A stretch of DNA of 64,000 bases from a virus. This document shows positions 1 through 64,000 of this stretch, in pieces. The stretch's first letter is position 1. Each line of letters starts with the position of its first letter. A program made the position numbers and the translations under genes. Under the pieces are notes generated by a model. It did not search any database. It had not been told where the DNA came from and saw only the letters and a list, made by a program, of their open reading frames with translations. The DNA lies in the IMG/VR virus record IMGVR_UViG_2162886007_000016, positions 1-64,000 of that record; one strand, written 5' to 3'.

Positions 1-317
1 TTTTCAGCCTTGTCGGCTTTCTTGGACTTGGCGCCCTTTTCGGCTTTCTCGCCCTTGTCTTTCTTGGCTTTCTTGCCTTCGCCTTTTTCGGCTTTGGCTT
101 TCTTGCCGCCCTTCTCGGACTTCGACTTCGCCGGAGCAGCTTCGCCGCCTTCCAGCTTCTCGACGACCTTGATCTGAGCCTGGGTGGATTTCAGACCTTC
201 CTGAGCTTGCTTCAGGGCTTTTTCGAGCGAAGCAACGGTGCCCTTGGCAGCGCGTTCTTCTTTACGCAGGCGGGAGACTTCCTGCTTCTTGTTGATGGAG
301 ACGTCGTTCTTGGCCAT
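1..317 (-). CDS. Lys/Ala-rich coiled-coil protein, C-terminus beyond window
   Basis: The frame opens with an ATG at 317 (MAKNDVSINKK) and stays open to the window edge, so the C-terminus is missing. Residues 12-55 look like a charged coiled coil (SLEKALKQAQEG). The rest is Lys/Ala/Glu/Gly repeats (KAEKGEGKKAKKDKG). This tail resembles the tail of the protein at 1104-1712 in both protein and DNA sequence. No enzyme motif is visible. A non-specific nucleic-acid-binding or charge-shielding role is possible but not shown. Confidence 0.75.
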   Translation of the reverse strand, partial: MAKNDVSINKKQEVSRLRKEERAAKGTVASLEKALKQAQEGLKSTQAQIKVVEKLEGGEAAPAKSKSEKGGKKAKAEKGEGKKAKKDKGEKAEKGAKSKKADKAE

Positions 318-388
318 GCCAGTAATTCCTGTTCGAATGGGGATTAGACCGCGAATTCTTATCGGGGTCGAATTGCGTTTTCAGCATA

Positions 389-399
389 CAATGAATTAG
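389..399 (-). promoter_or_regulatory. CTAATTCATTG motif upstream of the 317 start
   Basis: On the minus strand this reads CTAATTCATTG, within the 318-511 gap that otherwise holds only a small hairpin (CGAGGG/CCCTCG) and no gene. It matches the motif found before several other transcription units in this window (23883, 32921, 34810, 53597). Its promoter role is inferred from recurrence and position. Confidence 0.35.
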
Positions 400-511
400 T
401 ATGCGCAAACTTGTGACGCACGAGGGCGATTACTCACCCTCGCTTGAAACGGTGCGGCCGCTCGCTTATGCAGCTAGGCAGGCTAGGCCGCGCGCCGATG
501 GTGAGGCCGAA

Positions 512-988
512 TCAGTCGAAGTCTTCTTCGTCGTCATCGTCGTCATCGTCGTCGTCATCGTCGGAGTCGTCGTCATCGTCGTCGTCCGAGTCATCGTCGT
601 CGTCATCGTCGTCCGAATCATCGTCATCATCATCCGAATCATCGTCGTCATCATCATCGTCGTCCGAATCGTCGTCGTCATCGTCCGAATCGTCGTCGTC
701 ATCGTCGTCGTCATCCGAATCATCATCATCGGAATCGTCGTCGTCATCGTCGTCGTCGGAGTCGTCGTCTTCCGAGTCGTCGTCATCGTCGTCCGAATCG
801 TCGTCATCGTCGTCCGAATCTTCCGGAACGGTCGAACCCACCACTGCGATGGCATCGTCGATGCTTTCGACGCCGGCTTCCTTCATTTCCTGCAGGAGAG
901 CCAGCAGTGCGACAGCCAGGCCAGCGGTCAGCATTTCTGCGGAGAACGCTGGGGCTTTCGCTTTCTTCGACTTCGATTTCTTAGCCAT
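512..988 (-). CDS. Protein with long Asp/Ser acidic repeat tail
   Basis: 158 residues. A basic start (MAKKSKSKKAKAPAF) is followed by a hydrophobic/amphipathic stretch (residues 16-37), and then from about residue 55 an almost pure run of Asp broken by Ser (SDDDDDD units) ending EEDFD. Leader GGAGTCAAACATG supports the start. CTGTAAA motifs lie 42 and 82 nt upstream. Such tails can mimic DNA or chaperone basic proteins, and this phage also encodes several very basic ones. That link is inference; no family is recognised. Confidence 0.75.
   Translation of the reverse strand: MAKKSKSKKAKAPAFSAEMLTAGLAVALLALLQEMKEAGVESIDDAIAVVGSTVPEDSDDDDDDSDDDDDDSEDDDSDDDDDDDDSDDDDSDDDDDDDDDSDDDDDDSDDDDDDDDDSDDDDDDSDDDDDDDDSDDDDDDDSDDDDDDDDDDDEEDFD
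524..836. repeat. Trinucleotide-like low-complexity tract (GTC/ATC)
   Basis: A purely coding microsatellite-like tract (GTC, ATC and GTCC units on the plus strand) encoding the Asp/Ser tail of the 512-988 protein. A similar but shorter tract lies at 5390-5575. Tracts like these are prone to slippage, so the length may vary between isolates or be affected by assembly. Confidence 0.7.
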
Positions 989-1029
989 GTTTGACTCCAG
1001 ATTGTTTGTCAGGTTTGATGCAATGAGAT

Positions 1030-1076
1030 TTTACAGTTTGCAGCAGTGTCGCTGCTTTCACAACGACACTTTACAG
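1030..1076 (-). promoter_or_regulatory. Two CTGTAAA motifs
   Basis: Two minus-strand copies, AACTGTAAA (1030-1036) and ATCTGTAAA (1070-1076), sit in the gap before the acidic protein gene (start 988). The nearer is 42 nt from the start codon, the same spacing seen at other genes in the window. Promoter role inferred. Confidence 0.4.
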
Positions 1077-1103
1077 ATTTGCCTTACGGCCGATCAGCTG
1101 GGC

Positions 1104-1712
1104 TTAGTCGTCCAGGTCGTCGTCATCGTCGAGGTCATCATCCTCGTCTTTGGCTTTCTTCGACTTCTTGGACTTCTTGCCGGACTTCTCAGCCTTGTCG
1201 GCTTTCTTGTCCTTCTTGGACTTCTTGCCTTCGCCTTTCTCGGCACCGGCTTCGTCTTCGGCCACGACGGTAATGCGAACACCGTCATGTTGATACAGCT
1301 TCACAGTTTCACCACCAGCGGTCTGGATGGTCATGACGCCCTTGCTGTCGTCGGTCAGCTTACCGACAACTTCGCGGATCGGCACTTCGCGGATCACGGT
1401 GACGGAAGAGACTTCACCGACGGCACCGAAGACTTCGATCACTTCGCTGCGGTGGAAGCGGCTGACGACCATGCGTTGCGAAGCGCTGGTACGCTTGTGA
1501 CGCAGGACGACGGTGTCACCGCTGTCTTGCACCAGGAAGCCGCCGATTTCAACGGCTTGCTTGGCGAGGACGGTGAAGGTGAACATCGCGCTTTTGACCT
1601 TGAAGCTGGTCTTGGCGCTGATGTTCTTCAGGCGCTTGGCGATCTTGTCGCTACGGGTCAGACGGTTCGCGGTGTTGCGCGCCTTCTTCTCTTTCTTCTC
1701 TTTCTTTGCCAT
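1104..1712 (-). CDS. Hypothetical protein with Lys-rich then Asp-rich tail
   Basis: 202 residues. A basic N-terminus (MAKKEKKEKKARN) leads into a folded-looking beta-rich core (about residues 35-150; VIEVFGAVGEVSSVTVIREV). A Lys/Ala/Ser tail (residues 155-190) and a terminal acidic DDDLDDDDDLDD follow. The Lys tail is shared with the partial gene at 1-317. Leader GAGTAATCAAACATG. No family recognised. Confidence 0.75.
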   Translation of the reverse strand: MAKKEKKEKKARNTANRLTRSDKIAKRLKNISAKTSFKVKSAMFTFTVLAKQAVEIGGFLVQDSGDTVVLRHKRTSASQRMVVSRFHRSEVIEVFGAVGEVSSVTVIREVPIREVVGKLTDDSKGVMTIQTAGGETVKLYQHDGVRITVVAEDEAGAEKGEGKKSKKDKKADKAEKSGKKSKKSKKAKDEDDDLDDDDDLDD

Positions 1713-1718
1713 GTTTGA

Positions 1719-2786
1719 TTACTCACCATCTTTTTCGAGGTTGAAGGCAACGAGGAAATCGCCACCGTTGAACAGGTTGTCTGCGTACTCGTCAGCATCG
1801 AAGCCTTGGATGCCGAAGAAGTCGCCGCCTTCTGCGACGTTGCGGAAGCTGAGGACGCTGGCTTCTGGATCGGTTTCGCGAATCCAGTTGAAGCAGGCGG
1901 CCACTGGCTCGTCGATCAGGTCCTGCGAGTTGAAGCCCGCGTAGATCGTGGTCGGCATGCCGGCCTTGATACCAGCGTTCTCCAGGTACTTCATGTGTTT
2001 CTTGATGACCTGCTCGAACTTGTTGCTTTCCTCGCGGATCAGCAGCGGGATGCGCAGGTGTACGATGAACTTCACAGTTACCGTAACGTTGCGCACCGCC
2101 GCGTCGGCATCATCGTCGTCCAGCTGTGGTTGGACCAGAGCACGGACGCGAACGTAGTTGCGAGCGTCGAGCAGTTCGCCTTCTTCTTCGCCTTCTTCAG
2201 GCGCCAGCTCCAGCACCGGAGTGCCTTCGTAGACCGGGAAGTTTGCGAACAGGGTGTTCTCGGCGACCTTGATGTACTCGGCCACCAGGGTGTTCAGGAT
2301 GGTGCCACCGCCGTCGGCGCTGACCACGATGCGCTCTTCGCCGTTGAGCAGTTGACCCAGGACCTTGACGAACTCGGCCAGAGGCTTGCGCAGTACGCCG
2401 ATGCGGTGGCTGCGTTCGTTCAGGCTCGACAGCGGCTGGATCACGTTGAACTTCTGGTCGTCCAGCTCGTAGCTGTTCAGCTCGATCAGCTTCTTGTGGA
2501 CTTCGTCGTTGAACAGGTTGACCACGAAGTTCAGCTCTGGCTTCACGGTCAGGCGCACCAGGCCTTCGATGCCAGCGCTTTCGCGCAGGAGTTGCTCGAA
2601 GCTGCGAGGTGCAAACTCTTCTTCCAGATCGACGCCGTCATCGACGTTTGCAGCCAGGTTGGTCTCGCCAACGGTTTGTGCGGCGCGGTCAACTGGCAGG
2701 CCGGCAGTGTTGCCTTCGTCTACTGGCTTGGCGCTGGATGCGAGTTGTTGCTGTTGACGTTCGCCGTCACCGATAATGTCGTTCAC
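1719..2786 (-). CDS. Conserved-looking phage protein of unknown function (GTG start)
   Basis: 355 residues starting at GTG (MNDIIGDGERQQQQ), preceded by AAGGAG at 8 nt. The GTGA overlaps the stop of the upstream gene, so the two are translationally coupled. The N-terminal 45 residues are polar and probably disordered. The rest is a mixed alpha/beta fold without catalytic motifs. It is abundant in acidic residues (LAPEEGEEEGELLD), and a virion protein is possible. Function not recognised. Confidence 0.75.
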   Translation of the reverse strand: MNDIIGDGERQQQQLASSAKPVDEGNTAGLPVDRAAQTVGETNLAANVDDGVDLEEEFAPRSFEQLLRESAGIEGLVRLTVKPELNFVVNLFNDEVHKKLIELNSYELDDQKFNVIQPLSSLNERSHRIGVLRKPLAEFVKVLGQLLNGEERIVVSADGGGTILNTLVAEYIKVAENTLFANFPVYEGTPVLELAPEEGEEEGELLDARNYVRVRALVQPQLDDDDADAAVRNVTVTVKFIVHLRIPLLIREESNKFEQVIKKHMKYLENAGIKAGMPTTIYAGFNSQDLIDEPVAACFNWIRETDPEASVLSFRNVAEGGDFFGIQGFDADEYADNLFNGGDFLVAFNLEKDGE

Positions 2787-4147
2787 GATTTGACTCCTTT
2801 AACCTTCGAATAAGAGAAGCAACGCTTGATGTTCACACTTTTGGGACTTGGTCGAATGTTCAACCCAGTCACCGTGTACTGATCGTCGAATGCCCGCTCG
2901 AACTGAGCAATGATATTATCAAGTCCAGAAAGAGCTTTGTCCTCAGTGTATTCCACACCCAGGAAATCGACTACAGGATGGTGCAGTGTACGGAAGCCCA
3001 ACGACTGGAGGTGAACCTTTTCTTTCACCAGAAGCTGTGGTGCCATGAGCTTGCCATTCTGGTAAACAAAGATGCCGGAAGCCACGAATCGCAAGTAGTG
3101 CTCGGGGAACCGCCGGGAGTAGGCTTCCTGTTCGGCTGCAATCTCGGCGGCGCTATTCTCGATGCGTTGCTCTAGCTTTTGTTTACGCTTTTGGTACTTG
3201 GCCAGTTCCGACGCATAACGCTTCGGGTTGGCCTCATACTTGACGAGCTTTTTAAGGACCTCATTCAACTTCTCCCGCAGTTCAATGACCACATGGTCGA
3301 AGTCGGTGCTGCGAGGGTCCTTTACACTCTCCAGATACCTGTGCATCAGCGCACTGACGGTGTTGCAGTCAGGGAAGTGTTCGCGCAGCAAATCGCGCTT
3401 CTGCTTCGGGATGACCAGGGTACCTTGAACCACATACAACTTGGCGGACTCGCCGAACGGCGCGTAGTTCGTGATGATCTTGCGCGAGCCGTGCATGCCC
3501 AGTTCAAGCGGCACTCCCAGCTGGTTTAGTTCGTCGATGGTGTAGATGATCCGTTCACCCAGATGGAGGAACCCACCATACAGGAAAGCGTGGAACGAAT
3601 CACCGACCTTGTACGCACGATACACCAGGTTGATGCGAACACCTGCAAGGCGCGGAGTGATGATGCAACCACTCGGCAACGGTTGGTCGGTGTATTTCTG
3701 TTGCGTGTTGCACTTGCGCATGACCTCGTCAATCGTCTTCTCGACGGCGTTCGGCCACACGAAGTCTTTACGGGCCGTCGACTTGGCGGCTTCGTAGTCA
3801 AGCTTTAGAGCAGCAATGGCTGCGGCGTAAGTCGTGCTCGGCGCAGGCTGCATCATGGCGAAGCAGGCCCAAGCCTCCGCCTTGATCAGGGATTGGCTCA
3901 GACCGAAGCCTGATGCGTACATCATACCCACGGTGTTCATGTCCGGCAAGTTGCCGTTGATGGCACCGAGAACTATTTGCCGCAGCGCTGTGGTGTGTAG
4001 CGCAGGCACAATGTCAATCTCCGAATCGCCCATGCGGCCGTGATACGTGAACCGCATGTGGTCCATCGTGCCACGGTTTGTTGCGACGGTCAGCAGGGAG
4101 CGGCCGTACAGGTTGTTGAGGACAGCGTTGAGTGCATCTGCGTTCAT
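2783..4147 (-). CDS. Hypothetical protein, 454 aa
   Basis: The ATG at 4147 (MNADALNAVLNN) is preceded by an AGGAGG at 8 nt and is preferred over the in-frame ATG at 4174. About residues 270-330 form a long charged helix (YASELAKYQKRKQKLEQRIENSAAE cut here for length), likely a coiled coil. No recognisable domain. It sits directly upstream of, and overlaps, the 1719-2786 gene, so the pair probably works together. Confidence 0.75.
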   Translation of the reverse strand: MNADALNAVLNNLYGRSLLTVATNRGTMDHMRFTYHGRMGDSEIDIVPALHTTALRQIVLGAINGNLPDMNTVGMMYASGFGLSQSLIKAEAWACFAMMQPAPSTTYAAAIAALKLDYEAAKSTARKDFVWPNAVEKTIDEVMRKCNTQQKYTDQPLPSGCIITPRLAGVRINLVYRAYKVGDSFHAFLYGGFLHLGERIIYTIDELNQLGVPLELGMHGSRKIITNYAPFGESAKLYVVQGTLVIPKQKRDLLREHFPDCNTVSALMHRYLESVKDPRSTDFDHVVIELREKLNEVLKKLVKYEANPKRYASELAKYQKRKQKLEQRIENSAAEIAAEQEAYSRRFPEHYLRFVASGIFVYQNGKLMAPQLLVKEKVHLQSLGFRTLHHPVVDFLGVEYTEDKALSGLDNIIAQFERAFDDQYTVTGLNIRPSPKSVNIKRCFSYSKVKGVKS

Positions 4148-4170
4148 ACTTCGTACCTCCTGAGCACAGT

Positions 4171-4569
4171 TCACACTTTCTCGCCGAACAAGCCTTTGAG
4201 CTTTGCAGCGCCCATACGGTCCAGCAGGTCCGGTGCGTCAGCAGCCACCTTACCGGCGGCAACCATCTCGGCGTGCGCATCGACAAACGGTTCACAGAAA
4301 ATCTCAACCACCGTCTGGGCGTTGTCGTCGTGCTCTACATCGTCGCCGTATTGGACGACCAGCACACCGTTAACACCGGACGTCACGGCCGGAATAGCGA
4401 CCAGCGAGTGTACGCCAATCACCGCGTTCAGTTCCGCAAACTTGTCGATCACCGCATCGTCTGTGGCATCGAGGTCATCCATGGCCGGATCGAGGTTGAG
4501 CATTTCATACGGCATCACGGCGAACGGTGTTTCGGAGTCCGCCATAATCATTCGGAGGTGCTTAATCAT
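4171..4569 (-). CDS. Small acidic hypothetical protein
   Basis: 132 residues, acidic, without recognisable motifs (VMPYEMLNLDPAMDDLDATDD). The start is uncertain: ATG at 4569 (MIKHLRMIMADSE) is the longest option, but internal ATGs at residues 7 and 9 are possible and none has a strong Shine-Dalgarno. It lies in the same minus-strand run as its neighbours. Confidence 0.6.
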   Translation of the reverse strand: MIKHLRMIMADSETPFAVMPYEMLNLDPAMDDLDATDDAVIDKFAELNAVIGVHSLVAIPAVTSGVNGVLVVQYGDDVEHDDNAQTVVEIFCEPFVDAHAEMVAAGKVAADAPDLLDRMGAAKLKGLFGEKV

Positions 4570-4587
4570 GTTCTTGTACTCAGTGAG

Positions 4588-5031
4588 TTAGGCTTTGCCA
4601 GTGAGTTCGTCGTTCCACGACTGGGCAATAATGTCGGTGAGCGTTTGCTCCGTCGGACGAATCGCGTTTGTTTGCACCATCGCGTTTACGGCGTGATGGC
4701 GCAGTTGGGTATTCAACTCGGAGAGCGTGATTTGCAGGTGACGCTCAACCATGAAGAGGATACGACGCAGTGCCTCACTGTCACGATCCCCAACAGGTTC
4801 GTCATTGTGGTACACGACCGCTGCACCTTGCTTGGTGTGGATAATCACCAGATAGTGATCTTCCTTCAAACCGGTAGGGCGGTAGGCAACAAACTCAACA
4901 GGCGTGTGCCGTACGTGAATACCAATCGAACGCACCAGCTCTACAAGGCCGGAGTTGAACTCTTGGTGAACCTTCACACCCAGCTCAGGAACGACGGACA
5001 GTTCAAACAGCATTTTGATGGCAGACAGCAT
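4588..5031 (-). CDS. Hypothetical protein, 147 aa
   Basis: Starts MLSAIKMLFELSVV with AAGGTG about 6 nt upstream. Mixed alpha/beta composition, no motif recognised. Followed within 20 nt by the next gene on the same strand, consistent with one transcript. Confidence 0.65.
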   Translation of the reverse strand: MLSAIKMLFELSVVPELGVKVHQEFNSGLVELVRSIGIHVRHTPVEFVAYRPTGLKEDHYLVIIHTKQGAAVVYHNDEPVGDRDSEALRRILFMVERHLQITLSELNTQLRHHAVNAMVQTNAIRPTEQTLTDIIAQSWNDELTGKA

Positions 5032-5054
5032 ACGGCACCTTCATGTTAGTGGTT

Positions 5055-5070
5055 GGGGCCCGAAGGCCCC
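5055..5070 (-). terminator. GC-rich hairpin with TTCG loop
   Basis: On the minus strand GGGGCC-TTCG-GGCCCC lies just downstream of the stop of the 5078-6535 gene. The stem is perfect and the tetraloop is very stable, but there is no T-run directly after it. It could be a terminator or a 3'-end stabiliser. Confidence 0.5.
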
Positions 5071-5077
5071 GGTGGTG

Positions 5078-6535
5078 TTAGTCGTCGGAGTCGTCGTCTT
5101 CAACGATTTCCATGCGCGCAGCATCGGCAATGGACTTGCTGCGGAACTTGTTGTTGCTGAGGTTGAGCAGCTTGACCTCTTCTTCCTCCTCGTCGTAACC
5201 GACCAGCAGGAACTCGGTGTCGTCGCCCTTGGCGGTCAGGCGAGTTTGACCTGGGACCATGTCGTCGCCGAACTTTTCTTCGATTTCGTCGCTGGCCAGA
5301 TAGGCTTCAACAAACCCGCGCACCTTGTCGGCGTTGAGCTTCGGCGCGATTTCGGTGATGGCTTCGACCATGTCGTCAACGGACACGTCACCATCATCGT
5401 CATCGGTGTCATCCGAATCATCGTCATCGTCCGAGTCGTCGTCATCGTCGTCAAGGTCGGTATCGGTATCATCGTCCGCCTCGTCGTCGTCAATGTCATC
5501 GTCCGAGTCGTCATCGTCATCGGTGTCGGTGTCGTCATCGTCGTCCGAATCATCATCCGAGTCGTCGTCTTCCTCGGGAAGTTCAACGCCCGCCTTCTCG
5601 GCAGCTTCACGGATGGTGTCGTCGTCGTTGTCGTCGTCTTCACGGATGAGGGCGATAACAGCATCGAGGTCCATCGACTTCTTGGTGGTGAGGCCGAGCT
5701 TACGTGCAATCTTCTTGGCGTCAGCAACATCCAGCTTGCCGAGAAGTTCGTCAGTCACGGCCTGGTCATCTGCATCATCGTCGTCCAGGTCGTCGTCATC
5801 CAGCTGGTCGTCATCCTCGTCATCAGGAGCAACGTCGGTGGATTCGCGGTGATCGCGGATGTACGCCTTGATTTCTTTCGCCGACTTCGCAGCCGACATG
5901 AAGGTCAGATTGATGGTGGCGCTGTCGTCGTTGAAGCGTGCGCCTACGGCAACGGGCACGACGTTGTAGGTACCGTGCGTGGCGAGTGCAGGGCCAACGT
6001 ATTCGAGAATCTCCTGAGCCAGGCGCTCGGCGATGGCTTGCTCGAAGCTCGTAAACATTTTCTTTTTCTTGGCCTTGGCCGGAGAGCCTGCATCGTCTTC
6101 GTCACGGCTCACCTTGCGAGCGCGTTTGTTTGTGGCCGGCTCGTCATCGTCGTCCTTCTTGTTGCGATTGCGCGCACGGGTGGACGTTGGCTTGCCGCCA
6201 TTCTCGGCCGCTTCACGTTCACGACGTTCACGGCGACGGCGTTGACGTGGCGACTCGGTCGGAGTGTCGTCGTCCTCGTCCTTCTTGTTGCGGCTACGGG
6301 CGCGAGTGCTGGCAGGCTTCGCTTCGGCCTTATCAGCTTTCTTCTTGCCTTTCTTCGGAGTGTCGTAGAAGAAGCCAGGACCGCGTTTGTAGATGCCATC
6401 CATGTGCGCCTCTGCGCCTTCTTCGGTCAGCACGGTACCAGCCTTCAACGCAACCTTGGCGACACGGTGGCGCACGCCGTCGATGGTGATGCGCTTACCT
6501 TCCATGCCTTTCAGATCGTCTTTGGTGATTGCCAT
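5078..6535 (-). CDS. Large low-complexity protein with basic and acidic segments
   Basis: 485 residues. The N-terminal 60 residues look folded (ITIDGVRHRVAKVALKAG). A Lys/Arg-rich linker with two near-identical RNKKD repeats (STRARSRNKKDEDD and STRARNRNKKDDDD) follows. A helical region (about 145-240) precedes long Asp/Ser tracts (about 240-390), then a folded C-terminus ends EIVEDDDSDD. Leader GAGGACTCAAACATG. No family recognised; one of at least four very acidic proteins in this part of the genome. Confidence 0.75.
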   Translation of the reverse strand: MAITKDDLKGMEGKRITIDGVRHRVAKVALKAGTVLTEEGAEAHMDGIYKRGPGFFYDTPKKGKKKADKAEAKPASTRARSRNKKDEDDDTPTESPRQRRRRERREREAAENGGKPTSTRARNRNKKDDDDEPATNKRARKVSRDEDDAGSPAKAKKKKMFTSFEQAIAERLAQEILEYVGPALATHGTYNVVPVAVGARFNDDSATINLTFMSAAKSAKEIKAYIRDHRESTDVAPDDEDDDQLDDDDLDDDDADDQAVTDELLGKLDVADAKKIARKLGLTTKKSMDLDAVIALIREDDDNDDDTIREAAEKAGVELPEEDDDSDDDSDDDDDTDTDDDDDSDDDIDDDEADDDTDTDLDDDDDDSDDDDDSDDTDDDDGDVSVDDMVEAITEIAPKLNADKVRGFVEAYLASDEIEEKFGDDMVPGQTRLTAKGDDTEFLLVGYDEEEEEVKLLNLSNNKFRSKSIADAARMEIVEDDDSDD

Positions 6536-6617
6536 GTTTGAGTCCTCTCTAACCTAACCTAAGTTGGTAACCAATGTCTTGTGAGCTACATGCTGCACAC
6601 GCAGCCAGTTTAAACGG

Positions 6618-6624
6618 TTTACAG
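6618..6624 (-). promoter_or_regulatory. CTGTAAA motif before 5078-6535 gene
   Basis: The 6536-6641 gap has no gene. On the minus strand it contains CACTGTAAACCGTTTAAAC, a copy of the recurrent CTGTAAA motif next to a short palindrome (GTTTAAAC). It lies 83 nt from the start codon, further than usual. Confidence 0.35.
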
Positions 6625-6641
6625 TGTTTGCGCAAGGCGCC

Positions 6642-7499
6642 TTAGAACATCGTTGCAGACAGCTCGGGCAACGGTTTCTGGATGGCGATCAACGTATGGG
6701 TGATCGCGTCAACCACGTTCTTCGGCATTCCAGCATTCTGCTTGGTGGCTTGTCCAGCGTAGGCAGTGAAGCCTTTCCAGAAGTCGCCAAACTCCTCGGC
6801 ACGGAAAGCGCGCCAGTCAGTGATGTGCGGAAGGATCGCACGTTCCGATCTGGCCTCGACACCGGGCTTCTGGCTACCGAAGCTCTTGCGCAGCTTGATC
6901 GTCTTGTGGCCTGCATCAACCATTTCGCGCACCTCGTCAAAGACGCCAGCAGGTACCTGAATGATTGCGCAGCGTGGCTTGTTGTGTTGCATGTGGAGCA
7001 CAGGCATTGCTACGGCGCAGTGCTTGTTGTCGTCGACCTGGAAGGCATCGACGGCGTTTGCACCAAGGGCAACAGGCAGGTAGATTTTCTTCTCCTGACT
7101 GCGCACCCAGATGGTGTTCTTGAGAACCACGGTGTTGGCGTCGAGGTCGAGCGCGAACAGTGGGACGAATTCACCAGCGTGCTCACCCTTCACCATGTGA
7201 TTCAGGTAGAACGGCAGGTCACGCAGGAACTGCGGAATCTGGTGATCGACCGCATCCCCGTGATCGTTGATGGTGAAGAACCCGCGATCGTCCAGCAGCA
7301 GCACCTTGGCGCGGGACAGCAGAGCATACGCAAACACCGTGCTGCCGCTGAGGCGGCTCATGGCGTATAGGGCTTCGACAATTAGCGCCAGCTCGCTGAA
7401 TGTCAGTCGGCCGCGAGCGACGAACTGGTCGATCTGCTTGTTGGCATATTGAAGGGCATTGGTAGTGCTTTCGGTTTGGCTAGCACGTTGAACGTTCAT
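6642..7499 (-). CDS. Hypothetical protein, 285 aa
   Basis: Starts MNVQRASQTEST with leader GAGACTTCAAACATG. Residues 20-75 are helical, and the remainder is beta-rich (VPLFALDLDANTVVLKNT). No catalytic motif recognised. Not clearly related to the paralogue family at 11.5-14.8 kb. Confidence 0.7.
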   Translation of the reverse strand: MNVQRASQTESTTNALQYANKQIDQFVARGRLTFSELALIVEALYAMSRLSGSTVFAYALLSRAKVLLLDDRGFFTINDHGDAVDHQIPQFLRDLPFYLNHMVKGEHAGEFVPLFALDLDANTVVLKNTIWVRSQEKKIYLPVALGANAVDAFQVDDNKHCAVAMPVLHMQHNKPRCAIIQVPAGVFDEVREMVDAGHKTIKLRKSFGSQKPGVEARSERAILPHITDWRAFRAEEFGDFWKGFTAYAGQATKQNAGMPKNVVDAITHTLIAIQKPLPELSATMF

Positions 7500-7509
7500 G
7501 TTTGAAGTC

Positions 7510-7887
7510 TCACAGTTTACGACCGAGTTCGGCCGGATTGGTATCGTCAGTTATGTACATTACAGGGCCCTTGTTGTATGCAGGGGCCAGCCGCTTCCGC
7601 TTCCTGTCTTTCTCTTCCTGAGCAGCCGCTTCTCTGGCAGCCATTTCAGGGTTCTCCGAATAGTCTACGGGCTTGTTGGCCTTCTGCGCGTCGGCTGTAC
7701 TCGCAGAGGGTAGGGTCCGAAAGCCTGTAGTGTCTTCGTATTGCAATGTCGGAAGGGCGTTGACTGCTAACTTACGCTTATCCGATTTCCCACGACCTTT
7801 GAGGAGTTTGCTTACGGCAGCTTGCTCCTCTAGGGCCTTACGTCGCTTTTCCACTTGCTGCTTTTTCGTCAGGCGTTGCTTAGTCAT
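7510..7887 (-). CDS. Small highly charged hypothetical protein
   Basis: 125 residues, rich in Lys/Arg/Gln with a helical N-terminus (MTKQRLTKKQQVEKRRK) and a conserved-looking C-terminus (GPVMYITDDTNPAELGRKL). The start overlaps the stop of the upstream secreted-protein gene, with AAGAAGG just upstream. Function unknown. Confidence 0.7.
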   Translation of the reverse strand: MTKQRLTKKQQVEKRRKALEEQAAVSKLLKGRGKSDKRKLAVNALPTLQYEDTTGFRTLPSASTADAQKANKPVDYSENPEMAAREAAAQEEKDRKRKRLAPAYNKGPVMYITDDTNPAELGRKL

Positions 7888-8200
7888 GACCTTCTTCTGC
7901 CAGAATGGTTTGTACGCAGGCGGGAGCGATGGCTCGACCGCACTTGGCGCGATAACGGCGCTCGGTGTCCTTGCTCAGGACGACGATTGTTTGCGCCTTG
8001 TCTAGGTACTTGGGCGTGTGCTTCCCATCAACTGCGATGGTGCCCCATGTCAGGTTGCCCTCGACCGAAGAGTTCTTCGGGAGCGGCAGGTTTTGTTCGA
8101 GCGTCAACCTCGCCATGTCGGCGCTGTCGATGGAAATCAGGTAAGAGTCAGCCATGACCGGCGTGGCTACAACGGCTAATGCAATAATGAGGTTGCGCAC
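7880..8200 (-). CDS. Small secreted/periplasmic protein (GTG start)
   Basis: 106 residues. A GTG start with AAGGA 8 nt upstream gives MRNLIIALAVVATPVMA, a classical Sec signal peptide with a plausible cleavage after Ala17. The mature part has two cysteines (CGRAIAPAC) that could form a disulfide. Probably exported to the host periplasm; role unknown. Two similar small exported proteins lie at 10.5-11.3 kb. Confidence 0.75.
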   Translation of the reverse strand: MRNLIIALAVVATPVMADSYLISIDSADMARLTLEQNLPLPKNSSVEGNLTWGTIAVDGKHTPKYLDKAQTIVVLSKDTERRYRAKCGRAIAPACVQTILAEEGHD

Positions 8201-8220
8201 AATTCAGTTCCTTGAAATGG

Positions 8221-8244
8221 CTAACGGACCCGAAGGTCCGTTAG
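8221..8244 (-). terminator. Perfect 10-bp hairpin with TTCG loop
   Basis: CTAACGGACC and GGTCCGTTAG flank a tetraloop (TTCG on the minus strand). It follows the 8265-8489 stop and precedes the next gene's start. There is no strong T-run on the minus strand; a terminator or processing/stability element is likely. Confidence 0.55.
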
Positions 8245-8264
8245 TTTGACGTTTTGTTTGACGA

Positions 8265-8489
8265 TTACCGACCGCGAGTGCGATTCAGCTTCGCCATACC
8301 AGGGTCGTCGCTCAGTGAGATACTGAGGCGGGTACGTGGCTCGGGCTTGGCGTGCGTGATCTTACGCACTTTCGGCACGGCACCCTGAGGTACCTGACCC
8401 GTGCTCTGTCGAAGGGACCGTTCCAGCAGCATGATTTGATGCGCCAGTTCGTTTGTCTCCGTGTCTTCAACGAGGTCCACGTCTTTCAT
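8265..8489 (-). CDS. Small hypothetical protein, 74 aa
   Basis: MKDVDLVEDTETNELAH, then a basic C-terminal half ending GMAKLNRTRGR. The leader CCTGGGGATTCAAACATG is identical to that of the gene starting at 14061, which supports the start. No family recognised. Confidence 0.65.
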   Translation of the reverse strand: MKDVDLVEDTETNELAHQIMLLERSLRQSTGQVPQGAVPKVRKITHAKPEPRTRLSISLSDDPGMAKLNRTRGR

Positions 8490-8514
8490 GTTTGAATCCC
8501 CAGGTGACGGTCAG

Positions 8515-8988
8515 TTACGCGGCTTTGGCCTTGGTTGCTGGCTTCTTGGCGCTATCAGCCTTGGCCTTGACTGGGGCTTTCACGGCAGGCTTGGCCGCTG
8601 GCTTGGCGGCTTTGGCCGGAGCTTTGGCTGCTGGCTTGGTAGAAGGCTTGGCCAGCTTGGCGGCAGCGCGCTGTTCGGCACGGGTAGGCTTCTTGGCAAC
8701 TGGCTTGCTCTCGGTCTTGGTACCACGAGCGTTGGTCGGTGCTTTGACGGCCGGCACCTTCTTGGTCGCTGCGGTAGCGGAGTTCAGAGCGTTGGTCGCG
8801 GCGGCGGCCTTCTTGAGGGCAGCTTCGGCCTTCTCGCTTGCGGTGTTCAGTTCAGCCAGAGCAGCGGTCAGCTTGGCTTCAAGGGCAACGACGGTCTTCG
8901 AGGCCTTGGTAACGCCACGGCTGGCGGCGGTCAGTTCGGTGCGAGCTTGTTTGGCCTGAGCTTGGGCGGCGACGATTTTTGCGGTCAT
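8515..8988 (-). CDS. Histone-H1/AlgP-like Lys/Ala/Pro-rich protein
   Basis: 157 residues from the ATG at 8988 (MTAKIVAAQAQAKQ); a longer frame reaches 9099 but lacks a good start context. Residues 1-70 form an alanine-rich amphipathic helix (probable coiled coil). The rest is KPAAKAPAKAAKP-type repeat, as in eukaryotic H1 tails and bacterial AlgP/HctB-like proteins, so DNA or RNA binding is likely. A second, larger protein of this kind lies at 52547-53515. Confidence 0.75.
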   Translation of the reverse strand: MTAKIVAAQAQAKQARTELTAASRGVTKASKTVVALEAKLTAALAELNTASEKAEAALKKAAAATNALNSATAATKKVPAVKAPTNARGTKTESKPVAKKPTRAEQRAAAKLAKPSTKPAAKAPAKAAKPAAKPAVKAPVKAKADSAKKPATKAKAA

Positions 8989-9038
8989 GTTCGGTAGTTC
9001 CTGTTTGATTTGGATACGTGTACGGATTGCACACACCG

Positions 9039-9061
9039 AAGGGCTCCTGCGCGAAGCCCTT
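9039..9061 (-). terminator. Hairpin AAGGGCT/AGCCCTT
   Basis: A 7-bp stem around a 9-nt loop in the gap between the 9074-9286 stop and the 8988 start (minus-strand transcription). It lacks a long T-run, so attenuation or stability is as likely as termination. Confidence 0.45.
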
Positions 9062-9073
9062 GAGTTTGAACAA

Positions 9074-9286
9074 TCAGGCGACCAGTGCCGTGGTTGCAAA
9101 CTTCACCCGTGCCGAGAACGCAAGGCTCACCAGCGGAATATCAGCTAGCGGTGCGTCGTAGTCCTCTGCAAACTCCGACAACTGGTACTCGCGCACGGCG
9201 TCACCGTACTTGGCGGTCAGTGTGTCGGTCTTTGGGTTGAGCGACAGGTGAATGTTGTTCAGGTTGAAAGCAGAATGAGTGGTCAT
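9074..9286 (-). CDS. Small hypothetical protein, 70 aa
   Basis: Start chosen at 9286 (MTTHSAFNLNNIHLS), which has AAGAGAA about 8 nt upstream; the longer frame to 9391 would overlap the neighbouring gene. Beta-rich and acidic in the middle (FAEDYDAPLADIP). Function unknown. Confidence 0.65.
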   Translation of the reverse strand: MTTHSAFNLNNIHLSLNPKTDTLTAKYGDAVREYQLSEFAEDYDAPLADIPLVSLAFSARVKFATTALVA

Positions 9287-9308
9287 GTTCGTATTCTCTT
9301 GAGTGCGA

Positions 9309-9521
9309 TTAGGCGATGGTTTCAGCGGCGGAGCGTAGCTGGGCGATGAACTTCTCCCGAGCGCGGACAAGCAACAGGTCACGGGTTTCATACGCCGTTG
9401 GCTGTGCCTTCATTTCCGCGAGTGTCACCAGATGCGCAAACATATACGTGGCAGTGAGTGCGCCGAATGAGCAACGCACCACGCCCGATTGACTGTCCAT
9501 TGTCGTGTTAACTTTTGACAT
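9309..9521 (-). CDS. Small hypothetical protein, 70 aa
   Basis: MSKVNTTMDSQSGVV. First gene of the unit transcribed from the promoter at about 9590. The N-terminus is beta-rich and a C-terminal helix runs to the end (LLLVRAREKFIAQLRSAAE). Function unknown. Confidence 0.65.
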   Translation of the reverse strand: MSKVNTTMDSQSGVVRCSFGALTATYMFAHLVTLAEMKAQPTAYETRDLLLVRAREKFIAQLRSAAETIA

Positions 9522-9555
9522 CCACTAACCTCAACTAAGTCCGTAACCAATATGC

Positions 9556-9575
9556 TCGAAGCATCGTCTTGCTTC
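9556..9575 (-). promoter_or_regulatory. 5'-UTR hairpin
   Basis: CGAAGCA and TGCTTCG pair over a 6-nt loop between the -10 box and the 9521 start. It would sit at the extreme 5' end of the transcript, where it may protect the mRNA. Confidence 0.45.
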
Positions 9576-9583
9576 GTGCGTCC

Positions 9584-9615
9584 ATTATAGCACACTCAGA
9601 AAGCGGTTACTAGGC
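9584..9615 (-). promoter_or_regulatory. Sigma70-like promoter with extended -10
   Basis: Minus strand TGCTATAATGG (TATAAT at 9589-9584) is an extended -10. The -35 region is weak. The block GCGTAACCGTTAA upstream and GCTATAATGG itself recur in the promoter at 14875, so the two were probably copied or are co-regulated. It likely drives 9309-9521 and downstream minus-strand genes with the host RNA polymerase. Confidence 0.7.
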
Positions 9616-9632
9616 CGTTAACGGTTACGCTC

Positions 9633-10514
9633 TTAGTTCAGGAATCGAGCGTACTGGCCTATGGTGTTCTCAATCTGTCGTGCTTCTAGTGCTTTACAGA
9701 TGATGTGCACCGCGTTCAAGTCTGGCTCGCCGATTGCCAACTTCGCAATGTCGTAGTCGATGATCTTCTGGTGGATGGTCACCAGTCGGCGCGTCAGTCT
9801 GAATTGCTTGCGTGCGGCCTCGAAGTTTGCGGCCTGCGTCTTATTGAGCACGCGGATATCGGCGTCTTCAATGCGATCCGCGGATGCGACAAGCTTGGCG
9901 AGCGCGACTGGGCCGATGCCGTCAACACCTGGGATGTTATCGACCTTATCGCCTTGCATCATCAACATGCACGGCACACGCTTCGGCTCCACCAGATAGT
10001 GCTTCGCGCAGTTGCGGTGCGTGAGCTCCAGATAATCCTTGGTATGCTGCTCATACTTCAGGATGCGCAGGCGCTTGCGAAGGAGCTGGGCGAAGTCCTT
10101 GTCGTTGCTGACAATCTCGACCTCCATATCTTCGTCGAAGTCGTGCGCGATGCGGGCGAGCGTGCCGATAATGTCGTCAGCCTCGGTGCCTTTCTTGTGC
10201 ACCACCTTGATACCCATGGCGCGCAGCAGATCGTACAGAGGTTTGCGCTGTGGTCGCAGGCGAGCCTGCTGCTCTGGGTCTTTCTCTCGCGTGCCCTTGT
10301 ACTCCGGATAAATCTTGTGGCGGTGCGTCGGATGCGGACGGTCAAACACGAACGCGACGTGCGTAGGCTTGCGCGTCTTGATCAGGCTGGTGACGATGTT
10401 GATGGTGCCCTTGATCGCGTTCGTGTGGAACCCTTTCGAGGTTTTCATTTCAGGGACGGCGAAGAAGCCACGCATGAACACGTTGCTGCCGTCGAAGATC
10501 AGGAGCTTACTCAA
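9633..10514 (-). CDS. 5'-3' exonuclease (FEN / PolA N-terminal type)
   Basis: 293 residues, similar in length to T5/T4-type flap nucleases. The TTG start at 10514 (AAAGG upstream) is needed to include the first metal ligand in LLIFDGSNVFMRGFF. Further family motifs are GTEADDIIGTLAR, SNDKDFAQLL and the helix-hairpin-helix segment GDKVDNIPGVDGIGP. Expected to remove RNA primers and trim flaps during phage replication, acting with the phage's own primase. Start overlaps the upstream gene's stop. Confidence 0.92.
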   Translation of the reverse strand: MSKLLIFDGSNVFMRGFFAVPEMKTSKGFHTNAIKGTINIVTSLIKTRKPTHVAFVFDRPHPTHRHKIYPEYKGTREKDPEQQARLRPQRKPLYDLLRAMGIKVVHKKGTEADDIIGTLARIAHDFDEDMEVEIVSNDKDFAQLLRKRLRILKYEQHTKDYLELTHRNCAKHYLVEPKRVPCMLMMQGDKVDNIPGVDGIGPVALAKLVASADRIEDADIRVLNKTQAANFEAARKQFRLTRRLVTIHQKIIDYDIAKLAIGEPDLNAVHIICKALEARQIENTIGQYARFLN

Positions 10515-10797
10515 GGACGTAGACCTTTGGTATGTAGAGTTTGCGCCCAGCGTGTGCTTTGATCAGGAGGAACCCTGGCGACCGTGCGATCACCTCAACG
10601 GGACCGCTCGGCACATCAACACAACGCTGTGCGAGCCGGATGTTGCGAATGGTCTTGGCGTCTGACTTGCCGATGGCATCATTGTACCGCACCCAGTCAT
10701 CTTGGGTGCGGCAGCCGAATCCCGGCTTCGCCATTAGGGTTGGCTGCGGTGCTTGATAGACCAACAGGCACAGCAGCACTACCCAGACGTATCTCAC
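10507..10797 (-). CDS. Small secreted protein, SH3-like (GTG start)
   Basis: 96 residues. The GTG start overlaps the upstream TGA. The hydrophobic N-terminus (MRYVWVVLLCLLVYQ) is a signal peptide. The mature part has two cysteines and ends in a beta-rich segment (VEVIARSPGFLLIKA) reminiscent of SH3-type folds. Probably periplasmic; role unknown. Confidence 0.7.
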   Translation of the reverse strand: MRYVWVVLLCLLVYQAPQPTLMAKPGFGCRTQDDWVRYNDAIGKSDAKTIRNIRLAQRCVDVPSGPVEVIARSPGFLLIKAHAGRKLYIPKVYVLE

Positions 10798-11261
10798 TGA
10801 GGGTTGTCCGGAGTCTTGATTTCATCAGGCTCCTCACCGAACAGTTCGAGGTCCCAAGACTGGGTCTTCGGATACGCGACAGGGAAGTAGTTGGCCGAGG
10901 CCCAACGTTCTTCAAACTTGCCGGTGACGTCCTTCCAGGTGAAGCGCACGATCCACAGGGGACCGTTGCCCGTCATGACGACGGCGTGTTCCTTGATGAT
11001 GACCTGCGCATCGGTATTCAGGAACGAGCAGGCTTTCGACTTGAACGTCGCACCCACATGCTTCTTGAAACCTTCCGTGTCATTGTCACCCGCAAACTTG
11101 ACGAGGCTGTAGGCGTCATCAGATTTGTGGCAGACGATGGCTTCTGGCGTACCGCGGTCAGTGAACTCATGCGGGATCACGCTTGGCACAGGGCGAACGC
11201 CCATGTTTGCGTGAGCGCCTGCAGAAGCCAGCATCAGTGCAGCGAGCAGAACCTTGTTCAT
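10794..11261 (-). CDS. Secreted/periplasmic hypothetical protein
   Basis: 155 residues with a clear signal peptide (MNKVLLAALMLASAGAHA, cleavage after HA). The mature domain contains two cysteines about 30 residues apart and ends in an acidic Pro-rich tail (EEPDEIKTPDNPQ). Coupled by overlapping stop/start codons to genes on both sides. Function unknown; export suggests an effect on the host envelope. Confidence 0.72.
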   Translation of the reverse strand: MNKVLLAALMLASAGAHANMGVRPVPSVIPHEFTDRGTPEAIVCHKSDDAYSLVKFAGDNDTEGFKKHVGATFKSKACSFLNTDAQVIIKEHAVVMTGNGPLWIVRFTWKDVTGKFEERWASANYFPVAYPKTQSWDLELFGEEPDEIKTPDNPQ

Positions 11262-11533
11262 CAGTCTTCCTTAGTGAGGTTGTGTATTGCTTGTTGGTAG
11301 GTGAGTTTGATCGCGTAACGGTTTGCAGCAAGCGTGACCACGATGGCGATACCGTGGCCAATGGTCACGTACAGTGGATTGTACGGACCGTTCAGGTTAC
11401 ACGCGATGAAGAAGATCAGGAACTGCATCGCAATATAGAACCGTGACACTTGGTTGATGCAAGCTTGGTGCTCGGTGACCAGCTCGGCGTTGGTGATCCA
11501 ACGGTTGTTGTGAAATTCGCCAACGTGGTGCAT
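11261..11533 (-). CDS. Small membrane protein, two transmembrane helices
   Basis: The ATG at 11533 (MHHVGEFHNNRW) overlaps the upstream stop as TGATG, so it is preferred over 11569. Two hydrophobic segments are visible (YIAMQFLIFFIAC and LYVTIGHGIAIVVTLAA). Size and topology are holin-like, but it lacks a family signature. Confidence 0.65.
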   Translation of the reverse strand: MHHVGEFHNNRWITNAELVTEHQACINQVSRFYIAMQFLIFFIACNLNGPYNPLYVTIGHGIAIVVTLAANRYAIKLTYQQAIHNLTKED

Positions 11534-12297
11534 CAAACAAGTTCCCAGGTGCGGTGAGTGAGTGACCACGAGGCGAAGATGTTGCCCGACGCCTTGGTCT
11601 TCTTGGTTGCAGGTACGTGACGGCGAATGATGCAGCCAAGGTGCGGCACGTTGCGCTTGGAGTGCGTGCGCCGTGCTTCCTTGTAGGTTGCATACGGCTT
11701 ACTCACTGGGTACCCGTCGATTTCAAACGTGTAGGACACGTCGTTCTCCAGGTCTTGCTTCGCCAGTGCTTGGTCGTGCATCGAGGTGAAGAAGTTGAGC
11801 TGGTTGCGGTAGCGCCCGTTGATCGACTGCACCTGTTGTTCGTGGTGAAGGTCTTCCTGCTTGAGCTCCTCACGCATGGCTTTGTACAGGTTCTGCCGCA
11901 GGTCATGCAACTGGTCTGGCGTCATGCGGAGCAGATAGTCCGAGTACCAGCTAGTCAGCATCTTGGTGTCGAGGCTGACGAAGGCTTCAAGCGCTTCGCG
12001 GAAGGTACCGATGAACAGAGCGTTCTGGAACTGACCGTGTTCAGGGTCGATGATCGCGACGGCGTACACCGACTTTGGCTTGGCGATCGGGACAATCAAC
12101 TTGAGCGCATCGGCGCGAGCGAACTGCCACTCCTGCCCGAGGTACCGCGTGAAGTACAGCGGCTGCGTGGAGTCTGATACTTCAACGTCACGGTTGAGGA
12201 CGCTAAACACCTCGCAGATGATGTTGGCGAGTTGCTTAGGTGTCTTGGCACCCAGCATCATACCGATATCGCTACCACCCTTATTCGTCTTGGTCAT
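11533..12297 (-). CDS. Tandem paralogue family member 1
   Basis: 254 residues, related by eye to the next three upstream genes. The shared core is a short strand, F(R/N/T)EA(L/F)xAF/Y, then a helix of about 25 residues ending in TP(D/E) and a long Lys/Gln-rich helix (here IGTFREALEAFVSLD and RMTPDQLHDLRQN). The C-terminus HRTWELV resembles NEWEFV of member 3. Function unknown; head-to-tail duplication implies a dosage or specialisation role. Confidence 0.75.
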   Translation of the reverse strand: MTKTNKGGSDIGMMLGAKTPKQLANIICEVFSVLNRDVEVSDSTQPLYFTRYLGQEWQFARADALKLIVPIAKPKSVYAVAIIDPEHGQFQNALFIGTFREALEAFVSLDTKMLTSWYSDYLLRMTPDQLHDLRQNLYKAMREELKQEDLHHEQQVQSINGRYRNQLNFFTSMHDQALAKQDLENDVSYTFEIDGYPVSKPYATYKEARRTHSKRNVPHLGCIIRRHVPATKKTKASGNIFASWSLTHRTWELV

Positions 12298-13171
12298 GTT
12301 CTTGATCTACCAGATGCCAGAATTGTGTTTGAGAGTCGAACTTGGCAATCAGTTCAGGTTGACTACCATTTACAGATCGCTTGATCCATGCTGACGTCGA
12401 GCCATCTTTTTGGCGGTGTTTCTCTGCGAGCGCCCAGAAGTCGGTACCTTGACTCAAGAGGCGCTTGCTGAATGCCTTGGTCAGCGTGTACTGAATGTCG
12501 GCGTCCGGCAGGTCACGCAGAATGTTTGCAGTCTGTGCCATCAGGATGTTGCGCATCGGCGCTTCGTACCGTTCAGCCAGAGTCATGCGGGTCTTGGCAA
12601 ACTCCTTCCAGAGTTCGTCAAACTCGCGCTTGTGGTGGCGCTGCAGGAACTGTTTACCCTTGCCAAGTTCGTCGTCGCTTTGTGCCTGCAGGTACGAAAT
12701 CATGTGGCTGTACAGGGTCGAGGTGCTGGCATCAAAGAACAGTCTGGACGCCTGCTCGAAATCGCCGACAGCCAGACCGTTGACCTCACCGTCGATCACG
12801 TCCATCGTCAACCACGTGGTGTCGCTCAGCCCAAGATGAAACGGCGGATTGGCAGAGAGCATTTCCATGTGCGACGAATCGAGCGCGAACGGCAAGTTGT
12901 CGAACGGCGTGCTCGCAGGAGCCAGAACGCGATAGCGGGCGCGACGGGCGCGGGTGCTTTGGACGTGCGCGTACTGGAACATCATGTTCTTCTGGGCATC
13001 GGCCTTGTACAGCGTTGGTGCCCACATGATTACCAGTTCGGCACCATCTAGACCCATTTCGTTCTCGGCAGTTTCGGTACGCTGGGTCGACTTCCAGTGA
13101 CCACGTGTATCACGGGTGAAGCCGAAGAAGTCGCGCAGTTCGTTCTGGTGGGTGAAAACTGGCTTGCTCAT
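12281..13171 (-). CDS. Tandem paralogue family member 2
   Basis: 296 residues from the ATG at 13171 (MSKPVFTHQNELRDF), which has GGGAG 7 nt upstream. It aligns with member 3 over most of its length: FFGFTRDTRGHW vs FMGYSQDVHGEW, ARYRVLAPASTPF vs RTLRTLVPLNTPI, GDFEQASRLFF vs GDWTQALKAYL. No catalytic motif. Confidence 0.75.
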   Translation of the reverse strand: MSKPVFTHQNELRDFFGFTRDTRGHWKSTQRTETAENEMGLDGAELVIMWAPTLYKADAQKNMMFQYAHVQSTRARRARYRVLAPASTPFDNLPFALDSSHMEMLSANPPFHLGLSDTTWLTMDVIDGEVNGLAVGDFEQASRLFFDASTSTLYSHMISYLQAQSDDELGKGKQFLQRHHKREFDELWKEFAKTRMTLAERYEAPMRNILMAQTANILRDLPDADIQYTLTKAFSKRLLSQGTDFWALAEKHRQKDGSTSAWIKRSVNGSQPELIAKFDSQTQFWHLVDQEHDQDE

Positions 13172-14061
13172 ACAAACTCCCATTCATTGAGTGTGGTGTT
13201 GCTGTACAGGTACGGTTCGGTGACCTCACCCAGCTTGCGCCAGATGATCTTCGGACGAGCACGCGAACCTAGGCTGTGCAGCACACGGTTCATCAGCGCG
13301 TGAACATTCAACGTCCAGCCAGCACCAGCTACGTCACCAATGTCACGCAACTGGTAGCGCACTTCGACGCCGCTACGACTGGCGATCAACTCGTCGGCAT
13401 GAATGATCTTGACCATGGCCGCAACATACTGACTGACTGCCGCCTCAGCCTTTTCGTCGGCCTGGGTTTGAATCAAGGACAACTCGTCTGCTCTGGCGCT
13501 CTGCAGGAAGCGAGCCGTCTCGCGGAGCTTTCCCACGCCGAGATTGGCGAGGTACTCCAAGTAGCTTTGACTCAGCGCTTCGGACGAGTCTTCAAGGTAG
13601 GCTTTGAGCGCCTGTGTCCAGTCACCGATGAACAGGCCAAGTACGACGCCTCGGTTTTCCTCAAACACCATCCAGTGGTTGGCAGGGCCTTGCATCACGA
13701 AGTCACAACGGTGCTCCGATGGGCGCACAACCGAGGTGTTCAGGTCGGTCACAAACACCGCGTCACGAATGGGTGTGTTCAGCGGCACCAGGGTGCGCAG
13801 GGTGCGCGAGCGTGGTGAGACAGCCTTGCCCGACAGACTGTAGGTGAACATCAGCACCGGCTTGCGCTTGACGTTGACCACCTTGTTCCACATGTAGATG
13901 GAGTCTTTGAGGCCGAACGCAGTTTGCTCTGGCATCTTGGCGCGCTGCGACGGATAGATGCGACCCCACTCGCCATGCACGTCTTGACTGTAACCCATGA
14001 ACTTGACGAAGGCTTCTGGTGTGGAAAGTTCGGCGATGAGGTTGTCAGCTTTCTTGGTCAT
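13168..14061 (-). CDS. Tandem paralogue family member 3
   Basis: 297 residues. Leader CCTGGGGATTCAAACATG is identical to that at 8489. Family core as in member 2; the C-terminal half carries a long helix (QADEKAEAAVSQYVAAM) and a terminal beta segment ending LNEWEFV. Overlaps member 2 by 4 nt. Confidence 0.75.
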   Translation of the reverse strand: MTKKADNLIAELSTPEAFVKFMGYSQDVHGEWGRIYPSQRAKMPEQTAFGLKDSIYMWNKVVNVKRKPVLMFTYSLSGKAVSPRSRTLRTLVPLNTPIRDAVFVTDLNTSVVRPSEHRCDFVMQGPANHWMVFEENRGVVLGLFIGDWTQALKAYLEDSSEALSQSYLEYLANLGVGKLRETARFLQSARADELSLIQTQADEKAEAAVSQYVAAMVKIIHADELIASRSGVEVRYQLRDIGDVAGAGWTLNVHALMNRVLHSLGSRARPKIIWRKLGEVTEPYLYSNTTLNEWEFV

Positions 14062-14078
14062 GTTTGAATCCCCAGGTT

Positions 14079-14100
14079 GGTGGGCGCGTGAACACCCACC
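14079..14100 (-). terminator. Hairpin between paralogues 3 and 4
   Basis: GGTGGG and CCCACC pair in the gap just after the stop of paralogue 4 and before the 14061 leader. No T-run; it may tune readthrough or mRNA stability. Confidence 0.35.
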
Positions 14101-14109
14101 ATGTTGCGG

Positions 14110-14811
14110 TTAGTTGAAGTAGCCAGTCACGCGCTTGTGGCGAGTTTCGAGTTTGGCGAGCTTCTTGGCATGTACCTTCATCTGCTGTGCCACATCCCGC
14201 TTGTGCTTGGTAGCCGTGACCCCAAGACGAAACGCCCTGTCTTCAGGTGTCAGCTTGGCGACAAACTCCGCGATCGAGGTGTTGGCGCTGTCGAAGTTCG
14301 GGTCGACGAAGGCCGTGAACGCTTCGTTGAAAGTGCCGGACGCGATGTGCTTGATGCCCTTGTCGTACTCAAACTCAATCATAACCCAAGCATCGGGGCC
14401 ACCGAGCATCGTCTCACACCCGTACTCGATTTCGGCCATGATGCCGTCGTCAAGTTCGTCAAGGTCAACGGGTGCGGGGAATGGCTCTGCGCGAACAATA
14501 GCCTCGGCTTCGCAGAGTATGCGGCGCTTGGCGCCAGCGCCTGTGACAAACAGGTGAGACCACTCACCGTCGGCCTTGATGACCCAGTCGCTCCAGACAA
14601 TCTTCTTGGTCCAGTTGAACAAGGCGCGTTCGTGCGCTTTGATCGTCACGTTGGAATTACGGTAGTATTCGGTGTTGGGTCGCGGATACTCTTCGGCGTC
14701 GTCACCATCGGCAGGTGCGGTGCCATCAACTTCTGCGCGGTAACCCAAGGCGGAAAGCAGGTCTTCAGGCGTGGCGATGCTCGCGATGGCCTGTGCAAAC
14801 TTTTCACTCAT
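14110..14811 (-). CDS. Tandem paralogue family member 4 (divergent)
   Basis: 233 residues from the ATG at 14811 (MSEKFAQAIASIAT), with GAGG 8 nt upstream. It shares the family core with member 1 (SGTFNEAFTAFVDPN, AKLTPEDRAFRL) but has an acidic N-terminal insert (PADGDDAEEYPRP). It is the first gene after the promoter at 14875. Confidence 0.72.
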   Translation of the reverse strand: MSEKFAQAIASIATPEDLLSALGYRAEVDGTAPADGDDAEEYPRPNTEYYRNSNVTIKAHERALFNWTKKIVWSDWVIKADGEWSHLFVTGAGAKRRILCEAEAIVRAEPFPAPVDLDELDDGIMAEIEYGCETMLGGPDAWVMIEFEYDKGIKHIASGTFNEAFTAFVDPNFDSANTSIAEFVAKLTPEDRAFRLGVTATKHKRDVAQQMKVHAKKLAKLETRHKRVTGYFN

Positions 14812-14874
14812 GTTCGTAACCTCATCTATTATCATAACCAATAAGCAGTACGCTCGGTGCGTCTCTGCATCACC

Positions 14875-14910
14875 ATTATAGCATAACTGAAATCAGTAGT
14901 GCAAGGGCTT
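14875..14910 (-). promoter_or_regulatory. Sigma70-like promoter with CTGATTTCAG operator-like element
   Basis: Minus strand: TTGCAC, 18 nt, then TATAAT (14880-14875) with an extended TGC. The spacer contains TACTGATTTCAG, an inverted-repeat-like element also found four times at 29.05-29.54 kb. The upstream block GCGTAACCGTTAA matches the promoter at 9584. It drives the paralogue cluster. The 14812-14990 gap holds this promoter and a terminator, with no gene. Confidence 0.7.
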
Positions 14911-14960
14911 TAACGGTTACGCTGATAGTCAAGGTATCGCGTGTGGAGCACAGAGACGAC

Positions 14961-14985
14961 AAAGCCCGACACGAGGCCGGGCTTT
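14961..14985 (-). terminator. Terminator after the 56-aa gene
   Basis: Minus strand AAAGCCCGG...CCGGGCTTT, 8-9 bp stem, directly after the stop of the 14991-15161 gene. It isolates the promoter at 14875 from upstream transcription. Confidence 0.65.
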
Positions 14986-14990
14986 GACTG

Positions 14991-15161
14991 TTACTGGTTG
15001 CGGAGTTCGCGCAGAATCTCGCGCTTCGCGATGGCACGCTCCATCTGGTGGCAGATACGCTTGGCGATCTTGCCGCTGTTCTGACTCGGGCCTTTGTTGT
15101 ACGGGCGACGGCTCCAGTATTCGTAGCCGGGACCTTTACTGCCTTTCTTCGTGCGGGACAT
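14991..15161 (-). CDS. Small basic protein, 56 aa
   Basis: The frame from the ATG at 15161 encodes 56 residues: MSRTKKGSKGPGYEYWSRRP, then a basic helix (KIAKRICHQMERAIAKREI) ending RELRNQ. It is immediately followed by a terminator, which supports it as a real gene. It resembles the short basic 'GPGYEYWSRR' proteins common in phages; function unknown. Confidence 0.65.
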   Translation of the reverse strand: MSRTKKGSKGPGYEYWSRRPYNKGPSQNSGKIAKRICHQMERAIAKREILRELRNQ

Positions 15162-15221
15162 AGTGACTCTCCGATTGGTTGCATAATCGCAATCGGAAGT
15201 CGAGTTGGTAGGTAGGTGTTT

Positions 15222-15935
15222 TCAAATGCGCGTACCTTTTCGGACAGCATTCGGATTGACGATAGCCACGTGAGGCGCAGCAGCACCTCGTTGGGCAGCG
15301 TCTTTGATCTGGTCGAGCAGTTCGTGTGTGTCGGAGAAGTCGAGAGCACCGCTCTGTGGCATCACCACATCTACGCGACCGCGCGCTTCGACAGTGAACG
15401 ACTTGGTTGCACCGGCCGGGCCTCCAGGGCCGATGTTGCCAGTTGGCCCGTCGCGATTGATGCCCTGCTTGTACGGTAGATCGTATCCAGGTGGACGGAC
15501 GTAGTCGTCGTGCGTGATGTACGAACCATCGGTGTTCAGGTAACCCCAACCTTCTTGCGTGACGTTGCGTGGATGCCAGATCAAAGTCCAGACGCCACCC
15601 TTCGACACACGGACAATGCGGTGAAAGCGCTCTTTCGCGATGGTGAACAGCTTGAAGCGGCCGTGGCGAACATGCTTGTTGCGGAAGATGTGGCCGCTCT
15701 CCCCTGGGTAGTGATCGACGACCTGTTGTTCGTCGTACCAACCCTTAACCACGATCGACTTGAAGGCGTACGGGTGGTTGTGAGGGATGCGCTCATTGTC
15801 TGCGCGCTTGATGTGTTGCAGGCGCACGCACACAGGCAGCTTCCACTGAGGCGGCACGATGTACCAGCGATCAATGTAAGTGCCGATCTGGCGGTTGCCG
15901 TGATGGCCGAGCCACCGTTTAATTGTCTTGAGCAT
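15222..15935 (-). CDS. Cupin-like protein with collagen-like Gly-Pro segment
   Basis: About 237 residues from ATG 15935 (MLKTIKRWLGHH), with GGGAG 7 nt upstream; the adjacent ATG at 15938 is possible. It contains the pattern RWYIVP...ERIPHNHPYAFKSIVVKG...WTLIWHP, as in a widespread phage family of single-domain cupins in which the HNHP His residues bind metal. A GPTGNIGPGGPAG collagen-like stretch follows, unusual for the family and suggestive of a surface or trimeric protein. CTGTAAA lies 44 nt upstream. Substrate unknown. Confidence 0.7.
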   Translation of the reverse strand: MLKTIKRWLGHHGNRQIGTYIDRWYIVPPQWKLPVCVRLQHIKRADNERIPHNHPYAFKSIVVKGWYDEQQVVDHYPGESGHIFRNKHVRHGRFKLFTIAKERFHRIVRVSKGGVWTLIWHPRNVTQEGWGYLNTDGSYITHDDYVRPPGYDLPYKQGINRDGPTGNIGPGGPAGATKSFTVEARGRVDVVMPQSGALDFSDTHELLDQIKDAAQRGAAAPHVAIVNPNAVRKGTRI

Positions 15936-15978
15936 CATCCCTCTCCCGTTAGTCAGTCGTGCTCGACTGTGACAGTGC

Positions 15979-15985
15979 TTTACAG
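15979..15985 (-). promoter_or_regulatory. CTGTAAA motif before cupin-like gene
   Basis: Minus strand CTCTGTAAAGC, 44 nt before the 15935 start, within the tail of the preceding gap. Same spacing class as the other copies in the window. Confidence 0.4.
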
Positions 15986-15990
15986 AGGCC

Positions 15991-16518
15991 TTATTGCACC
16001 ACGTATTTCTTGCCACAGTTGCACGGTTTAGGAGACGCCGTCTTGCGAATCTCCTGATAGGTTTTGTTGTCACTGCTCACCGAGAAGAATGCTTCGGATG
16101 CGGCACCGTTGAGGGCTTTGTACCGCGTCTGCATCTTCGCACCTTCGAACATCAAGGCGTACGGGAACGCTTCCTGATTGACCTTCTCCCAGCCGGAAAT
16201 GTCGAAGCAGGTGCGTTCGATTTCCTGCATCTGGAACTGCGGGACCTTCTGGTCAGTCGCAGTCCGATATGTCTTCATCAGGCGGCCGTTGTCGCTAACG
16301 AGCATCAGCGCGCTCATTTCGATCTTGTTGTTCAGCGCCGTGTAGCTGATGGTGTCTTTGGTCTCGCGCACAATCGCAGGGACTTTGAACCAGGTGTCAC
16401 CGTTGAACGTGTGGTTGGACAACTCAGGGCAATACCACGGACGCAGGAATGCGTAGATGTAGCCGTTGTACTCAAGGTTCTGAGGGTTGTTGCTCGGGAA
16501 CACAAACACTTCCGTCAT
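15991..16518 (-). CDS. Hypothetical protein with C-terminal CxC
   Basis: 175 residues; GAGG 9 nt before the ATG (MTEVFVFPSNNPQN). Beta-rich, with a C-terminal PKPCNCGKKYVVQ that could bind a metal. Overlaps the upstream gene by 47 nt. Function unknown. Confidence 0.68.
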   Translation of the reverse strand: MTEVFVFPSNNPQNLEYNGYIYAFLRPWYCPELSNHTFNGDTWFKVPAIVRETKDTISYTALNNKIEMSALMLVSDNGRLMKTYRTATDQKVPQFQMQEIERTCFDISGWEKVNQEAFPYALMFEGAKMQTRYKALNGAASEAFFSVSSDNKTYQEIRKTASPKPCNCGKKYVVQ

Positions 16519-17047
16519 TTTTCAGTACCTCAATGGGGAAGAAGGTGGGTGTCTTACCGGCGCCGATGTACAGAGGACCTGGCGTGACGGTATACTCATA
16601 GGCCTCGATGTTTGCTCGCGTGCGCTTGTTGAAGTGCATGTGGACGAGCTCCTGTTCCTTGTTGGGAAGCAGGCGCATGCCAGCAAGCACGCCCGGTGGA
16701 TACCGGAAGTGGTCGGTCGCAGACAATCGAATACCGGGTGCAGAAGTCAGGTAGCTGTGCTGGTTACCATCTGGATCGGAGAAGCGCATCACTTCGATGC
16801 CCTCGACAAACCCTCCGATCTGAATCCTTACGAGGCGCTCACCCTCAGGTGTCAGGAGCAGGTGTTCGTGACTAGCTGGTTTCATCACGAACAGGTCGGC
16901 GATGCGTACAGCCTTGCGCGACTTCGCGAGGATCACGAAGTTGGCGCCACCGATCACGGTGCTGGATAGGGGCAGGTGTTCAAAACTCATTAGGTCCATC
17001 CGAGCGCGGAACTTGATGAAGCAATCAGGATTCAAAGAGAATGGCAT
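16472..17047 (-). CDS. Hypothetical protein, start uncertain
   Basis: About 191 residues from MPFSLNPDCFIKF. An internal start at 16990 (MSFEHLPLSST) has a GGA upstream and may be the real one, since the region before 17047 is a hairpin. Mostly beta (ADLFVMKPASHEHLLL); no family recognised. Confidence 0.6.
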   Translation of the reverse strand: MPFSLNPDCFIKFRARMDLMSFEHLPLSSTVIGGANFVILAKSRKAVRIADLFVMKPASHEHLLLTPEGERLVRIQIGGFVEGIEVMRFSDPDGNQHSYLTSAPGIRLSATDHFRYPPGVLAGMRLLPNKEQELVHMHFNKRTRANIEAYEYTVTPGPLYIGAGKTPTFFPIEVLKNDGSVCVPEQQPSEP

Positions 17048-17054
17048 TGGGCAA

Positions 17055-17074
17055 CCCGGTGCTCTCACACCGGG
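17055..17074 (-). terminator. Hairpin after topoisomerase subunit gene
   Basis: CCCGGTG and CACCGGG pair over 6 nt just downstream of the 17083 stop. Only a short T-pair follows on the minus strand, so termination may be weak. Confidence 0.45.
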
Positions 17075-17082
17075 CCTCGTGG

Positions 17083-18708
17083 TTACTCGAAGATGAGGCC
17101 AGACTTGTTCTTGTCTGGGTTCTTGAGATAAGCCTTCACCCGATCCAGCGTATCGGCAGCTGCGCGTTCGCCAGGTTGCTTGAGGTCTTTGTTGAGCACT
17201 TTCAACTCGGCCTCAATGTCCTTGATCTTCGCTTTCAGTGCGGCGGCTTCCATCGCAGCCAGCTGGCGAACCTTCCGATCGAGAATGATCTGGGCGTCTT
17301 CCAGCGGAATCTTCATCGACTTCGCCAGCGTCTTCTCGGGATCGTCAGACTTCAACACCTTCGGCAGGAGCTTGAGCAACTGCTCCATGTTCTCGACAGC
17401 GAACAGGTAGACCTTGTTGACGTACAGGTCGCGCTCTGCCTTGGCGATCAGGTGATGGATCATCTTGACTTCAAGGCCGATGCGGTACTTGACCCATGCG
17501 GCGAAGAAGTCTGGGTAGTTCATGTACTTGAACTTGTTGGCGGCATTCTCGCGACGGATCGTGATGCCGAGTCGGTAGTTCACACTACTGGTGACCTTGC
17601 GCTCGATTTCCTCGACGATATCCATGAAGCGGTCTTCGCCGACGTTCTTGCCGCACTCGACGATGAACATGGCGCCATACGGGCCGGCGTTCTTGGTCTT
17701 CTTGCCCTGCTTGTTGAACGCACGCTTCACGCCGGTAATCTTGGCGATGGCTTCGAGCGTCTTGTCGATGGCCTTGATCGACGACAGGCCGGCAGGCACG
17801 AACGAGCGAATCTGGATGGTGCGAGTCTTGAACTCGGAGTCCATCAGTGGCGCGTAGGTGATGTTGCCCTTACCTGTGGCGATCATTTCGAGGTAGGCTT
17901 CTTCCTCGGTCACGTCTTCACAACCGTAGGCGTGCTGAATCTCCAGCACTTGCGCCAGCTTCTTGGCGTTGAACTCTTTGCCCTTGAGCATGGCAATGAC
18001 GATCTTCGCCACGGACTTCACGGAGAAGCTCGGGTTACCTGCGCGCACACCGTACGCTGGCGCTGGCACGTTACCGTTGAACAGCACGTACGGGAGCAGC
18101 GCTGGCAGATACAGCGGGATCACGTCGTCGCCGGAGAAGTTCGGCACCTTCGGCACGACTTCCAGATACTTCGAGTCCAGCAGGAAGCGGTGCGCAAACT
18201 TCGACATGCGCGCTTCGGTGTATCGCTGGGCCGCAGCTGGGTTGATCGGCGAGCCCCAGTTACCTTGACCATCGACAGCAGGTGGCATGGTGTTTGCGAT
18301 AGTCACCATCGCGCCGTATGCTGCGGCATCACCGTGCGGGTGATACTTACCGATGGTGTCGCCGACAGTTCGTGCCGACTTCTTGTAGCCGTTGGACGGA
18401 CGCAGGTTCAAGCCAGCGAGCGACCAGAGCAGCGAACGGTGCACAGGCTTGAGCCCGTCACGGAAGTCAGGGACCGCACGCTCTTCCACGACATACGAGC
18501 CGTAGGTAAACATCGCTTCGGCAGTGAAGCCCTTGAGCGTCTGGTCCTTGATTTCGGTGCCTTCGTGACCCAGCATGGGGAAGCGCGAGTAGCCAGTCAT
18601 CGGCAGCGTTTCGAGCAGCTTGTTCACTAGGTGCTTTGGTACTTTGGTCTTGCCCTTCACTTTCTCAGGCGCTTCGGCAATCGCCGCTTTCTTCGTTTTC
18701 TTGGCCAT
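17083..18708 (-). CDS. Type II DNA topoisomerase, GyrA/ParC-like (T4 gp52-like) subunit
   Basis: 541 residues, short relative to about 800-880 for GyrA, so it has the breakage-reunion core without the C-terminal pinwheel. Motifs: DGLKPVHRSLL (84-94), IGKYHPHGD (119-127) and AAAQRYTEARM with catalytic Tyr163. A coiled coil follows near the C-terminus (LEDAQIILDRKVRQLAAME). Together with the overlapping GyrB-like gene it forms an ATP-dependent enzyme that relieves or manages supercoils during phage replication. TGATG overlap ensures coupled synthesis. Confidence 0.93.
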   Translation of the reverse strand: MAKKTKKAAIAEAPEKVKGKTKVPKHLVNKLLETLPMTGYSRFPMLGHEGTEIKDQTLKGFTAEAMFTYGSYVVEERAVPDFRDGLKPVHRSLLWSLAGLNLRPSNGYKKSARTVGDTIGKYHPHGDAAAYGAMVTIANTMPPAVDGQGNWGSPINPAAAQRYTEARMSKFAHRFLLDSKYLEVVPKVPNFSGDDVIPLYLPALLPYVLFNGNVPAPAYGVRAGNPSFSVKSVAKIVIAMLKGKEFNAKKLAQVLEIQHAYGCEDVTEEEAYLEMIATGKGNITYAPLMDSEFKTRTIQIRSFVPAGLSSIKAIDKTLEAIAKITGVKRAFNKQGKKTKNAGPYGAMFIVECGKNVGEDRFMDIVEEIERKVTSSVNYRLGITIRRENAANKFKYMNYPDFFAAWVKYRIGLEVKMIHHLIAKAERDLYVNKVYLFAVENMEQLLKLLPKVLKSDDPEKTLAKSMKIPLEDAQIILDRKVRQLAAMEAAALKAKIKDIEAELKVLNKDLKQPGERAAADTLDRVKAYLKNPDKNKSGLIFE

Positions 18709-20723
18709 CAGTCTTCCAGCCCCAGCAGGCGACGACGATACACAGCGTCCTCAGCAACAACACCGCGGAACCACAGCTCTTGCTCGTGGTCTTGGAACGG
18801 GTTGATGCGGATGAGTTTGCGCGTCTTCGGGTTGAATGCAATCGGTTCGAGGTAGGTTTCGTCAACCTCACCCCAGCCCTTGATGCGGGTAATGTCTTTG
18901 TCTTTTACAGCCTTCGGAGCCGCAGCGCGACACTCTTGGAAGGTCATGCCGCCGTAGAGTTTGCCGTCATGCAGACAGGCGTACAGCGGAGCGAGCACGC
19001 ACCAAACGCGACCTTCACGGAACAGGTTCGGCATCAAGCGGTAGATCGCAGCGAGGAACAGCACAGCGATGTGGCCGCCGTCCGGGTCCGGGTCGACGAG
19101 GAAGATCAGGTTGCCAGTCCGCAGGTTGTCGGTGCTGATGACCGGCGCTTCTGCTTTCGGGTCCAGGGTCTTGATATCGGCACCCATGGCGATCAGCATG
19201 TTCTGGACTTCTTCGTGGCCGAGCACTTTCGCGAGCGCAGCCTTGAGGGCGTTCAGTGGCTTACCGCCAGCACCCAGCACTTCCTGATAGTCAGAGTTGC
19301 GGGCATTGATCGCGGTACCTGCTGCCGAGTCACCTTCTACGAGGAAGAGTTCGCGGTGTTCAGGCTTCGCTTTGTCCGCCATCGCGAGTACAGACGGCAA
19401 GCTGGCACCCTTGGCACCCTTCTTCACGTCAGCCATCGACTTGACAACTGCGGCGAGTTCTTCACGGCCCTTGTTCATTGCCTGGGCGCGCTTGATGATC
19501 GTGGTCGCGACCTTCTTGTTCTGCTCGAAGTATTTCTCGAACACTGGGAACATGACGGTCTGGACTTCTTTGTCCACCTTGGATGCCAGCTTGTCTTTCA
19601 CCTGCGAGGTGTACATGGCGCCGTGCATCCGCCAGTCAAACATACCGACCAGACCGATCAGCAGGTCGCTGCTGGAGAAGCCGTTGCTCGAACCCTTCTT
19701 GGTCTTCTTCGGCGCTGGCAGGTACGGCTTGATTGCAGCCATGAGTGCAGCGGTGAAGCCAGTGACGTGCCAGCCACCATCGACAGTCGGCGAGGTGTTT
19801 ACGAACGTCAGGAAGTTGTCGCTGTCTGGATGATCTGCCCAGACTACGGTGCAACTGATGTTGTCGGACTTGAACGTCAACGGCTTGCCGATGGTGTTGA
19901 GTTCGCGCTCGTCGCACATGGCTTTCGGGACCCAGGCCAGGTCCTTCTTGTTGATGAACTTGAAGTCCTTGCGCTGCTTGCCCTTGATCACGGAGAAGCG
20001 AATCTCCAGACCCGGGTTCAGGTTGGCCATGTTCTTCAACCAGTGCGCAACTGCTTTCGCTTGCGGACGGGCGTGAACGTAGTCCTTCGGCAGGGGCTTG
20101 CCACGACGTGCAGACTCGCTCACTACGGTCTGGTCGAGGTGACCGGCGATGATGGTGCCGTACTTCGCAGCTTTCATCGACAGGCGGGACGCGACGTCCT
20201 TGTCAACACCTTTGACCTTGACTGGGTCTTTGCCTTCGGTGGTGATCTTGCCTTTCGAGTACGACTGGAACGCGCACTTGCCTTTGTACATCGACCAGAC
20301 GCGGAGTTGTTCGCACACGGCGTTCACGGCTGCAACACCAACCCCGTGAGTACCTGCCGAGGTCTTGTACGCATCGCTGTTGAACTTGCCACCAGCATGG
20401 GCGCGAGTGAACGCTGCCGTCATGATGGTCTCTTTGCTGCCGTCTTCCAGCTTCTTGTAGTCGGTGGGGATACCGCCAGCGGCGTCGGCCACTATGTGGA
20501 AGTCGGCGTCGTAGTCGAGGATGACTTCGATCAACTTGTTGCGGCCAGCGACTGCTTCGTCGTAGGCGTTGTCCACTTCTTCTTTGATGACTCGGTAGGC
20601 CATGTCGTGGCCGAGGTTACCGAGGTACATTGTTGGGTTCAGCCGGATGCCGTTCAGGCCTTCGGCAATGATGAAGCCGTCCTGCGAAGCGGACTTACGC
20701 TTCTTGACCTTGTCTTTTGCCAT
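18708..20723 (-). CDS. Type II DNA topoisomerase, GyrB/ParE-like ATPase subunit
   Basis: 671 residues from ATG 20723. GHKL ATPase: EEVDNAYDEAVAG (N box, 48-60), DAAGGIPTD (80-88; the usual first Gly of DxGxG is Ala) and SAGTHGVGVAAVNA. TOPRIM: LVEGDSAAGTA and DPDPDGGHIAVLFLA, with the acidic metal ligands kept. Works with the 17083-18708 product. The variant G1 box is worth noting, but the rest of the site is intact, so the enzyme is probably active. CTGTAAA lies 38 nt upstream. Confidence 0.93.
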   Translation of the reverse strand: MAKDKVKKRKSASQDGFIIAEGLNGIRLNPTMYLGNLGHDMAYRVIKEEVDNAYDEAVAGRNKLIEVILDYDADFHIVADAAGGIPTDYKKLEDGSKETIMTAAFTRAHAGGKFNSDAYKTSAGTHGVGVAAVNAVCEQLRVWSMYKGKCAFQSYSKGKITTEGKDPVKVKGVDKDVASRLSMKAAKYGTIIAGHLDQTVVSESARRGKPLPKDYVHARPQAKAVAHWLKNMANLNPGLEIRFSVIKGKQRKDFKFINKKDLAWVPKAMCDERELNTIGKPLTFKSDNISCTVVWADHPDSDNFLTFVNTSPTVDGGWHVTGFTAALMAAIKPYLPAPKKTKKGSSNGFSSSDLLIGLVGMFDWRMHGAMYTSQVKDKLASKVDKEVQTVMFPVFEKYFEQNKKVATTIIKRAQAMNKGREELAAVVKSMADVKKGAKGASLPSVLAMADKAKPEHRELFLVEGDSAAGTAINARNSDYQEVLGAGGKPLNALKAALAKVLGHEEVQNMLIAMGADIKTLDPKAEAPVISTDNLRTGNLIFLVDPDPDGGHIAVLFLAAIYRLMPNLFREGRVWCVLAPLYACLHDGKLYGGMTFQECRAAAPKAVKDKDITRIKGWGEVDETYLEPIAFNPKTRKLIRINPFQDHEQELWFRGVVAEDAVYRRRLLGLED

Positions 20724-20760
20724 GTTCGATGCTCGGTTGATGATGGGTGCTTTCAAGTGG

Positions 20761-20767
20761 TTTACAG
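20761..20767 (-). promoter_or_regulatory. CTGTAAA motif before the topoisomerase genes
   Basis: Minus strand TTACTGTAAACC, 38 nt before the 20723 start and just downstream of a terminator for the preceding gene, as expected of a promoter for the gyrB-gyrA-like pair. Confidence 0.45.
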
Positions 20768-20782
20768 TAACCGTGAAAATGA

Positions 20783-20808
20783 CAAAACCCAGCACGGGGC
20801 TGGGCTTG
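20783..20808 (-). terminator. Rho-independent terminator
   Basis: Minus strand AAGCCCAGC, 5-nt loop, GCTGGGTTTTG: a 9-bp GC-rich stem followed by TTTT, directly after the 20816 stop. Confidence 0.75.
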
Positions 20809-20815
20809 TCTTCGA

Positions 20816-21307
20816 TCACTGGGCGTAAATAACGTCAGCCAGATATTGGCCGGGTTGCAGCACGAGGTGGACGCAACCAGTCTGCTTCTCACACTGGCCG
20901 AGGAAGTCGTCCCACTTCTCGTCCATGAGTTTGATGAACGCCGCCGGAGAGCCGCGCTCAACGTAGCGCTTCAGGTAATCGGTCTTCTGGTCACGCGAAG
21001 GGTACACCAGAACGAAGGGCATGTTCTGCTCAACCAGCGCAGCGCGCACCACATCATGGCTGGAGACCAGGATGTAGTCGACGGTGGGTGCCGTCTTCTG
21101 GATGTGCTCGATATAGTTTGCAGGGAAGTGCGTCTTGTCGAAGGTGGACGAGTCACTGTCCGCAACGCGCAGGCGTTCATCCCGGAACACGGTCGACTTG
21201 CCAATGCCGGGGAAGCCAGAGACGATGTTGCTGCCAACGGCTGCGAGAGCTTCGTGGCGACCGCCTGCTGCGTTCACTTCGACGTTCATTGGAACACTGA
21301 TCTTCAT
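20816..21307 (-). CDS. P-loop NTPase, nucleotide/nucleoside-kinase-like
   Basis: 163 residues. Walker A SGFPGIGKSTV (30-40), then DSDSSTFDKTHFP where a kinase would bind substrate, and a DYILVSSHDVVR strand with a Walker-B-like position. Size and order fit small phage kinases (dNMP or polynucleotide kinase-like AAA_33 group), though no substrate can be named. AGAGGG upstream of the start. Confidence 0.7.
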   Translation of the reverse strand: MKISVPMNVEVNAAGGRHEALAAVGSNIVSGFPGIGKSTVFRDERLRVADSDSSTFDKTHFPANYIEHIQKTAPTVDYILVSSHDVVRAALVEQNMPFVLVYPSRDQKTDYLKRYVERGSPAAFIKLMDEKWDDFLGQCEKQTGCVHLVLQPGQYLADVIYAQ

Positions 21308-21322
21308 TCGGGTGACCCTCTG

Positions 21323-21793
21323 TTATTCGCCGCGATTTACGCGACGTGGTTTTTGATCCTTGGGCAGGAAGCCCGCAGTATCCATGTGGACGAAGTGGGG
21401 AGTCTGACCACGAGCGACCTTGCGAGGCTGTGCAGATGCTTCGGCCTCTTCGGTTTCTTCCTCGTCGTCTTCATCACCTTCTTCACCTTCGTCGTCGTCA
21501 CCGGCGTCGTCTTCATCGCTGGCATCGTCGTCCGAATCTTCATCTTCATCACCAACGTCTTTGTCGTCGTCGGCGGGTTCATCGTCGCCTTCGTCTTCTT
21601 TGTCGGTGGTGCCAGCAGGTTTCTTCTTCACCGCCTTGCGCTTGTTCTCCGCCTCTTCCTCAGCGCGGCGCTTCTCGATTTCGGCGAGCTCCTCGTCGCT
21701 GGGTAGGAGTTGCTGTGCGCGCCCAGCCCGTTGATCTACGGTGGCGTACATATTGGAGTTTGCTTCGGCAGCAAGTGGGAATGTGAGCTTCAT
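21323..21793 (-). CDS. Acidic low-complexity protein
   Basis: 156 residues. A charged helix (LPSDEELAEIEKRRAEEEAE) and a short basic patch precede a long Asp/Glu tract (about 70-115) and a C-terminal segment with aromatic and basic residues (PHFVHMDTAGFLPKDQKP). GGAGAG precedes the start, which overlaps the upstream stop. No family. Confidence 0.7.
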   Translation of the reverse strand: MKLTFPLAAEANSNMYATVDQRAGRAQQLLPSDEELAEIEKRRAEEEAENKRKAVKKKPAGTTDKEDEGDDEPADDDKDVGDEDEDSDDDASDEDDAGDDDEGEEGDEDDEEETEEAEASAQPRKVARGQTPHFVHMDTAGFLPKDQKPRRVNRGE

Positions 21794-22815
21794 GCGACTC
21801 TCCGTTTAGGCCGTTTAGGTTTGCGAATGCCTCCGGGTCGACTGACTTTCGACACGGGCTTCTTGACAGGTTTCTTGACTGGCTTCTTCACCAGACGACG
21901 CGCACCAGGAGTTTCGAGAACAGATGGTGCTTTGGTGACTGGACGGGTAGTGCCCGAGTCATCCACGTATTTGGGCAGCGCAGCCGAGCGAGCGTACACC
22001 CACTTCACCATGTCGGCAAACACAGAGGCGGTCACTTCACCGTCGTAGCGCAGCTTCCACGTCGGGTAGCTGCCTTTGGCGACAGCGCGAGTGCAGCGAC
22101 CATACGCACCGTCTTTGTCGATGCGCAGGTCAATGGTACGCTGGCCAGACTTGATACGCACGGACAGCGCGTTGTTCAGCTTGGTGACTGTTGCATCTGG
22201 ATAGTCTGCCTTGATCTTCCGCGACAGGCCAGTGAACTTTGTGGTCGTGTGGTTGATGTGGATGACTTGCGATTTGGTGACCTTAAGGTTCTGCGCGTTG
22301 TTGAGCACGATGGCTTCTGCCTCACCACCCATGTTCGTTTTCATCCTCTGCATGAACGCCGCAGTCTTTGCCTTTGCCACACGGGTGTAGTCATCGGTCG
22401 TCAGGTTATTGAACTTGACGAAGTTGGGCAGGTAGATCAGGCACTCCTCTTTCTTGATCGCCCGTTTGAGGATGACCATCGACTTGGAACTCGCGCCGCC
22501 TTGTGCAGTGAAGTTGATTGCGAACGTCTTGTTCTTGGTCCACGAACTCAGCGGCGTAGGATTGAGCTCCATGACAACGGTCTTGGGCTTCGCGTCTGGA
22601 TCGTTGACTGCTTCCACCAAACGCTGAGGTAAAGTGATCTGGCGATACATCGGACCAGACGTCACATACTCAGGACGGATTTTGCACTTCATCAGCGCTG
22701 CGCCTGCTACTGCGCGTGTGGCCGCTGAACCAAACACCCACTTGAAGACCAAGGGTAATAGCTCGGCGTCTGGTGTGTACTTCGGCGTGGCCGCCAAACT
22801 TACTTGGATTTTCAC
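21790..22815 (-). CDS. Hypothetical protein with KKPV basic tail (GTG start)
   Basis: The GTG at 22815 (V/MKIQVSLAATPKY) overlaps the upstream TGA as GTGA and has GAGG 7 nt before it. It is preferred over the upstream ATG at 22944, which would lie inside the nuclease gene. 341 residues: a folded N-terminal 280 residues with no motif, then a basic Pro-rich tail (three KKPV repeats) likely to contact nucleic acid. Confidence 0.72.
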   Translation of the reverse strand: MKIQVSLAATPKYTPDAELLPLVFKWVFGSAATRAVAGAALMKCKIRPEYVTSGPMYRQITLPQRLVEAVNDPDAKPKTVVMELNPTPLSSWTKNKTFAINFTAQGGASSKSMVILKRAIKKEECLIYLPNFVKFNNLTTDDYTRVAKAKTAAFMQRMKTNMGGEAEAIVLNNAQNLKVTKSQVIHINHTTTKFTGLSRKIKADYPDATVTKLNNALSVRIKSGQRTIDLRIDKDGAYGRCTRAVAKGSYPTWKLRYDGEVTASVFADMVKWVYARSAALPKYVDDSGTTRPVTKAPSVLETPGARRLVKKPVKKPVKKPVSKVSRPGGIRKPKRPKRRVA

Positions 22816-23849
22816 GAGGTAACCTCGATCGGCAGACGGGCAATGATGTGGTCCCTTGCCGCGTCTGTGTATGGGAATTCCTTCAGCATAAGCTTCAGGT
22901 GCTTCTCCAATCCGGGCTTGAAGCATATGTCGAGGTACGGGCATGGATCGTAGAAGTCAATCTCCCGTTCGTACTCGGCTTGGCAACTGCACGGCTTGGA
23001 CTTGATGGCGATCTTCGGATCACGGTTCTTGAATGCTGCAACGCCAGCCTTGAACTTGCGCTTCTCAGTGCTGATGACCTTGCGCACACGTTCGCGCCAG
23101 CGATCATTCCAGAACTCAGCGTGCTCATGGAACTCGAAGGGGTTGTCACGGCTCAGGTAAAGGACGCTGAACCCCTTGATGGGCATTTTGTACTTCTTCT
23201 CCAGCACGTAGCAGTACGTGGGAATCTGCTTCAAGTGAGCCTTGTGCGGCAGCTCCGATTTCTTCTTGAGCTTGTTCTTGGTGCAGGTCTTGTAGTCAGC
23301 AACCCACCAACCGCCACCGGCGAGTTTGACGATGGCGTCGATGTGGCCTTTGAGGCCGTTGTAGTTGATGCACTTCTCCACGTACTCCATTGGGTGCTTG
23401 CACTTAGGGCACTTGTTGTTCGTGGTGTTCTTGCGAGTCAGGATACCTTTGCGCCAGCACTTACCCTGTTCGTCAAACAGGTCTTGCGCATCGTGGCGCT
23501 TCTGGCAGGTTGGGTTTTTGCACTTCCAGTCACCCCAGACTTTACCAGTCTGACCGATGTAATACTGGATGTTCTCGTGCGCTGCTGTACCGACAGAGGT
23601 GAAGTAGCCACCGGATGCAGTCATTCGACCGCGAAAGAATCCGAGGTGAGCACCTGCGGCGAAGCGCATCAAGTGATGAATTGGACAGCCTGGAAACGAC
23701 GATGGCCGATACTCTGGACCGCGACCGTAGTCGGTCACAATCTCCGTATCCATGGTCTTCTCGTACATTTCACCGAACAGTGAGGCCTTCACGACACTGG
23801 GTCTAGCTATCCCGCTCCAGAGAGTCTTGGGGCTGATCGAGGAAAACAT
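22812..23849 (-). CDS. PD-(D/E)XK exonuclease, RecB/Cas4-like, with Cys clusters
   Basis: 345 residues. Catalytic elements of the RecB family: TAAHENIQ (His91), GHIDAIVKL (Asp171), WVADYKTC (Asp185, Lys187) and Gln208-x3-Tyr212. N-terminal Cys55 with C-terminal Cys287, 289, 303 and 309 resembles the Fe-S staple of Cas4/AddB. An internal insertion carries another CX4C...CPKC zinc-ribbon. AAGGA lies 5 nt upstream. Divergent from the primase gene; probably a DNA end-processing nuclease in replication/recombination. Confidence 0.85.
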   Translation of the reverse strand: MFSSISPKTLWSGIARPSVVKASLFGEMYEKTMDTEIVTDYGRGPEYRPSSFPGCPIHHLMRFAAGAHLGFFRGRMTASGGYFTSVGTAAHENIQYYIGQTGKVWGDWKCKNPTCQKRHDAQDLFDEQGKCWRKGILTRKNTTNNKCPKCKHPMEYVEKCINYNGLKGHIDAIVKLAGGGWWVADYKTCTKNKLKKKSELPHKAHLKQIPTYCYVLEKKYKMPIKGFSVLYLSRDNPFEFHEHAEFWNDRWRERVRKVISTEKRKFKAGVAAFKNRDPKIAIKSKPCSCQAEYEREIDFYDPCPYLDICFKPGLEKHLKLMLKEFPYTDAARDHIIARLPIEVTS

Positions 23850-23871
23850 AGCTATCCTTATGCGTGTTTTT

Positions 23872-23894
23872 CTGTAAACAGAGAGAAATTAGAC
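23872..23894. promoter_or_regulatory. Divergent promoter region
   Basis: The 23850-23908 gap separates divergent genes. Plus strand: TTTTCTGTAAAC (CTGTAAA at 23872-23878), 31 nt before the primase ATG. Minus strand: GTCTAATTTCTC (23894-23883), 34 nt before the nuclease ATG. One copy of each recurrent motif pointing in opposite directions fits two promoters of different class. Confidence 0.5.
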
Positions 23895-23908
23895 GATTTG
23901 TGGCTACT

Positions 23909-24928
23909 ATGGCTAAGAAGACTGAGAAGGTGGTTGACCAGATCGTAGACGCCCTGACTCACGTTACTGGTGAGCTGGAGACGTACGGCGGTCGTACCAA
24001 AGAGATGGGCAGTAACGTCCATGTGCTGTGTCCTTTCCACGACGAGAATACACCCTCCTGTTCGATCAACCTGAGCAACGAAGCGGACGTTCCAATCGGT
24101 TCGTTCTACTGCTTCGGCTGTGGCGAGTACGGTGGGTGGAACAAGTTTGCTGAGAAAGCTGGACTGACTTCGGTTAAGAAGTGGCAGCACTTCGAGGGGA
24201 ATACCGAAGGCGGTAAGAAACGCTTCGAGAAGCGCAAGATGGAAATGATGGGTGCCAACAACCTGTCGATCCAGCGACTGTTTGACGAAGTAGGTAACGC
24301 CGTAATCCCATGGCCCAAAGAGCGCGAGTGGCGTTCGTACCCAGGCAAGCTGGTGCATCGCATTGGCGGCTACTGCTACAACGAAGAACGTCGTACCAAG
24401 ATGGACGGCGGGGAACTGATGTTGGTCTTTCCTGTTTACACTAACGGACGGTATCGCGGCGGTGTTCGGGCATTCTTCGAGAAGCAAAAGAACGGGCTGT
24501 CCTACCTGACAACCACAGGTGACTGGGTAAAGTCCTACGGGCTGCTTGGCTACGACTACATCGACAAGAAGAAGCTCTGGGGCTGCGACTCGCTTGTACT
24601 TGTCGAAGGTCCACGTGACTGGCTTCGCCTGATGCGCAACAAGATTCCTGCCCTGGGTATCTTGGGTGCGAACATGATGGACAAGAAGAAAATGCAGTTG
24701 ATCGTGTCACTTGGTATCAAGCGCCTGTTCGTCATGCCGGATAATGACAACGCGGGTCGCAAGATGGCGAAGCTGGTGAAAGCGTTCGCAGAGGAAGCGG
24801 GCATTCCTTGCGAGTACCTGAAGCTGCCAAGGAAGACCGACAAGAATGGCGAACTCATTAAGCTCGACCCAGACAACGCCTCGCAAAAGATCATCGACCA
24901 AGTCAAAAAGATCGTCTATCGTGATTGA
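23909..24928 (+). CDS. DNA primase (CHC2 zinc finger plus TOPRIM)
   Basis: 339 residues from ATG 23909 (MAKKTEKVVDQ). Zinc finger CPFHDENTPSC...FYCFGC (Cys41, His44, Cys68, Cys71), a central catalytic region, then TOPRIM LVLVEGPRDW and MPDNDNAGRK. It is shorter than DnaG and close to single-domain phage primases without a fused helicase. Makes RNA primers for lagging-strand synthesis. Opens the plus-strand unit and overlaps the next gene. Confidence 0.93.
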   Translation: MAKKTEKVVDQIVDALTHVTGELETYGGRTKEMGSNVHVLCPFHDENTPSCSINLSNEADVPIGSFYCFGCGEYGGWNKFAEKAGLTSVKKWQHFEGNTEGGKKRFEKRKMEMMGANNLSIQRLFDEVGNAVIPWPKEREWRSYPGKLVHRIGGYCYNEERRTKMDGGELMLVFPVYTNGRYRGGVRAFFEKQKNGLSYLTTTGDWVKSYGLLGYDYIDKKKLWGCDSLVLVEGPRDWLRLMRNKIPALGILGANMMDKKKMQLIVSLGIKRLFVMPDNDNAGRKMAKLVKAFAEEAGIPCEYLKLPRKTDKNGELIKLDPDNASQKIIDQVKKIVYRD

Positions 24929-25190
24929 GCTAACGAACGCGGACAGGCTGAACATCGGAAGTTTGAGTGATTCGCAGATCAGCAGGGACTATCATCGGTT
25001 CCTGCTGGAAGATATGACTACGCTGTTTCGAGAATATCGGAACGTGCAAGTCACGAAACATGAGGAGGACGAGATACGAAGGAGGGTTGATTACCTTGAG
25101 TTCAACTACCATCGCATAGTGGGTAGAACGTTTGGCATCATGTTCAAGGTGCGAAGTGGTTGGCTAGATATGTTGCTGTATCCATTATAG
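24921..25190 (+). CDS. Small hypothetical protein (GTG start)
   Basis: GTG at 24921 overlaps the primase stop (GTGATTGA); 89 residues beginning V/MIELTNADRLNIG. Helical and charged (DYHRFLLEDMTTLFREY). Immediately followed by a terminator. Coupling to the primase suggests a replication-linked role, but nothing specific is visible. Confidence 0.65.
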   Translation: MIELTNADRLNIGSLSDSQISRDYHRFLLEDMTTLFREYRNVQVTKHEEDEIRRRVDYLEFNYHRIVGRTFGIMFKVRSGWLDMLLYPL

Positions 25191-25222
25191 GGAGGACCAT
25201 TCATTTGGCCTCCCTATTTTTT
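25190..25222 (+). terminator. Rho-independent terminator after primase unit
   Basis: GGGAGG, 13-nt loop, CCTCCC, TATTTTTT. Canonical plus-strand terminator at the end of the primase transcript. Confidence 0.85.
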
Positions 25223-25260
25223 GGCGTCCAATCTACAAACTTTTCTCCAATCGGAGACCT

Positions 25261-25294
25261 AAAAAAGGGAGACCGCATGGTCTCCCTTTTCTTT
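25261..25294. terminator. Bidirectional terminator
   Basis: AAAAAAGGGAGACC, GCAT loop, GGTCTCCCTTTTCTTT. Works in either direction and ends the minus-strand unit 25310-27172. The convergent arrangement with the terminator at 25190 explains the gap. Confidence 0.85.
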
Positions 25295-25309
25295 GCGCGA
25301 ACGCCGACG

Positions 25310-25915
25310 TTACAGGTCTTCCAGCTCGGAGCTGGCGTATTCCTTCAGGTCGCTGTGACCGGCGTGTGCGGCCAGGTACTCGAAGTCTTCCTTGGTCAGG
25401 GTGTGCTTCTTGCTGTCCACTTCGCTGATCAGGTCGGCAACGTCTTCTTCGTCTTTCTTCGAGCGCAGAACGATGGACTCGATGAAAGGGTTTTCGGACT
25501 CGACACCCAGGCTGGCTTTCAGCTTCAGGTCTTGCGCGATCTGAGCCATGCCAGCTTCGAGGTCTTCGTCGCCTTCGATGACCTGGTAGATGCGCTTGGT
25601 TTCGGCGATGCCGCGCTCGTCGGTGGTGATGAACTTCTCGGCTTCGTCGTTGTCGATCAGTACGATCGCGGTCTTGGAGACCATGCGACGGAAGTCCGGG
25701 TTACGCAGGATGCTCACCTTCTCGACGAAGTTCGACAGGTCGACAGGAGCCGAGGTCAACGGCAGGCTGACCACGATACGCTCGCCAGCGCTGTCGGTGA
25801 CGTTGAAGTTGATGTTGCCGGCAGGATTGCTGCGGTTCAGTACGAACAGGCGGCTGTCGTCGGTATCGCGTTCAGCTTCACGAATGGTTCTGGGAGTGAA
25901 TTTTACTTTGGCCAC
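25310..25915 (-). CDS. Hypothetical protein, 201 aa (GTG start)
   Basis: The GTG at 25915 (V/MAKVKFTPRTIREAE) has GAGGAA 7 nt upstream and is preferred over ATGs at 25934/25957. Beta-rich N-terminal half, acidic helical C-terminus (LTKEDFEYLAAHAGH). No family recognised. Confidence 0.7.
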   Translation of the reverse strand: MAKVKFTPRTIREAERDTDDSRLFVLNRSNPAGNINFNVTDSAGERIVVSLPLTSAPVDLSNFVEKVSILRNPDFRRMVSKTAIVLIDNDEAEKFITTDERGIAETKRIYQVIEGDEDLEAGMAQIAQDLKLKASLGVESENPFIESIVLRSKKDEEDVADLISEVDSKKHTLTKEDFEYLAAHAGHSDLKEYASSELEDL

Positions 25916-26456
25916 GATGGTTCCTCGCTTCATTAAGGGAGTCTGCAACAATCTCAAGCTCCTTCGCAGTCCATCGGAAAAGCAAATGGATGGCGAAGCG
26001 GTCGAAATCAGGCACGACTTCGTTTGCGTACTCTTTGTCGAGCACGAATGGGATCATCCAGACTTCAAAGTCAAGATGTTTGATACGGAAGAGCTTGCTG
26101 CGGAAGGACTTCTTCAACAACCTTCTGGCTTCTCCAGAGAGCAGCTTCATCAGCTTGGTGTTGAGTCCCGCCTCAGGTCGCTCCTTCGCACGGATTTTTG
26201 TGGTGAGTGTGTGCAGTGCAACGACAGCCTGCACTCGGCTGACTGCGCGCTTGCGTATCGAGGAGACCTCACGCGGAGTTTTGTCTGGAAACTTGTAGAG
26301 GACCAACTCGGAGTCACTGATGGATTTATCGTGAGCAGCGAAGTTGGTGTCCAAGCTCAGGCAATTGCACTTGGTCTTCTCGTTGTACATCTTGCAGGTG
26401 GTAATGCGACACTGAGTCCGAAATCGGTACTCTTCGTCGAGCGGACATTTGAACAT
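25878..26456 (-). CDS. Cys-rich N-terminus hypothetical protein
   Basis: 192 residues from ATG 26456 with AGGAGG 6 nt upstream. The N-terminal cluster MFKCPLDEEYRFRTQCRITT, followed by CKM...KCNC, could be a treble-clef-like zinc site. The rest is helical and basic. Possibly a nucleic-acid-binding regulator. Overlaps the next gene by 38 nt. CTGTAAA lies 40 nt upstream. Confidence 0.7.
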   Translation of the reverse strand: MFKCPLDEEYRFRTQCRITTCKMYNEKTKCNCLSLDTNFAAHDKSISDSELVLYKFPDKTPREVSSIRKRAVSRVQAVVALHTLTTKIRAKERPEAGLNTKLMKLLSGEARRLLKKSFRSKLFRIKHLDFEVWMIPFVLDKEYANEVVPDFDRFAIHLLFRWTAKELEIVADSLNEARNHRGQSKIHSQNHS

Positions 26457-26495
26457 GGGAAACCTCCTAAACGCCTGAGCGTTCCTTGGTCTCCC

Positions 26496-26502
26496 TTTAC
26501 AG
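26496..26502 (-). promoter_or_regulatory. CTGTAAA motif before the Cys-rich gene
   Basis: Minus strand GGAACTGTAAAGG, 40 nt before the 26456 start and just after the stop of the resolvase gene. Confidence 0.4.
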
Positions 26503-26506
26503 TTCC

Positions 26507-27172
26507 TTAGGCACGCTTCCTTACACTTTTGGTTTTGCGCCGGCTTGTGCGACGTGGAACCTTGAGCGCTGGGGCAAGGCAGGTGAGAGCCGGAGCGCAC
26601 GCCAGGCGACGCAGGAGCTTCTCCTCCTTCGCACGGGTGTTGACGAAGTTGAATGGCTTGATGCCAAGCTTCTTGCACGCGGCGTAGATACCCAGCAGCA
26701 TGGAGTCCAGCTGGTGAATGGCGATAGGCACTGGCAGCTTGTTGGCCCGGTTCTCCTTGCGCAGTTCAGCAAGGTCCAGGTACATTTCCTTCAGGTCTGC
26801 ATGGCGGTTGAACTCGTTCTTCCAGACGCCAGCGGTGATGAAGTCTGCTGTCTCGATGTGCTCGCTCATGCCAGCCATACGGCCGAGCATGCAGTTCACC
26901 GATTCGATGGTTGGACCTTTGCCGCCACGAGCTTGGAAGCGCTCAGCCACGAAAATGTCATACTGGCCTTCGAACAAAGGGCGCACGTAGTCCTCGAACT
27001 GCTTGAGCGAGGCTCGCATGGTCTTCATGTCCTTGAGCAGGCGTGCCTTGTCCAGCATCGCCGTGCCTTCGCACTTGAATTGAAACTTTCCCTGAACGTA
27101 CCGCACGCGCATGATCGACACTGCGAAGTTGCTGGTGCCTGGGTCCATTGCAAGGATGCGTAACTCAGTCAT
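26507..27172 (-). CDS. RuvC-like Holliday-junction resolvase
   Basis: 221 residues from ATG 27172 (GGAG 8 nt upstream). RNase H-fold acidic residues: ILAMDPGTSNFAV (Asp10), DIFVAERFQARGG (Glu77) and AIHQLDSMLLGIY (His153, Asp156), in the order of RuvC. The C-terminal 30 residues are strongly basic (KVPRRTSRRKTKSVRKRA). Expected to resolve branched DNA before packaging. Confidence 0.87.
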   Translation of the reverse strand: MTELRILAMDPGTSNFAVSIMRVRYVQGKFQFKCEGTAMLDKARLLKDMKTMRASLKQFEDYVRPLFEGQYDIFVAERFQARGGKGPTIESVNCMLGRMAGMSEHIETADFITAGVWKNEFNRHADLKEMYLDLAELRKENRANKLPVPIAIHQLDSMLLGIYAACKKLGIKPFNFVNTRAKEEKLLRRLACAPALTCLAPALKVPRRTSRRKTKSVRKRA

Positions 27173-27261
27173 TGGTAACGCTCCATCAGTCTTTGAGGCA
27201 AAATAAGTATTTCGCACCTCGACCATGCGGAGTAATTTACTACCCAAAGAGGAGAGTCACT

Positions 27262-28374
27262 ATGGCGATCAAACGTGGTACCCGCACGATCAGTCGCGTG
27301 AATGCCAAGAACTTCACGCAAGACATTGCCCAGCGCAGGCTGGATGAAACTGTTGCACCATTCAACCGTCAGGTGGAGAACTCGCTGGCCGTTGACGGTG
27401 TGGAGGTCGACTACTACAGCATTCAGCAGCGCGTCGGTGTGCCGTGCACCTGCGAGAAGACGGCTGTCCTGCCGTTGGGATCGCACGACTACGACACCGG
27501 CGTGGCGCCTGTGATTCCGCACAAACACAGCGACAACTCCGGCATCAAGTTGAAGTTCCAGGACGACGACGTGTTTGGTGAGTCGATTGCCGAGAAGGTG
27601 TTCAACGATGCGGCCGACGAGGTGATTGACGTCACAGGCGAACGCCACACGCACTTCGAGGAAATCGACGACGGGCCACAGCAATACGACGATACTGCGC
27701 TTGGTGGCGGCAGCGTGAACTGTGGCATCTGCTACCGCACAGGCATGGTGCCGCCGTACAAAGCGTATGGCAAGCAGCGCTTCCTGTTCACGAACTACGA
27801 AGTGGCTGACATTGATGGGTTCTTCCTTGACAGCACCGAGCAGCCGCACAAATTCAAGGCGCACAGCATCGGCCAAGGCTGGGTTAAGTTCAAGACCATC
27901 GTGCCGAAGTATTTCGCTGGCGTAACGTTCAGCGTGCGCGACAACATCCAGTATCTGCCACAAGGTAAGCTGTTCAACACCGATGGTACGCTGCTGGGCC
28001 TGCGCGATTTCAAAGCACATGCTGGTCGGACGCTGGAGTTCCTCGTCAAGGCTTCGCAGTTCACCCACGTCGTGATCGAGTTCGACCTGTCGGTACCAAA
28101 GATCATCGCGAACATCAGCGCCGAGCAAATGGCTCTGGACTATGAGCGCCTGACAACCATAAGCGACATTAACGTCATCCTGCCGCCATCGCTTTCCGAA
28201 GTGGAGCCTGGTGACGTCATCATTATCAAGAAGCGGAACCTCGCTCTCAAGGTGCGTGACAAGGAACGCAAGATCACAGCGAGCACGCGACGCCTTGAGT
28301 GGAGCGTTTCAACCCGAGTGCTGCAACCCACCGAAGCCCTGCGCCTGTTGGCGTACGGGTTCAAACTCTACTGA
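27262..28374 (+). CDS. Probable virion-associated protein with Cys pairs
   Basis: 370 residues from ATG 27262 (AGAGGAGAG upstream), MAIKRGTRTISRVN. Contains CTCEKT and NCGICYRTGMVPPY, a possible zinc site, then long beta-rich segments. It opens a three-gene plus-strand run. Composition suggests a structural protein, but there is no family signature. Confidence 0.65.
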   Translation: MAIKRGTRTISRVNAKNFTQDIAQRRLDETVAPFNRQVENSLAVDGVEVDYYSIQQRVGVPCTCEKTAVLPLGSHDYDTGVAPVIPHKHSDNSGIKLKFQDDDVFGESIAEKVFNDAADEVIDVTGERHTHFEEIDDGPQQYDDTALGGGSVNCGICYRTGMVPPYKAYGKQRFLFTNYEVADIDGFFLDSTEQPHKFKAHSIGQGWVKFKTIVPKYFAGVTFSVRDNIQYLPQGKLFNTDGTLLGLRDFKAHAGRTLEFLVKASQFTHVVIEFDLSVPKIIANISAEQMALDYERLTTISDINVILPPSLSEVEPGDVIIIKKRNLALKVRDKERKITASTRRLEWSVSTRVLQPTEALRLLAYGFKLY

Positions 28375-28386
28375 TAGGAAACCTAG

Positions 28387-28689
28387 ATGGAAGCCATCCT
28401 GCAAGAAAACCCGCAACTCACCGTGACCACAGTGATCGTGCGCAAGCCGGGTGACCGTGCACCGTATCCAGAGTCGAGCTACGACTTCCCCAACCTGATG
28501 GGTGTGCGTAACCAACTCGGTGAAGCCGTGAAGCTGCGTGGCCGTACAATCGGGCGTGTCGTTCTGCACGGCTTGAAGCCAGACCAGCTGCACCCAGAAC
28601 TCGTTCAGCAATTCGACATTGGCACCATGACCTTGCGCAACAAGGGTGCCGAAATCATTTACCTCGAAGTGGAGCCTATCAATGAATAA
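28387..28689 (+). CDS. Hypothetical protein, 100 aa
   Basis: MEAILQENPQLTVTTV; beta-rich small protein. Overlaps the next gene by 8 nt, same unit as 27262-28374. No family. Confidence 0.65.
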   Translation: MEAILQENPQLTVTTVIVRKPGDRAPYPESSYDFPNLMGVRNQLGEAVKLRGRTIGRVVLHGLKPDQLHPELVQQFDIGTMTLRNKGAEIIYLEVEPINE

Positions 28690-29008
28690 CCGTGACCTGA
28701 AGATCGTTGGCAACATGCTGGCACTCGCTCGCAAGGGTGGGAAGAAAGGGAAGAACAAGCGAAGCGTCATGCTACGCACCGTCATGCCTTTCTTGAGCCA
28801 GAAGACCGGCGACCAACTTGCCGACGCTATCATCGGCAACAACCCGACCGAGTTCACGAAGGTGTGGAACCACGTGCGCGCCGAGATTGCAGCGACACTG
28901 CATCGCAATCGTGCGCACGCTTCTGCCGATAGTGCTGAAATCGGAGCAGAGGAAATCTCCGACGCGCTGATCCAGCTCGGTGAAAACCACGTCGCTCAAA
29001 TTTCCTGA
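28682..29008 (+). CDS. Hypothetical basic protein, 108 aa
   Basis: ATG 28682 (MNNRDLKIVGNMLA), with GGAG 8 nt upstream, is the best start. Basic N-terminal 30 residues (RKGGKKGKNKRS), helical C-terminus. Last gene before the long structured gap. Confidence 0.65.
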   Translation: MNNRDLKIVGNMLALARKGGKKGKNKRSVMLRTVMPFLSQKTGDQLADAIIGNNPTEFTKVWNHVRAEIAATLHRNRAHASADSAEIGAEEISDALIQLGENHVAQIS

Positions 29009-29046
29009 AAACCTGCTTTGGCCGCACGGGACCTGCATTTGCACGA

Positions 29047-29540
29047 CTGATTGCAGCTAAAATCGAAAAATCCCGTCGGTGCTTGTTTCGTCAGGATACG
29101 CTAGTTCCACGTGACCTTTCGTGCGTTTCTCAGGATCGTCCTCAAAAGTGCGGTCCTGAGGAATCGCGCTGTGCCATGCCACAGAGGACCGCGGTTAGCG
29201 TGTAGGTTCGTTTCTTGGCAAAGTGACCTCGCTTTGGTGTGTATGAAGGGCTGTTCAAACGCCCGTTTGAAAATATAATTCGCGATTTGATCAATTTTTG
29301 TACAGCGTTTTTGACCCCTCGGAAAGTGAGAAATCGCGCTAGGCCTAGGCCAGACATACCGCCAGCGTCAGGAAATGAGTGCCTCGTGCAAAGTCGTCGG
29401 TTTGCACTACTGATTACAGCAAAACTACTGATTACAGCAGTACCCAACTTTTCGCATTTGGTGCACGCCCCGAGCAACCGCGGTGCCGAGGAATGGACCA
29501 AACAGCAAATCGACCCAAGCGGCTGCACTACTGATTGCAG
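29047..29540 (+). repeat. Four copies of CTGATTRCAG
   Basis: Copies at 29047-29056, 29410-29419, 29428-29437 and 29531-29540, mostly within TGCACTACTGATTRCAG. The middle two are an 18-nt direct repeat. A fifth copy (CTGATTTCAG) lies inside the promoter at 14875. The core is an imperfect inverted repeat (CTG-N4-CAG), as expected for a dimeric DNA-binding protein or an origin iteron. Confidence 0.65.
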
Positions 29541-29853
29541 TTGTAAAAGTGCAGTTGTTTGGACGAAAAACATTGAAGCTCCAAAGTGACCCTCCTAGGC
29601 GTATGCGTAGCTGCGCTAGGACTACGAGGACCTGTCGTTTCTCGCCATGTTTTTGTTTGCCTTCGACCACGCTGGAAGTCAGTCCACACGCTGCTTCCAG
29701 AGCGGACGGTTACTTTTTAACCAAATTGTCCAAAAAATGACCACTGACCCCTCAGTTTGCTGGTTTTAGGAACTGTCAACACTCACGAAGTTACTTCGCA
29801 TCTTCGCACTCACGTCCGTTCGTCCTCATCTGACCATTCCATTCTCCACCTTC

Positions 29854-29874
29854 GGCACACACGGTGCCTTTTCA
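29854..29874 (+). terminator. Terminator-like hairpin inside the non-coding region
   Basis: GGCAC, 5-nt loop, GTGCC, TTTT. It may mark the 3' end of a first non-coding transcript within 29.0-29.87 kb. Confidence 0.5.
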
Positions 29875-30443
29875 GAATGCGCTTCTCTGTAATTCGTCGC
29901 CTACCCAGGAAGTCTTCCAAGACGCATCAGGGTGACACTCAGGCACGGACCAGCGGAGCGAAGCGAAGCGATAGAAAAAGAAAAGTCCATGTGCCGAAGG
30001 CACAGACCGAACGAAGTGAGGGAAGCGTGTACCGAAAGACACCAGCTCTTTCGAGCACCGCACACCAACGGGGATTTACGTTAGGGCACTGCCTCCAGTG
30101 CTTTAACGTAACGCTCCGGCGTTAATCGAAAGGCCAAAGTCTGCTTCCTGAATTCACCTTGTGAACAGGTCGCCTCTGAAAGTTGTTCAGTGCTTAGGTC
30201 GGAACGTAGGTTCCAGAGCTATTGGTTGAGAGAACTGGTAGCTGGTAGCTGTCGGTGGGATTTCTTTGACCTCTCGCTTCGCTCGGAGGTCGTGGTCTTT
30301 TCTTTAGCCTTCGGCTTTCAGGAGCCTACTCGCTAGGGTGAGGTAACAAGGAAGCTATTCGCCCGCGGTCGAAAAGGCGTGCGGCTGAAAAGTTCGCACA
30401 AATCAGAACTCGTCGCTATGCGACAAAGCTGGATAACTCGAAC

Positions 30444-31262
30444 ATGGGACTATACCTACGTGTCACGGAGAAATCAATTGTTGATGCGGTGAAACTCACT
30501 CAAGGCGAGGAAGCAATCGCGGATCCGCGGAGTTTGTTGGACAAATGCCCGCAAGCGCACAGCGTCCACTATGCAAACGGCTTGCCCGTCGGTTTGCTGT
30601 TCCCGATTTCAACGCGGAGCACCGTTGCGCTACTGGAATACGGAGGCTGTTCAACTCCAAGCATGAAGCTCGCGGCTCGCAACATTCCGCGCTTCGGCCA
30701 AGAGTATGACCTCTATACGCCAGTCGCCGATACTCAAGAAGGCCGTGAACTCGCTGAGCACTTGGAAGCGCTTGCCGCCTCCGTGAAGCTCGCACGTTAC
30801 GCGCTGGACCTTGTTGGGCCAAAGATCAAGTCCAAGCTGATGATCGACGAGCTGGGCTTCGACTACCTGTCGCAGGCTCGCGTGCATGTGATTCGGGACG
30901 TGATCTACATTGCCCTTACTGGTGTGTCGATGTTGACCCAGTGCTACGAACGGCCCGGTGGCGTGGAGTTTATCACTCGCACCGAGTACCGTGCGGCGAT
31001 CAAGCAGTCGGCACTGATCCGCCAGAACCTGCTGTTCAGCGATAGCGACTCGCTGGTGCTACGCTCCCAGGCTGCGTTGGCTCCGTTCATTGAAGTGGAA
31101 GCGAGCGTCGTCAATGTCCTGCTGACGGATATCTGGGACCGCGTGATCACGGAGCCTGATGACCTGAAGCACTATCTGCGACAGCTCCTGCTGGAACGTG
31201 AACTGACCTACGTGTTCACGACTCTGGTGGGGATCCTCCACGCATTCTATGGAGTGGAATGA
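30444..31262 (+). CDS. Hypothetical protein, 272 aa
   Basis: MGLYLRVTEKSIVDAV; helical, with a hydrophobic central part (IRDVIYIALTGVSMLT). First gene after the structured region. The last codons overlap the next gene (ATGA). No family recognised. Confidence 0.65.
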   Translation: MGLYLRVTEKSIVDAVKLTQGEEAIADPRSLLDKCPQAHSVHYANGLPVGLLFPISTRSTVALLEYGGCSTPSMKLAARNIPRFGQEYDLYTPVADTQEGRELAEHLEALAASVKLARYALDLVGPKIKSKLMIDELGFDYLSQARVHVIRDVIYIALTGVSMLTQCYERPGGVEFITRTEYRAAIKQSALIRQNLLFSDSDSLVLRSQAALAPFIEVEASVVNVLLTDIWDRVITEPDDLKHYLRQLLLERELTYVFTTLVGILHAFYGVE

Positions 31263-31588
31263 TGAACAGCATCTGGATTGTCGGTGGACTGCTAGTTGCC
31301 TACTACCTGTTCGCCTACCTCTGGCAGAAGGCGTACAACGAGATTTACCTGAACGTGGCGCAAGCCATTGTTGACGCAACCAAGTGCGAAGTCCTGTTCG
31401 ACCAGATCGAGGACGGTACGTTCGATCCTGCCAACGGCGAGTTCTTCGACCTCGAGTTCATGGACTTGAGCAAGGAGCCTGTCACTTGGTGGTACGCCAT
31501 TTGGCTGTTCGACTTCTACGCTCGCCAGATCATCATGGAGCACAGCACGCATTACATGCAGGTGTTGGTGCCGGAGGACGGCGTATGA
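31259..31588 (+). CDS. Membrane-anchored small protein
   Basis: About 109 residues; a second ATG at 31262 has the better spacing from GGAG. N-terminal transmembrane segment IWIVGGLLVAYYLFAYLW, then an acidic cytoplasmic or periplasmic domain and a second aromatic segment (WWYAIWLFDFYA). Coupled to both neighbours by ATGA overlaps. Confidence 0.65.
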   Translation: MMNSIWIVGGLLVAYYLFAYLWQKAYNEIYLNVAQAIVDATKCEVLFDQIEDGTFDPANGEFFDLEFMDLSKEPVTWWYAIWLFDFYARQIIMEHSTHYMQVLVPEDGV

Positions 31589-32238
31589 ACTTCCAACTGG
31601 CCAGAGTCGAAGAACTCAATCGACCGCTCATGGTGGTTGGACTCAACGCTCTGGAGTTTGGCAACTACCTGCGCTCAACTGCGACGGTGTCGTGTGCTCC
31701 GCCTGACGCAAGCCGAAACGCTGAGGCGTATCTCGAAAACGCCTTGAGCCCGTGGATTGACCCGAGCGCGGAAGTCCTGTTCATCGAGGCGCATGACTAC
31801 ACCCGCGACTTCTTTGAGCGCCGGCAGTTCATGCACGTCTGCAACGCCCGCCACTTCATGTTGTTCAGGCCTGAGCATTCATCCGAGGCGCTGATGTTCC
31901 TGCGGATGAATCGACTCGATCCTAATGCGCGGCGCATCTATCGTGGCTACCAGCTCTACCAGAGCACGTTGAAGGCTCTGAACGTTGGCGCACTGTATGA
32001 CGATCTGGTGCAGTGGGGTTCCTACCTGCAACTCGTCCGCGATGTTGTGATGGCGCGCAGAATGCCGTGGAAGCGCAGCTACCTGACGCTGCTCGCGCCA
32101 CGTGTCATGCTGGTTCAGTTGCTCACCGAACCTACCATGGAAAAGATAATGTATGCACTCAAGTGTGTGCGTGACTCTTTCCCGATGGAGCTCCACCGCG
32201 ATCGTTTCATCTGTGACGAACTCGACAACCTACTGTGA
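31585..32238 (+). CDS. Hypothetical protein, 217 aa
   Basis: ATG 31585 overlaps the preceding stop (ATGA). MNFQLARVEELNRP; helical, Arg-rich C-terminal half. No family recognised. Same operon as the Tad2-like gene 8 nt downstream. Confidence 0.65.
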   Translation: MNFQLARVEELNRPLMVVGLNALEFGNYLRSTATVSCAPPDASRNAEAYLENALSPWIDPSAEVLFIEAHDYTRDFFERRQFMHVCNARHFMLFRPEHSSEALMFLRMNRLDPNARRIYRGYQLYQSTLKALNVGALYDDLVQWGSYLQLVRDVVMARRMPWKRSYLTLLAPRVMLVQLLTEPTMEKIMYALKCVRDSFPMELHRDRFICDELDNLL

Positions 32239-32245
32239 GGCAAAC

Positions 32246-32911
32246 ATGATTCCGCTCGAACAAGATTTGTTGCTCAACATCCTGAAGCCGCTTGGTCTGC
32301 ATGTGATCCGCGGCCTCGATCACGGTACTTACATGGACGTCGCAGGCAACACTCGCGTCGTTAACTACACCGATGTGGCCACCACCGTCGATACCGACGA
32401 CGTGCGTGAGGTGATTCCACGTCTGGAGCTCAAGCTGCGCGAACTCAAGGGTGATGCGACTGCCGTGTACTTCCTCGAAGGCCACGTATCGCAGGTGTTG
32501 CTCACCAAGATTCCGCCAGTGCCGCAGACAACGATCACGCTCAAGGTCGCATTCGCCCGTCGCGCCGACGATCACCACCCGTGCTTCCCAGAAGTTCAGG
32601 ATTTCGATTCCCTGGTTGAAAGCCAAGCGCCGCAGTCTTTCGGCACTGCCGTCGAAGCGATCAAGGCTGGCTATCGTGCCTGCCGCCAGAACTGGAACGG
32701 CAAGAATATGTTCATCTACTACGTGCCTGCGTCGACCTTCACGGTCAACCGCGCGCCGTTGGCGAGCATCTTCCCAGAAGGCAAGGTCATCAGCTACCGT
32801 GACCACATTGATATGTACACGGCGCAGGGTGACTGCGTTGCCTGGGTTGCCAGTCAGTCGGACGTGACCGCCAACGACTGGATCATCCTTCCACGCAAGG
32901 CGGAAGTGTAA
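32246..32911 (+). CDS. Tad2/DUF2829-domain protein, putative Thoeris anti-defence
   Basis: 221 residues. Residues 131-216 fit the DUF2829 (Tad2-like) family: SFGTAVEAIKAGYRACRQNW, NGKNMFIYYV, then DHIDMYTAQGDCVAWVASQS and TANDWIIL. In characterised Tad2 proteins this fold binds and sequesters the cyclic ADP-ribose-type signal of Thoeris defence. Here an unrelated N-terminal domain of about 125 residues is attached, longer than the usual stand-alone 80-90 residue protein. Function by homology only; some DUF2829 proteins are uncharacterised. Confidence 0.82.
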   Translation: MIPLEQDLLLNILKPLGLHVIRGLDHGTYMDVAGNTRVVNYTDVATTVDTDDVREVIPRLELKLRELKGDATAVYFLEGHVSQVLLTKIPPVPQTTITLKVAFARRADDHHPCFPEVQDFDSLVESQAPQSFGTAVEAIKAGYRACRQNWNGKNMFIYYVPASTFTVNRAPLASIFPEGKVISYRDHIDMYTAQGDCVAWVASQSDVTANDWIILPRKAEV

Positions 32912-32920
32912 ACCGCGATT

Positions 32921-32932
32921 GCTAATTCATTG
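32921..32932 (+). promoter_or_regulatory. GCTAATTCATTG motif
   Basis: GCTAATTCATTGACA ends about 19 nt before the ATG at 32951, in a short gap. Same motif as at 33723, 34810 and 53597. Confidence 0.45.
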
Positions 32933-32950
32933 ACAAGCACGGAGATTGCT

Positions 32951-33451
32951 ATGTCGGATTCAGTACAGCTTACCGTTGCAGGCAAGGTTAGTTTGGATGA
33001 CGTTACCGCGATCAAACAGATCGCATTGAACGACAACTTTGACCTGTGGCGGATCGACTGTTCTCAGGAAGTGGCGCCAGTTCTGGTGAATGCCATTCAG
33101 GCACTCCAGCTGAACCTGAGAACTGTGAAGATCACCGAACAAGATTTCGTCTTTGCGTCTGATCTTGCTGCGGGTGCAATGATGCAAGCTGCGGAGTTTG
33201 CGTTCAGCGACTTCGTTCCAGCCGAACAGGAAGTGCTCGACGGTATCGAAGCCTTCAAGACTACCAAGCTGGACGCGATCATCCTGCGTCAGTTCGGAGC
33301 TGATGGTGAAACTGTCAAGTATCTCAAACTGGCCAACGTGGTGCACGCCAGCGTCAAGCGTGCCTTCAACGGTGCAGACGGTACCGAACTGTTTGCTGTT
33401 CACAAACTGGCATTCGGCCGTCTCACCGAGCACGTCGAACAACCTGCGTAA
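32951..33451 (+). CDS. Hypothetical protein, 166 aa
   Basis: MSDSVQLTVAGKVSLDD, alternating helix and strand, mildly acidic. Preceded by a GCTAATTCATTG motif, so it may be separately transcribed, possibly together with the structured region that follows. No family. Confidence 0.65.
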   Translation: MSDSVQLTVAGKVSLDDVTAIKQIALNDNFDLWRIDCSQEVAPVLVNAIQALQLNLRTVKITEQDFVFASDLAAGAMMQAAEFAFSDFVPAEQEVLDGIEAFKTTKLDAIILRQFGADGETVKYLKLANVVHASVKRAFNGADGTELFAVHKLAFGRLTEHVEQPA

Positions 33452-33722
33452 GGACACACCTTGCTGATCTTCATTTTGAGCCTGTGCAGCGTCAGGCTCC
33501 AGACAGTGCAACACCCGCCGGAATCGGGTGAAGCGCTGCAACCACAAACAGAACCATCGCCTGCCGGAAGTCAGGCTGCGCGATGTAGATAGGGATGGGT
33601 ACCTGATCCGGCCAGCGATCCCATCCCGCACAAACCACAAAGGCGCCGCCATTGGCTGCGGTTGCTGAATCGAGGAGAGGCTTGCACGAAGCCAGATGTA
33701 CGGTGCAGGCCAATCTCGAAAT

Positions 33723-33734
33723 GCTAATTCATTA
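33723..33734 (+). promoter_or_regulatory. GCTAATTCATTA motif inside the RNA region
   Basis: Near-identical to the motif at 32921; it may start a shorter transcript covering 33.75-34.62 kb. Confidence 0.35.
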
Positions 33735-34591
33735 CTCGCACTGATGAACGGTTCAAGTCCGTGTATGGGTGAAAGGCCCACGAAACTCTACGGAGTCTGC
33801 GACAGCCAACGGCCTGATAAGCTGTGCGGCTGAGTTCAGCGGTCAAAGGGGCGATTTCCCGGACCGTCACCACGGAATCTCCTGCTGTGGTTAATGGGTG
33901 CATTGCGGAGCATAGGCCGCGTGAGTCTTGCGTTGGCGTGCCGTTGCGTTTGTCTCTGCGCAACGTACAAGGGACTAGAGTGATCGCTTATCAAGCGCAC
34001 GGTTGCCTTCTGTATTACTGGATGCGGTGTTGGGCCTCTAACCCAGGAATCAGTTGCTCACTCGGCTTCTTCGGAAGTCGCAACCACTCCCACCTAGAAG
34101 TGTAAAGGAAAGAAAGCCAACACAACGCAGCTTCGAGCCAGCCAGATCAAGCCCTTCAGCTTTGGGTAGTGACAGCAGGAATTCCGCCGCGACATTAGCA
34201 TAAGCCTTCCATCTTCTAGGTGGGTTTCATTTTTCGCCTCAGGCTCGACTCCTTACTGAGAATTTAAGAGACGTTACAGGATCGCCCGCTGCGCGCAGGA
34301 TAGAGAACAGATGCTACGGTCGAACGATCGGGCTACCCAATTTCAACTCCTGGCACATGGTGAACTCTAATCTCCTTCTGGTTCTGACGCGGTAACGAGT
34401 CTGAGGCACCTAATCATTCGTCTGGTACCTACGCGGAGCCGATGGAATGCAGCACGTCAGATAGAGCGTTTGGGAATACGGCACCCGAGCTGTTCGATAA
34501 GGTAATGCCACGCTGCTTGGTACGCACACTGGTCCACGTTGCCCGCCCCAGCAACGAGTACGTGCGGTAAGTTTACCTGCTGGCACCAATT

Positions 34592-34598
34592 CTGTAAA
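34592..34598 (+). promoter_or_regulatory. CTGTAAA motif
   Basis: TTCTGTAAAGC overlaps the base of the terminator stem and lies 35 nt before the ATG at 34633, the usual spacing for this motif. Confidence 0.35.
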
Positions 34599-34622
34599 GC
34601 AGAGTCAAACAATTCTGCTTTT
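34598..34622 (+). terminator. Terminator at the end of the structured RNA
   Basis: AGCAGA, 10-nt loop, TCTGCT, TTTT. Confidence 0.65.
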
Positions 34623-34632
34623 GGTAATATAC

Positions 34633-34839
34633 ATGCTCAAGCGAATCTTCAAGCCCTTCTGCGAAACGCGGTACGATGCGTGTGTTTGGACTGCCTACGC
34701 GCTTGTCGGTGTTGCGCTGTATTTCACCAACACACTTGTGAAGTACGGACACGTCGCACCCATCGGACTCAGCATCGCCCTTATGTTGCCGAGCGCGAAA
34801 TTGCAGATAGCTAATTTGTTGAGCAAGCTACGATCATAG
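34633..34839 (+). CDS. Small membrane protein, 68 aa
   Basis: MLKRIFKPFCETRYD, then a hydrophobic segment (VWTAYALVGVALYFTNT) and a second one (VAPIGLSIALMLP). A two-helix topology would suit a holin or superinfection factor, but there is no family match. No clear Shine-Dalgarno. The stop abuts the first base of tRNA-Asp, which argues for a gene boundary there. Confidence 0.5.
   Translation: MLKRIFKPFCETRYDACVWTAYALVGVALYFTNTLVKYGHVAPIGLSIALMLPSAKLQIANLLSKLRS
34810..34821 (+). promoter_or_regulatory. GCTAATTTGTTG motif before tRNA-Asp
   Basis: Ends 18 nt before the first base of tRNA-Asp, inside the 3' end of the small membrane gene. Same motif family as 53597 and 32921. Confidence 0.4.
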
Positions 34840-34915
34840 ACCCGGTAGTTCAGTCGGTTAGAATGCTGGCCTGTCACGCCAGAGGTCACGGGTTCGAGTC
34901 CCGTTGGAGTCGCCA
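34839..34915 (+). tRNA. tRNA-Asp (GUC)
   Basis: 77 nt with encoded CCA. D arm GTTC/GAAT, anticodon stem CTGGC/GCCAG around CTGTCAC (anticodon GTC), T arm ACGGG-TTCGAGT-CCCGT. The acceptor stem is imperfect: GACCCGG against TGGAGTC leaves mismatches at 4-69 (C-A) and 6-67 (G-G). Confidence 0.9.
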
Positions 34916-34932
34916 CATCCGAGAGCACCGCC

Positions 34933-35148
34933 ATGCAAATTTTTGTGAATGCAAAGCCGCATGAGTTTGTCTGCCGCACCATCAGCTACGAAGAAGCCGT
35001 CAAACTTGACGGTCGAGACCCGAGCGTGGTGTACACAGTGACCTGGTCAGTTAAAGGTTACGGCGGCGGTGTCCTCACACCTCGAGGCAGTCCTGTCGAG
35101 GTGAAAGAAAACATGCAGGTGTTTGTCGCGTATACCGGCAATGCCTGA
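34933..35148 (+). CDS. Ubiquitin-like (multiubiquitin-domain type) small protein
   Basis: 71 residues. It follows the pattern of the bacterial multiubiquitin-type beta-grasp domain: MQIFVNAKPHEF, ISYEEAVKLDGR, VVYTVTW, then LTPRGSPVEVKENMQVFV and AYTGNA. The start even reads MQIFV as in ubiquitin. It lacks a C-terminal Gly-Gly and ends TGNA, so conjugation would need processing or is absent. Such proteins occur beside bacterial E1/E2/JAB operons, but no such enzyme lies nearby here. Sits between tRNA genes. Confidence 0.72.
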   Translation: MQIFVNAKPHEFVCRTISYEEAVKLDGRDPSVVYTVTWSVKGYGGGVLTPRGSPVEVKENMQVFVAYTGNA

Positions 35149-35323
35149 TTCGTTGCAAAGCGAGCACACCCAGCAAGCTTGTGGTGGATTACTGGGAAAC
35201 GTAAAAGAGCGCTGACCGTACGCGGAGGCTGCTTCGCAACTTTGAACGAGCTGTGCCTGTTAGCCAAGATATGATTTGCACGTTTATCCTTGGCGATGCG
35301 CACGAAACCGCACACTTCACCAT
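35149..35323 (+). other. Intergenic stretch, no gene seen
   Basis: 175 nt between the ubiquitin-like gene and tRNA-Asn. No frame, tRNA or clear hairpin recognised. Confidence 0.5.
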
Positions 35324-35399
35324 TCCCGCTTAGCTCAGTCGGTAGAGCACACGGCTGTTAACCGTGGCGTCCCTGGTTCGAGTCCAGGAGCGGGAGCCA
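35324..35399 (+). tRNA. tRNA-Asn (GUU)
   Basis: 76 nt with CCA. Acceptor TCCCGCT/AGCGGGA is perfect; anticodon stem CACGG/CCGTG around CTGTTAA; T arm CCTGG-TTCGAGT-CCAGG. Confidence 0.95.
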
Positions 35400-35400
35400 C

Positions 35401-35477
35401 AGGATGTTAGCTCAGTTGGTTAGAGCAGCGGCCTTTTAAGCCGTTGGTCCTGGGTTCGAGTCCCAGACGTCCTACCA
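35401..35477 (+). tRNA. tRNA-Lys (UUU)
   Basis: 77 nt with CCA, one base after tRNA-Asn. Acceptor AGGATGT/ACGTCCT pairs throughout (one wobble); anticodon loop CTTTTAA (TTT); T arm CTGGG-TTCGAGT-CCCAG. Confidence 0.95.
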
Positions 35478-35587
35478 TTTTCTACGGGCCAGGTGCATGG
35501 CTGCAACGCTTATTCGCTAGTGCTGCCGCGCATTGACAGGTAACTCCTGTACTGGCTCTGCCTACACGCTGCTTTGGAAACTGATCC

Positions 35588-35896
35588 ATGAGTCAGATGA
35601 CTGCGGAAGAAATCAAGCTGCTGTTTACCTCGTGCTCATTGGACATTGTCCATTTGGACCAGGGTCAAGTTCCGAAGCTCGGCGACAAGTATGTCACTGT
35701 CAACGAAGTGCTGGCTGTCAACGACACCAGCGACCGTCGCTTGCTTCTTTCCTCGATCCGCAAGGTGATGAAGAATCATCTGCGCAAGATCAAGAACAAA
35801 ACCAGACAGGCGTACACCTACGGCGGTTCATTCTTCACGAATCCCGATGGTAAGTTCTGTCTGGCGGTGAGCGTTGGAGTGGCGCTCAAAGACTAA
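35588..35896 (+). CDS. Hypothetical protein, 102 aa
   Basis: MSQMTAEEIKLLFTSC; helical N-terminus, basic middle (KNHLRKIKNKTRQ), beta C-terminus. Lies between tRNA-Lys and the Asn-like tRNA. No family. Confidence 0.65.
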   Translation: MSQMTAEEIKLLFTSCSLDIVHLDQGQVPKLGDKYVTVNEVLAVNDTSDRRLLLSSIRKVMKNHLRKIKNKTRQAYTYGGSFFTNPDGKFCLAVSVGVALKD

Positions 35897-35897
35897 T

Positions 35898-35971
35898 GGG
35901 ACGTTAGCTCAGTCGGTAGAGCACCGGAATGTTAATCGGCGTGGTCCTGGGTTCAAGTCCCAGACGTCCCA
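35898..35971 (+). tRNA. tRNA-Asn-like gene with defective anticodon stem
   Basis: Acceptor GGGACGT/ACGTCCC and T arm CTGGG-TTCAAGT-CCCAG are perfect and the D arm is normal, but the anticodon region ACCGGAATGTTAATCGGCG cannot form a 5-bp stem with a 7-nt loop. One C appears missing from an ancestral TCCGG. The anticodon would read GTT (Asn). CCA is not encoded. May be a degenerate copy, or a tRNA-like element with another role. Confidence 0.7.
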
Positions 35972-35984
35972 ACTGTTCTCCTCG

Positions 35985-36326
35985 TGAGAGGTAATACGTG
36001 TAGCCGTAAGGCACCATTGGTAGACACTCATCCAGCTGCCATGCTCCTTGAAGCCAGCCCTCCCCAAGCGCCGCGCCGCCGAGCCTCTACACCAAGCAGG
36101 GTAAGAGCCTGCACCTATTCGGAGCCTAGCTCCAGCATGAGCCCGCGAAAGCGGAGACTACCGATAACTGCCCAGGGTTTTCCGGCTCGGCAGTTGTTGC
36201 GTACGGGGGAAGGGCCCGTTGAGTAGGCATGTCTACAGCCTCTCCGCAGACCGCAGTGTTGTTCGGGCGACAGTGCTGGTGTGCGGGAAACAGTGGACAC
36301 TAAGGCGGCCTTCGGGTCGCCTTTTT
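35985..36326 (+). ncRNA. Candidate structured RNA ending in a terminator
   Basis: About 340 nt without a gene. Stems: GTGT...ACAC with GCC-GTAA-GGC inside, GCAGG/CCTGC, GGAGC/GCTCC, CCGC-GAAA-GCGG, AACTGCC/GGCAGTT and CGGG/CCCG, then the terminator at 36302. Several GNRA tetraloops. The segment ATTGGTAGACAC recalls a tRNA-Leu D-loop, but no tRNA can be completed. Confidence 0.45.
36302..36326 (+). terminator. Terminator of the tRNA/RNA region
   Basis: AAGGCGGCC-TTCG-GGTCGCCTT plus TTTT. Nearly identical to the terminator at 37850. Confidence 0.85.
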
Positions 36327-36354
36327 CATTTTCACACGCTACCGAAGGTATATC

Positions 36355-36792
36355 ATGGCATCAGGTGTATTCTCCCACTTTGACACACGCGAGCTCCAAC
36401 GGCGGCTGTATCAAATGCTCGCCGTGTTCACCTATCAGGACTCTGTGTTCGGCAAGATCGAGGTAGATAAAGGCTTCCAGACCAACTACGCCTCGATTGA
36501 CGTGCTGCACAACATCTGGCTGTTCGTGTTCTACGCCCTGCTCGCCAACTACGGTGACAAAGCAGCCACGATTCACGACTGGTTGTACTCAGGCTACGGC
36601 ATTCGCCAAGCGGACGGGTCGATATACTACCCGAACCGTAAGGAGTGTGACCAAGTCCTGTACCGTGCGTTGCGGGCAGAAGGTGTAGCTCGCTGGCGTG
36701 CTTGGATGTTCTACGCTGGTGTGCGCATCGGCGGGCGCAAAGCTTACACGGCCTCGCCAACCGAAGTACCAGTGTTTAGCATCGCCGCATGA
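36355..36792 (+). CDS. DUF1353-family protein
   Basis: 145 residues. NYASIDVLHNIWLFVFYALL, then GDKAATIHDWLYSGY, ECDQVLYRALRAEGVARWRA and MFYAGVRIGG, the conserved pattern of DUF1353, common in phages and often near lysis genes. The HDWLY and CD residues are the family hallmark. Biochemical role unknown. Confidence 0.82.
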   Translation: MASGVFSHFDTRELQRRLYQMLAVFTYQDSVFGKIEVDKGFQTNYASIDVLHNIWLFVFYALLANYGDKAATIHDWLYSGYGIRQADGSIYYPNRKECDQVLYRALRAEGVARWRAWMFYAGVRIGGRKAYTASPTEVPVFSIAA

Positions 36793-36798
36793 CCTCTC

Positions 36799-36830
36799 AG
36801 GGCTGCCTTCGGGTGGCCCTTTTTATTTTT
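36799..36830 (+). terminator. Terminator after DUF1353 gene
   Basis: AGGGCTGCC-TTC-GGGTGGCCCT followed by TTTTATTTTT. Confidence 0.85.
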
Positions 36831-36896
36831 ACCGTTCGTCAACTTTCACGGAACTTTCTGCTGGGTATGTCGTCTAATCTAATAGGAGGAGACAGA

Positions 36897-37631
36897 ATGT
36901 CTTCTTCGCAATGTCCAACCACTGAGGATACTGCCATGACTACCGACAAAGACCCGAAAGAAGCTCAAAAAGCCAACGACGAGGCTCAGGCCAAACTGAA
37001 CGGCGGTGAGAGCAACGATCCCAACACTACCAGTGCTGGCGACGTGAAGGGCAACAACCAGAACGTTGCTCCGAAAGACGGCGAAGTCAAAGTCCATGTT
37101 GACGTCACCAAGGAAGCTGACAAGGACCCATCGCGCGAATACCCATACGCCAGCCACACTGTTGGCACCGAGGGTGTGAACGCAACTGGTGCAGGCAGCA
37201 GCGCATCCAAAGTGGCATCGACCGGCAACGCTGGTAACCAGCCGATCATCAAGCCTGATCCAAACGCTTCGGCGGAAGACAAGGTCGAGAAAGAAGACAT
37301 TCGCGACCTGCAGCCTTCCAAGCAGAAAGCCGCTGCCAAGGCCGAAGAGAAGAAGCTGCCGAAGGACTACGCTGTCGAAATCAACGGCCAGCGTGAAGAA
37401 GACCTGGACATTCAGGAAGCCTCGGCCAAAGCCTTCGAAGCTCTGTCGTACGGCGGTGCTACCAGCTCGGCTGTGTATCGCAAAGACAACCGTCTGGCCA
37501 CCTTCGCGACCGAAGATCATCACGGTCAAAAGCGCCTGGCGGTAAAGCCTGATGATGGCAAGATCAGCGACGACGAAGCTGACGTGCTGAACAGCTACCA
37601 TCAACGCATCGTCACCGGCAATCCGAAGTAA
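36897..37631 (+). CDS. Hydrophilic, probably disordered protein, 244 aa
   Basis: ATG 36897 has AGGAGG 8 nt upstream. Long polar region rich in Asn, Lys, Asp and Ala (residues 1-165), then a small folded C-terminus (SSAVYRKDNRLATFATEDHH). Ala/Gly-rich composition and strong translation signals suggest an abundant protein. Upstream GTCTAATCTAATAG is a weak relative of the CTAATT motif. Confidence 0.7.
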   Translation: MSSSQCPTTEDTAMTTDKDPKEAQKANDEAQAKLNGGESNDPNTTSAGDVKGNNQNVAPKDGEVKVHVDVTKEADKDPSREYPYASHTVGTEGVNATGAGSSASKVASTGNAGNQPIIKPDPNASAEDKVEKEDIRDLQPSKQKAAAKAEEKKLPKDYAVEINGQREEDLDIQEASAKAFEALSYGGATSSAVYRKDNRLATFATEDHHGQKRLAVKPDDGKISDDEADVLNSYHQRIVTGNPK

Positions 37632-37656
37632 CACTCGGGCTGTATAGGAGGTTGCT

Positions 37657-37830
37657 ATGTCTCTTGTAGGCCTTTTGGTGTTGGTGCTGGTCGGTGTGCT
37701 GATTTACTATCTGCTCACCCTGCTTCCTCTGCCTCCGCGGATCAAGCAAGTCGTCATCGTCATCTTCATCATCATTGCCATCATCTATCTCCTGAGCACG
37801 CTGGGAGTGGTGAGTGGCTTACGCTTGTAA
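37657..37830 (+). CDS. Thivi_2564-like small membrane protein, 57 aa
   Basis: Frame from ATG 37657 with AGGAG upstream: MSLVGLLVLVLVGVLIYYLL, a turn LPPRIKQVV, a second helix VIVIFIIIAIIYLLS. This two-helix pattern with a Pro-rich turn and (R/K)IK matches the small Thivi_2564-type membrane family of proteobacteria and their phages. Function unknown. Confidence 0.72.
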   Translation: MSLVGLLVLVLVGVLIYYLLTLLPLPPRIKQVVIVIFIIIAIIYLLSTLGVVSGLRL

Positions 37831-37849
37831 GCAAACGCAACATCCTCTG

Positions 37850-37875
37850 AGGCGGCCTTCGGGTCGCCTTTTTGG
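37850..37875 (+). terminator. Terminator after small membrane gene
   Basis: AGGCGGCC-TTCG-GGTCGCCT plus TTTTT; duplicate of the one at 36302. Confidence 0.85.
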
Positions 37876-37897
37876 TATCTGTAAAAGGACTGAGTGC

Positions 37898-38299
37898 ATG
37901 AAGCTGAACATTCTGTGGGACGACAGCGCAACGCGCACTCGCCTGCTGGACGAACTCTGGAAAGAGAGCGTACCTGATCTGGACTTGTTTATCACCCATG
38001 CTGCGGCGAGTAGCGAGCGCACCTACCCTGAGTTCGACATTCAGGTATACGCCACCCTGCCAAGATTCCCCGAAGTTGTCTGCTCCCAAATACGCAGGCA
38101 CGATGTTCTCCACGTTGCAGCGTCCACGCATGACGTGGACGCGCAAGGCTATCTGGACTTCTGTGACTACGTCCTGCGACAACATCCGGACGTCCTGATA
38201 TTCGACCCATTCAACAAGGACCGCACGTATGACGAACTTGTTTCCTTCCTCCGAGAGAGCCGCGGAGGTGTTCTCGAAACTGACAACTCTGGCTGCTGA
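37898..38299 (+). CDS. Hypothetical protein, 133 aa
   Basis: MKLNILWDDSATRTRL; alternating strand/helix with acidic patches, possibly a receiver-like or Rossmann-type small fold. CTGTAAA is only 13 nt upstream. Overlaps the next gene by 71 nt. Confidence 0.62.
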   Translation: MKLNILWDDSATRTRLLDELWKESVPDLDLFITHAAASSERTYPEFDIQVYATLPRFPEVVCSQIRRHDVLHVAASTHDVDAQGYLDFCDYVLRQHPDVLIFDPFNKDRTYDELVSFLRESRGGVLETDNSGC

Positions 38300-38522
38300 A
38301 ATGGGTGAGACGATTGGTGAGTTTGACCAGTCAGCCACAACGTTCAAACGCAAGCCACCCCACGACAACGTGCGCGTCCAAGTTACGGACACTCTTCTGG
38401 TGTTCTTCGCTCGTGGACCCTACAAGGAACCACTGCGCGAGTTCTTCGAGAACCCTGTACATAGCAATGATCCAGTTAGACTGCGCAGTGCCATCCGCGC
38501 AATGGTAATACGGGAGCCCTAG
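38229..38522 (+). CDS. Hypothetical protein, 97 aa
   Basis: MTNLFPSSERAAEVFS, with AAGGA 8 nt upstream. It overlaps the end of the preceding gene by 71 nt in another frame; both look real by composition and start signals. No family. Confidence 0.58.
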   Translation: MTNLFPSSERAAEVFSKLTTLAAEMGETIGEFDQSATTFKRKPPHDNVRVQVTDTLLVFFARGPYKEPLREFFENPVHSNDPVRLRSAIRAMVIREP

Positions 38523-38545
38523 TGGTTCCCGTTTTCATTTCCCTT

Positions 38546-38557
38546 GGTAATTTTTCC
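38546..38557 (+). promoter_or_regulatory. GGTAATTTTTCC motif
   Basis: Weak relative of GCTAATTYATTG, 24 nt before the ATG at 38581, in the short gap after the 38522 stop. Confidence 0.3.
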
Positions 38558-38580
38558 AGCATTGACTGGGAGGTTACCGT

Positions 38581-39084
38581 ATGCAAGGTCTGTTTGGAAA
38601 CAACGCACCGATGAAGAAACGCAGACAGAAGCGTTCCGAGAAGTACAAGCAGTACCACTATGAGTTCCACGGTCGGCAACTGCTGGTTCAAGGCTATGAG
38701 CGCCAAGCGCTGGAGTACCTTGTCGAGAAAGGCGGATTCGATCCTGCCGATATTCGTACCGAGTGCGAAATGGGTAACGCCTTGAACATTCGCTACAAGT
38801 ACGGCAAGCGCTGGCGTACCTACATGCCCGATATCTTCATTCGTAACCACAACATCATCGTGGAAGTGAAGTCGAAGGCGACGATGGGCCTGATCAATAA
38901 CAAGAAGCGCGGCTGGAGCATGAACAAGGCGAAAGCCAAGGCATGCCAAGAGCGCGGCTTCAAGTTCTGCGTGCTGCTCATGACCGGCTCTGGTAAGCGC
39001 ATCCCGTTACCGAAGCGCTGGATGTTCATGCAGAAGGATGAGTGCCTGCGCATCATGCGTGAGGAACTCGGAGTGGTGATCTAA
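38581..39084 (+). CDS. PD-(D/E)XK endonuclease-like protein
   Basis: 167 residues. RTYMPDIFIRNHNIIVEVKS gives the Asp and the E-x-K of the PD-(D/E)XK active site in the order of TnsA/VSR-like and phage homing or DNA-repair nucleases. A preceding helix (YERQALEYLVEKGGF) and a basic N-terminus fit DNA binding. AGG upstream of the start. Could be a repair, resolution or homing enzyme; the sequence does not decide. Confidence 0.75.
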   Translation: MQGLFGNNAPMKKRRQKRSEKYKQYHYEFHGRQLLVQGYERQALEYLVEKGGFDPADIRTECEMGNALNIRYKYGKRWRTYMPDIFIRNHNIIVEVKSKATMGLINNKKRGWSMNKAKAKACQERGFKFCVLLMTGSGKRIPLPKRWMFMQKDECLRIMREELGVVI

Positions 39085-39085
39085 A

Positions 39086-39092
39086 CTGTAAA
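39086..39092 (+). promoter_or_regulatory. CTGTAAA motif
   Basis: AAACTGTAAACTCC, 35 nt before the ATG at 39127, right at the stop of the nuclease gene. Confidence 0.42.
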
Positions 39093-39126
39093 CTCCACCT
39101 ATCTCCCACACAGATAGGGTGCAATC

Positions 39127-39348
39127 ATGCGCGACAAGCCAAAGTCCAATCTCAAGGATCACCTCATTCTCGCAGGTGCTGTGGTACTCGTTATCGCAGT
39201 CCTCCTAGGGGTCGTCTTCGCTATCCGCTGGTTCGGCGCAGTCACCATGCAAGACCGAATCGTAACTCCACGTGCCGGCGTTGAATGCCTCGTCGTGTCT
39301 GCGCATGACGGCGTCGGCGTGTCGTGCTATCACATTCCCAAGAACTAA
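39127..39348 (+). CDS. Single-pass membrane protein, 73 aa
   Basis: A charged N-terminus (MRDKPKSNLKDH) and the transmembrane segment LILAGAVVLVIAVLLGVVFA precede a short beta domain with two cysteines (VECLVV...SCYHIP). N-in topology by the positive-inside rule, so the cysteines face the periplasm. Rz/spanin-like layout is possible, not shown. Confidence 0.65.
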   Translation: MRDKPKSNLKDHLILAGAVVLVIAVLLGVVFAIRWFGAVTMQDRIVTPRAGVECLVVSAHDGVGVSCYHIPKN

Positions 39349-39363
39349 CAGGCTATTAAGCAA

Positions 39364-40176
39364 ATGGCAGAACTGACCATCAAGGACCTCAAAGAGGCCA
39401 AGTACAACCCGCGTGTCATCAGTGAAAAGCGACTGGACAACCTGCACCTGTCCATGACTACCTACGGTGACCTGTCTGGTGTCGTCTTCAACAAGAAGAC
39501 CCAGAACCTAATTTCCGGTCACCAGCGCTTGAAGCGTCTGCGCGGCAAGGACGTCAAGACCAAGATCGTCACAAAGCCTGTGAAGGACGCCTTCGGTACC
39601 GTTGCAGAAGGTCACATCGTTGCGAAGACTGCGAGCGGCGAAATCCGTATCCCACTCCGCATCGTGGACTGGAGCGACAAGAAATCCGAGATGGCGGCCA
39701 ACATCGCAGCGAACGCGCACGGTGGTGACTTCGACCGTACCAAGCTGGGCGCCATGCTGGAGAAGCTCGACGCAGGCAAGTCGTTCGACGTGAACGTCCT
39801 GGGTATCGACCCACTGAGCCTGCGTGGCTTGATGCCAAAGATGCCAACGCTCGACTCCAAAGGTCGCGAAATCGACAACGATGGCGAAGGCAAGGAGTCG
39901 TTCCAAGAGTTCGGCGAGGACAGCTTCGAGTTCGAGCATTGCTGCCCGAAGTGCAAGTTCCAGTTCAACACCAGTGCCAAGTCGCAGCCTGCGGCCAAGG
40001 CTGAGCCGAAAGCTCCGAAGCTCAAGCTGAAAGAGAAAGACGGCAAGAAGGCCAAGGACACGTCGAAAGACAAAGAGAAGGTCAAGAGTAAGGACAAGGG
40101 TGACAAGCCCAAGAAATCCAAGCTCGCGGCTCCGAAGAAGACAGAGCTGAAAATGCCAGCGAAGAAAAAGAAGTAA
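39364..40176 (+). CDS. ParB-like domain protein with zinc ribbon and Lys-rich tail
   Basis: 270 residues. Residues 10-60 (KYNPRVISEKRLDNLHLSM, ISGHQRLKRL) form a ParB/Srx-type domain as found next to or fused to phage and plasmid DNA methyltransferases. A CCPKC zinc half-site near residue 193 and a Lys-rich C-terminal tail of about 65 residues suggest DNA binding. It sits directly before the C5-methyltransferase, so a partner or targeting factor for base modification is likely. ParB-like domains can also bind CTP or cleave DNA. Confidence 0.82.
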   Translation: MAELTIKDLKEAKYNPRVISEKRLDNLHLSMTTYGDLSGVVFNKKTQNLISGHQRLKRLRGKDVKTKIVTKPVKDAFGTVAEGHIVAKTASGEIRIPLRIVDWSDKKSEMAANIAANAHGGDFDRTKLGAMLEKLDAGKSFDVNVLGIDPLSLRGLMPKMPTLDSKGREIDNDGEGKESFQEFGEDSFEFEHCCPKCKFQFNTSAKSQPAAKAEPKAPKLKLKEKDGKKAKDTSKDKEKVKSKDKGDKPKKSKLAAPKKTELKMPAKKKK

Positions 40177-40186
40177 GGACGCAGCC

Positions 40187-41200
40187 ATGGCCAATGAGAA
40201 ACGCATTCCCAAGATCCCTTCGATGAAGAAGATCAACGCGCTGCCCAAGCACTTCAAAGGCATCAGTTCTTTCAGTGGCTGTGGCGGCTCGTCTACTGGC
40301 GTGAAGATGGCGGGCATCCAAGTGCTCGCGGCTACCGAGTTCATCAAGCCGGCCATCGAAACCTACCAGAAGAACCACAAAGGTACCATGGTCATCGGCG
40401 AAGACATTCGCAAGGTTGACTGGGCAGCCATTCGCAAAGAGCTTGGCCTGAAACGTGGCCAGCTCGACTTCTCGGAAGGTAGCCCACCGTGCAAGTCCTT
40501 CTCCACGTCTGGCACTGGCAGTGATGACTGGGGCAAGGAAAAGCTGTACAGCGAGAACGTCTACCAGCGCACAGACGACCTCTTCTACGAGGAAATGCGC
40601 AAGCTGGAAGCCTTCATGCCGAAGGTGTTTGTTTGCGAGAACGTCAAAGGCATGGTCGAGGGTGACGCGAAGGGTTACTTCGTCGAGATTCTCCGTGACC
40701 TGAAAGCGATCGGTTACAGCGTGCGTGCGCAAGTGCTCAACGCTGCGTATCTCGGCGTGGCACAAGCCCGTGAGCGTGTGATCTTCGTCGGTGTGCGCGA
40801 CGACTTGGTGAAGAAGGGTTTCAACCCTGTATTCCCAACGCCTCACAAGTATGCCATCAACGTGAACGATGTTCTGCCTCACGTGGCGTACCTGAAGTCG
40901 AAGCACAAGGGTGACCTGAAGTACGTACCTGCGTCGATCCCTTCGCCAACGATCGTGGCCAGTGATGGTACCAACAGCGAGACTGCTGGCTTCTCCTCTG
41001 GCGGGTTCATCGAGACCCTTGATGGTGATCGCCGCAAGTACACCATCGACGAGTTGAAGACCATTTTCACCTTCCCCGAAGACTTCATCTTCACTGGTAC
41101 CTACAAGCAGCAGTTTGAACGCATCGGCCGTTCGGTACCGCCGCTCATGATGTACCACGTCGTGCGCGAACTCCGCAAGCACATCCTCGAAAAGCTGTAA
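40187..41200 (+). CDS. C5-cytosine DNA methyltransferase family, variant motif X
   Basis: 337 residues. Motif I ISSFSGCGGSSTG, motif IV GSPPCKSFS (catalytic Cys), motif VI FVCENVKGM, motif VIII QARERVIFVG, and motif X ERIGRSVPPLM. The last normally reads GNSVPP; here Arg315 (codon 41129-41131) replaces the Asn that faces the cofactor. In the engineered enzyme M.MpeI a basic residue here allows use of carboxy-SAM. The target recognition segment is short, suggesting a very short or non-specific target. AAGGA upstream; next gene is CmoA-like. Confidence 0.9.
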   Translation: MANEKRIPKIPSMKKINALPKHFKGISSFSGCGGSSTGVKMAGIQVLAATEFIKPAIETYQKNHKGTMVIGEDIRKVDWAAIRKELGLKRGQLDFSEGSPPCKSFSTSGTGSDDWGKEKLYSENVYQRTDDLFYEEMRKLEAFMPKVFVCENVKGMVEGDAKGYFVEILRDLKAIGYSVRAQVLNAAYLGVAQARERVIFVGVRDDLVKKGFNPVFPTPHKYAINVNDVLPHVAYLKSKHKGDLKYVPASIPSPTIVASDGTNSETAGFSSGGFIETLDGDRRKYTIDELKTIFTFPEDFIFTGTYKQQFERIGRSVPPLMMYHVVRELRKHILEKL

Positions 41201-41211
41201 GCAACGCACAA

Positions 41212-41236
41212 AGGGAGCCTCGCGCTCCCTTTTTGT
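41212..41236 (+). terminator. Terminator after C5-methyltransferase
   Basis: AGGGAGC-CTCGC-GCTCCCT plus TTTT. Confidence 0.85.
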
Positions 41237-41246
41237 GGCCTTGAAA

Positions 41247-41253
41247 CTGTAAA
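41247..41253 (+). promoter_or_regulatory. CTGTAAA motif before CmoA-like gene
   Basis: GAAACTGTAAATG, 44 nt before the ATG at 41297 and right after a terminator: the clearest promoter-like placement of this motif. Confidence 0.48.
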
Positions 41254-41296
41254 TGACCAGTAAGCCCACATGGGCATCAAACATGGAGTTACGGAC

Positions 41297-42082
41297 ATGC
41301 AACCAATCGAAACCCTGCGCGACGATCACGTACCCGGCCAGAAGTGGGAGTTCAACGAGGACGTCGCCAAGAAGTTTGACAACATGCTGGAGCGCAGCAT
41401 CCCAGGCTATGGGTCGATGCGTGAACTGGTGTGGCGACTGGGCAAGAACTTTGTCAAGACACCGTGCAACGTCATTGACCTCGGTGCAAGCCGCGGTGAA
41501 GCGAGTGCCAAGTTCATCGGTGCGTTCCCAGAAGCCCAGTTCTACCTGAGCGAAATCTCGGACCCGATGCTTGAAGAAATGCGTGGGCGCTTCGCCGACC
41601 AGTTCAACGTACACCCGTGCAGCTACGACCTGCGCAAGAAGGCCAAAGAGATTGCCGACGCTATTCGCTGGCCGAGTGCGCACATGAGTGGCAGTGTGGA
41701 ATTCCACAAAGTGCAGACGCTGCCGACTAACCTCGTGCTGTCGATCCTCACCATGATCTTCGTGCCGATCAACTTCCGACCATCCATTCTCAAGGGTGTG
41801 TACGATGGTCTGGAATCGGGTGGCGCCTTCTTCATGGTTGAGAAGGTACTCGGCAATACGGCAGTGATGCAAGAACTGCTGGTCGATGCCTACCACGAGT
41901 ACAAGCACGACAACGGCTACAGCTGGGAAGACATTGAGCGCAAGCGTGCAGCCCTCGAAGGTGTTCAGGTCCCAGTGACCCATGAGAACAACATCGAAAT
42001 GCTGCGCACCGCTGGCTTCCGTAGCGTCGAGACGTTCTTCCGCAACCTCAACTTCGTGGGCTACATCGCCATCAAGGACTAA
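41297..42082 (+). CDS. CmoA-like carboxy-SAM synthase homologue
   Basis: 261 residues from ATG 41297 (GGAG 8 nt upstream). Full-length similarity to E. coli CmoA (247 aa): [20 protein letters not shown] vs [32 protein letters not shown] vs [31 protein letters not shown] vs ANGYSELEISQKRSMLENV. Tyr38, Gly63, Ser65 and Arg217 match Tyr39, Gly64, Ser66 and Arg199 of CmoA, the last being the carboxylate-binding residue of carboxy-SAM. CmoA transfers a carboxyl from prephenate to SAM. Asn132 is Ser here and Asp89 is Glu. Could alternatively be an ordinary SAM methyltransferase. Confidence 0.85.
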   Translation: [261 protein letters not shown]

Positions 42083-42085
42083 GCA

Positions 42086-42538
42086 ATGCGCGAACTCCAA
42101 TTGCTCCGCAAGCGTGTGAAAACGCTGTGGAAAATGGAAGAGGGCCTCAGCCCGAATGAGCGTCGCCTCCATCAGTGGCAAGTGTCTGCAACCCAAGCAG
42201 GCATCATGTACACCGTGGGTAAGGGCGATGCCAACACGTTCTTCTATGCCGTCAACGGCAACGATATGAAGTTCGTGATGCCAGACGTGATGCTGAAGTT
42301 GCTGGACGATTGGACCAACAGCGATTACGTGGCGTACACGATCACCAAGAAGAAGGATATCAGCGGCATGCCTTTGCGCACGTCGCCAGCCGCCTTCCTC
42401 AAAGTGACGAAGGACAAGTACCTGGGTTACTACATCGTGGGCATCAAGTCCAACGGTGACATTGTTCGCCTGCACAAACTGGAAGGCGGACTCCAGGGTA
42501 ATCACTGGGTCAAATTCAAAGGCAAGAAGAAACGCTAG
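42086..42538 (+). CDS. Unknown protein within the modification cluster, 150 aa
   Basis: MRELQLLRKRVKTLWK, then a beta-rich domain and a basic C-terminus ending FKGKKKR. 3 nt after the CmoA-like stop and 8 nt before the PP-loop gene, so clearly co-transcribed. No family recognised; basic tail suggests DNA contact. Confidence 0.7.
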   Translation: MRELQLLRKRVKTLWKMEEGLSPNERRLHQWQVSATQAGIMYTVGKGDANTFFYAVNGNDMKFVMPDVMLKLLDDWTNSDYVAYTITKKKDISGMPLRTSPAAFLKVTKDKYLGYYIVGIKSNGDIVRLHKLEGGLQGNHWVKFKGKKKR

Positions 42539-42546
42539 GAGCGATC

Positions 42547-43404
42547 ATGGATCAGAAGACGCGAGCCAGAAAGCTCCGTAAAGCCCTCGTTGAACGGGCA
42601 GCGTCGTACGGCGTGAAGAAGGTAGCCGTGCCAATGAGCAGCGGTGTGGACAGTCACTGCGCCCTGTTCGCTTGCCTAGAGGCTGGGTTGAAGCCGCATG
42701 TGTATAGCTTCCACCTCGAAAGTGTCGAGAGCCGTGACGTGCGCATTGCCCAACTGACAGCGAAAGAGTTTGGGCTGCCGTTCACCAAAGTCACATTGCC
42801 CACTGGCCAGAAGCGTTTGATGAAGGACGTCGTGAAGCTCGCCGAGTTTGGCTGCCGATCGAAGACCGACTTCGAGTGCTTCTGGCCAATGTACCATCTG
42901 CTACCTAAGATCAAGGAAGACGTGTTCTTCACTGGTCATGGTGCAGACAGCCTGTACTGCCTGAGTCGCAAAGCCTGCCAGCACTACGCTGGGCGCGAAG
43001 ACGAATTCCGTGCACTGGCCTTCTCGTCCAACAAAGCCTTCCAGAAGGGCTTGATCGAGAAGTGGTGTGCAGAGAACGGTGGCGACCTTGCGTACTGCCC
43101 AATCTTCTTCACGCCGAAGATTCTGAAAATCTTCCAGGGTGCGACGCCTGCTGACCTGAACAAGCCTATCCAGAAGGCAGTCAGCCGCATGGCCTTCGAG
43201 GAGTATTTCGACCGCGTGCGCGTGTACGTTCACCAACCGTTCCAGTTGGGCGACACCGGCATCAAGGCTGGGTTCGAGGAGCATCTGCTCGAAAGCCCAC
43301 TGAACACCAAAGGCTACAAGTCTGTAGTCGGCATCTACAACGAGCTGGTGCGTACTCACGGTCCAGCAGTAAGCGAACCAGATACAGGGTGGGACGACGA
43401 ATGA
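42547..43404 (+). CDS. Asparagine-synthetase-like PP-loop ATPase
   Basis: 285 residues. PP-loop VPMSSGVDSHCAL (Ser31-Ser36) and TGHGADSLYC (130-139), the latter like the GEGxDE loop of asparagine synthetase C-terminal domains. No N-terminal glutaminase domain and no leading Cys, so nitrogen would come from ammonia or an amine. Enzymes of this family adenylate a carboxylate and form an amide. In this cluster the obvious substrate would be a carboxymethyl group on DNA (inference). QueC/TilS-type PP-loop enzymes are the alternative. Confidence 0.8.
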   Translation: MDQKTRARKLRKALVERAASYGVKKVAVPMSSGVDSHCALFACLEAGLKPHVYSFHLESVESRDVRIAQLTAKEFGLPFTKVTLPTGQKRLMKDVVKLAEFGCRSKTDFECFWPMYHLLPKIKEDVFFTGHGADSLYCLSRKACQHYAGREDEFRALAFSSNKAFQKGLIEKWCAENGGDLAYCPIFFTPKILKIFQGATPADLNKPIQKAVSRMAFEEYFDRVRVYVHQPFQLGDTGIKAGFEEHLLESPLNTKGYKSVVGIYNELVRTHGPAVSEPDTGWDDE

Positions 43405-44036
43405 GCACCGTGATGACCAAGTACACTCGGATCAACCTGAACACGGCCGAGCTGTACTTCAAGCAAGCCTGCGCCGAACTCTACCCAACGTTCGATCACC
43501 CGAACAAGGCACAGTTGCGCGCAGCCTACGACAAGATCATGGACGGCGGTGTTGAGCGTCCAGACTTCGAGCGTCCTGCCGAGTGTCCAGCCCTGACGCC
43601 TCTCCAGATCGAGTTCGCAGAAGGCGTAGCCAAGTTGGTTGAAGAATACTTCGACTCGGCATCACCAAGCGCGACCGCCGTGCACACCTTCCTCGCGTTC
43701 GAAGGCCTCGACCCGAAAGAAGGTTACCACATCAGCGAAGACAAGCATGTGATCGACCTGTTCGCTCGCTTCGTTGACCTCGGCAAAGGCGCCTACGACT
43801 ACATCGCTCGCCGTGCAATCCAGCAGACCCACGTCGATCCGCGTTTCATCGTGATCCGTTTGGCTAACGACTGCAAGCGCTACGGCGTGCGTACTCTGCG
43901 CGCTCCAACGTCGGAAGGTGAAGTGATGTTCAGCCTCGATCCGCTTGAGCATCACAAGAAGTTCGACAACCAAACCTTCATCCCAGCGATCGGCGGTTAC
44001 TACGGCATCGTTGGCAAGACTCGTTCCGAGGACTGA
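43401..44036 (+). CDS. Hypothetical protein, 211 aa
   Basis: ATG 43401 overlaps the PP-loop gene's stop (ATGA), so it is probably part of the same unit. MSTVMTKYTRINLNTAE; helical. No motif; membership of the modification pathway cannot be judged. Confidence 0.68.
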   Translation: MSTVMTKYTRINLNTAELYFKQACAELYPTFDHPNKAQLRAAYDKIMDGGVERPDFERPAECPALTPLQIEFAEGVAKLVEEYFDSASPSATAVHTFLAFEGLDPKEGYHISEDKHVIDLFARFVDLGKGAYDYIARRAIQQTHVDPRFIVIRLANDCKRYGVRTLRAPTSEGEVMFSLDPLEHHKKFDNQTFIPAIGGYYGIVGKTRSED

Positions 44037-44038
44037 CC

Positions 44039-44647
44039 ATGTCTCAGTTCAAACTGAAAGACTTTCCGATGCTGGAGTACGACTATCCGACCGATCAGAT
44101 CGAACGCTCTGGGGGCATCAGTCAGGACACGCGCTACGACTACGTTGCCAGTTCGTTCCTCAACGGCCTGATCAACTACGGCAAGAATCACAAGTGGTTC
44201 CTGCTGGCACGCTATGGGTTGGAGAAGCCTGAGGCTGAGCGTGTCGATGACGACGATGACAACGACGCCAACTGGATTGCACCCACCGAAGCGAACTACC
44301 AAGCGTTTGCTGATCGCGTGACCGCAGATCGTATGCAGTGCTTCAAGCCCATCGGCGATGACTGGCTGGTGCTGTACGAAACCGAGGCCAGCTACTTCTT
44401 CATGTGGTATGACCAAGACAGCAGCGATTGCAGCGTCGAGCGCTTCTGCCGCCGTTCGCTTGCCGATCCTGTGTACGGCATCACCACCTTCGAGCAATTC
44501 GTCGAGGCACGTATTTCCTGGTTCAAGGAAGCTCACTTCGGCGAGAGCGAGCGTTGCGGCTACTACCCGCAAGGCCAAACACCACAAGAGCGCGTTGACA
44601 TCCTTGTCAGCCCAGCCCAACAACCGAGAGGCTGGTTCAGCTCGTAA
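44039..44647 (+). CDS. Hypothetical protein, 202 aa
   Basis: MSQFKLKDFPMLEYDY; contains an acidic run (RVDDDDDNDAN) and many aromatic residues in the C-terminal half (SYFFMWYDQDSSD). 2 nt after the preceding stop. No family. Confidence 0.68.
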   Translation: MSQFKLKDFPMLEYDYPTDQIERSGGISQDTRYDYVASSFLNGLINYGKNHKWFLLARYGLEKPEAERVDDDDDNDANWIAPTEANYQAFADRVTADRMQCFKPIGDDWLVLYETEASYFFMWYDQDSSDCSVERFCRRSLADPVYGITTFEQFVEARISWFKEAHFGESERCGYYPQGQTPQERVDILVSPAQQPRGWFSS

Positions 44648-44656
44648 GGAATTTCC

Positions 44657-45682
44657 ATGGCCAAGAAAGACAAAGTGAAGAAAAAGGAGAAGAAGTCCAA
44701 GTCTCCTGCGATGATGGCGATCCAGAAGGACAGCTATATCATCGTTCGTGTTGGCACCAAGCATCATCTGTGCCTAGCGATCAACCCTGAGCGCAACCGT
44801 GCAGTGATCGACCGTACTCTGGCTGACGAAGAACATCAGACTATCGAGTACGATGACCAAACACTGGTTGCCAACCTCGGTCTGAACCCGAAGCCAGGCG
44901 GTAATGCGTTCGGCGTGAAGATCAACCCGTACATCACCAGCGTCGATTCCAAGTATGGGCCGATGCACTTCTTCCGTGTGCTGGAAGACCTGGAGAAGAA
45001 AGCGCTCAAGTCCGCGCTGCGTCGTACCTACGATGCGATGCTGGAGAACAACCTGAACATCTTCCCGCTGGGTAGCATCAAGCTGTTCCCGAAGCGCGGC
45101 AAGTACGCAGGTTGCTACCACATCAAGCGCTCTATGAGCGAGTTCACTGACGGCATCGACCTGTACCCAGACACGTTCACCGACCGTGCGTACAACGAGT
45201 ATGTCCTGTACCACGAGTACGCGCACGCCGTCTGGTTCCGCATGGTACCGGGTGCGTACAAGGCGCGCTGGATCAAGCTCTACCACAAGCGTCTGGAGCT
45301 GAACAGCATCCTGAAAGATCGGTTGGAGTCGATGCTTGGCGAACTGATCGAGTTCAGCGGCACGTTCAAGGAATTCTATAAAGAGCTTGAAGATCAAGAC
45401 TCTCTGGTATTCCGTGAAGTGCTCAGCCACTACAAGCGCTACCACAAGCTCGACGGCCGCAGCCTCGAAATCCTCTACCTCGAGGACAGCGAGAAGTTTG
45501 CCTCGATGTGGCCGAAGCGTACCACGATCGTTGAGTCGCGTCCTGATCTGTCCGAATACTCCATGGTGAGCCCGGACGAGTTCTTTGCAGAGGCATTCGC
45601 ATTCCACATGACTGGGAAGACGATGCCTAAAGACATTACCAAGGCTATGGAGAAAACCCTGAAGGCGCTCCAGAGCATCTAA
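44657..45682 (+). CDS. Putative HExxH zinc metallopeptidase
   Basis: 341 residues. A basic N-terminus (about 20 residues) precedes a domain with YHEYAHAVWF (His186, Glu187, His190) and a downstream Glu in SPDEFFAEAFAFH, a plausible third ligand: a gluzincin-like layout. Target unknown; phage metallopeptidases process heads, act on the host, or are structural. AAGGA 6 nt before the start. Confidence 0.7.
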   Translation: MAKKDKVKKKEKKSKSPAMMAIQKDSYIIVRVGTKHHLCLAINPERNRAVIDRTLADEEHQTIEYDDQTLVANLGLNPKPGGNAFGVKINPYITSVDSKYGPMHFFRVLEDLEKKALKSALRRTYDAMLENNLNIFPLGSIKLFPKRGKYAGCYHIKRSMSEFTDGIDLYPDTFTDRAYNEYVLYHEYAHAVWFRMVPGAYKARWIKLYHKRLELNSILKDRLESMLGELIEFSGTFKEFYKELEDQDSLVFREVLSHYKRYHKLDGRSLEILYLEDSEKFASMWPKRTTIVESRPDLSEYSMVSPDEFFAEAFAFHMTGKTMPKDITKAMEKTLKALQSI

Positions 45683-45694
45683 AGGAGTTCACTG

Positions 45695-46261
45695 ATGAAC
45701 GACCTCGCTACCTTGAAGTCCCTTACGAACATTATGCCGATCGCTACTCTCGGCAATCGCCCGCGTGACATTGCGTTCAACCGCTTCAAGTTTGAACGCC
45801 TCAGCGCGCACGGCTCTGTGGAAAACGGCATCGTCCTGACAATCAACGACGACGCCTTCGAAGATGTTGAGGAGTGGATGGACTACATCCACTCGCCCAT
45901 TGGAACTCAGACGGTGCATCGCACTGCTACAGCTGAGGACCTGCAGAGCCTATCGTTGGCTATGCCTGCAAATATGCTGCGCAAACGCAACGTCACCAAC
46001 TACGTGACGATGCTGACCGACGACAAAGTGGTGTTTCGTTTCGTGACGGCTCGGTGGCGAGGCGTGGACTATCCGATCGAAGAACTCAATCGGTACTTCA
46101 CCCAGCTGCGACTCGCGTACTACCTGAGCGACGAAGTGGGCGTTATTGATCTGCGAATTGCGCTGGGTAGTGTAAACCATCATTACACCAGCATACATCA
46201 ACTCGAGGACATCCTGTACACGATGGCCTACCATTTCTTCCGCGAAGATACGGAGCTCTAA
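45695..46261 (+). CDS. Hypothetical protein, 188 aa
   Basis: AAAGGAG upstream; MNDLATLKSLTNIMPI. Mixed alpha/beta, no motif. Directly before the clamp loader. Confidence 0.68.
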   Translation: MNDLATLKSLTNIMPIATLGNRPRDIAFNRFKFERLSAHGSVENGIVLTINDDAFEDVEEWMDYIHSPIGTQTVHRTATAEDLQSLSLAMPANMLRKRNVTNYVTMLTDDKVVFRFVTARWRGVDYPIEELNRYFTQLRLAYYLSDEVGVIDLRIALGSVNHHYTSIHQLEDILYTMAYHFFREDTEL

Positions 46262-46265
46262 TAGC

Positions 46266-47402
46266 ATGGCGAAGAAGCAGAAGGCTGCGATTGAAGAGAC
46301 GGCATCAGCCACTCAGTCTCTCGCCGTTACTCACCGACCGCGCACACTCAAAGACGTTGTTGGTCAAGACGACAGCGTTTCCATCATCAAGGGTATGATT
46401 AAGCGCAACCGTTTCCCGGGCGCCATCTTGATTAGCGGTGTCACAGGCACTGGCAAGACGACGCTGGCGCGTATCCTTGCGACGTACATGAACGCCGACG
46501 ATCCGAAGAACGTCCGTGAGTCCATGGCGTACAAGCTGGGCGAGAAGCATCCAGACGTCACCATCGTCAACGCAGGTACTCACGGTAAGGTCGAGGACAT
46601 TCGCTCTCTCGTCCGTGGTGCCAACGCTGCGCCGCATACCAACTACCGCGTGTTCATCATCGACGAGGCGCACAAGCTCACCGGTGCGTCCGCAGAAGCG
46701 CTGCTGGTTCCTATCGAAGAGCCTAGCATCCACACCATCTGGATTCTCTGCACGACGAACCCAGAGAAGCTGGTCGATACCATCGCCGGGCGTTGCACCA
46801 AGATCAACCTGAACCGCATCGAACCAGAGCACATCGTCTCTCGCCTGCAGTACATTGTCGAGCAAGAGAAGATGGACTTCGTCAAAGGCAAGGAAGGCAA
46901 GAAGGCATTGGAGCTGATCGCCGCCATGTGCGACGGCAGTATGCGCAACGCCATTGCCCACCTTGAAGCCGTGATGTTCGCGGGCTTCGGCGGCAAGAAG
47001 CTCGACGCAGAAGGTGCACTCAAGGCATACGTCGAATCGTCGGCAGCAGACCTTGACAAGGCGGCAGCATCTGTCGTTGCAGCCACGATGAACCTCGACC
47101 TGCCTGGGTTGATCGCCATCATCCGTAAAGCGCAGAACCCACGCGGCATCGTGTACAAGACACGCGCCCTGCTCGACTACCTGATCGGTGCGAAGACCAA
47201 GACGGCGAAGTTCCTGCCGTACTCCGGGCGCATCTTCGAGCAGCTTGCCAAGAAGATGGATATCAAATACGGGCTCAAAGGCCTGGTGATGCTCCAGCAC
47301 ACCATCGTCGAACTGGAGCTGCAACTCAACTCGACCAGCATCGACGAATCGGTGCTCCTGCAAACCTATCTCGGCCGTTTCGTGATCGAGAACAAAGGCT
47401 AA
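46266..47402 (+). CDS. AAA+ clamp-loader subunit (DnaX/T4 gp44-like)
   Basis: 378 residues. Lys/Ala-rich N-terminus, then HRPRTLKDVVGQDD, Walker A GVTGTGKTTLARI, Walker B RVFIIDEAHKLTG, sensor-1 WILCTTNPEKL and the arginine segment AGRCTKINL. As in DNA polymerase III gamma/tau, it would load the sliding clamp. No separate clamp or small subunit is visible in the window. Confidence 0.9.
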   Translation: MAKKQKAAIEETASATQSLAVTHRPRTLKDVVGQDDSVSIIKGMIKRNRFPGAILISGVTGTGKTTLARILATYMNADDPKNVRESMAYKLGEKHPDVTIVNAGTHGKVEDIRSLVRGANAAPHTNYRVFIIDEAHKLTGASAEALLVPIEEPSIHTIWILCTTNPEKLVDTIAGRCTKINLNRIEPEHIVSRLQYIVEQEKMDFVKGKEGKKALELIAAMCDGSMRNAIAHLEAVMFAGFGGKKLDAEGALKAYVESSAADLDKAAASVVAATMNLDLPGLIAIIRKAQNPRGIVYKTRALLDYLIGAKTKTAKFLPYSGRIFEQLAKKMDIKYGLKGLVMLQHTIVELELQLNSTSIDESVLLQTYLGRFVIENKG

Positions 47403-47408
47403 TCGAAC

Positions 47409-49835
47409 ATGCTCAAGCTGACTGACGTTGAACTCACCGACGTCGTCAACTTCAAAAAAGTGAAACTGGACATTACCCGACATCCTTTTACGGTCATCAC
47501 TGGCCATAATAAGGATAGTCGCATTTCCACAGAGACCAGCAACGGTGCGGGCAAGTCCCTGCTGTTGTCCTCTGTGCCAAACCTTCGTTATGAAGCCGCT
47601 CCCCTCGCCACCACCAAAAGCAAGAAAGACATGCTTGAGACGGCGAAGTCGAGCATCCGAATTGGGCTTATCGGAAATGACGGCAAGCCCTATTCGATCA
47701 CTCAAACAAATTCCAAGTTCATCATTGAATGTGACGGCACCGACAAAGAAGTCAGGACCATCCCTCTCCAGAAGAAGGAGATTGAGCGGATTTTTCCGCT
47801 GACTGAGGATGAGTTCTATTCGTATGTGTACCTGCAGTCGCAACGCCCGCTGTCGTTCCAAAGCGACAAGCCAGCGGCGCGTCTCCAGTACATCACCTCG
47901 CTGTTCCAACTGGACGTGTACGATCGGTTGAAGCGGCACTTCACCCAAAAGCTGGGCGAAATCAAGAACAAGCAGGTCGAGTTTGACGTGGTGAATGCGC
48001 AGTTGGTGAAAATCAACGGCATCCTCGAACGTCTCGACTGGGACAAGGAGAAGTCGGAGAAGCTGGAAGAAGCGCGTGGTGTCATCAAGGCACTAGGTGA
48101 CGAATCCAAGAAGCTGCACTCCAAGATCGAAAAGCTCAAGGGTGCCATCGCCGCAAGCGAGCGAATCTCCAAGCTCAAGAAGCAACGGAAGAAGCTCAAG
48201 CCCAAGCTGTCACGCAAAGCTGCACAGGCCGAGTTGCAACTGCACGAAGACCTGGCCGAGTACGAGTCCGACCTTAAGTCGTTCCGCGCTCAGGTGAAGC
48301 AATACACCAACCAGCTTACCGAAATCGGTGAAGTGAGCGCGCCTGCTGTGCTGAAAGCGCACATGGCGAAGATCGAGAAGGAGCTGGAGAAGGAAGAAGA
48401 GTGGTTGACCGAAGCGCATAGCAAGCGCCAGCAGGTTAAACAGATCGCCAAAGACTTGGAAGAGGCGGAAGAAGCCTACAAGGCCGTTGGCGGTAAGCTC
48501 AAAGAGGTGAACGTTGCTGTCGCATTCGGCACTGCCGAGTTCGAGCGCGTGCTCCTGCAATACCAACCTGTGATGCAACTGGCTTCGATTGTCGATGACT
48601 GTGCAGATGGTGAGTGTCCAACTTGCCAGCAGACGGTTAACGTCAAGAAGTTCAGGAAGCAGATTGATCAGGCGAAAGGCAAGATCAAGGAAGCCAAGCG
48701 GTCCATCAAGATCACTGACGCCGCCGTTGCGCTCGCCAAACTGCGTACCAAAAGCCGCAAGCTGGAGTTCAACGAGGAAGAGTTCGTTGAGCGCCGTGAG
48801 AAGTATCGCAAGCGCGATGCCAAGCTTGACGAGCTCCGTGAGAAACTGAACGACGCACGCCAAGCGCAGAAGCTGAAAGATCGACTGGGTGAACTGAAAC
48901 AGCCGAAGGAGCCTAAGGCGATTCCGAATCACACTCGGAAGGACCTACGCGCCATGCTGGAAGATCACTCGGAGATTGCACGCATCGACTCCGTGCTTGA
49001 AAGTTTATTGGAAGATTACGGAACTATTGATGTAGATTCGTTGTCTAATAAGCTAGCAGAGGCAAAGCAGCGGTATGCAAAAGTCGAGCGCAAGTACAGC
49101 CGTGCGCAGGACATTGTAAGCTCCTACGGTTCCAAAGCCAGTGAGTTCAAGGTGCTCAAGCGCGAGCGCAACGACGCCCTTGTAAAGCTGGAAGACCTGA
49201 AGCCCATCATTGCTCAACGCGACCTCATTAAGTCGCTGGAGAAGGCGTACTCCGCCAAGGGCTTGAAAGTAAACGCCGCGAACGAGATTCTCTTCCAGAT
49301 CGAGGAGCAACTCAATCGCAACTCCCACCTGATCTTTGCCGAGCCGTTCAAGTTCAACGTCTTCGCGAAGGAGAATGGTGTGCATTGCATCGTTGACCGT
49401 GGCAACGGGAAGAAGCCGACTGACGTCCGCTTGCTCTCTGGTGCCGAGAGCGACTGTTTCAGGTTGCTCTGGTTCTTTGTAATGCTCATTATGGTGGAAG
49501 ATGACCGTCGTACAAACTTCGCCGTACTGGATGAACCAGATAGCCACATGGACCCGACCACTCGGTCGTTGTTCGTTGAGCGCTACCTGCCAGCACTGCG
49601 TTCGCTGGTGCCGCATGTGTTCCTGATTACTCCTCTGGATAAACACCTGTACACCGAATGCGCGTACCTGACGGTTGTCAAACACAAAGGCGTTTCACAG
49701 GTCATGGAGAACTACAATGAAGATGGTGAGCTTCGGGTGCCACGCGCCAGACGAAGTGCTGGTGAGGCTGAATCGAGAAAAGGGCGTAAAAAGAAGCCAC
49801 GTTCTGATGATCGAGCCCGAAGGAAAGCTGCCTAA
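47409..49835 (+). CDS. SbcC/Rad50-like ATPase (T4 gp46-like)
   Basis: 808 residues. N-terminal P-loop (NGAGKSLLLS near 45-55), long coiled coils broken by the zinc hook DGECPTCQQTV near residue 405, C-terminal signature LSGAESDCFRLL and Walker B NFAVLDEPDSHMD. The tail after YLTVVKH is basic and low complexity, where the next gene overlaps. Partners the SbcD-like protein at 51314 in DNA end processing and recombination. Confidence 0.93.
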   Translation: MLKLTDVELTDVVNFKKVKLDITRHPFTVITGHNKDSRISTETSNGAGKSLLLSSVPNLRYEAAPLATTKSKKDMLETAKSSIRIGLIGNDGKPYSITQTNSKFIIECDGTDKEVRTIPLQKKEIERIFPLTEDEFYSYVYLQSQRPLSFQSDKPAARLQYITSLFQLDVYDRLKRHFTQKLGEIKNKQVEFDVVNAQLVKINGILERLDWDKEKSEKLEEARGVIKALGDESKKLHSKIEKLKGAIAASERISKLKKQRKKLKPKLSRKAAQAELQLHEDLAEYESDLKSFRAQVKQYTNQLTEIGEVSAPAVLKAHMAKIEKELEKEEEWLTEAHSKRQQVKQIAKDLEEAEEAYKAVGGKLKEVNVAVAFGTAEFERVLLQYQPVMQLASIVDDCADGECPTCQQTVNVKKFRKQIDQAKGKIKEAKRSIKITDAAVALAKLRTKSRKLEFNEEEFVERREKYRKRDAKLDELREKLNDARQAQKLKDRLGELKQPKEPKAIPNHTRKDLRAMLEDHSEIARIDSVLESLLEDYGTIDVDSLSNKLAEAKQRYAKVERKYSRAQDIVSSYGSKASEFKVLKRERNDALVKLEDLKPIIAQRDLIKSLEKAYSAKGLKVNAANEILFQIEEQLNRNSHLIFAEPFKFNVFAKENGVHCIVDRGNGKKPTDVRLLSGAESDCFRLLWFFVMLIMVEDDRRTNFAVLDEPDSHMDPTTRSLFVERYLPALRSLVPHVFLITPLDKHLYTECAYLTVVKHKGVSQVMENYNEDGELRVPRARRSAGEAESRKGRKKKPRSDDRARRKAA

Positions 49836-50445
49836 AAAGAAACCTGACGGCGTCCAGTACGTCGTCGCGTTCTCTTTGAAGGACCTACGGCGTAATCTGG
49901 TTTGTCACGCTTCCTTCAAGGACGTGACCTTCCTCGTGTTCGATACACCAATTGCGCTTAGCGCTTTCAACATCCCGCGTATGGATTTCAAAATCGGCGG
50001 TGACATTCACATCGACGGCTTTGAGTGCTCTCCTCTGAATCTCAATTTGGATGTAGAGCCCACTACGCTTGTGCGCACTGGGTTCGATATTGTCCAAGCG
50101 TCGGTGGATGAAGTGAAGACGCTGCGGACTCTGCTCAACCAACTGATGACATTCATCTATCAGCTTCCCAGGGCTACGCACCAAACTCCGATCAAGGAGC
50201 TCGTCTGTGGTTGGATGTGCTCCACTCGGACACTGGTGACACTCAACAACAACCTGGATAAGTTGAAGGGAAGTCCATTAACGCCAAAGCAGCGCGCACG
50301 GCTCAACGAAATCTTGTCTTCCGAGACCGCCTTGATCTACAAGGAGGCGATGCGTGAAGGCGGGGAGTCGAATGACCTAGCCCGTCGCTATGGCATCAGC
50401 GCGTATGAGATAAACTACATGCGCGCCATCGTAGCCAAGAGTTGA
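49717..50445 (+). CDS. Hypothetical protein overlapping SbcC tail, helix-turn-helix-like C-terminus
   Basis: 242 residues from ATG 49717 (GGAG 8 nt upstream), overlapping the SbcC-like gene by 119 nt in another frame. The C-terminus LARRYGISAYEINYMRAI looks like a helix-turn-helix. Position in the recombination operon recalls regulators interleaved with T4 46/47, but homology is not visible. Confidence 0.65.
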   Translation: MKMVSFGCHAPDEVLVRLNREKGVKRSHVLMIEPEGKLPKKKPDGVQYVVAFSLKDLRRNLVCHASFKDVTFLVFDTPIALSAFNIPRMDFKIGGDIHIDGFECSPLNLNLDVEPTTLVRTGFDIVQASVDEVKTLRTLLNQLMTFIYQLPRATHQTPIKELVCGWMCSTRTLVTLNNNLDKLKGSPLTPKQRARLNEILSSETALIYKEAMREGGESNDLARRYGISAYEINYMRAIVAKS

Positions 50446-50453
50446 GGTCTATC

Positions 50454-51314
50454 ATGCCCAAGGTCGTTCTTTACCACGCAGAATGCAATGACGGCATCAT
50501 GGCCGCCGCCGTTGTGTCTTACTTTGAACGTGATCCAACCATCACGTATCATCCCGTGAACTACAAGGTACCCCTGCCTGAGATTCCCAACGGTGCAGAG
50601 GTAATCATGGTAGATTTCTGCCATGACGACCTGGGCATGATGCTCAATATCCTCGACACTTGCCAGCACCTGACGGTGATCGACCACCATGCGAAAGCGG
50701 TGCCGATTCTTGAAGCGCTGTGCAAGGCCAACGAGGACAAGATCACAGTGGCGTATCACAGCCATGAGTCTGGTGCGTCGGCTACGTGGAAACACTACAC
50801 GCAGAACCCGATGCCGAAGGTTGTGGAGCTGGTGCGCAATCACGACCTCCACGTTCACAAGACAATCGAGGACGACTACTTCTTCTACGGCGTGATGACC
50901 AAGGAACAGACCATTGCGTACTGGACCTCGCTCATTCTCGACAACAAGGAAGTGAACAACCTCGTTCTTGCCGGGCGTTCCGTCCACGCTTTCATCAGCA
51001 ACACGGCAATCCCGCAGATCACGTCGAAGGCCCGCTTTGCTTCACTGCAAGGCTACATGGTCCCTGTCGTGAACTGCAACCGCGTGCTGCAATCCTTGGT
51101 CTTGGACTCGCTGCTGCCGATTCACATGGTGGCTATTGCCTACGAAGACTGGGGCGATGGAAAGCGTAAATGGAGTGTACGATCTGCACCACAAACGAAC
51201 GGTGTCGCTCAGCGCATTGCTGAGGAGTTCTTTGGCTCTGGCCATGAGAACGCGGCCGGCTTCCTGAGTGATGTGGACTTCCAGCTCCCATACATTTCCA
51301 CGGATACCGCATAA
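50454..51314 (+). CDS. DHH-family phosphoesterase
   Basis: 286 residues. YHAECNDGIMAAAVV (motif I), VIMVDFCHDD, LTVIDHHAKA (DHH) and the DHHA1-like end EEFFGSGHENAAGF. The same fold acts in RecJ and in oligoribonuclease NrnA. Placed between SbcC- and SbcD-like genes, so it probably degrades DNA or short oligonucleotides at ends. GAGG 7 nt upstream. Confidence 0.88.
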   Translation: MPKVVLYHAECNDGIMAAAVVSYFERDPTITYHPVNYKVPLPEIPNGAEVIMVDFCHDDLGMMLNILDTCQHLTVIDHHAKAVPILEALCKANEDKITVAYHSHESGASATWKHYTQNPMPKVVELVRNHDLHVHKTIEDDYFFYGVMTKEQTIAYWTSLILDNKEVNNLVLAGRSVHAFISNTAIPQITSKARFASLQGYMVPVVNCNRVLQSLVLDSLLPIHMVAIAYEDWGDGKRKWSVRSAPQTNGVAQRIAEEFFGSGHENAAGFLSDVDFQLPYISTDTA

Positions 51315-52375
51315 TGCTCGAAGCTCTCTCAACCAGCGACTGGCACCTTGACGGGATGAACAAGCACTTCTTGGATGCTGTCCAACGACAGCTCCGAGAG
51401 GTGGAGAAAATCTACAAGTACGCGCTGTCCAAAGGCATTCAGCACGTCTTCATCCCAGGTGATATCTCCGACACGCCGCACATGCCGGAGTCCACCTACC
51501 TGTCGCTGCTCCTGTTCCTGAAGAAGTACGACGGTATTCTGAACAGCTACTACATCGGCGGCAACCACGATCGCAGTGACTCCACCACGACGTCCTGCGA
51601 CCTGCTCCAGTTGTTGTGTGAGCACAAGTTCTTCAAATCGTTCCGTATCTTCCTGAAGCCTGATCAGGATCGGATCGACGGGCAGTTGGTCAACTTCTGC
51701 GCATGGCCGTGTTACGAAACGCTGACCGAGAAGGAAGGCGCGTTGAACTTCGCCCACGTCGAATACAATGGAGCCATCGGTGACAACGGTCGCTCCTTGA
51801 AGACCAAGCATGAGTTCGCAGCCCACAAGCGCGACTTCACGATCAGTGGCCACATCCACCAGTATCAGCACATCAAGTCCCGCCGTGTTGTGTTCAATGG
51901 CAACCCGTTCCAGAAGAACTTCGGTGAGAGCCTACCGAAGGGATTCATCCACTTCAAGGCCAAGTGCGAAAAGAACGAAATGCAGTTCCGCCATCGGTTC
52001 ATGGACAACCAGCCGAACTTCCGACTGGAGACTGTGTTGATTGAATCGCCGGCCGACTTTGCCAAGTTGCGGCAGGACAACAACATCAGGTACAAGCTCC
52101 TCATTGCGCCTGACGTGTTGATCCCGGCCGATCTGCGAATCAACTACCCGAACATCACCGGTGGCTTCTTCAACGCCGAGACCAAGGCCAAGAAGACGGA
52201 CGATGGGGAGATTGTGGAACACGTTGGTGAGGTGGTTGCTCGCCCACGGGTGAAACCTACCCACGGCCTGAAGGATTACTTGGCGGCGGCCGGCCACAAC
52301 AAGAAGGAAATCAAGTATGCCCGGGATTTGGTACGGGATGCCATGAACTCCTTGGGAATCCAAACGGACTCCTAG
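51314..52375 (+). CDS. SbcD/Mre11-like nuclease (T4 gp47-like)
   Basis: 353 residues. Calcineurin-type metal motifs in order: STSDWHLDG, FIPGDISDT, IGGNHDR, and TISGHIHQYQ. The C-terminal region ends DAMNSLGIQTDS. 1-nt overlap with the DHH gene. With the SbcC-like ATPase it forms the end-processing complex. Confidence 0.92.
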   Translation: MLEALSTSDWHLDGMNKHFLDAVQRQLREVEKIYKYALSKGIQHVFIPGDISDTPHMPESTYLSLLLFLKKYDGILNSYYIGGNHDRSDSTTTSCDLLQLLCEHKFFKSFRIFLKPDQDRIDGQLVNFCAWPCYETLTEKEGALNFAHVEYNGAIGDNGRSLKTKHEFAAHKRDFTISGHIHQYQHIKSRRVVFNGNPFQKNFGESLPKGFIHFKAKCEKNEMQFRHRFMDNQPNFRLETVLIESPADFAKLRQDNNIRYKLLIAPDVLIPADLRINYPNITGGFFNAETKAKKTDDGEIVEHVGEVVARPRVKPTHGLKDYLAAAGHNKKEIKYARDLVRDAMNSLGIQTDS

Positions 52376-52444
52376 GAGATTCCTAGGACATTCCAAAAAC
52401 ATTCCTGGGTTTTCTCTGTACGCTCGTCTCTTGCTGTAGATAAT

Positions 52445-52456
52445 GCTAATTTTTCT
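52445..52456 (+). promoter_or_regulatory. GCTAATTTTTCT motif
   Basis: Lies in the 52376-52546 gap, about 90 nt before the histone-like gene. The gap has no gene, but repeats AGATTCCTAGGACATTCC-like segments near 52377-52395. Confidence 0.35.
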
Positions 52457-52546
52457 ACATCGAGAGACTTGCATACCTTGGCGCTAAGGTTGTGTCCTGC
52501 GTCCTCGATGCAAAATACAACCCTTACCCAGATGGAGATTGCCAAA

Positions 52547-53515
52547 ATGGCAAAGACCCGTGCCGTAAAAGACCCGAAGGCTGGTAAGTTCGCCAAGCCG
52601 AAGATGGTCAAAGTGGACAACAGTCCAGAAGCGAAAGCCAAGGCCAAGAAAGCCAAGCAAGCTCGCCAATCGACCAAAGCCGCCACCAACGCCAAAGCTC
52701 GTACCGAGCGCAAAACCCGTACCCCGGCCGAGCGCCTGGAAGCCGGTGAAAAACGCGCCATCCGCCGCGCTCAGAAAGAAGGCCGCGACCCGCGCGCTGC
52801 CGCCAAAGAGTACCGCGCCTGGTTCAAAAAGCAGCAGTCTCACGGCGCTGCCAAGTCGAAGTCGAAAGAAGCGGTTGGCAAGGCTCGCGAAAAGGCCAAG
52901 TCCGCTCGCACCGCTCTGTCCGCTGCTGGCAAGCAACTGTCCGCGAAGTACAAGCAAGCTCGCGCTGCTCTGAAAGGCCTGCCGGCTGACAAGCGCAAAG
53001 CGAAAGCTGCTGCCCTGCGCACCAAGTTCGCCGCGGCCAAAGCCAAGCTGGCTACCAAGCGTACCAAGCTGTCGGCTTCGCACAAGAAGACCATCGAGAG
53101 CATCAAGTCGAAGCTGGCGAAAAAGCACCCAGGCGCCAACCCGCACCGTAAGGTGAAGGCTGCTCCTGCTGCTGCCGCTGCTCCAGCGAAAAAGCCTCGC
53201 GCCACCAAGGCTCCGGCCAAGAAAGCCGTAAAAGAAGCCGTTAAGTCGGCTCCGGTGAAGAAGGCAATCAAAGCCGAAGTCAAGAAAGCAGTTAAACCTG
53301 CTGCCAAGACCGAAGCCAAGAAAGCTGTGAAGGCTCCGGCCAAGAAGGCTACCAAAGCCGCGGCTACCAAAGCCGTTAAAGCTCCTGCCAAGAAAGCGAC
53401 CAAAGCGGCCGCCACCAAGGCAGTAAAAGCTCCGGCCAAGAAAGCCGTCAAGACCGCAGCAAAAGCACCAGCCGCGAAGACCTCGACTCGCGCGCGTAAA
53501 GTCGCCCGCGGTTAA
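52547..53515 (+). CDS. Histone-H1-like Lys/Ala/Pro-rich protein
   Basis: 322 residues from ATG 52547 (GGAG 9 nt upstream). The N-terminal half is helical and charged (EKRAIRRAQKEGRDP, SASHKKTIESIKSKL). The C-terminal 110 residues are KAPAKKA repeats including three 16-residue units. Resembles bacterial H1-like nucleoid proteins and AlgP. Likely condenses or coats phage or host DNA, or RNA; isoelectric balance with the acidic proteins at 0.5-6.5 kb is notable. Confidence 0.85.
   Translation: MAKTRAVKDPKAGKFAKPKMVKVDNSPEAKAKAKKAKQARQSTKAATNAKARTERKTRTPAERLEAGEKRAIRRAQKEGRDPRAAAKEYRAWFKKQQSHGAAKSKSKEAVGKAREKAKSARTALSAAGKQLSAKYKQARAALKGLPADKRKAKAAALRTKFAAAKAKLATKRTKLSASHKKTIESIKSKLAKKHPGANPHRKVKAAPAAAAAPAKKPRATKAPAKKAVKEAVKSAPVKKAIKAEVKKAVKPAAKTEAKKAVKAPAKKATKAAATKAVKAPAKKATKAAATKAVKAPAKKAVKTAAKAPAAKTSTRARKVARG
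53321..53464 (+). repeat. Three 48-bp tandem repeats
   Basis: Units 53321-53368, 53369-53416 and 53417-53464 encode KAVKAPAKKATKAAAT (third copy diverged). Codon choices differ between units, so the repeat is maintained at protein level. Confidence 0.75.
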
Positions 53516-53539
53516 TTCCCGCGCCGGCTAAGCTACACC

Positions 53540-53578
53540 AAAATACCCGGGTCTCCTAACAGAGGCCTGGGTATTTTC
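53540..53578. terminator. Bidirectional terminator
   Basis: AAATACCCGG...CCTGGGTATTTT with a 14-nt loop, after the histone-like gene. Confidence 0.8.
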
Positions 53579-53596
53579 GTTTCTGAGGTCCAAATC

Positions 53597-53608
53597 GCTA
53601 ATTTATTG
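53597..53608 (+). promoter_or_regulatory. GCTAATTTATTG motif
   Basis: 29 nt before the ATG at 53637 and just after a terminator; best-placed copy of this motif, likely promoter of the 53.6-59.2 kb unit. Confidence 0.5.
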
Positions 53609-53636
53609 TCACGAACTAACGTGGCAGAGCATTCCG

Positions 53637-54638
53637 ATGCAACTACAACCAAAGTCAATTGATACCAGCCAGAATGTCGTGGACATTCGTAAGGCTCGAA
53701 ATGCCAATGAGCTAATCACTGTCATTGGTCGGATCAATACTGCCTTGCGTGCTCAGCAAACCCTCAACAGCACCGAGCGGACGAAAGTCAAATTCGGCCC
53801 GCTGTCGAAGCTGTATGAAAGCCTCAGTTGGGTGTTGCAGACGCAAGCTGAACTGCAATGCGCCATGTCTATGGTGCAGCATCTGAACGATGCCAAGCGC
53901 GAGCGCTGTATCTCCGCTATCCGAATTCTCAACGCTGATCTGCTTGACCTAAAGCGGACGCTTATCTCCAGAGTCAACTCGGCTTCACGGCCTCTGATTG
54001 GCGAACGCATGAATGACCTAGCCAACGTCATTCACGACTTCCTGCGCCCGCTGTGCGAGAAGCTGTATTCGATCCACATGGCAGATCAAGATGCCACTTA
54101 TGTGGCTTTTGTCGCCCGTGACGTGCGCGCCAATAGCGGGTTCGTATCGCCTGAGGTCTGCATCAAACTCAAGGAAGAAGACGGCCAGTTCTACGTCTCC
54201 CTCCCGTATTCACCTTTCGTCGAGACAGACAACATCCCAGTGTCGTCGACCAAAGACCTCAACTACTTCCTCAAAGGCACGCTGAACTATCAGTCTGCTG
54301 CGGCTCCCAAGCCCAAGGAAGAGAAACTGCTGCGCATTGAAGGCGTCACCAAAGTCGATATCACGGATTCCCTGAACCTGTGGTTAGACTCGGCCGTTCG
54401 TCCAGTCGATATCAGCAATATCCTGCGCGCGGTCCTGCCCTTGATCAAGGTTGCCTTGGCTCAGAAGCCCATGGAGATTCTCCACCGCTTCAACAATGAG
54501 CCGGGTAGTAAGCGCCTGCAGTTCATCATCGCCAAGCGCAAAGTGATTGACCAACGTGCGCTCAATCGCTTGACCAAGATGCTGGCACTGTCGCGCTCCC
54601 AAGTAACCCAAATGAATTCCATACTGGAGAAGCCATGA
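53637..54638 (+). CDS. Hypothetical protein, 333 aa
   Basis: MQLQPKSIDTSQNVVD; helical N-terminal half (coiled-coil-like), beta-rich middle, helical end. First of a series of overlapping genes of similar size; possible virion proteins. No family. Confidence 0.68.
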   Translation: MQLQPKSIDTSQNVVDIRKARNANELITVIGRINTALRAQQTLNSTERTKVKFGPLSKLYESLSWVLQTQAELQCAMSMVQHLNDAKRERCISAIRILNADLLDLKRTLISRVNSASRPLIGERMNDLANVIHDFLRPLCEKLYSIHMADQDATYVAFVARDVRANSGFVSPEVCIKLKEEDGQFYVSLPYSPFVETDNIPVSSTKDLNYFLKGTLNYQSAAAPKPKEEKLLRIEGVTKVDITDSLNLWLDSAVRPVDISNILRAVLPLIKVALAQKPMEILHRFNNEPGSKRLQFIIAKRKVIDQRALNRLTKMLALSRSQVTQMNSILEKP

Positions 54639-55687
54639 GCGGCAATGATATTGAAAGCATGAGCGACCAGCAGCTCATTGACTACGCCACCAAGAAGATG
54701 CCGAAGTATCGGCTAATCACCGCGCGTCTGCGCTCCTTCATGAAGTCACTGTTCGGCTTCCGTCGCAACACTGCAACGGCTGCTGGTGACTACAAGATCG
54801 ACGTGACCGAAGGCGACGGTATCAAGACTGGCGGTGGCTTGCGTCTGAGTTCGTTCAAGGCACCCAGCTTCACCAAGCTGAAAGCTCACATCGGTGCACT
54901 GCAGGACAGCGACGACATTGACGAGTTGGATCGCATCGTCACCAAGCTGTCGCGCTCCGACAACCCGAACAACTCGCGTGCCGCCAAGGCAATCTTTGCC
55001 CAGCACGCCGCCATGACCGAAGAGTACAACAATGCTCTCGAGGCCGTGGAGAACTTTGCCAACAAGCACATCCCAAGTGAAGTGGCAGAAGAGTTCCAGA
55101 AGGCACAAGACGCGGTCAACGCTTTCCTGAGCGTGTACGCCGACACCAAGGTTGCTCTCGACCCAATGGTGCTCGTTGGCAGTGAAGACGACCGCATCGA
55201 CTTCGTCCAGTATCACGAAGCGACTGAGTACACCGAGTCCAAGCTCTGGATTGTGGTCACCTGCTCGCTCGCTGTCGTCGGCCGCGAATACGTGCTGACC
55301 ACACACGTCAACATCCTCGATCGGTTCCAAGCTCCGTTCAACTATGACGTGGGCGATGCGGTCAAGGATATCAAGAACGACGTGCGCTTCCTGTTCGCGT
55401 CCGAAGGTGTCGTGGCCGTCACAGGTGCTCTTGCGTTCAAGGTCGATGCAACGCGCATCACCAAAGCACTCAAGGCACTGGACTTCGTCAAGGATGTGCA
55501 GATCAGCAAGACTGCCATCAACGTTTGGGTGAAGTTCAACAAGAAGACGCCTGCGCAGGAGACTGAAATCTTCGCCGTAATCGCGTCCGATGTTGAAGTC
55601 CGTCGCAAGCTGGGTCGTTCCAATCGCTTGCATAGCACCTGGACCGAAGACAAGCACTGGCAGTTCGTGATTACCCAGCGAGGCTAA
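54635..55687 (+). CDS. Hypothetical protein, 350 aa
   Basis: ATGA overlap with the previous gene; MSGNDIESMSDQQLI. Helical middle (AEEFQKAQDAVNAFLSVY), beta-rich C-terminus. No motif; may be virion. Confidence 0.68.
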   Translation: MSGNDIESMSDQQLIDYATKKMPKYRLITARLRSFMKSLFGFRRNTATAAGDYKIDVTEGDGIKTGGGLRLSSFKAPSFTKLKAHIGALQDSDDIDELDRIVTKLSRSDNPNNSRAAKAIFAQHAAMTEEYNNALEAVENFANKHIPSEVAEEFQKAQDAVNAFLSVYADTKVALDPMVLVGSEDDRIDFVQYHEATEYTESKLWIVVTCSLAVVGREYVLTTHVNILDRFQAPFNYDVGDAVKDIKNDVRFLFASEGVVAVTGALAFKVDATRITKALKALDFVKDVQISKTAINVWVKFNKKTPAQETEIFAVIASDVEVRRKLGRSNRLHSTWTEDKHWQFVITQRG

Positions 55688-55689
55688 TC

Positions 55690-56619
55690 ATGTACCAACA
55701 TTTCCCTGACCCGCTGTCGTTTCGACTGTCAGCATGGCCGTGGGGTGGTTCGTCCTACATCGGGACGTTCAACTACCGCGCCCACAACATCCTGTTCAAG
55801 CCCATCCTCGACTACCTGAAACAGGAGTTGGAGAAGAGCCCAACGGTGAAGGTTCGTGATACCACGTTCACTCTGGTCAACGTGTTCAGCGGGTTCACGG
55901 ATATGAGCTACGGTCCGATGCTCAAGCCACATGCGCGCGTGCGCAGAGGACCAGTGTCATTCACCTTCGCCATGACGCGCCGCCAACGTGAGTTCGCGCT
56001 GCCCCGCCAGATCATCTGGAACACAGGCATGACTGCTCTCTGGGGTCCGAACCTGCAAGAAGGTCACGACTACCTGACGATCAACCTGCCGATTGATTTG
56101 TGCGTGCAGTGCAGGCTGAACAACACCCTGCGCCGTCAGCTGGAATGGTTGTACAAGATTTGTGGCGGCTTCACCAAAGCAATTGCGCTGGATCGAAACA
56201 GTTTCAGCCTGCGCAGCGACGACGTGAAGTTGATCCACGACAACCTGTACTTCAAGACCATCCCGCAGATGATGTGGCGTTACCCATGGGAAGACTGGAA
56301 GTATGCGCGTGAGTTCTGGGATCGGGCTCCTGATGTTCTGGAGTTGGACACCAGTGATGAATTCGTGCGCTACTTCCTGACGTACCAGACGAAGTTCTTC
56401 AAGAAGATCGACGACCCCAATGTCAAGTCCTTCTTTGAGGAAGTCCAGCACATCGTGCGTTCTGGTGTACTGGACATGGTGCAGAAACAACCCACTTCGG
56501 TGAGTAGCCTCGTTGCGCCTTTCGTTTCATCCATGGATCGCCACGACATTGACGCTGGTGTAGCCGTTAACGTTGAGCGCATCGTTCTCGACATTTGCAC
56601 AGGTAAAGGCAATGGCTAA
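55690..56619 (+). CDS. Hypothetical protein, 309 aa
   Basis: MYQHFPDPLSFRLSAW; Trp/Phe-rich with a basic middle. Overlaps the next gene by 8 nt. Unknown. Confidence 0.68.
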   Translation: MYQHFPDPLSFRLSAWPWGGSSYIGTFNYRAHNILFKPILDYLKQELEKSPTVKVRDTTFTLVNVFSGFTDMSYGPMLKPHARVRRGPVSFTFAMTRRQREFALPRQIIWNTGMTALWGPNLQEGHDYLTINLPIDLCVQCRLNNTLRRQLEWLYKICGGFTKAIALDRNSFSLRSDDVKLIHDNLYFKTIPQMMWRYPWEDWKYAREFWDRAPDVLELDTSDEFVRYFLTYQTKFFKKIDDPNVKSFFEEVQHIVRSGVLDMVQKQPTSVSSLVAPFVSSMDRHDIDAGVAVNVERIVLDICTGKGNG

Positions 56620-57829
56620 CATCCATAAGTGCATGGAGGGCGTCACGCTGCCGATCATCGAGGTTATCCTCGACGAGTTTGAGCAGCCTGTCCATCCAGC
56701 AAACGATACGGCGGGCCCTCTGGTCCGCTTGTACGACACGGACAAGTCGATCATCGCAGAGGTCATTGCGACGGTCGATGCGCGTGAGCCTGGCGCTTGG
56801 CGTGCAGACCTTCCGATCCCGAAGATGGGCCTCACTGACGAAGTGGAGCTCAAAGCTGTCTGGATCATGAAGGGTAACGACGGTGAGTCGTACCGCATCA
56901 CTCATGGCATTCAGGTCAGCCCAGAATCCGAAGAGCGTACTGGCGATATCGTCGTGCTCTACGGTGATGGTTCCAGCTTGAACGTGGCGCTCCCGTTCGC
57001 ATTCAACAAGGGTAAGAAGAAGGTCGAAGCAAACCCACGCAAGGGTACGCCAGCACAACCTGCAGTCGCTGGTGATATGCTCACCTTCAGCCTGTATCGC
57101 AACAACCAGCCGCTCATGGTCAACCTGCCTTGGGATGATGCTGGCGTAGCGATGGAGTGCTTCTCCAATCGCACGATGGTGCGCTTGCCGAATGCTGCTG
57201 GTCTGCCGAAGCTGGAGCCGTTGCTGCTGACTGTCGAGCACACGCCGCTCAAAGCGTTCACGCCGACCATGTACACCTTCAAGGTCTGGGTCATCACACC
57301 TCAGATTCTCGTGGGTTGCGCATCGTTGGAGCAGTACATCAACAAGGCCCGCCTGAGCAACGTGATCCCTGAGCTGGACTACACGCAGAGCGACCTGCTG
57401 GAATATCTCGCCCGTGGCCTGAACCTGTTCAACTCGTTCCCGCCACAATTGACGGCCTTCACGGGTACGAACATGCAGGGCCTGATCTTCGACGGCTGGT
57501 TGCAGTGCAGCGCCTACTACGCGCTTGGTGCACAGCTTCAAGCAGAAGGTGCAATGGCGTTCGACTTCTCGGGTCAGACCGTGAGCTTGAACGTGGACCG
57601 TACGCCTGCGATTGAGTCTGCTCTGGGTCGTATCGAATCTGCCCTCGACAACCATGTGAAGCCTGCCAAGAAGCTGCTCGCCCGCGCTGGCGTCAACTCT
57701 GGTGATGGTTCGCAAGGTGGACAGTTCATCGACGGCAGCCGCCAACTGGGTCGCCTGTCTGTTATCAACGCACCTACCACGAAGTTCGGCTATGGTCGCA
57801 ACACGTCGTGGCTGCGCAACGTCACGTAA
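56612..57829 (+). CDS. Probable virion structural protein, 405 aa
   Basis: ATG 56612 (MANIHKCMEGVTLPI). N-terminal beta-sandwich-like region (VRLYDTDKSIIAEV), a central basic linker, then a domain rich in short strands and ending GYGRNTSWLRNVT. Composition fits a baseplate or head component. Precedes the M15 peptidase. No family signature. Confidence 0.6.
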   Translation: MANIHKCMEGVTLPIIEVILDEFEQPVHPANDTAGPLVRLYDTDKSIIAEVIATVDAREPGAWRADLPIPKMGLTDEVELKAVWIMKGNDGESYRITHGIQVSPESEERTGDIVVLYGDGSSLNVALPFAFNKGKKKVEANPRKGTPAQPAVAGDMLTFSLYRNNQPLMVNLPWDDAGVAMECFSNRTMVRLPNAAGLPKLEPLLLTVEHTPLKAFTPTMYTFKVWVITPQILVGCASLEQYINKARLSNVIPELDYTQSDLLEYLARGLNLFNSFPPQLTAFTGTNMQGLIFDGWLQCSAYYALGAQLQAEGAMAFDFSGQTVSLNVDRTPAIESALGRIESALDNHVKPAKKLLARAGVNSGDGSQGGQFIDGSRQLGRLSVINAPTTKFGYGRNTSWLRNVT

Positions 57830-57848
57830 TTTCAAGGAGAGACAGCCA

Positions 57849-58298
57849 ATGTCGCAACTCACTCCCAACTTCAAGCTCGCAGAGTTCGAGCGTTCGGATA
57901 CTGCTACTCAACACGGGCTCGACAACACCGTGCCCAAGGCGCTGCTGCCGAACATCCAACGCCTCGCAGAGTTCCTGCAGAAGCTGCGCGATTCCATGCA
58001 GTTGAAACGCATTGATATCACCTCGGGTTACCGCGGTGATGCACTGAATCGTATGGTTGGCGGTGTCAGTACCTCCAGCCACTCGAAAGCTCTGGCCGCT
58101 GATATCCGCGTGCCGGGCATGACCGTTGAGCAGTTGTACGTGGCTATCCGCGACTCTGATCTGGAATTCGATCAGGTCATTCAAGAGTTCGGTAGCTGGG
58201 TACACGTTGGCCTCGCTGATGCTGGCGTGAAGCCACGTCGGCAGAAGCTGCGTGCAACGAAAAACTCGGCCAATAAAACGGTCTACACCCTCGACTAA
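57849..58298 (+). CDS. Peptidase M15-type (D-Ala-D-Ala carboxypeptidase-like) lysin
   Basis: 149 residues, size of single-domain M15 enzymes. ITSGYRGDALNRMVGG, SSHSKALAADIRV (His78, Asp85) and WVHVGL (His119) supply the zinc ligands. Cuts peptidoglycan cross-links, either for lysis or, given neighbours, during entry. AAGGAG 9 nt upstream. No signal peptide. Confidence 0.88.
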   Translation: MSQLTPNFKLAEFERSDTATQHGLDNTVPKALLPNIQRLAEFLQKLRDSMQLKRIDITSGYRGDALNRMVGGVSTSSHSKALAADIRVPGMTVEQLYVAIRDSDLEFDQVIQEFGSWVHVGLADAGVKPRRQKLRATKNSANKTVYTLD

Positions 58299-58310
58299 CG
58301 GAGACAGCCA

Positions 58311-59174
58311 ATGTCCACCATGTCCGCACATAAACACGCCCGCAACAATGTCACCGCAGCAATTCGCACTGTCCGCAAAGGCGGCCCTGAACTCAACCTG
58401 CGTCGCGCTACTGCCTGCGCTGGTAACAAGTTCGCTCGCATCACCGGCACCATCCTGGCTACTGCCAGTGCTACCGATATCGCAGCCGCCGTGCGCAAGC
58501 TGAACGGCAAGCTGTCCCCAATCGAAGGTACCTTCGTCACCGTCGCGTCTGACGGCACCACCAAGACCATCGAAGGTGTTGTTGGTTTGCTGCAAGAGCG
58601 CATCGTGCTCTCCGACGAAAACCGTGACCAGTTCGAGTCCATCGCATCCAACATGTACCTCGATTCCGAGGAGCGTCTCTGGAGCGCGAAGAAGACCGAC
58701 GCTGGCGAAATCCTGATCAAGTCGCACGCCGGCGATGATCTGGAAGTCATGAAGGGTCTGATGCAGTGCGTCGCCTCGTCCACCACCTGGGAACGTGAAA
58801 CTTCCGTGGCGACTGCCAACCTCGGCACCGCGCGTAACGAAGTCGAAGGCGGTGACCTGATCACCTACGTCAACCACGACGGCCGCGTCACCATGGGCTT
58901 CGCTCTGGCCTCTGTGTACGAGACCGAAGAATCGACTGCCAGCGTGCTGCTGGTTGTTGACCGTGAAAACGACATGGAGCAGATCGACCGCAACTTGGTC
59001 GTTGCCTGCGTCAAAGCTGCCGATATCGAAGCCGACGAGACTGCCGAGTTCGAGGCCGTGGCTGCTGGTAGCCTGAGCATCGAGCGCATCCGCGAATACT
59101 ACCGCAAGATGTTCATTCGCCGTCCGGAATACTTCGAGAAGTTCTGGGCTCGCTTCACCAGCCACGTTCGTTAA
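58311..59174 (+). CDS. Hypothetical protein, 287 aa, probably virion
   Basis: MSTMSAHKHARNNVTA; leader GGAGACAGCCAATG is nearly the same as that of the lysin gene. Ala/Thr-rich, balanced composition. Followed by a terminator. No motif. Confidence 0.65.
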   Translation: MSTMSAHKHARNNVTAAIRTVRKGGPELNLRRATACAGNKFARITGTILATASATDIAAAVRKLNGKLSPIEGTFVTVASDGTTKTIEGVVGLLQERIVLSDENRDQFESIASNMYLDSEERLWSAKKTDAGEILIKSHAGDDLEVMKGLMQCVASSTTWERETSVATANLGTARNEVEGGDLITYVNHDGRVTMGFALASVYETEESTASVLLVVDRENDMEQIDRNLVVACVKAADIEADETAEFEAVAAGSLSIERIREYYRKMFIRRPEYFEKFWARFTSHVR

Positions 59175-59195
59175 TCAGTGGCTTCCTAGCGGTCA

Positions 59196-59224
59196 AGGGG
59201 AGCCTCCGGGTTCCCCTTTTTTAG
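59196..59224 (+). terminator. Terminator
   Basis: AAGGGGA, loop, TTCCCCTT plus TTTTTT, after the 59174 stop. Confidence 0.85.
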
Positions 59225-59227
59225 GTC

Positions 59228-60088
59228 ATGCGTATGCCAAAAAGATCGAAAGACTCTAAATTTGACGTCTCTGGCGACGTGGACGAACGTGGACGCTTTG
59301 TAAATCGCGACGTTCCAGACGATGCTCGACGTGGCGCCAAGACGGGTAAGAAGAAACGCACCTCGGCTGATGCCAAGAAGGAGCGCGTAGCCAAGCTCGT
59401 TGCGGATGTCGAAGAAGCTCCGAAGAAGAAACGTTCGCACAAGAAGAAAAAGCCTGAGGATGACCTTGACCTCGCCATTGCGGAGAAGCCAAAGCGTTCT
59501 CACAAGAAGAAAAAGGCAGACGGTGAAGCTGTTCCCAAGGAGCCCAAGAAGAAACGGGTACGGGAGAAGAAAATCCGCGCTGTCGATGGCGACGCAACCA
59601 TGCGCCAAGTCACCAAGATGGTGAAGCGCAAGGAGAAGCTGGACAAAGAATTCGCAATGGTTCCACTCGACAAGAACACGGATGAGTTTGACTCGCAGTA
59701 CCGTGAAATGTTCGAGAACCTGCAGACCATCATCGGCCTCTTTGAGGACAAGATGCTGGACAACCCTAACGGTCGGGACGTGTACGCACTCAGCACGCTG
59801 TACTCGCAGATGCGAGAGGTGATTGCGGACATCCGTAGTGCGAAAGACGTGAGCCAGCAGATTCTGGAACTGGAGAACCGTGCATACGGCTCCTTCCTGA
59901 CACTCGTCGGCCAATCGTTCGTTCACCTGTTCTACCAGATGCACACCAACATCAAGGCCACAGTTAAGAGCCGTGACCAGCAGGAGCAGTTGATCGCCAG
60001 CCTCAAAGGACTCTGTAAAGACGAGTCAGACAAGATTCAATTGGGCTACCAAGCCATGCTTGAGCGTGTACGGACGGTACTCACATGA
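59228..60088 (+). CDS. Protein with basic KKK repeats and helical C-terminus
   Basis: 286 residues. N-terminal 120 residues are Lys-rich with RSHKKKK twice. The rest is helical (MREVIADIRSAKDVSQ). Probably DNA-binding or head-associated. No family. Confidence 0.68.
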   Translation: MRMPKRSKDSKFDVSGDVDERGRFVNRDVPDDARRGAKTGKKKRTSADAKKERVAKLVADVEEAPKKKRSHKKKKPEDDLDLAIAEKPKRSHKKKKADGEAVPKEPKKKRVREKKIRAVDGDATMRQVTKMVKRKEKLDKEFAMVPLDKNTDEFDSQYREMFENLQTIIGLFEDKMLDNPNGRDVYALSTLYSQMREVIADIRSAKDVSQQILELENRAYGSFLTLVGQSFVHLFYQMHTNIKATVKSRDQQEQLIASLKGLCKDESDKIQLGYQAMLERVRTVLT

Positions 60089-60459
60089 AGCGGCCTAAGG
60101 TCCACAAATCGAAAGCGCGTATCACCTCGGGGCCGAAGAAAGCCAGCACCGTGGCGAAGATACGTCGCACCAAGGAGCAGTCATATGGTGATCGTTGGAC
60201 CTGGGCCGCTATCTGCGCAGAAGTGAAACGGCGTGCCGGACACAAGTGCCAGAAGTGCAGTCGGCCTGAGTCCGAGTACGGGTTGCAGGTTGACCACATC
60301 ATCGAGGTGTCGAAAGGCGGTCAGACTGCCTTCTACAACTTGAGAGCCTTGTGTCCGTACTGCCATGCTGCACGTCCAAGCCACAAAGCTGCCAAGAACC
60401 TCATCCTCCATGAAGCTAAAAATCGTGAAAGACGTCGAGTTTCCAAAGGACGTAACTGA
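60085..60459 (+). CDS. HNH endonuclease
   Basis: 124 residues. Zinc pairs CQKC and CPYC with LQVDHIIEVSKGG (the H of HNH) and FYNLRALC. A short basic N-terminus precedes it. Common as phage packaging helper or homing endonuclease; here between virion-like genes, so a terminase-associated role is possible. Overlaps both neighbours. Confidence 0.85.
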   Translation: MKRPKVHKSKARITSGPKKASTVAKIRRTKEQSYGDRWTWAAICAEVKRRAGHKCQKCSRPESEYGLQVDHIIEVSKGGQTAFYNLRALCPYCHAARPSHKAAKNLILHEAKNRERRRVSKGRN

Positions 60460-61093
60460 GGATTATCGTCCTGTTTGGGACGCATTCTTGAACATGAAGG
60501 CAGTCTCCCAACTTCGAGTGTACTCTAACTCGGACAAGGCTGTTCCAGAGTGCTTCCGAATCCTCATCAACCAGGCAGGTGCACGAACACGGCTCGCGAA
60601 CAAGGTCACCGACTTCGTGGACGTGCGTAAGCCATCGGGTTTGTTGCGTGGCTTCCTGCGTAAGACCAACATTCTTGACCACATGCGCGTGCGCTCCCAT
60701 CAGCAGTCTATCTTGCTGTCGGAAGCTGCAAGCATCTGCGCCGCCTTTGAACCCACGTTTGTGGGTACAGTCGTTTTACGGCCGCAGCGTTTCGACCTGA
60801 AGTACCTAATTCAGCGTACCCAAGGTTTGCTGTACAAGGACATGCCCATTCAACTGATGGCTACCATGCCCAACGGTGACAAGCGCAAGTTTCCAAACCT
60901 GAAGACGATGCGGGAGCGTGACTTCTTCATTGCCTTCGAGTCGCCGGACCTGCGTGTGCTCATGGCACGCACCGAGAAAGACCTGATCATCAAGTATGAA
61001 GCGAAGTTTGGTGTCATTGTGCCTCTTTACCAACGCCTAGACGTTGCTCTAAAAGGACTTTGGCGAAAATCAATGATGGGAGTTTTCGCATGA
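60410..61093 (+). CDS. Hypothetical protein, 227 aa
   Basis: ATG 60410 (MKLKIVKDVEFP) overlaps the HNH gene by 50 nt with no strong Shine-Dalgarno. Basic helical protein (RVYSNSDKAVPECFR). No family. Confidence 0.65.
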   Translation: MKLKIVKDVEFPKDVTEDYRPVWDAFLNMKAVSQLRVYSNSDKAVPECFRILINQAGARTRLANKVTDFVDVRKPSGLLRGFLRKTNILDHMRVRSHQQSILLSEAASICAAFEPTFVGTVVLRPQRFDLKYLIQRTQGLLYKDMPIQLMATMPNGDKRKFPNLKTMRERDFFIAFESPDLRVLMARTEKDLIIKYEAKFGVIVPLYQRLDVALKGLWRKSMMGVFA

Positions 61094-61476
61094 GCGAAGC
61101 ACTTGATAAAGTCCAGAAAGCTCTGACGGACTTGGCGGCCGACGCCAAGAGCGCAGACGCAATCAAGATCGTGGACACGCTGAGCAAGGCTCTGGCTACG
61201 GCGCAGCAAGACCTGCTGTACGAGCGCATGCCTTCCGAGGACAATCTGCCGAGCGATGGTGAAGTCACCGCGTTCAAAAAGCAGGTGTACGACCAGCTGC
61301 ACAAGGAGCGGGTCACCGACCTGTTCATCGCCTACGACAGCAAATACTTCGCGAAGTTGAAGCCGATCACTCGGCTGTCCATCGTGCAGGTGCTGATCGT
61401 GATTGCAGGCGAGCAGACGCAGCCAGTGATTCCGTACTGGCAAGCCATCCTCGACTCCCGTGGGCATAAAGCGTGA
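61090..61476 (+). CDS. Hypothetical protein, 128 aa
   Basis: ATG 61090 overlaps the previous stop (ATGA) with GGGAG upstream. MSEALDKVQKALTDLA; helical. No family. Confidence 0.68.
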   Translation: MSEALDKVQKALTDLAADAKSADAIKIVDTLSKALATAQQDLLYERMPSEDNLPSDGEVTAFKKQVYDQLHKERVTDLFIAYDSKYFAKLKPITRLSIVQVLIVIAGEQTQPVIPYWQAILDSRGHKA

Positions 61477-61483
61477 GGTTATC

Positions 61484-64000
61484 ATGGGTTCCACATTTGA
61501 ATTGAACCGCATTTCTGCGGCGATTGACCTCGCGAATGCCCAGCAGGCCGAAGCGAGAGAAGGTGAGTTCCGTAGTGAACTGGCCGAGATGTACAAGGTG
61601 CTGGCGTCAACCCAAGATTCCGACTTTGAAGCGAACATGGTGTCGCTTTCCAACGTCGGTTCCACGCAGCTTATCAAGTCGCTGCAACCAGTCAGCCTCG
61701 AACCGAAGCTGTACTCGGCCTTCAACGCATTCTTCTTTCGGAAGAGCCGCGCGTCTATCCTGGAGTTGTTCAAAGAACTCTCCGAGGTCACCAACAGCCT
61801 GAACGTCCTGTTCACGTTCATGCGTCGCCTGCTGGAGAATGGCCGCACGCTGTTCGCCATGGAAAGCAACAAGCCTCAGTGGACTGCACGCATTCAGGAA
61901 ATGGCGGCTGACGCTATCCGCTTCCGTGAAATCCTGCAGACCGAAGCTGACGGCTCCAGCCCGCTGACCGCGTCGATGTACTCGCTCATTGGCGCGATGA
62001 TGGCTGGCAACAAGCACTCGGTGACTCCTTCGACCACGTATGCTGGCGGTGTGGACGTCAACCTGCTGCGCTCGACGCACGACTCCATCCTGATGTGCTC
62101 GGACCTGGGCTATGGCGACTACCTGGAATCGAACCGTACCCAGATGGGTTACGACTCGAACAAGCTCCAGTCGTACAGCACCAACACCTCGCTGGCAGTC
62201 ATCAAGGCCGCGCGTGGTATCTTGGCTACCCTGTTCGGCGCCAGTGCAGAGTACGCATCGTTCGAGCCGCAGCGCGTCAACCTGCCGCTGTACTTCGACT
62301 TCACCGAACTCCAGTCCATCCTTGAGAAGGAACTGGGTGTTGATCTGGGTGTCAACTTCTTCGACAACATCACCTTCGGTAGCGATGGCAAGACCTTCGC
62401 CGAGCGCTTCTGCCGCCTGACTCTGGTGTTGCACGCGGAGAGCATGGCTGGTGAAGCACTGTCGAAAGAGTACAGCGACCTGCTGGCAACCAACCCGCCA
62501 GAAGAGTTGCTCAACTCGGAGACCCTGCTCAAGAAGCGTGTGCAGGACAACGTCACCGAAGAGGCGTCGCTGCTCAACCGTAAGGTGGGTTCGACTATCA
62601 CCTTCACCTTCGACAAGCCGACTGCCGCTTTCATCACGCAGACCGAGAAGTCGGAGCAACTCAACTACACCACCTTCGACAACTGGTTCAGCATCTGGGC
62701 TTCCCAGTACCTGCGCAAGAAGGGCACGTCTGCCAAGAACGCCCTGACCGACGGCCGGATGAAGATTCGCAACATCCCGCGCTACGTCCTGCCTGTGTCG
62801 AAGATGGCTGCTGTCACCGACGCTCGTAAGGCCAGCGGTATGTCCGTTGAGTCGACCCGTGCGAACGAAGACGGCCTGTACGTTGCACCTGATGGTACCC
62901 TGGCCTACCTGCCGACTGCTGCTGATCGCTCCAAGGTCACTGGCATCCAGGAGTTCGAGCGCCTGGGTAACGAAGTGGGCAAGATCGCTGCGCAGTACGG
63001 CATCAGCTCCAGCCTGTTCAGCGAACCGTACGACAAGCTGGCGCGTTACGGTATCCCGTACAACGTCTATCAGGAAGTGCAGGAGAACTGGAAGAAGCTG
63101 ATCGGCTTTGAAGACAGCCTGCTAAGCTACGACTGGGACTACGGTCTCCGTGTGTACGCTTCTGGTCGTCCGGGCATCGTGCGTTGCCGTCAGCAGATCG
63201 GTGCAGTGAAGCCTGATGCGTTGACCATCGCTGACTACCTCGGCTACAACATGGCCAAGGAAGGCGAAGCGCCGATGCAGAAGTCGTTCGCCGACGCATT
63301 GGCTCTCATGACCCACGCCGATCCGCTGGGTATGGAAAACCCTCCGAGCTTTTACTACGGTAGCTCGGGTGAACCAGGCCGTTTCATCAAGGACAGCCTG
63401 TTCCACGACATTTTCCTGACGTACTTCTTCCACGCGTACAAGAACGAAGTGCCTGGCCTGCAGGAACTGATTACCAGAGCGTTCAACGACCTGGGCATTC
63501 AGAAGCTCGACGAGGAAACCCCACGCCGCCAAGACCGTATCTACAAAGGTCTGCTGAGCGAGACGGGTGAAATCAAGGGCGCTGGCCGCAATCAGGACAA
63601 GGATATCGAGCTCCTCCAAGAGCTGATTTCTCGTACCACCGACGCGTGTAGTGGCAAGTCTGGTTCGTGGGTATACAACGACGTGCGTGAGAGCGGTGGT
63701 GCCGACATGGACTACTTCACCACGAACGAGCAGATCGCGGATCACGAAGACTACTTCGTTCCAGATCGTAGCCCCGCGCATCACTTCGCTCGCCTGTTCA
63801 ACTTCATCGGCGGTAACGTCCTCAAGCAGATCCTGGACGGCATCAACTCGCTGACCGTTGAGCAACTCACCTCTGGTGAGAAGTCGATGGTGACCGAAGA
63901 GAACATTGCCGAGGAAGGTCAGACTCCGAAGATGGTCAAGCGCACTGCGCTACGTCCTAACTCGGGCACCATCCTCGACAAGGTCAAGCCGATTGCGATT
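61484..64000 (+). CDS. Large hypothetical protein, at least 839 aa, continues beyond window
   Basis: ATG 61484 (GAGG 6 nt upstream), open to the window end. MGSTFELNRISAAIDL; mixed alpha/beta, hydrophobic patches (FTFMRRLLENGR, YSLIGAMMAG), no catalytic motif visible. Position after small structural genes suggests a head, portal-like or other large virion protein, but nothing specific supports this. Confidence 0.75.
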   Translation, partial: MGSTFELNRISAAIDLANAQQAEAREGEFRSELAEMYKVLASTQDSDFEANMVSLSNVGSTQLIKSLQPVSLEPKLYSAFNAFFFRKSRASILELFKELSEVTNSLNVLFTFMRRLLENGRTLFAMESNKPQWTARIQEMAADAIRFREILQTEADGSSPLTASMYSLIGAMMAGNKHSVTPSTTYAGGVDVNLLRSTHDSILMCSDLGYGDYLESNRTQMGYDSNKLQSYSTNTSLAVIKAARGILATLFGASAEYASFEPQRVNLPLYFDFTELQSILEKELGVDLGVNFFDNITFGSDGKTFAERFCRLTLVLHAESMAGEALSKEYSDLLATNPPEELLNSETLLKKRVQDNVTEEASLLNRKVGSTITFTFDKPTAAFITQTEKSEQLNYTTFDNWFSIWASQYLRKKGTSAKNALTDGRMKIRNIPRYVLPVSKMAAVTDARKASGMSVESTRANEDGLYVAPDGTLAYLPTAADRSKVTGIQEFERLGNEVGKIAAQYGISSSLFSEPYDKLARYGIPYNVYQEVQENWKKLIGFEDSLLSYDWDYGLRVYASGRPGIVRCRQQIGAVKPDALTIADYLGYNMAKEGEAPMQKSFADALALMTHADPLGMENPPSFYYGSSGEPGRFIKDSLFHDIFLTYFFHAYKNEVPGLQELITRAFNDLGIQKLDEETPRRQDRIYKGLLSETGEIKGAGRNQDKDIELLQELISRTTDACSGKSGSWVYNDVRESGGADMDYFTTNEQIADHEDYFVPDRSPAHHFARLFNFIGGNVLKQILDGINSLTVEQLTSGEKSMVTEENIAEEGQTPKMVKRTALRPNSGTILDKVKPIAI

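What the first reader, a model, noticed from the sequence alone, without database searches (positions are those of the whole stretch)
11533..14811. Four tandem diverged paralogues of unknown function
Members 2 and 3 align along most of their length, members 1 and 4 share the core. They sit head to tail behind one strong promoter with an operator-like spacer. Repeated duplication and divergence is a sign of an arms race or of hetero-oligomer parts.
Basis: seen in the sequence. Interest (0 to 1): 0.55.

Follow-up and report, generated by a model that had tools for sequence, protein, structure and literature searches.

The report
Constant-and-variable paralogue array in phage
A giant bacterial virus carries four neighbouring, distantly related copies of an undescribed gene under one unusual switch; one copy type is conserved between related viruses while the other changes very fast, as expected of proteins that act against the bacterial host.

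Summary
Four ORFs on the minus strand (W1 14110-14811, W2 13168-14061, W3 12281-13171, W4 11533-12297) are true paralogues; all six pairs beat 1000 of 1000 shuffles. The family has no convincing Pfam, PHROG, NCBIfam or PADLOC match. It occurs at the same place, between a 5'-3' exonuclease and topoisomerase genes, in Pseudomonas jumbo phage PaBG and three IMG/VR contigs, two copies in each. Two classes exist: a conserved, basic '140-like' gene (W4) and a fast-changing, mostly acidic '141-like' gene (W1-W3 here, one copy elsewhere). In one pair of related phages the 140-like gene is 92% identical but its 141-like neighbour 43%, with DNA similarity lost only inside that gene. The array starts at a compound promoter: an extended -10 bracketed by inverted boxes (TAACC...GGTTA) at fixed spacing. 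Exactly two copies lie in this window; in related phages it precedes histone-like, zinc-ribbon-like and HTH-like genes. I read the array as an early host-interaction module, W4 the constant partner and W1-W3 the variable ones. Timing, partnership and target are inferred. W4's C-terminal domain resembles anti-CRISPR AcrIF9 in predicted fold (Z 6.1), but sequence tests do not support kinship.

The parts
14110..14811 (-). W1, 141-like (variable class), 233 aa, acidic (pI 5.1), lacks the C-terminal domain
13168..14061 (-). W2, 141-like (variable class), 297 aa, pI 8.5; N-terminal alpha/beta core modelled with fair confidence
12281..13171 (-). W3, 141-like (variable class), 296 aa, acidic (pI 5.9); starts on the stop of W2
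11533..12297 (-). W4, 140-like (constant class), 254 aa, basic (pI 8.9); orthologue of PaBG_140 (38% over 186 aa); long helix then a beta-alpha-beta-beta-beta C-terminal domain (residues about 187-254) with motif KEARRxHS[KR]RNxP
14910..14923 (-). upstream box AGCGTAACCGTTAA of the compound promoter
14886..14897 (.). palindrome ACTGATTTCAGT in the promoter spacer
14875..14883 (-). extended -10 element TGCTATAAT
14833..14839 (-). downstream inverted box GGTTATG, in the 5' leader
9544..9627 (-). second copy of the same compound promoter (0 mismatches to consensus), ahead of a 70-aa ORF and a lysine/alanine-rich histone-like gene
10794..11261 (-). syntenic neighbour downstream of W4, orthologue of PaBG_138 (33%); probably same transcript (inferred)
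9633..10514 (-). 5'-3' exonuclease, PaBG_137 orthologue (69%), left boundary of the syntenic block
17083..18708 (-). type II topoisomerase subunit A, PaBG_146 orthologue (76%), right boundary of the syntenic block

Best explanation
The array is an accessory host-interaction module of PaBG-like jumbo phages. It is transcribed early by host RNA polymerase from an extended -10 promoter that a phage- or host-encoded DNA-binding protein can shut or open by holding the two inverted boxes that bracket it. One paralogue (W4, 140-like) is the constant, basic part; the other (W1-W3, 141-like) is the variable part, kept as one copy in relatives and as three diverged copies here. The parts share an N-terminal alpha/beta core, a long helix and, except in W1, a small C-terminal domain. 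They most likely pair through the helices, with the constant part holding a common ligand (probably nucleic acid, from its invariant basic helix) and the variable part contacting a fast-evolving host protein, such as a defence or regulatory factor. SHOWN: paralogy, two classes, synteny, conservation contrast, promoter conservation. INFERRED: early timing, pairing, nucleic-acid binding, host target.
For: Paralogy. Two classes on the tree, each on one side of a branch with support 100/99. Same locus, exonuclease-138-140-141-142...topoisomerase, in PaBG, G010 and G011, and in part in G014. G011 v G014: 140-like 266/289 identical, dN 0.046, dS 0.51; 141-like 130/301 identical, and blastn DNA similarity covers bases 1-74 and 870-5864 of the G014 locus but nothing between, i.e. 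is lost inside the 141-like gene (49-957); 42% is the lowest of the 17 ORF matches listed for that pair. Against PaBG the 141-like gene is the fastest of the block: 23%, against 38% for W4, 69% for the exonuclease, 76% and 85% for topoisomerase subunits. All 5 of 5 140-like proteins are basic (pI 8.9-9.4) and 6 of 7 141-like acidic. The genes are kept intact: between strains W1-W4 together have 38 synonymous and 8 nonsynonymous codon changes (L028), 19 and 3 (L035). The compound promoter precedes the first 141-like gene in 4 of 4 lineages whose upstream DNA is held, one with a mismatch in the pattern used (G011, TCACC for TAACC); G014 shows its downstream half at the contig edge. Exact fits in the window: 2, next best 7 mismatches. 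Elsewhere the same promoter leads genes that look by eye like histone-like, zinc-ribbon and HTH proteins.
Against: No expression data: early timing rests on promoter type and on the kind of co-regulated genes. Strain-level changes are mostly synonymous, so no positive selection is seen at short range. The hypervariability contrast rests on one pair of phages, both metagenome contigs. W2 is not acidic. W1 lacks the C-terminal domain. Pfam has no HTH or zinc match for two of the co-regulated proteins scanned. The proposed regulator was not found: the HTH-like protein led by this promoter in G011 has no match in 6 other records. No host target and no known fold with convincing score.
Confidence: 0.4

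Rival explanations
1. Early takeover or regulatory proteins that do not pair: each paralogue independently modifies a host machine, and the copies simply partition targets.
For: Shared promoter with histone-like, zinc-ribbon-like and HTH-like genes; copy number varies from one to three in the variable class; the domain layout differs (W1 has no C-terminal domain).
Against: A conserved class and a variable class always sit side by side in 5 of 5 records with a match, and their charges are opposite in sign for 11 of 12 proteins, which a set of independent effectors would not need.
Confidence: 0.3
2. Virion or internal head proteins injected with the DNA.
For: Long helices and tandem paralogues are known from internal proteins of large phages (recalled, no call).
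Against: Neither gene is among the 14 PaBG virion bands identified by mass spectrometry (PMC7412058 Table 1), though minor virion-associated proteins listed only in its supplement could not be read. The genes sit among replication genes behind a sigma-70 type extended -10, away from the structural genes seen in PaBG.
Confidence: 0.1
3. Relaxed constraint: the 141-like genes are dispensable and drift fast; the tandem copies are leftovers.
For: G010's 141-like C-terminal end lies in another frame; W1 has lost the C-terminal domain.
Against: All four ORFs are open and changes between strains are mostly synonymous; in G011 v G014 the gene's ends stay conserved and dN (0.60) is still below dS (1.09).
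Confidence: 0.15

Closest known systems
PaBG_00140 and PaBG_00141 of Pseudomonas phage PaBG (hypothetical proteins)
   Same: Homologous, same order and place, same compound promoter ahead of PaBG_141.
   Different: Two genes, not four; PaBG_141 is only about 23% identical to W2; both annotated as hypothetical with no stated function.
AcrIF9 anti-CRISPR (PDB 6w1x)
   Same: Predicted fold of the W4 C-terminal domain: VIA Z 6.1, 57 of 64 residues, rmsd 2.5, 23% identity, rank 1 of 996 chains aligned; both are small beta-sheet domains around one basic helix. AcrIF9 uses K31, R32, K36 (and K58, R63) as a positive patch on DNA (PMC7264359). In my by-eye alignment W4 A208-R209-R210-x-x-S213-K214 falls on AcrIF9 A30-K31-R32-x-x-S35-K36.
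   Different: Z is below 8 and Rubisco small subunits follow at 5.8. Profile-profile score is no better than chance (62 of 300 column shuffles reach it; the reversed profile scores higher). Single-sequence shuffles reach the score in 240 to 1443 of 2000. W4 is 254 aa with a core and a long helix that AcrIF9 (68 aa) lacks.
sigma-70 extended -10 early promoters of phages
   Same: TGnTATAAT with a weak -35.
   Different: Flanking inverted boxes TAACC/GGTTA at fixed spacing (ACC to TATA 36-37, TATA to GGTTA 40-42 in 11 promoters); I found no description of these in the papers searched.

Membership tests
PaBG_140/141 family | Sequence homology above chance | tested here: met
   W4 v PaBG_140 E 5e-46, W2 v PaBG_141 E 9e-9 in a 21-protein set; tblastn 1e-37 and 5e-3 against all phages.
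PaBG_140/141 family | Same gene neighbourhood and promoter | tested here: met
AcrIF9 anti-CRISPR family | Same fold | tested here: inconclusive
   Z 6.1 to 6w1x_I on a model of pLDDT about 75-87 in that domain; Foldseek itself gave no hit at E<=0.001.
AcrIF9 anti-CRISPR family | Sequence similarity above chance | tested here: not met
   (not listed at E<=10)
AcrIF9 anti-CRISPR family | Inhibits type I-F Csy complex | not testable with these tools
   needs an assay
Any described Pfam, PHROG, NCBIfam or PADLOC family | Match at curated threshold | tested here: not met
   No curated cut-off reached for W1-W4; best stray hit among members is phrog_25722 (no name), E 0.001 for one of 4 C-terminal domains, found in 2 of 5 records but also ringing in 5 of 14 control genomes at E<=10.
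Virion proteins of PaBG | Present among identified virion bands | tested here: not met
   Absent from the 14 bands of Table 1 of PMC7412058; supplement not readable.
Phage early genes | Transcribed early in infection | not testable with these tools
   Only promoter type and co-regulated genes seen.

The most novel reading that the evidence does not exclude
A jumbo phage counter-defence machine built from paralogues: a constant nucleic-acid-holding subunit with an AcrIF9-like C-terminal domain, and a swappable, hypervariable partner gene kept as a cassette and here multiplied to three, all switched with other early genes by a clade-specific regulator that brackets the promoter through two inverted boxes about 78 bases apart.
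Probability: 0.12. Interest if true: 0.78.

Novelty: new variant of a known kind. Interest (0 to 1): 0.5.

Why it matters
Fast-changing early genes next to a conserved paralogue are where phages keep tools against host defences; here the constant/variable split gives a natural control inside one operon. The compound promoter is a sequence handle that pulled out three lineages not found by protein search of the array, and marks a small early regulon in phages where most genes have no known function. If the variable gene is an anti-defence part, the pair tells which side faces the host.

Tried and rejected
Searches that led nowhere: P0003 in phages (no match); P0004 in plasmids (none); W4 C-terminal domain alone against PDB sequences (none); profiles A5 and A6 against PDB sequences (only chance hits); Foldseek against PDB with both models (nothing at E<=0.001); A7 in bacterial genomes (14 stretches, none a relative); last 141-like scan of viral contigs (only the two known).

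AcrIF9 kinship was tested and is not supported by sequence; kept only as a fold lead. Other weak fold rows (CapZ, Rubisco small subunit, coiled coils) were not followed.

The two small ORFs under the second promoter (9309-9521 and the ORF after it) looked like paralogues by eye; shuffles do not support it (641 of 2000). W1-W3 as a lineage-specific triplication is not settled: the tree does not join them, and the AU test does not reject it (p 0.058). The HTH-like protein of G011 as common regulator: no match in 6 records.

Rows set aside: promoter-pattern stretches L026 and L033 and L066 and L074 are AT-rich, unrelated sequence and were judged chance. Records G012, G007, G008, G015 and G016 gave no family match; neither the topoisomerase (G012, G007) nor the exonuclease (G015, G012, G016) matched either, so for these they say nothing on absence; G008 was tested for neither marker. 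Seven topoisomerase-bearing relatives (L012, L013, L014, L018, L019, L020, L022 records) gave no match.

Structure alignment A4: the PaBG_140 row began one codon before its ATG, and both PaBG rows lacked their last residue.
Full report
What is there. The window is part of a 114 kb virus record from a relative of Pseudomonas phage PaBG: the topoisomerase gene matches PaBG at 78% DNA identity, and the block from PaBG_131 to PaBG_152 is collinear with window 6-24 kb. Four ORFs, W1 to W4, fill 11533-14811 on the minus strand.

Are they paralogues? Yes. Six pairwise local scores each exceed all of 1000 shuffles. W2-W3 is the closest pair (24% over 205 residues). A six-row profile finds the same four and no other copy in the record; a twelve-row profile repeats this. 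The identities are low (about 19-24%), so the duplications are old or the divergence fast.

Two classes. In PaBG the same slot holds two genes: PaBG_140, orthologue of W4 (38% over 186 aa), and PaBG_141, nearest to W2 (23%). Three further IMG/VR contigs, found by promoter or domain searches, hold one gene of each class: G010, G011 and G014 = L056. On a tree of 12 proteins the 140-likes and 141-likes are each on one side of a branch (support 100/99); inside the 141-like side branches are long and unresolved, and W1-W3 are neither shown nor excluded as a clade (p-AU 0.058). So this phage has one constant-class gene and three variable-class genes, against one and one in 4 of 4 relatives with a match.

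Constant and variable. G011 and G014 are close: aligned DNA is 82.6% identical over about 5 kb. In that pair the 140-like protein is 266/289 identical (dN 0.046, dS 0.51), while the adjacent 141-like protein is 130/301 identical (dN 0.60, dS 1.09). The DNA match covers bases 1-74 and 870-5864 of the G014 locus and nothing between, the 141-like gene being 49-957. Of 17 ORF matches listed for the pair, the 141-like is the lowest, 42%. This is what allele exchange or diversifying selection on one gene would leave. It is one pair only. Between the window and two near-identical strains the four genes change mostly at synonymous positions (38 v 8 and 19 v 3 codons), so they are maintained. The classes also differ in charge: 5 of 5 140-likes are basic, 6 of 7 141-likes acidic; W2 is the exception.

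Fold. W2: N-terminal part about 1-98 and 129-173 fair, C-terminal part poor (mean pLDDT 59.5). W4: C-terminal domain 187-254 good (blocks 74-87), first 115 residues poor (mean 55.5). Put together: alpha/beta core, long helix (about 55-59 residues), small beta-alpha-beta-beta-beta domain. The W2 model matches the BFVD model of PaBG_140 with probability 1.00, which supports a shared fold between classes, though PaBG_140 was in the input alignment. No PDB fold reaches a convincing score.

The AcrIF9 lead. The second-look aligner ranks AcrIF9 (6w1x_I) first for W4's C-terminal domain: Z 6.1, rmsd 2.5, 57 of 64 residues, 23% identity. AcrIF9 is described as a five-stranded sheet cradling a helix, with a positive patch K31, R32, K36, K58, R63 that holds DNA (PMC7264359; passages and section 8 read). 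W4-class proteins have an invariant run KEARRxHS[KR]RNxP at the matching helix; the residue-by-residue match is mine by eye. Against it: the tool warns that Z below 8 may be common arrangement; Rubisco small subunits score 5.8; sequence profiles of the two families score no better than shuffles (62 of 300 reach it; the reversed control is higher) and single sequences likewise. I therefore do not file it as an AcrIF9 relative. That the domain binds nucleic acid is an inference from its conserved basic helix.

The promoter. Upstream of W1 on the minus strand: CGTAACCGTTAA, then the palindrome ACTGATTTCAGT, then TGCTATAATG, then TATTGGTTATG in the leader. The same layout, with no mismatch in boxes and -10, lies at 9544-9627; the next best place in the 64 kb window has 7 mismatches, and five single-strand shuffles give 6-8. 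A gapped pattern finds 2 in the 114 kb record, 3 places in PaBG and 0 in three other jumbo phage records, with 0 in the backward controls. Two pattern scans of 2.9 million viral contigs gave 13 and 23 stretches, from the window's strains, PaBG, G010, G011, G012 (with G007, G008 and G016, same sequence) and G015, plus four stretches I set aside as chance. In 11 compared promoters ACC-to-TATA is 36-37 and TATA-to-GGTTA 40-42 bases. It stands directly before the first 141-like gene in the window, PaBG, G010 and G011 (one mismatch in the last), and G014 shows its downstream half. Elsewhere it leads ORFs that look by eye like lysine-rich histone-like, zinc-ribbon and HTH proteins; Pfam had no match for the two of these I scanned. 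Symmetric boxes around a promoter at constant distance suggest one dimeric or looping regulator; none was identified.

How it most likely works. Host RNA polymerase starts the array early; a regulator on the two boxes closes or tunes it. W4-class protein is the constant part, W1-W3 the variable parts that meet a fast-changing host factor; opposite charge and long helices suggest they pair. Early timing, pairing, ligand and target are inferred, hence confidence 0.4.

What is known. PaBG genes 140 and 141 are hypothetical proteins in the record. The PaBG paper (PMC7412058: outline, part 1 of 3 of the Results, tables and legends, and found passages read) does not use the words paralog or tandem, speaks of duplication for the tail sheath and of a promoter once in general terms, and lists neither product among 14 virion bands. 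Searches of the paper library for PaBG with early promoters and for related ideas gave nothing on this array (listings only).

Noticed in passing
window 9309-9521 (-): 70-aa ORF directly behind the second compound promoter; PaBG has an unannotated homologue (44.8% over 67 aa) behind the same promoter.
   Followed up: partly
window 8515-9099 (-): Lysine/alanine/proline-rich histone-like protein, orthologue of PaBG_136, behind the second promoter; in G011, G012/G007 and G015 similar lysine-rich ORFs follow the same promoter directly.
   Followed up: partly
L012 16579-17936: A more distant topoisomerase-bearing relative (64%) carries its own three-gene tandem array of small paralogues between topoisomerase and its next conserved genes (0 of 2000 shuffles for each pair); unrelated to W2 by sequence.
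   Followed up: partly
L051 10773-11677 (G010 contig): The C-terminal end of the G010 141-like protein lies in another reading frame; assembly error or real break, not resolved.
   Followed up: no
window about 14960-14988: By eye, an inverted repeat with T run (AAGCCCGGCCTCGTGTCGGGCTTTG on the minus strand) separates the PaBG_142 orthologue from the array promoter; similar GC-rich repeats stand there in PaBG, G010 and G011.
   Followed up: no
L070, L073, L075, L077 (G007, G008, G016, G012): The same promoter leads two adjacent ORFs of about 180 and 171 aa that look like XRE-type HTH proteins; candidates for the regulator that reads the boxes.
   Followed up: no
window 11261-11569 (-): Short hydrophobic ORF after W4, by position the counterpart of PaBG_139; the corresponding ORF is the second most divergent of the G011/G014 pair (51%).
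   Followed up: no
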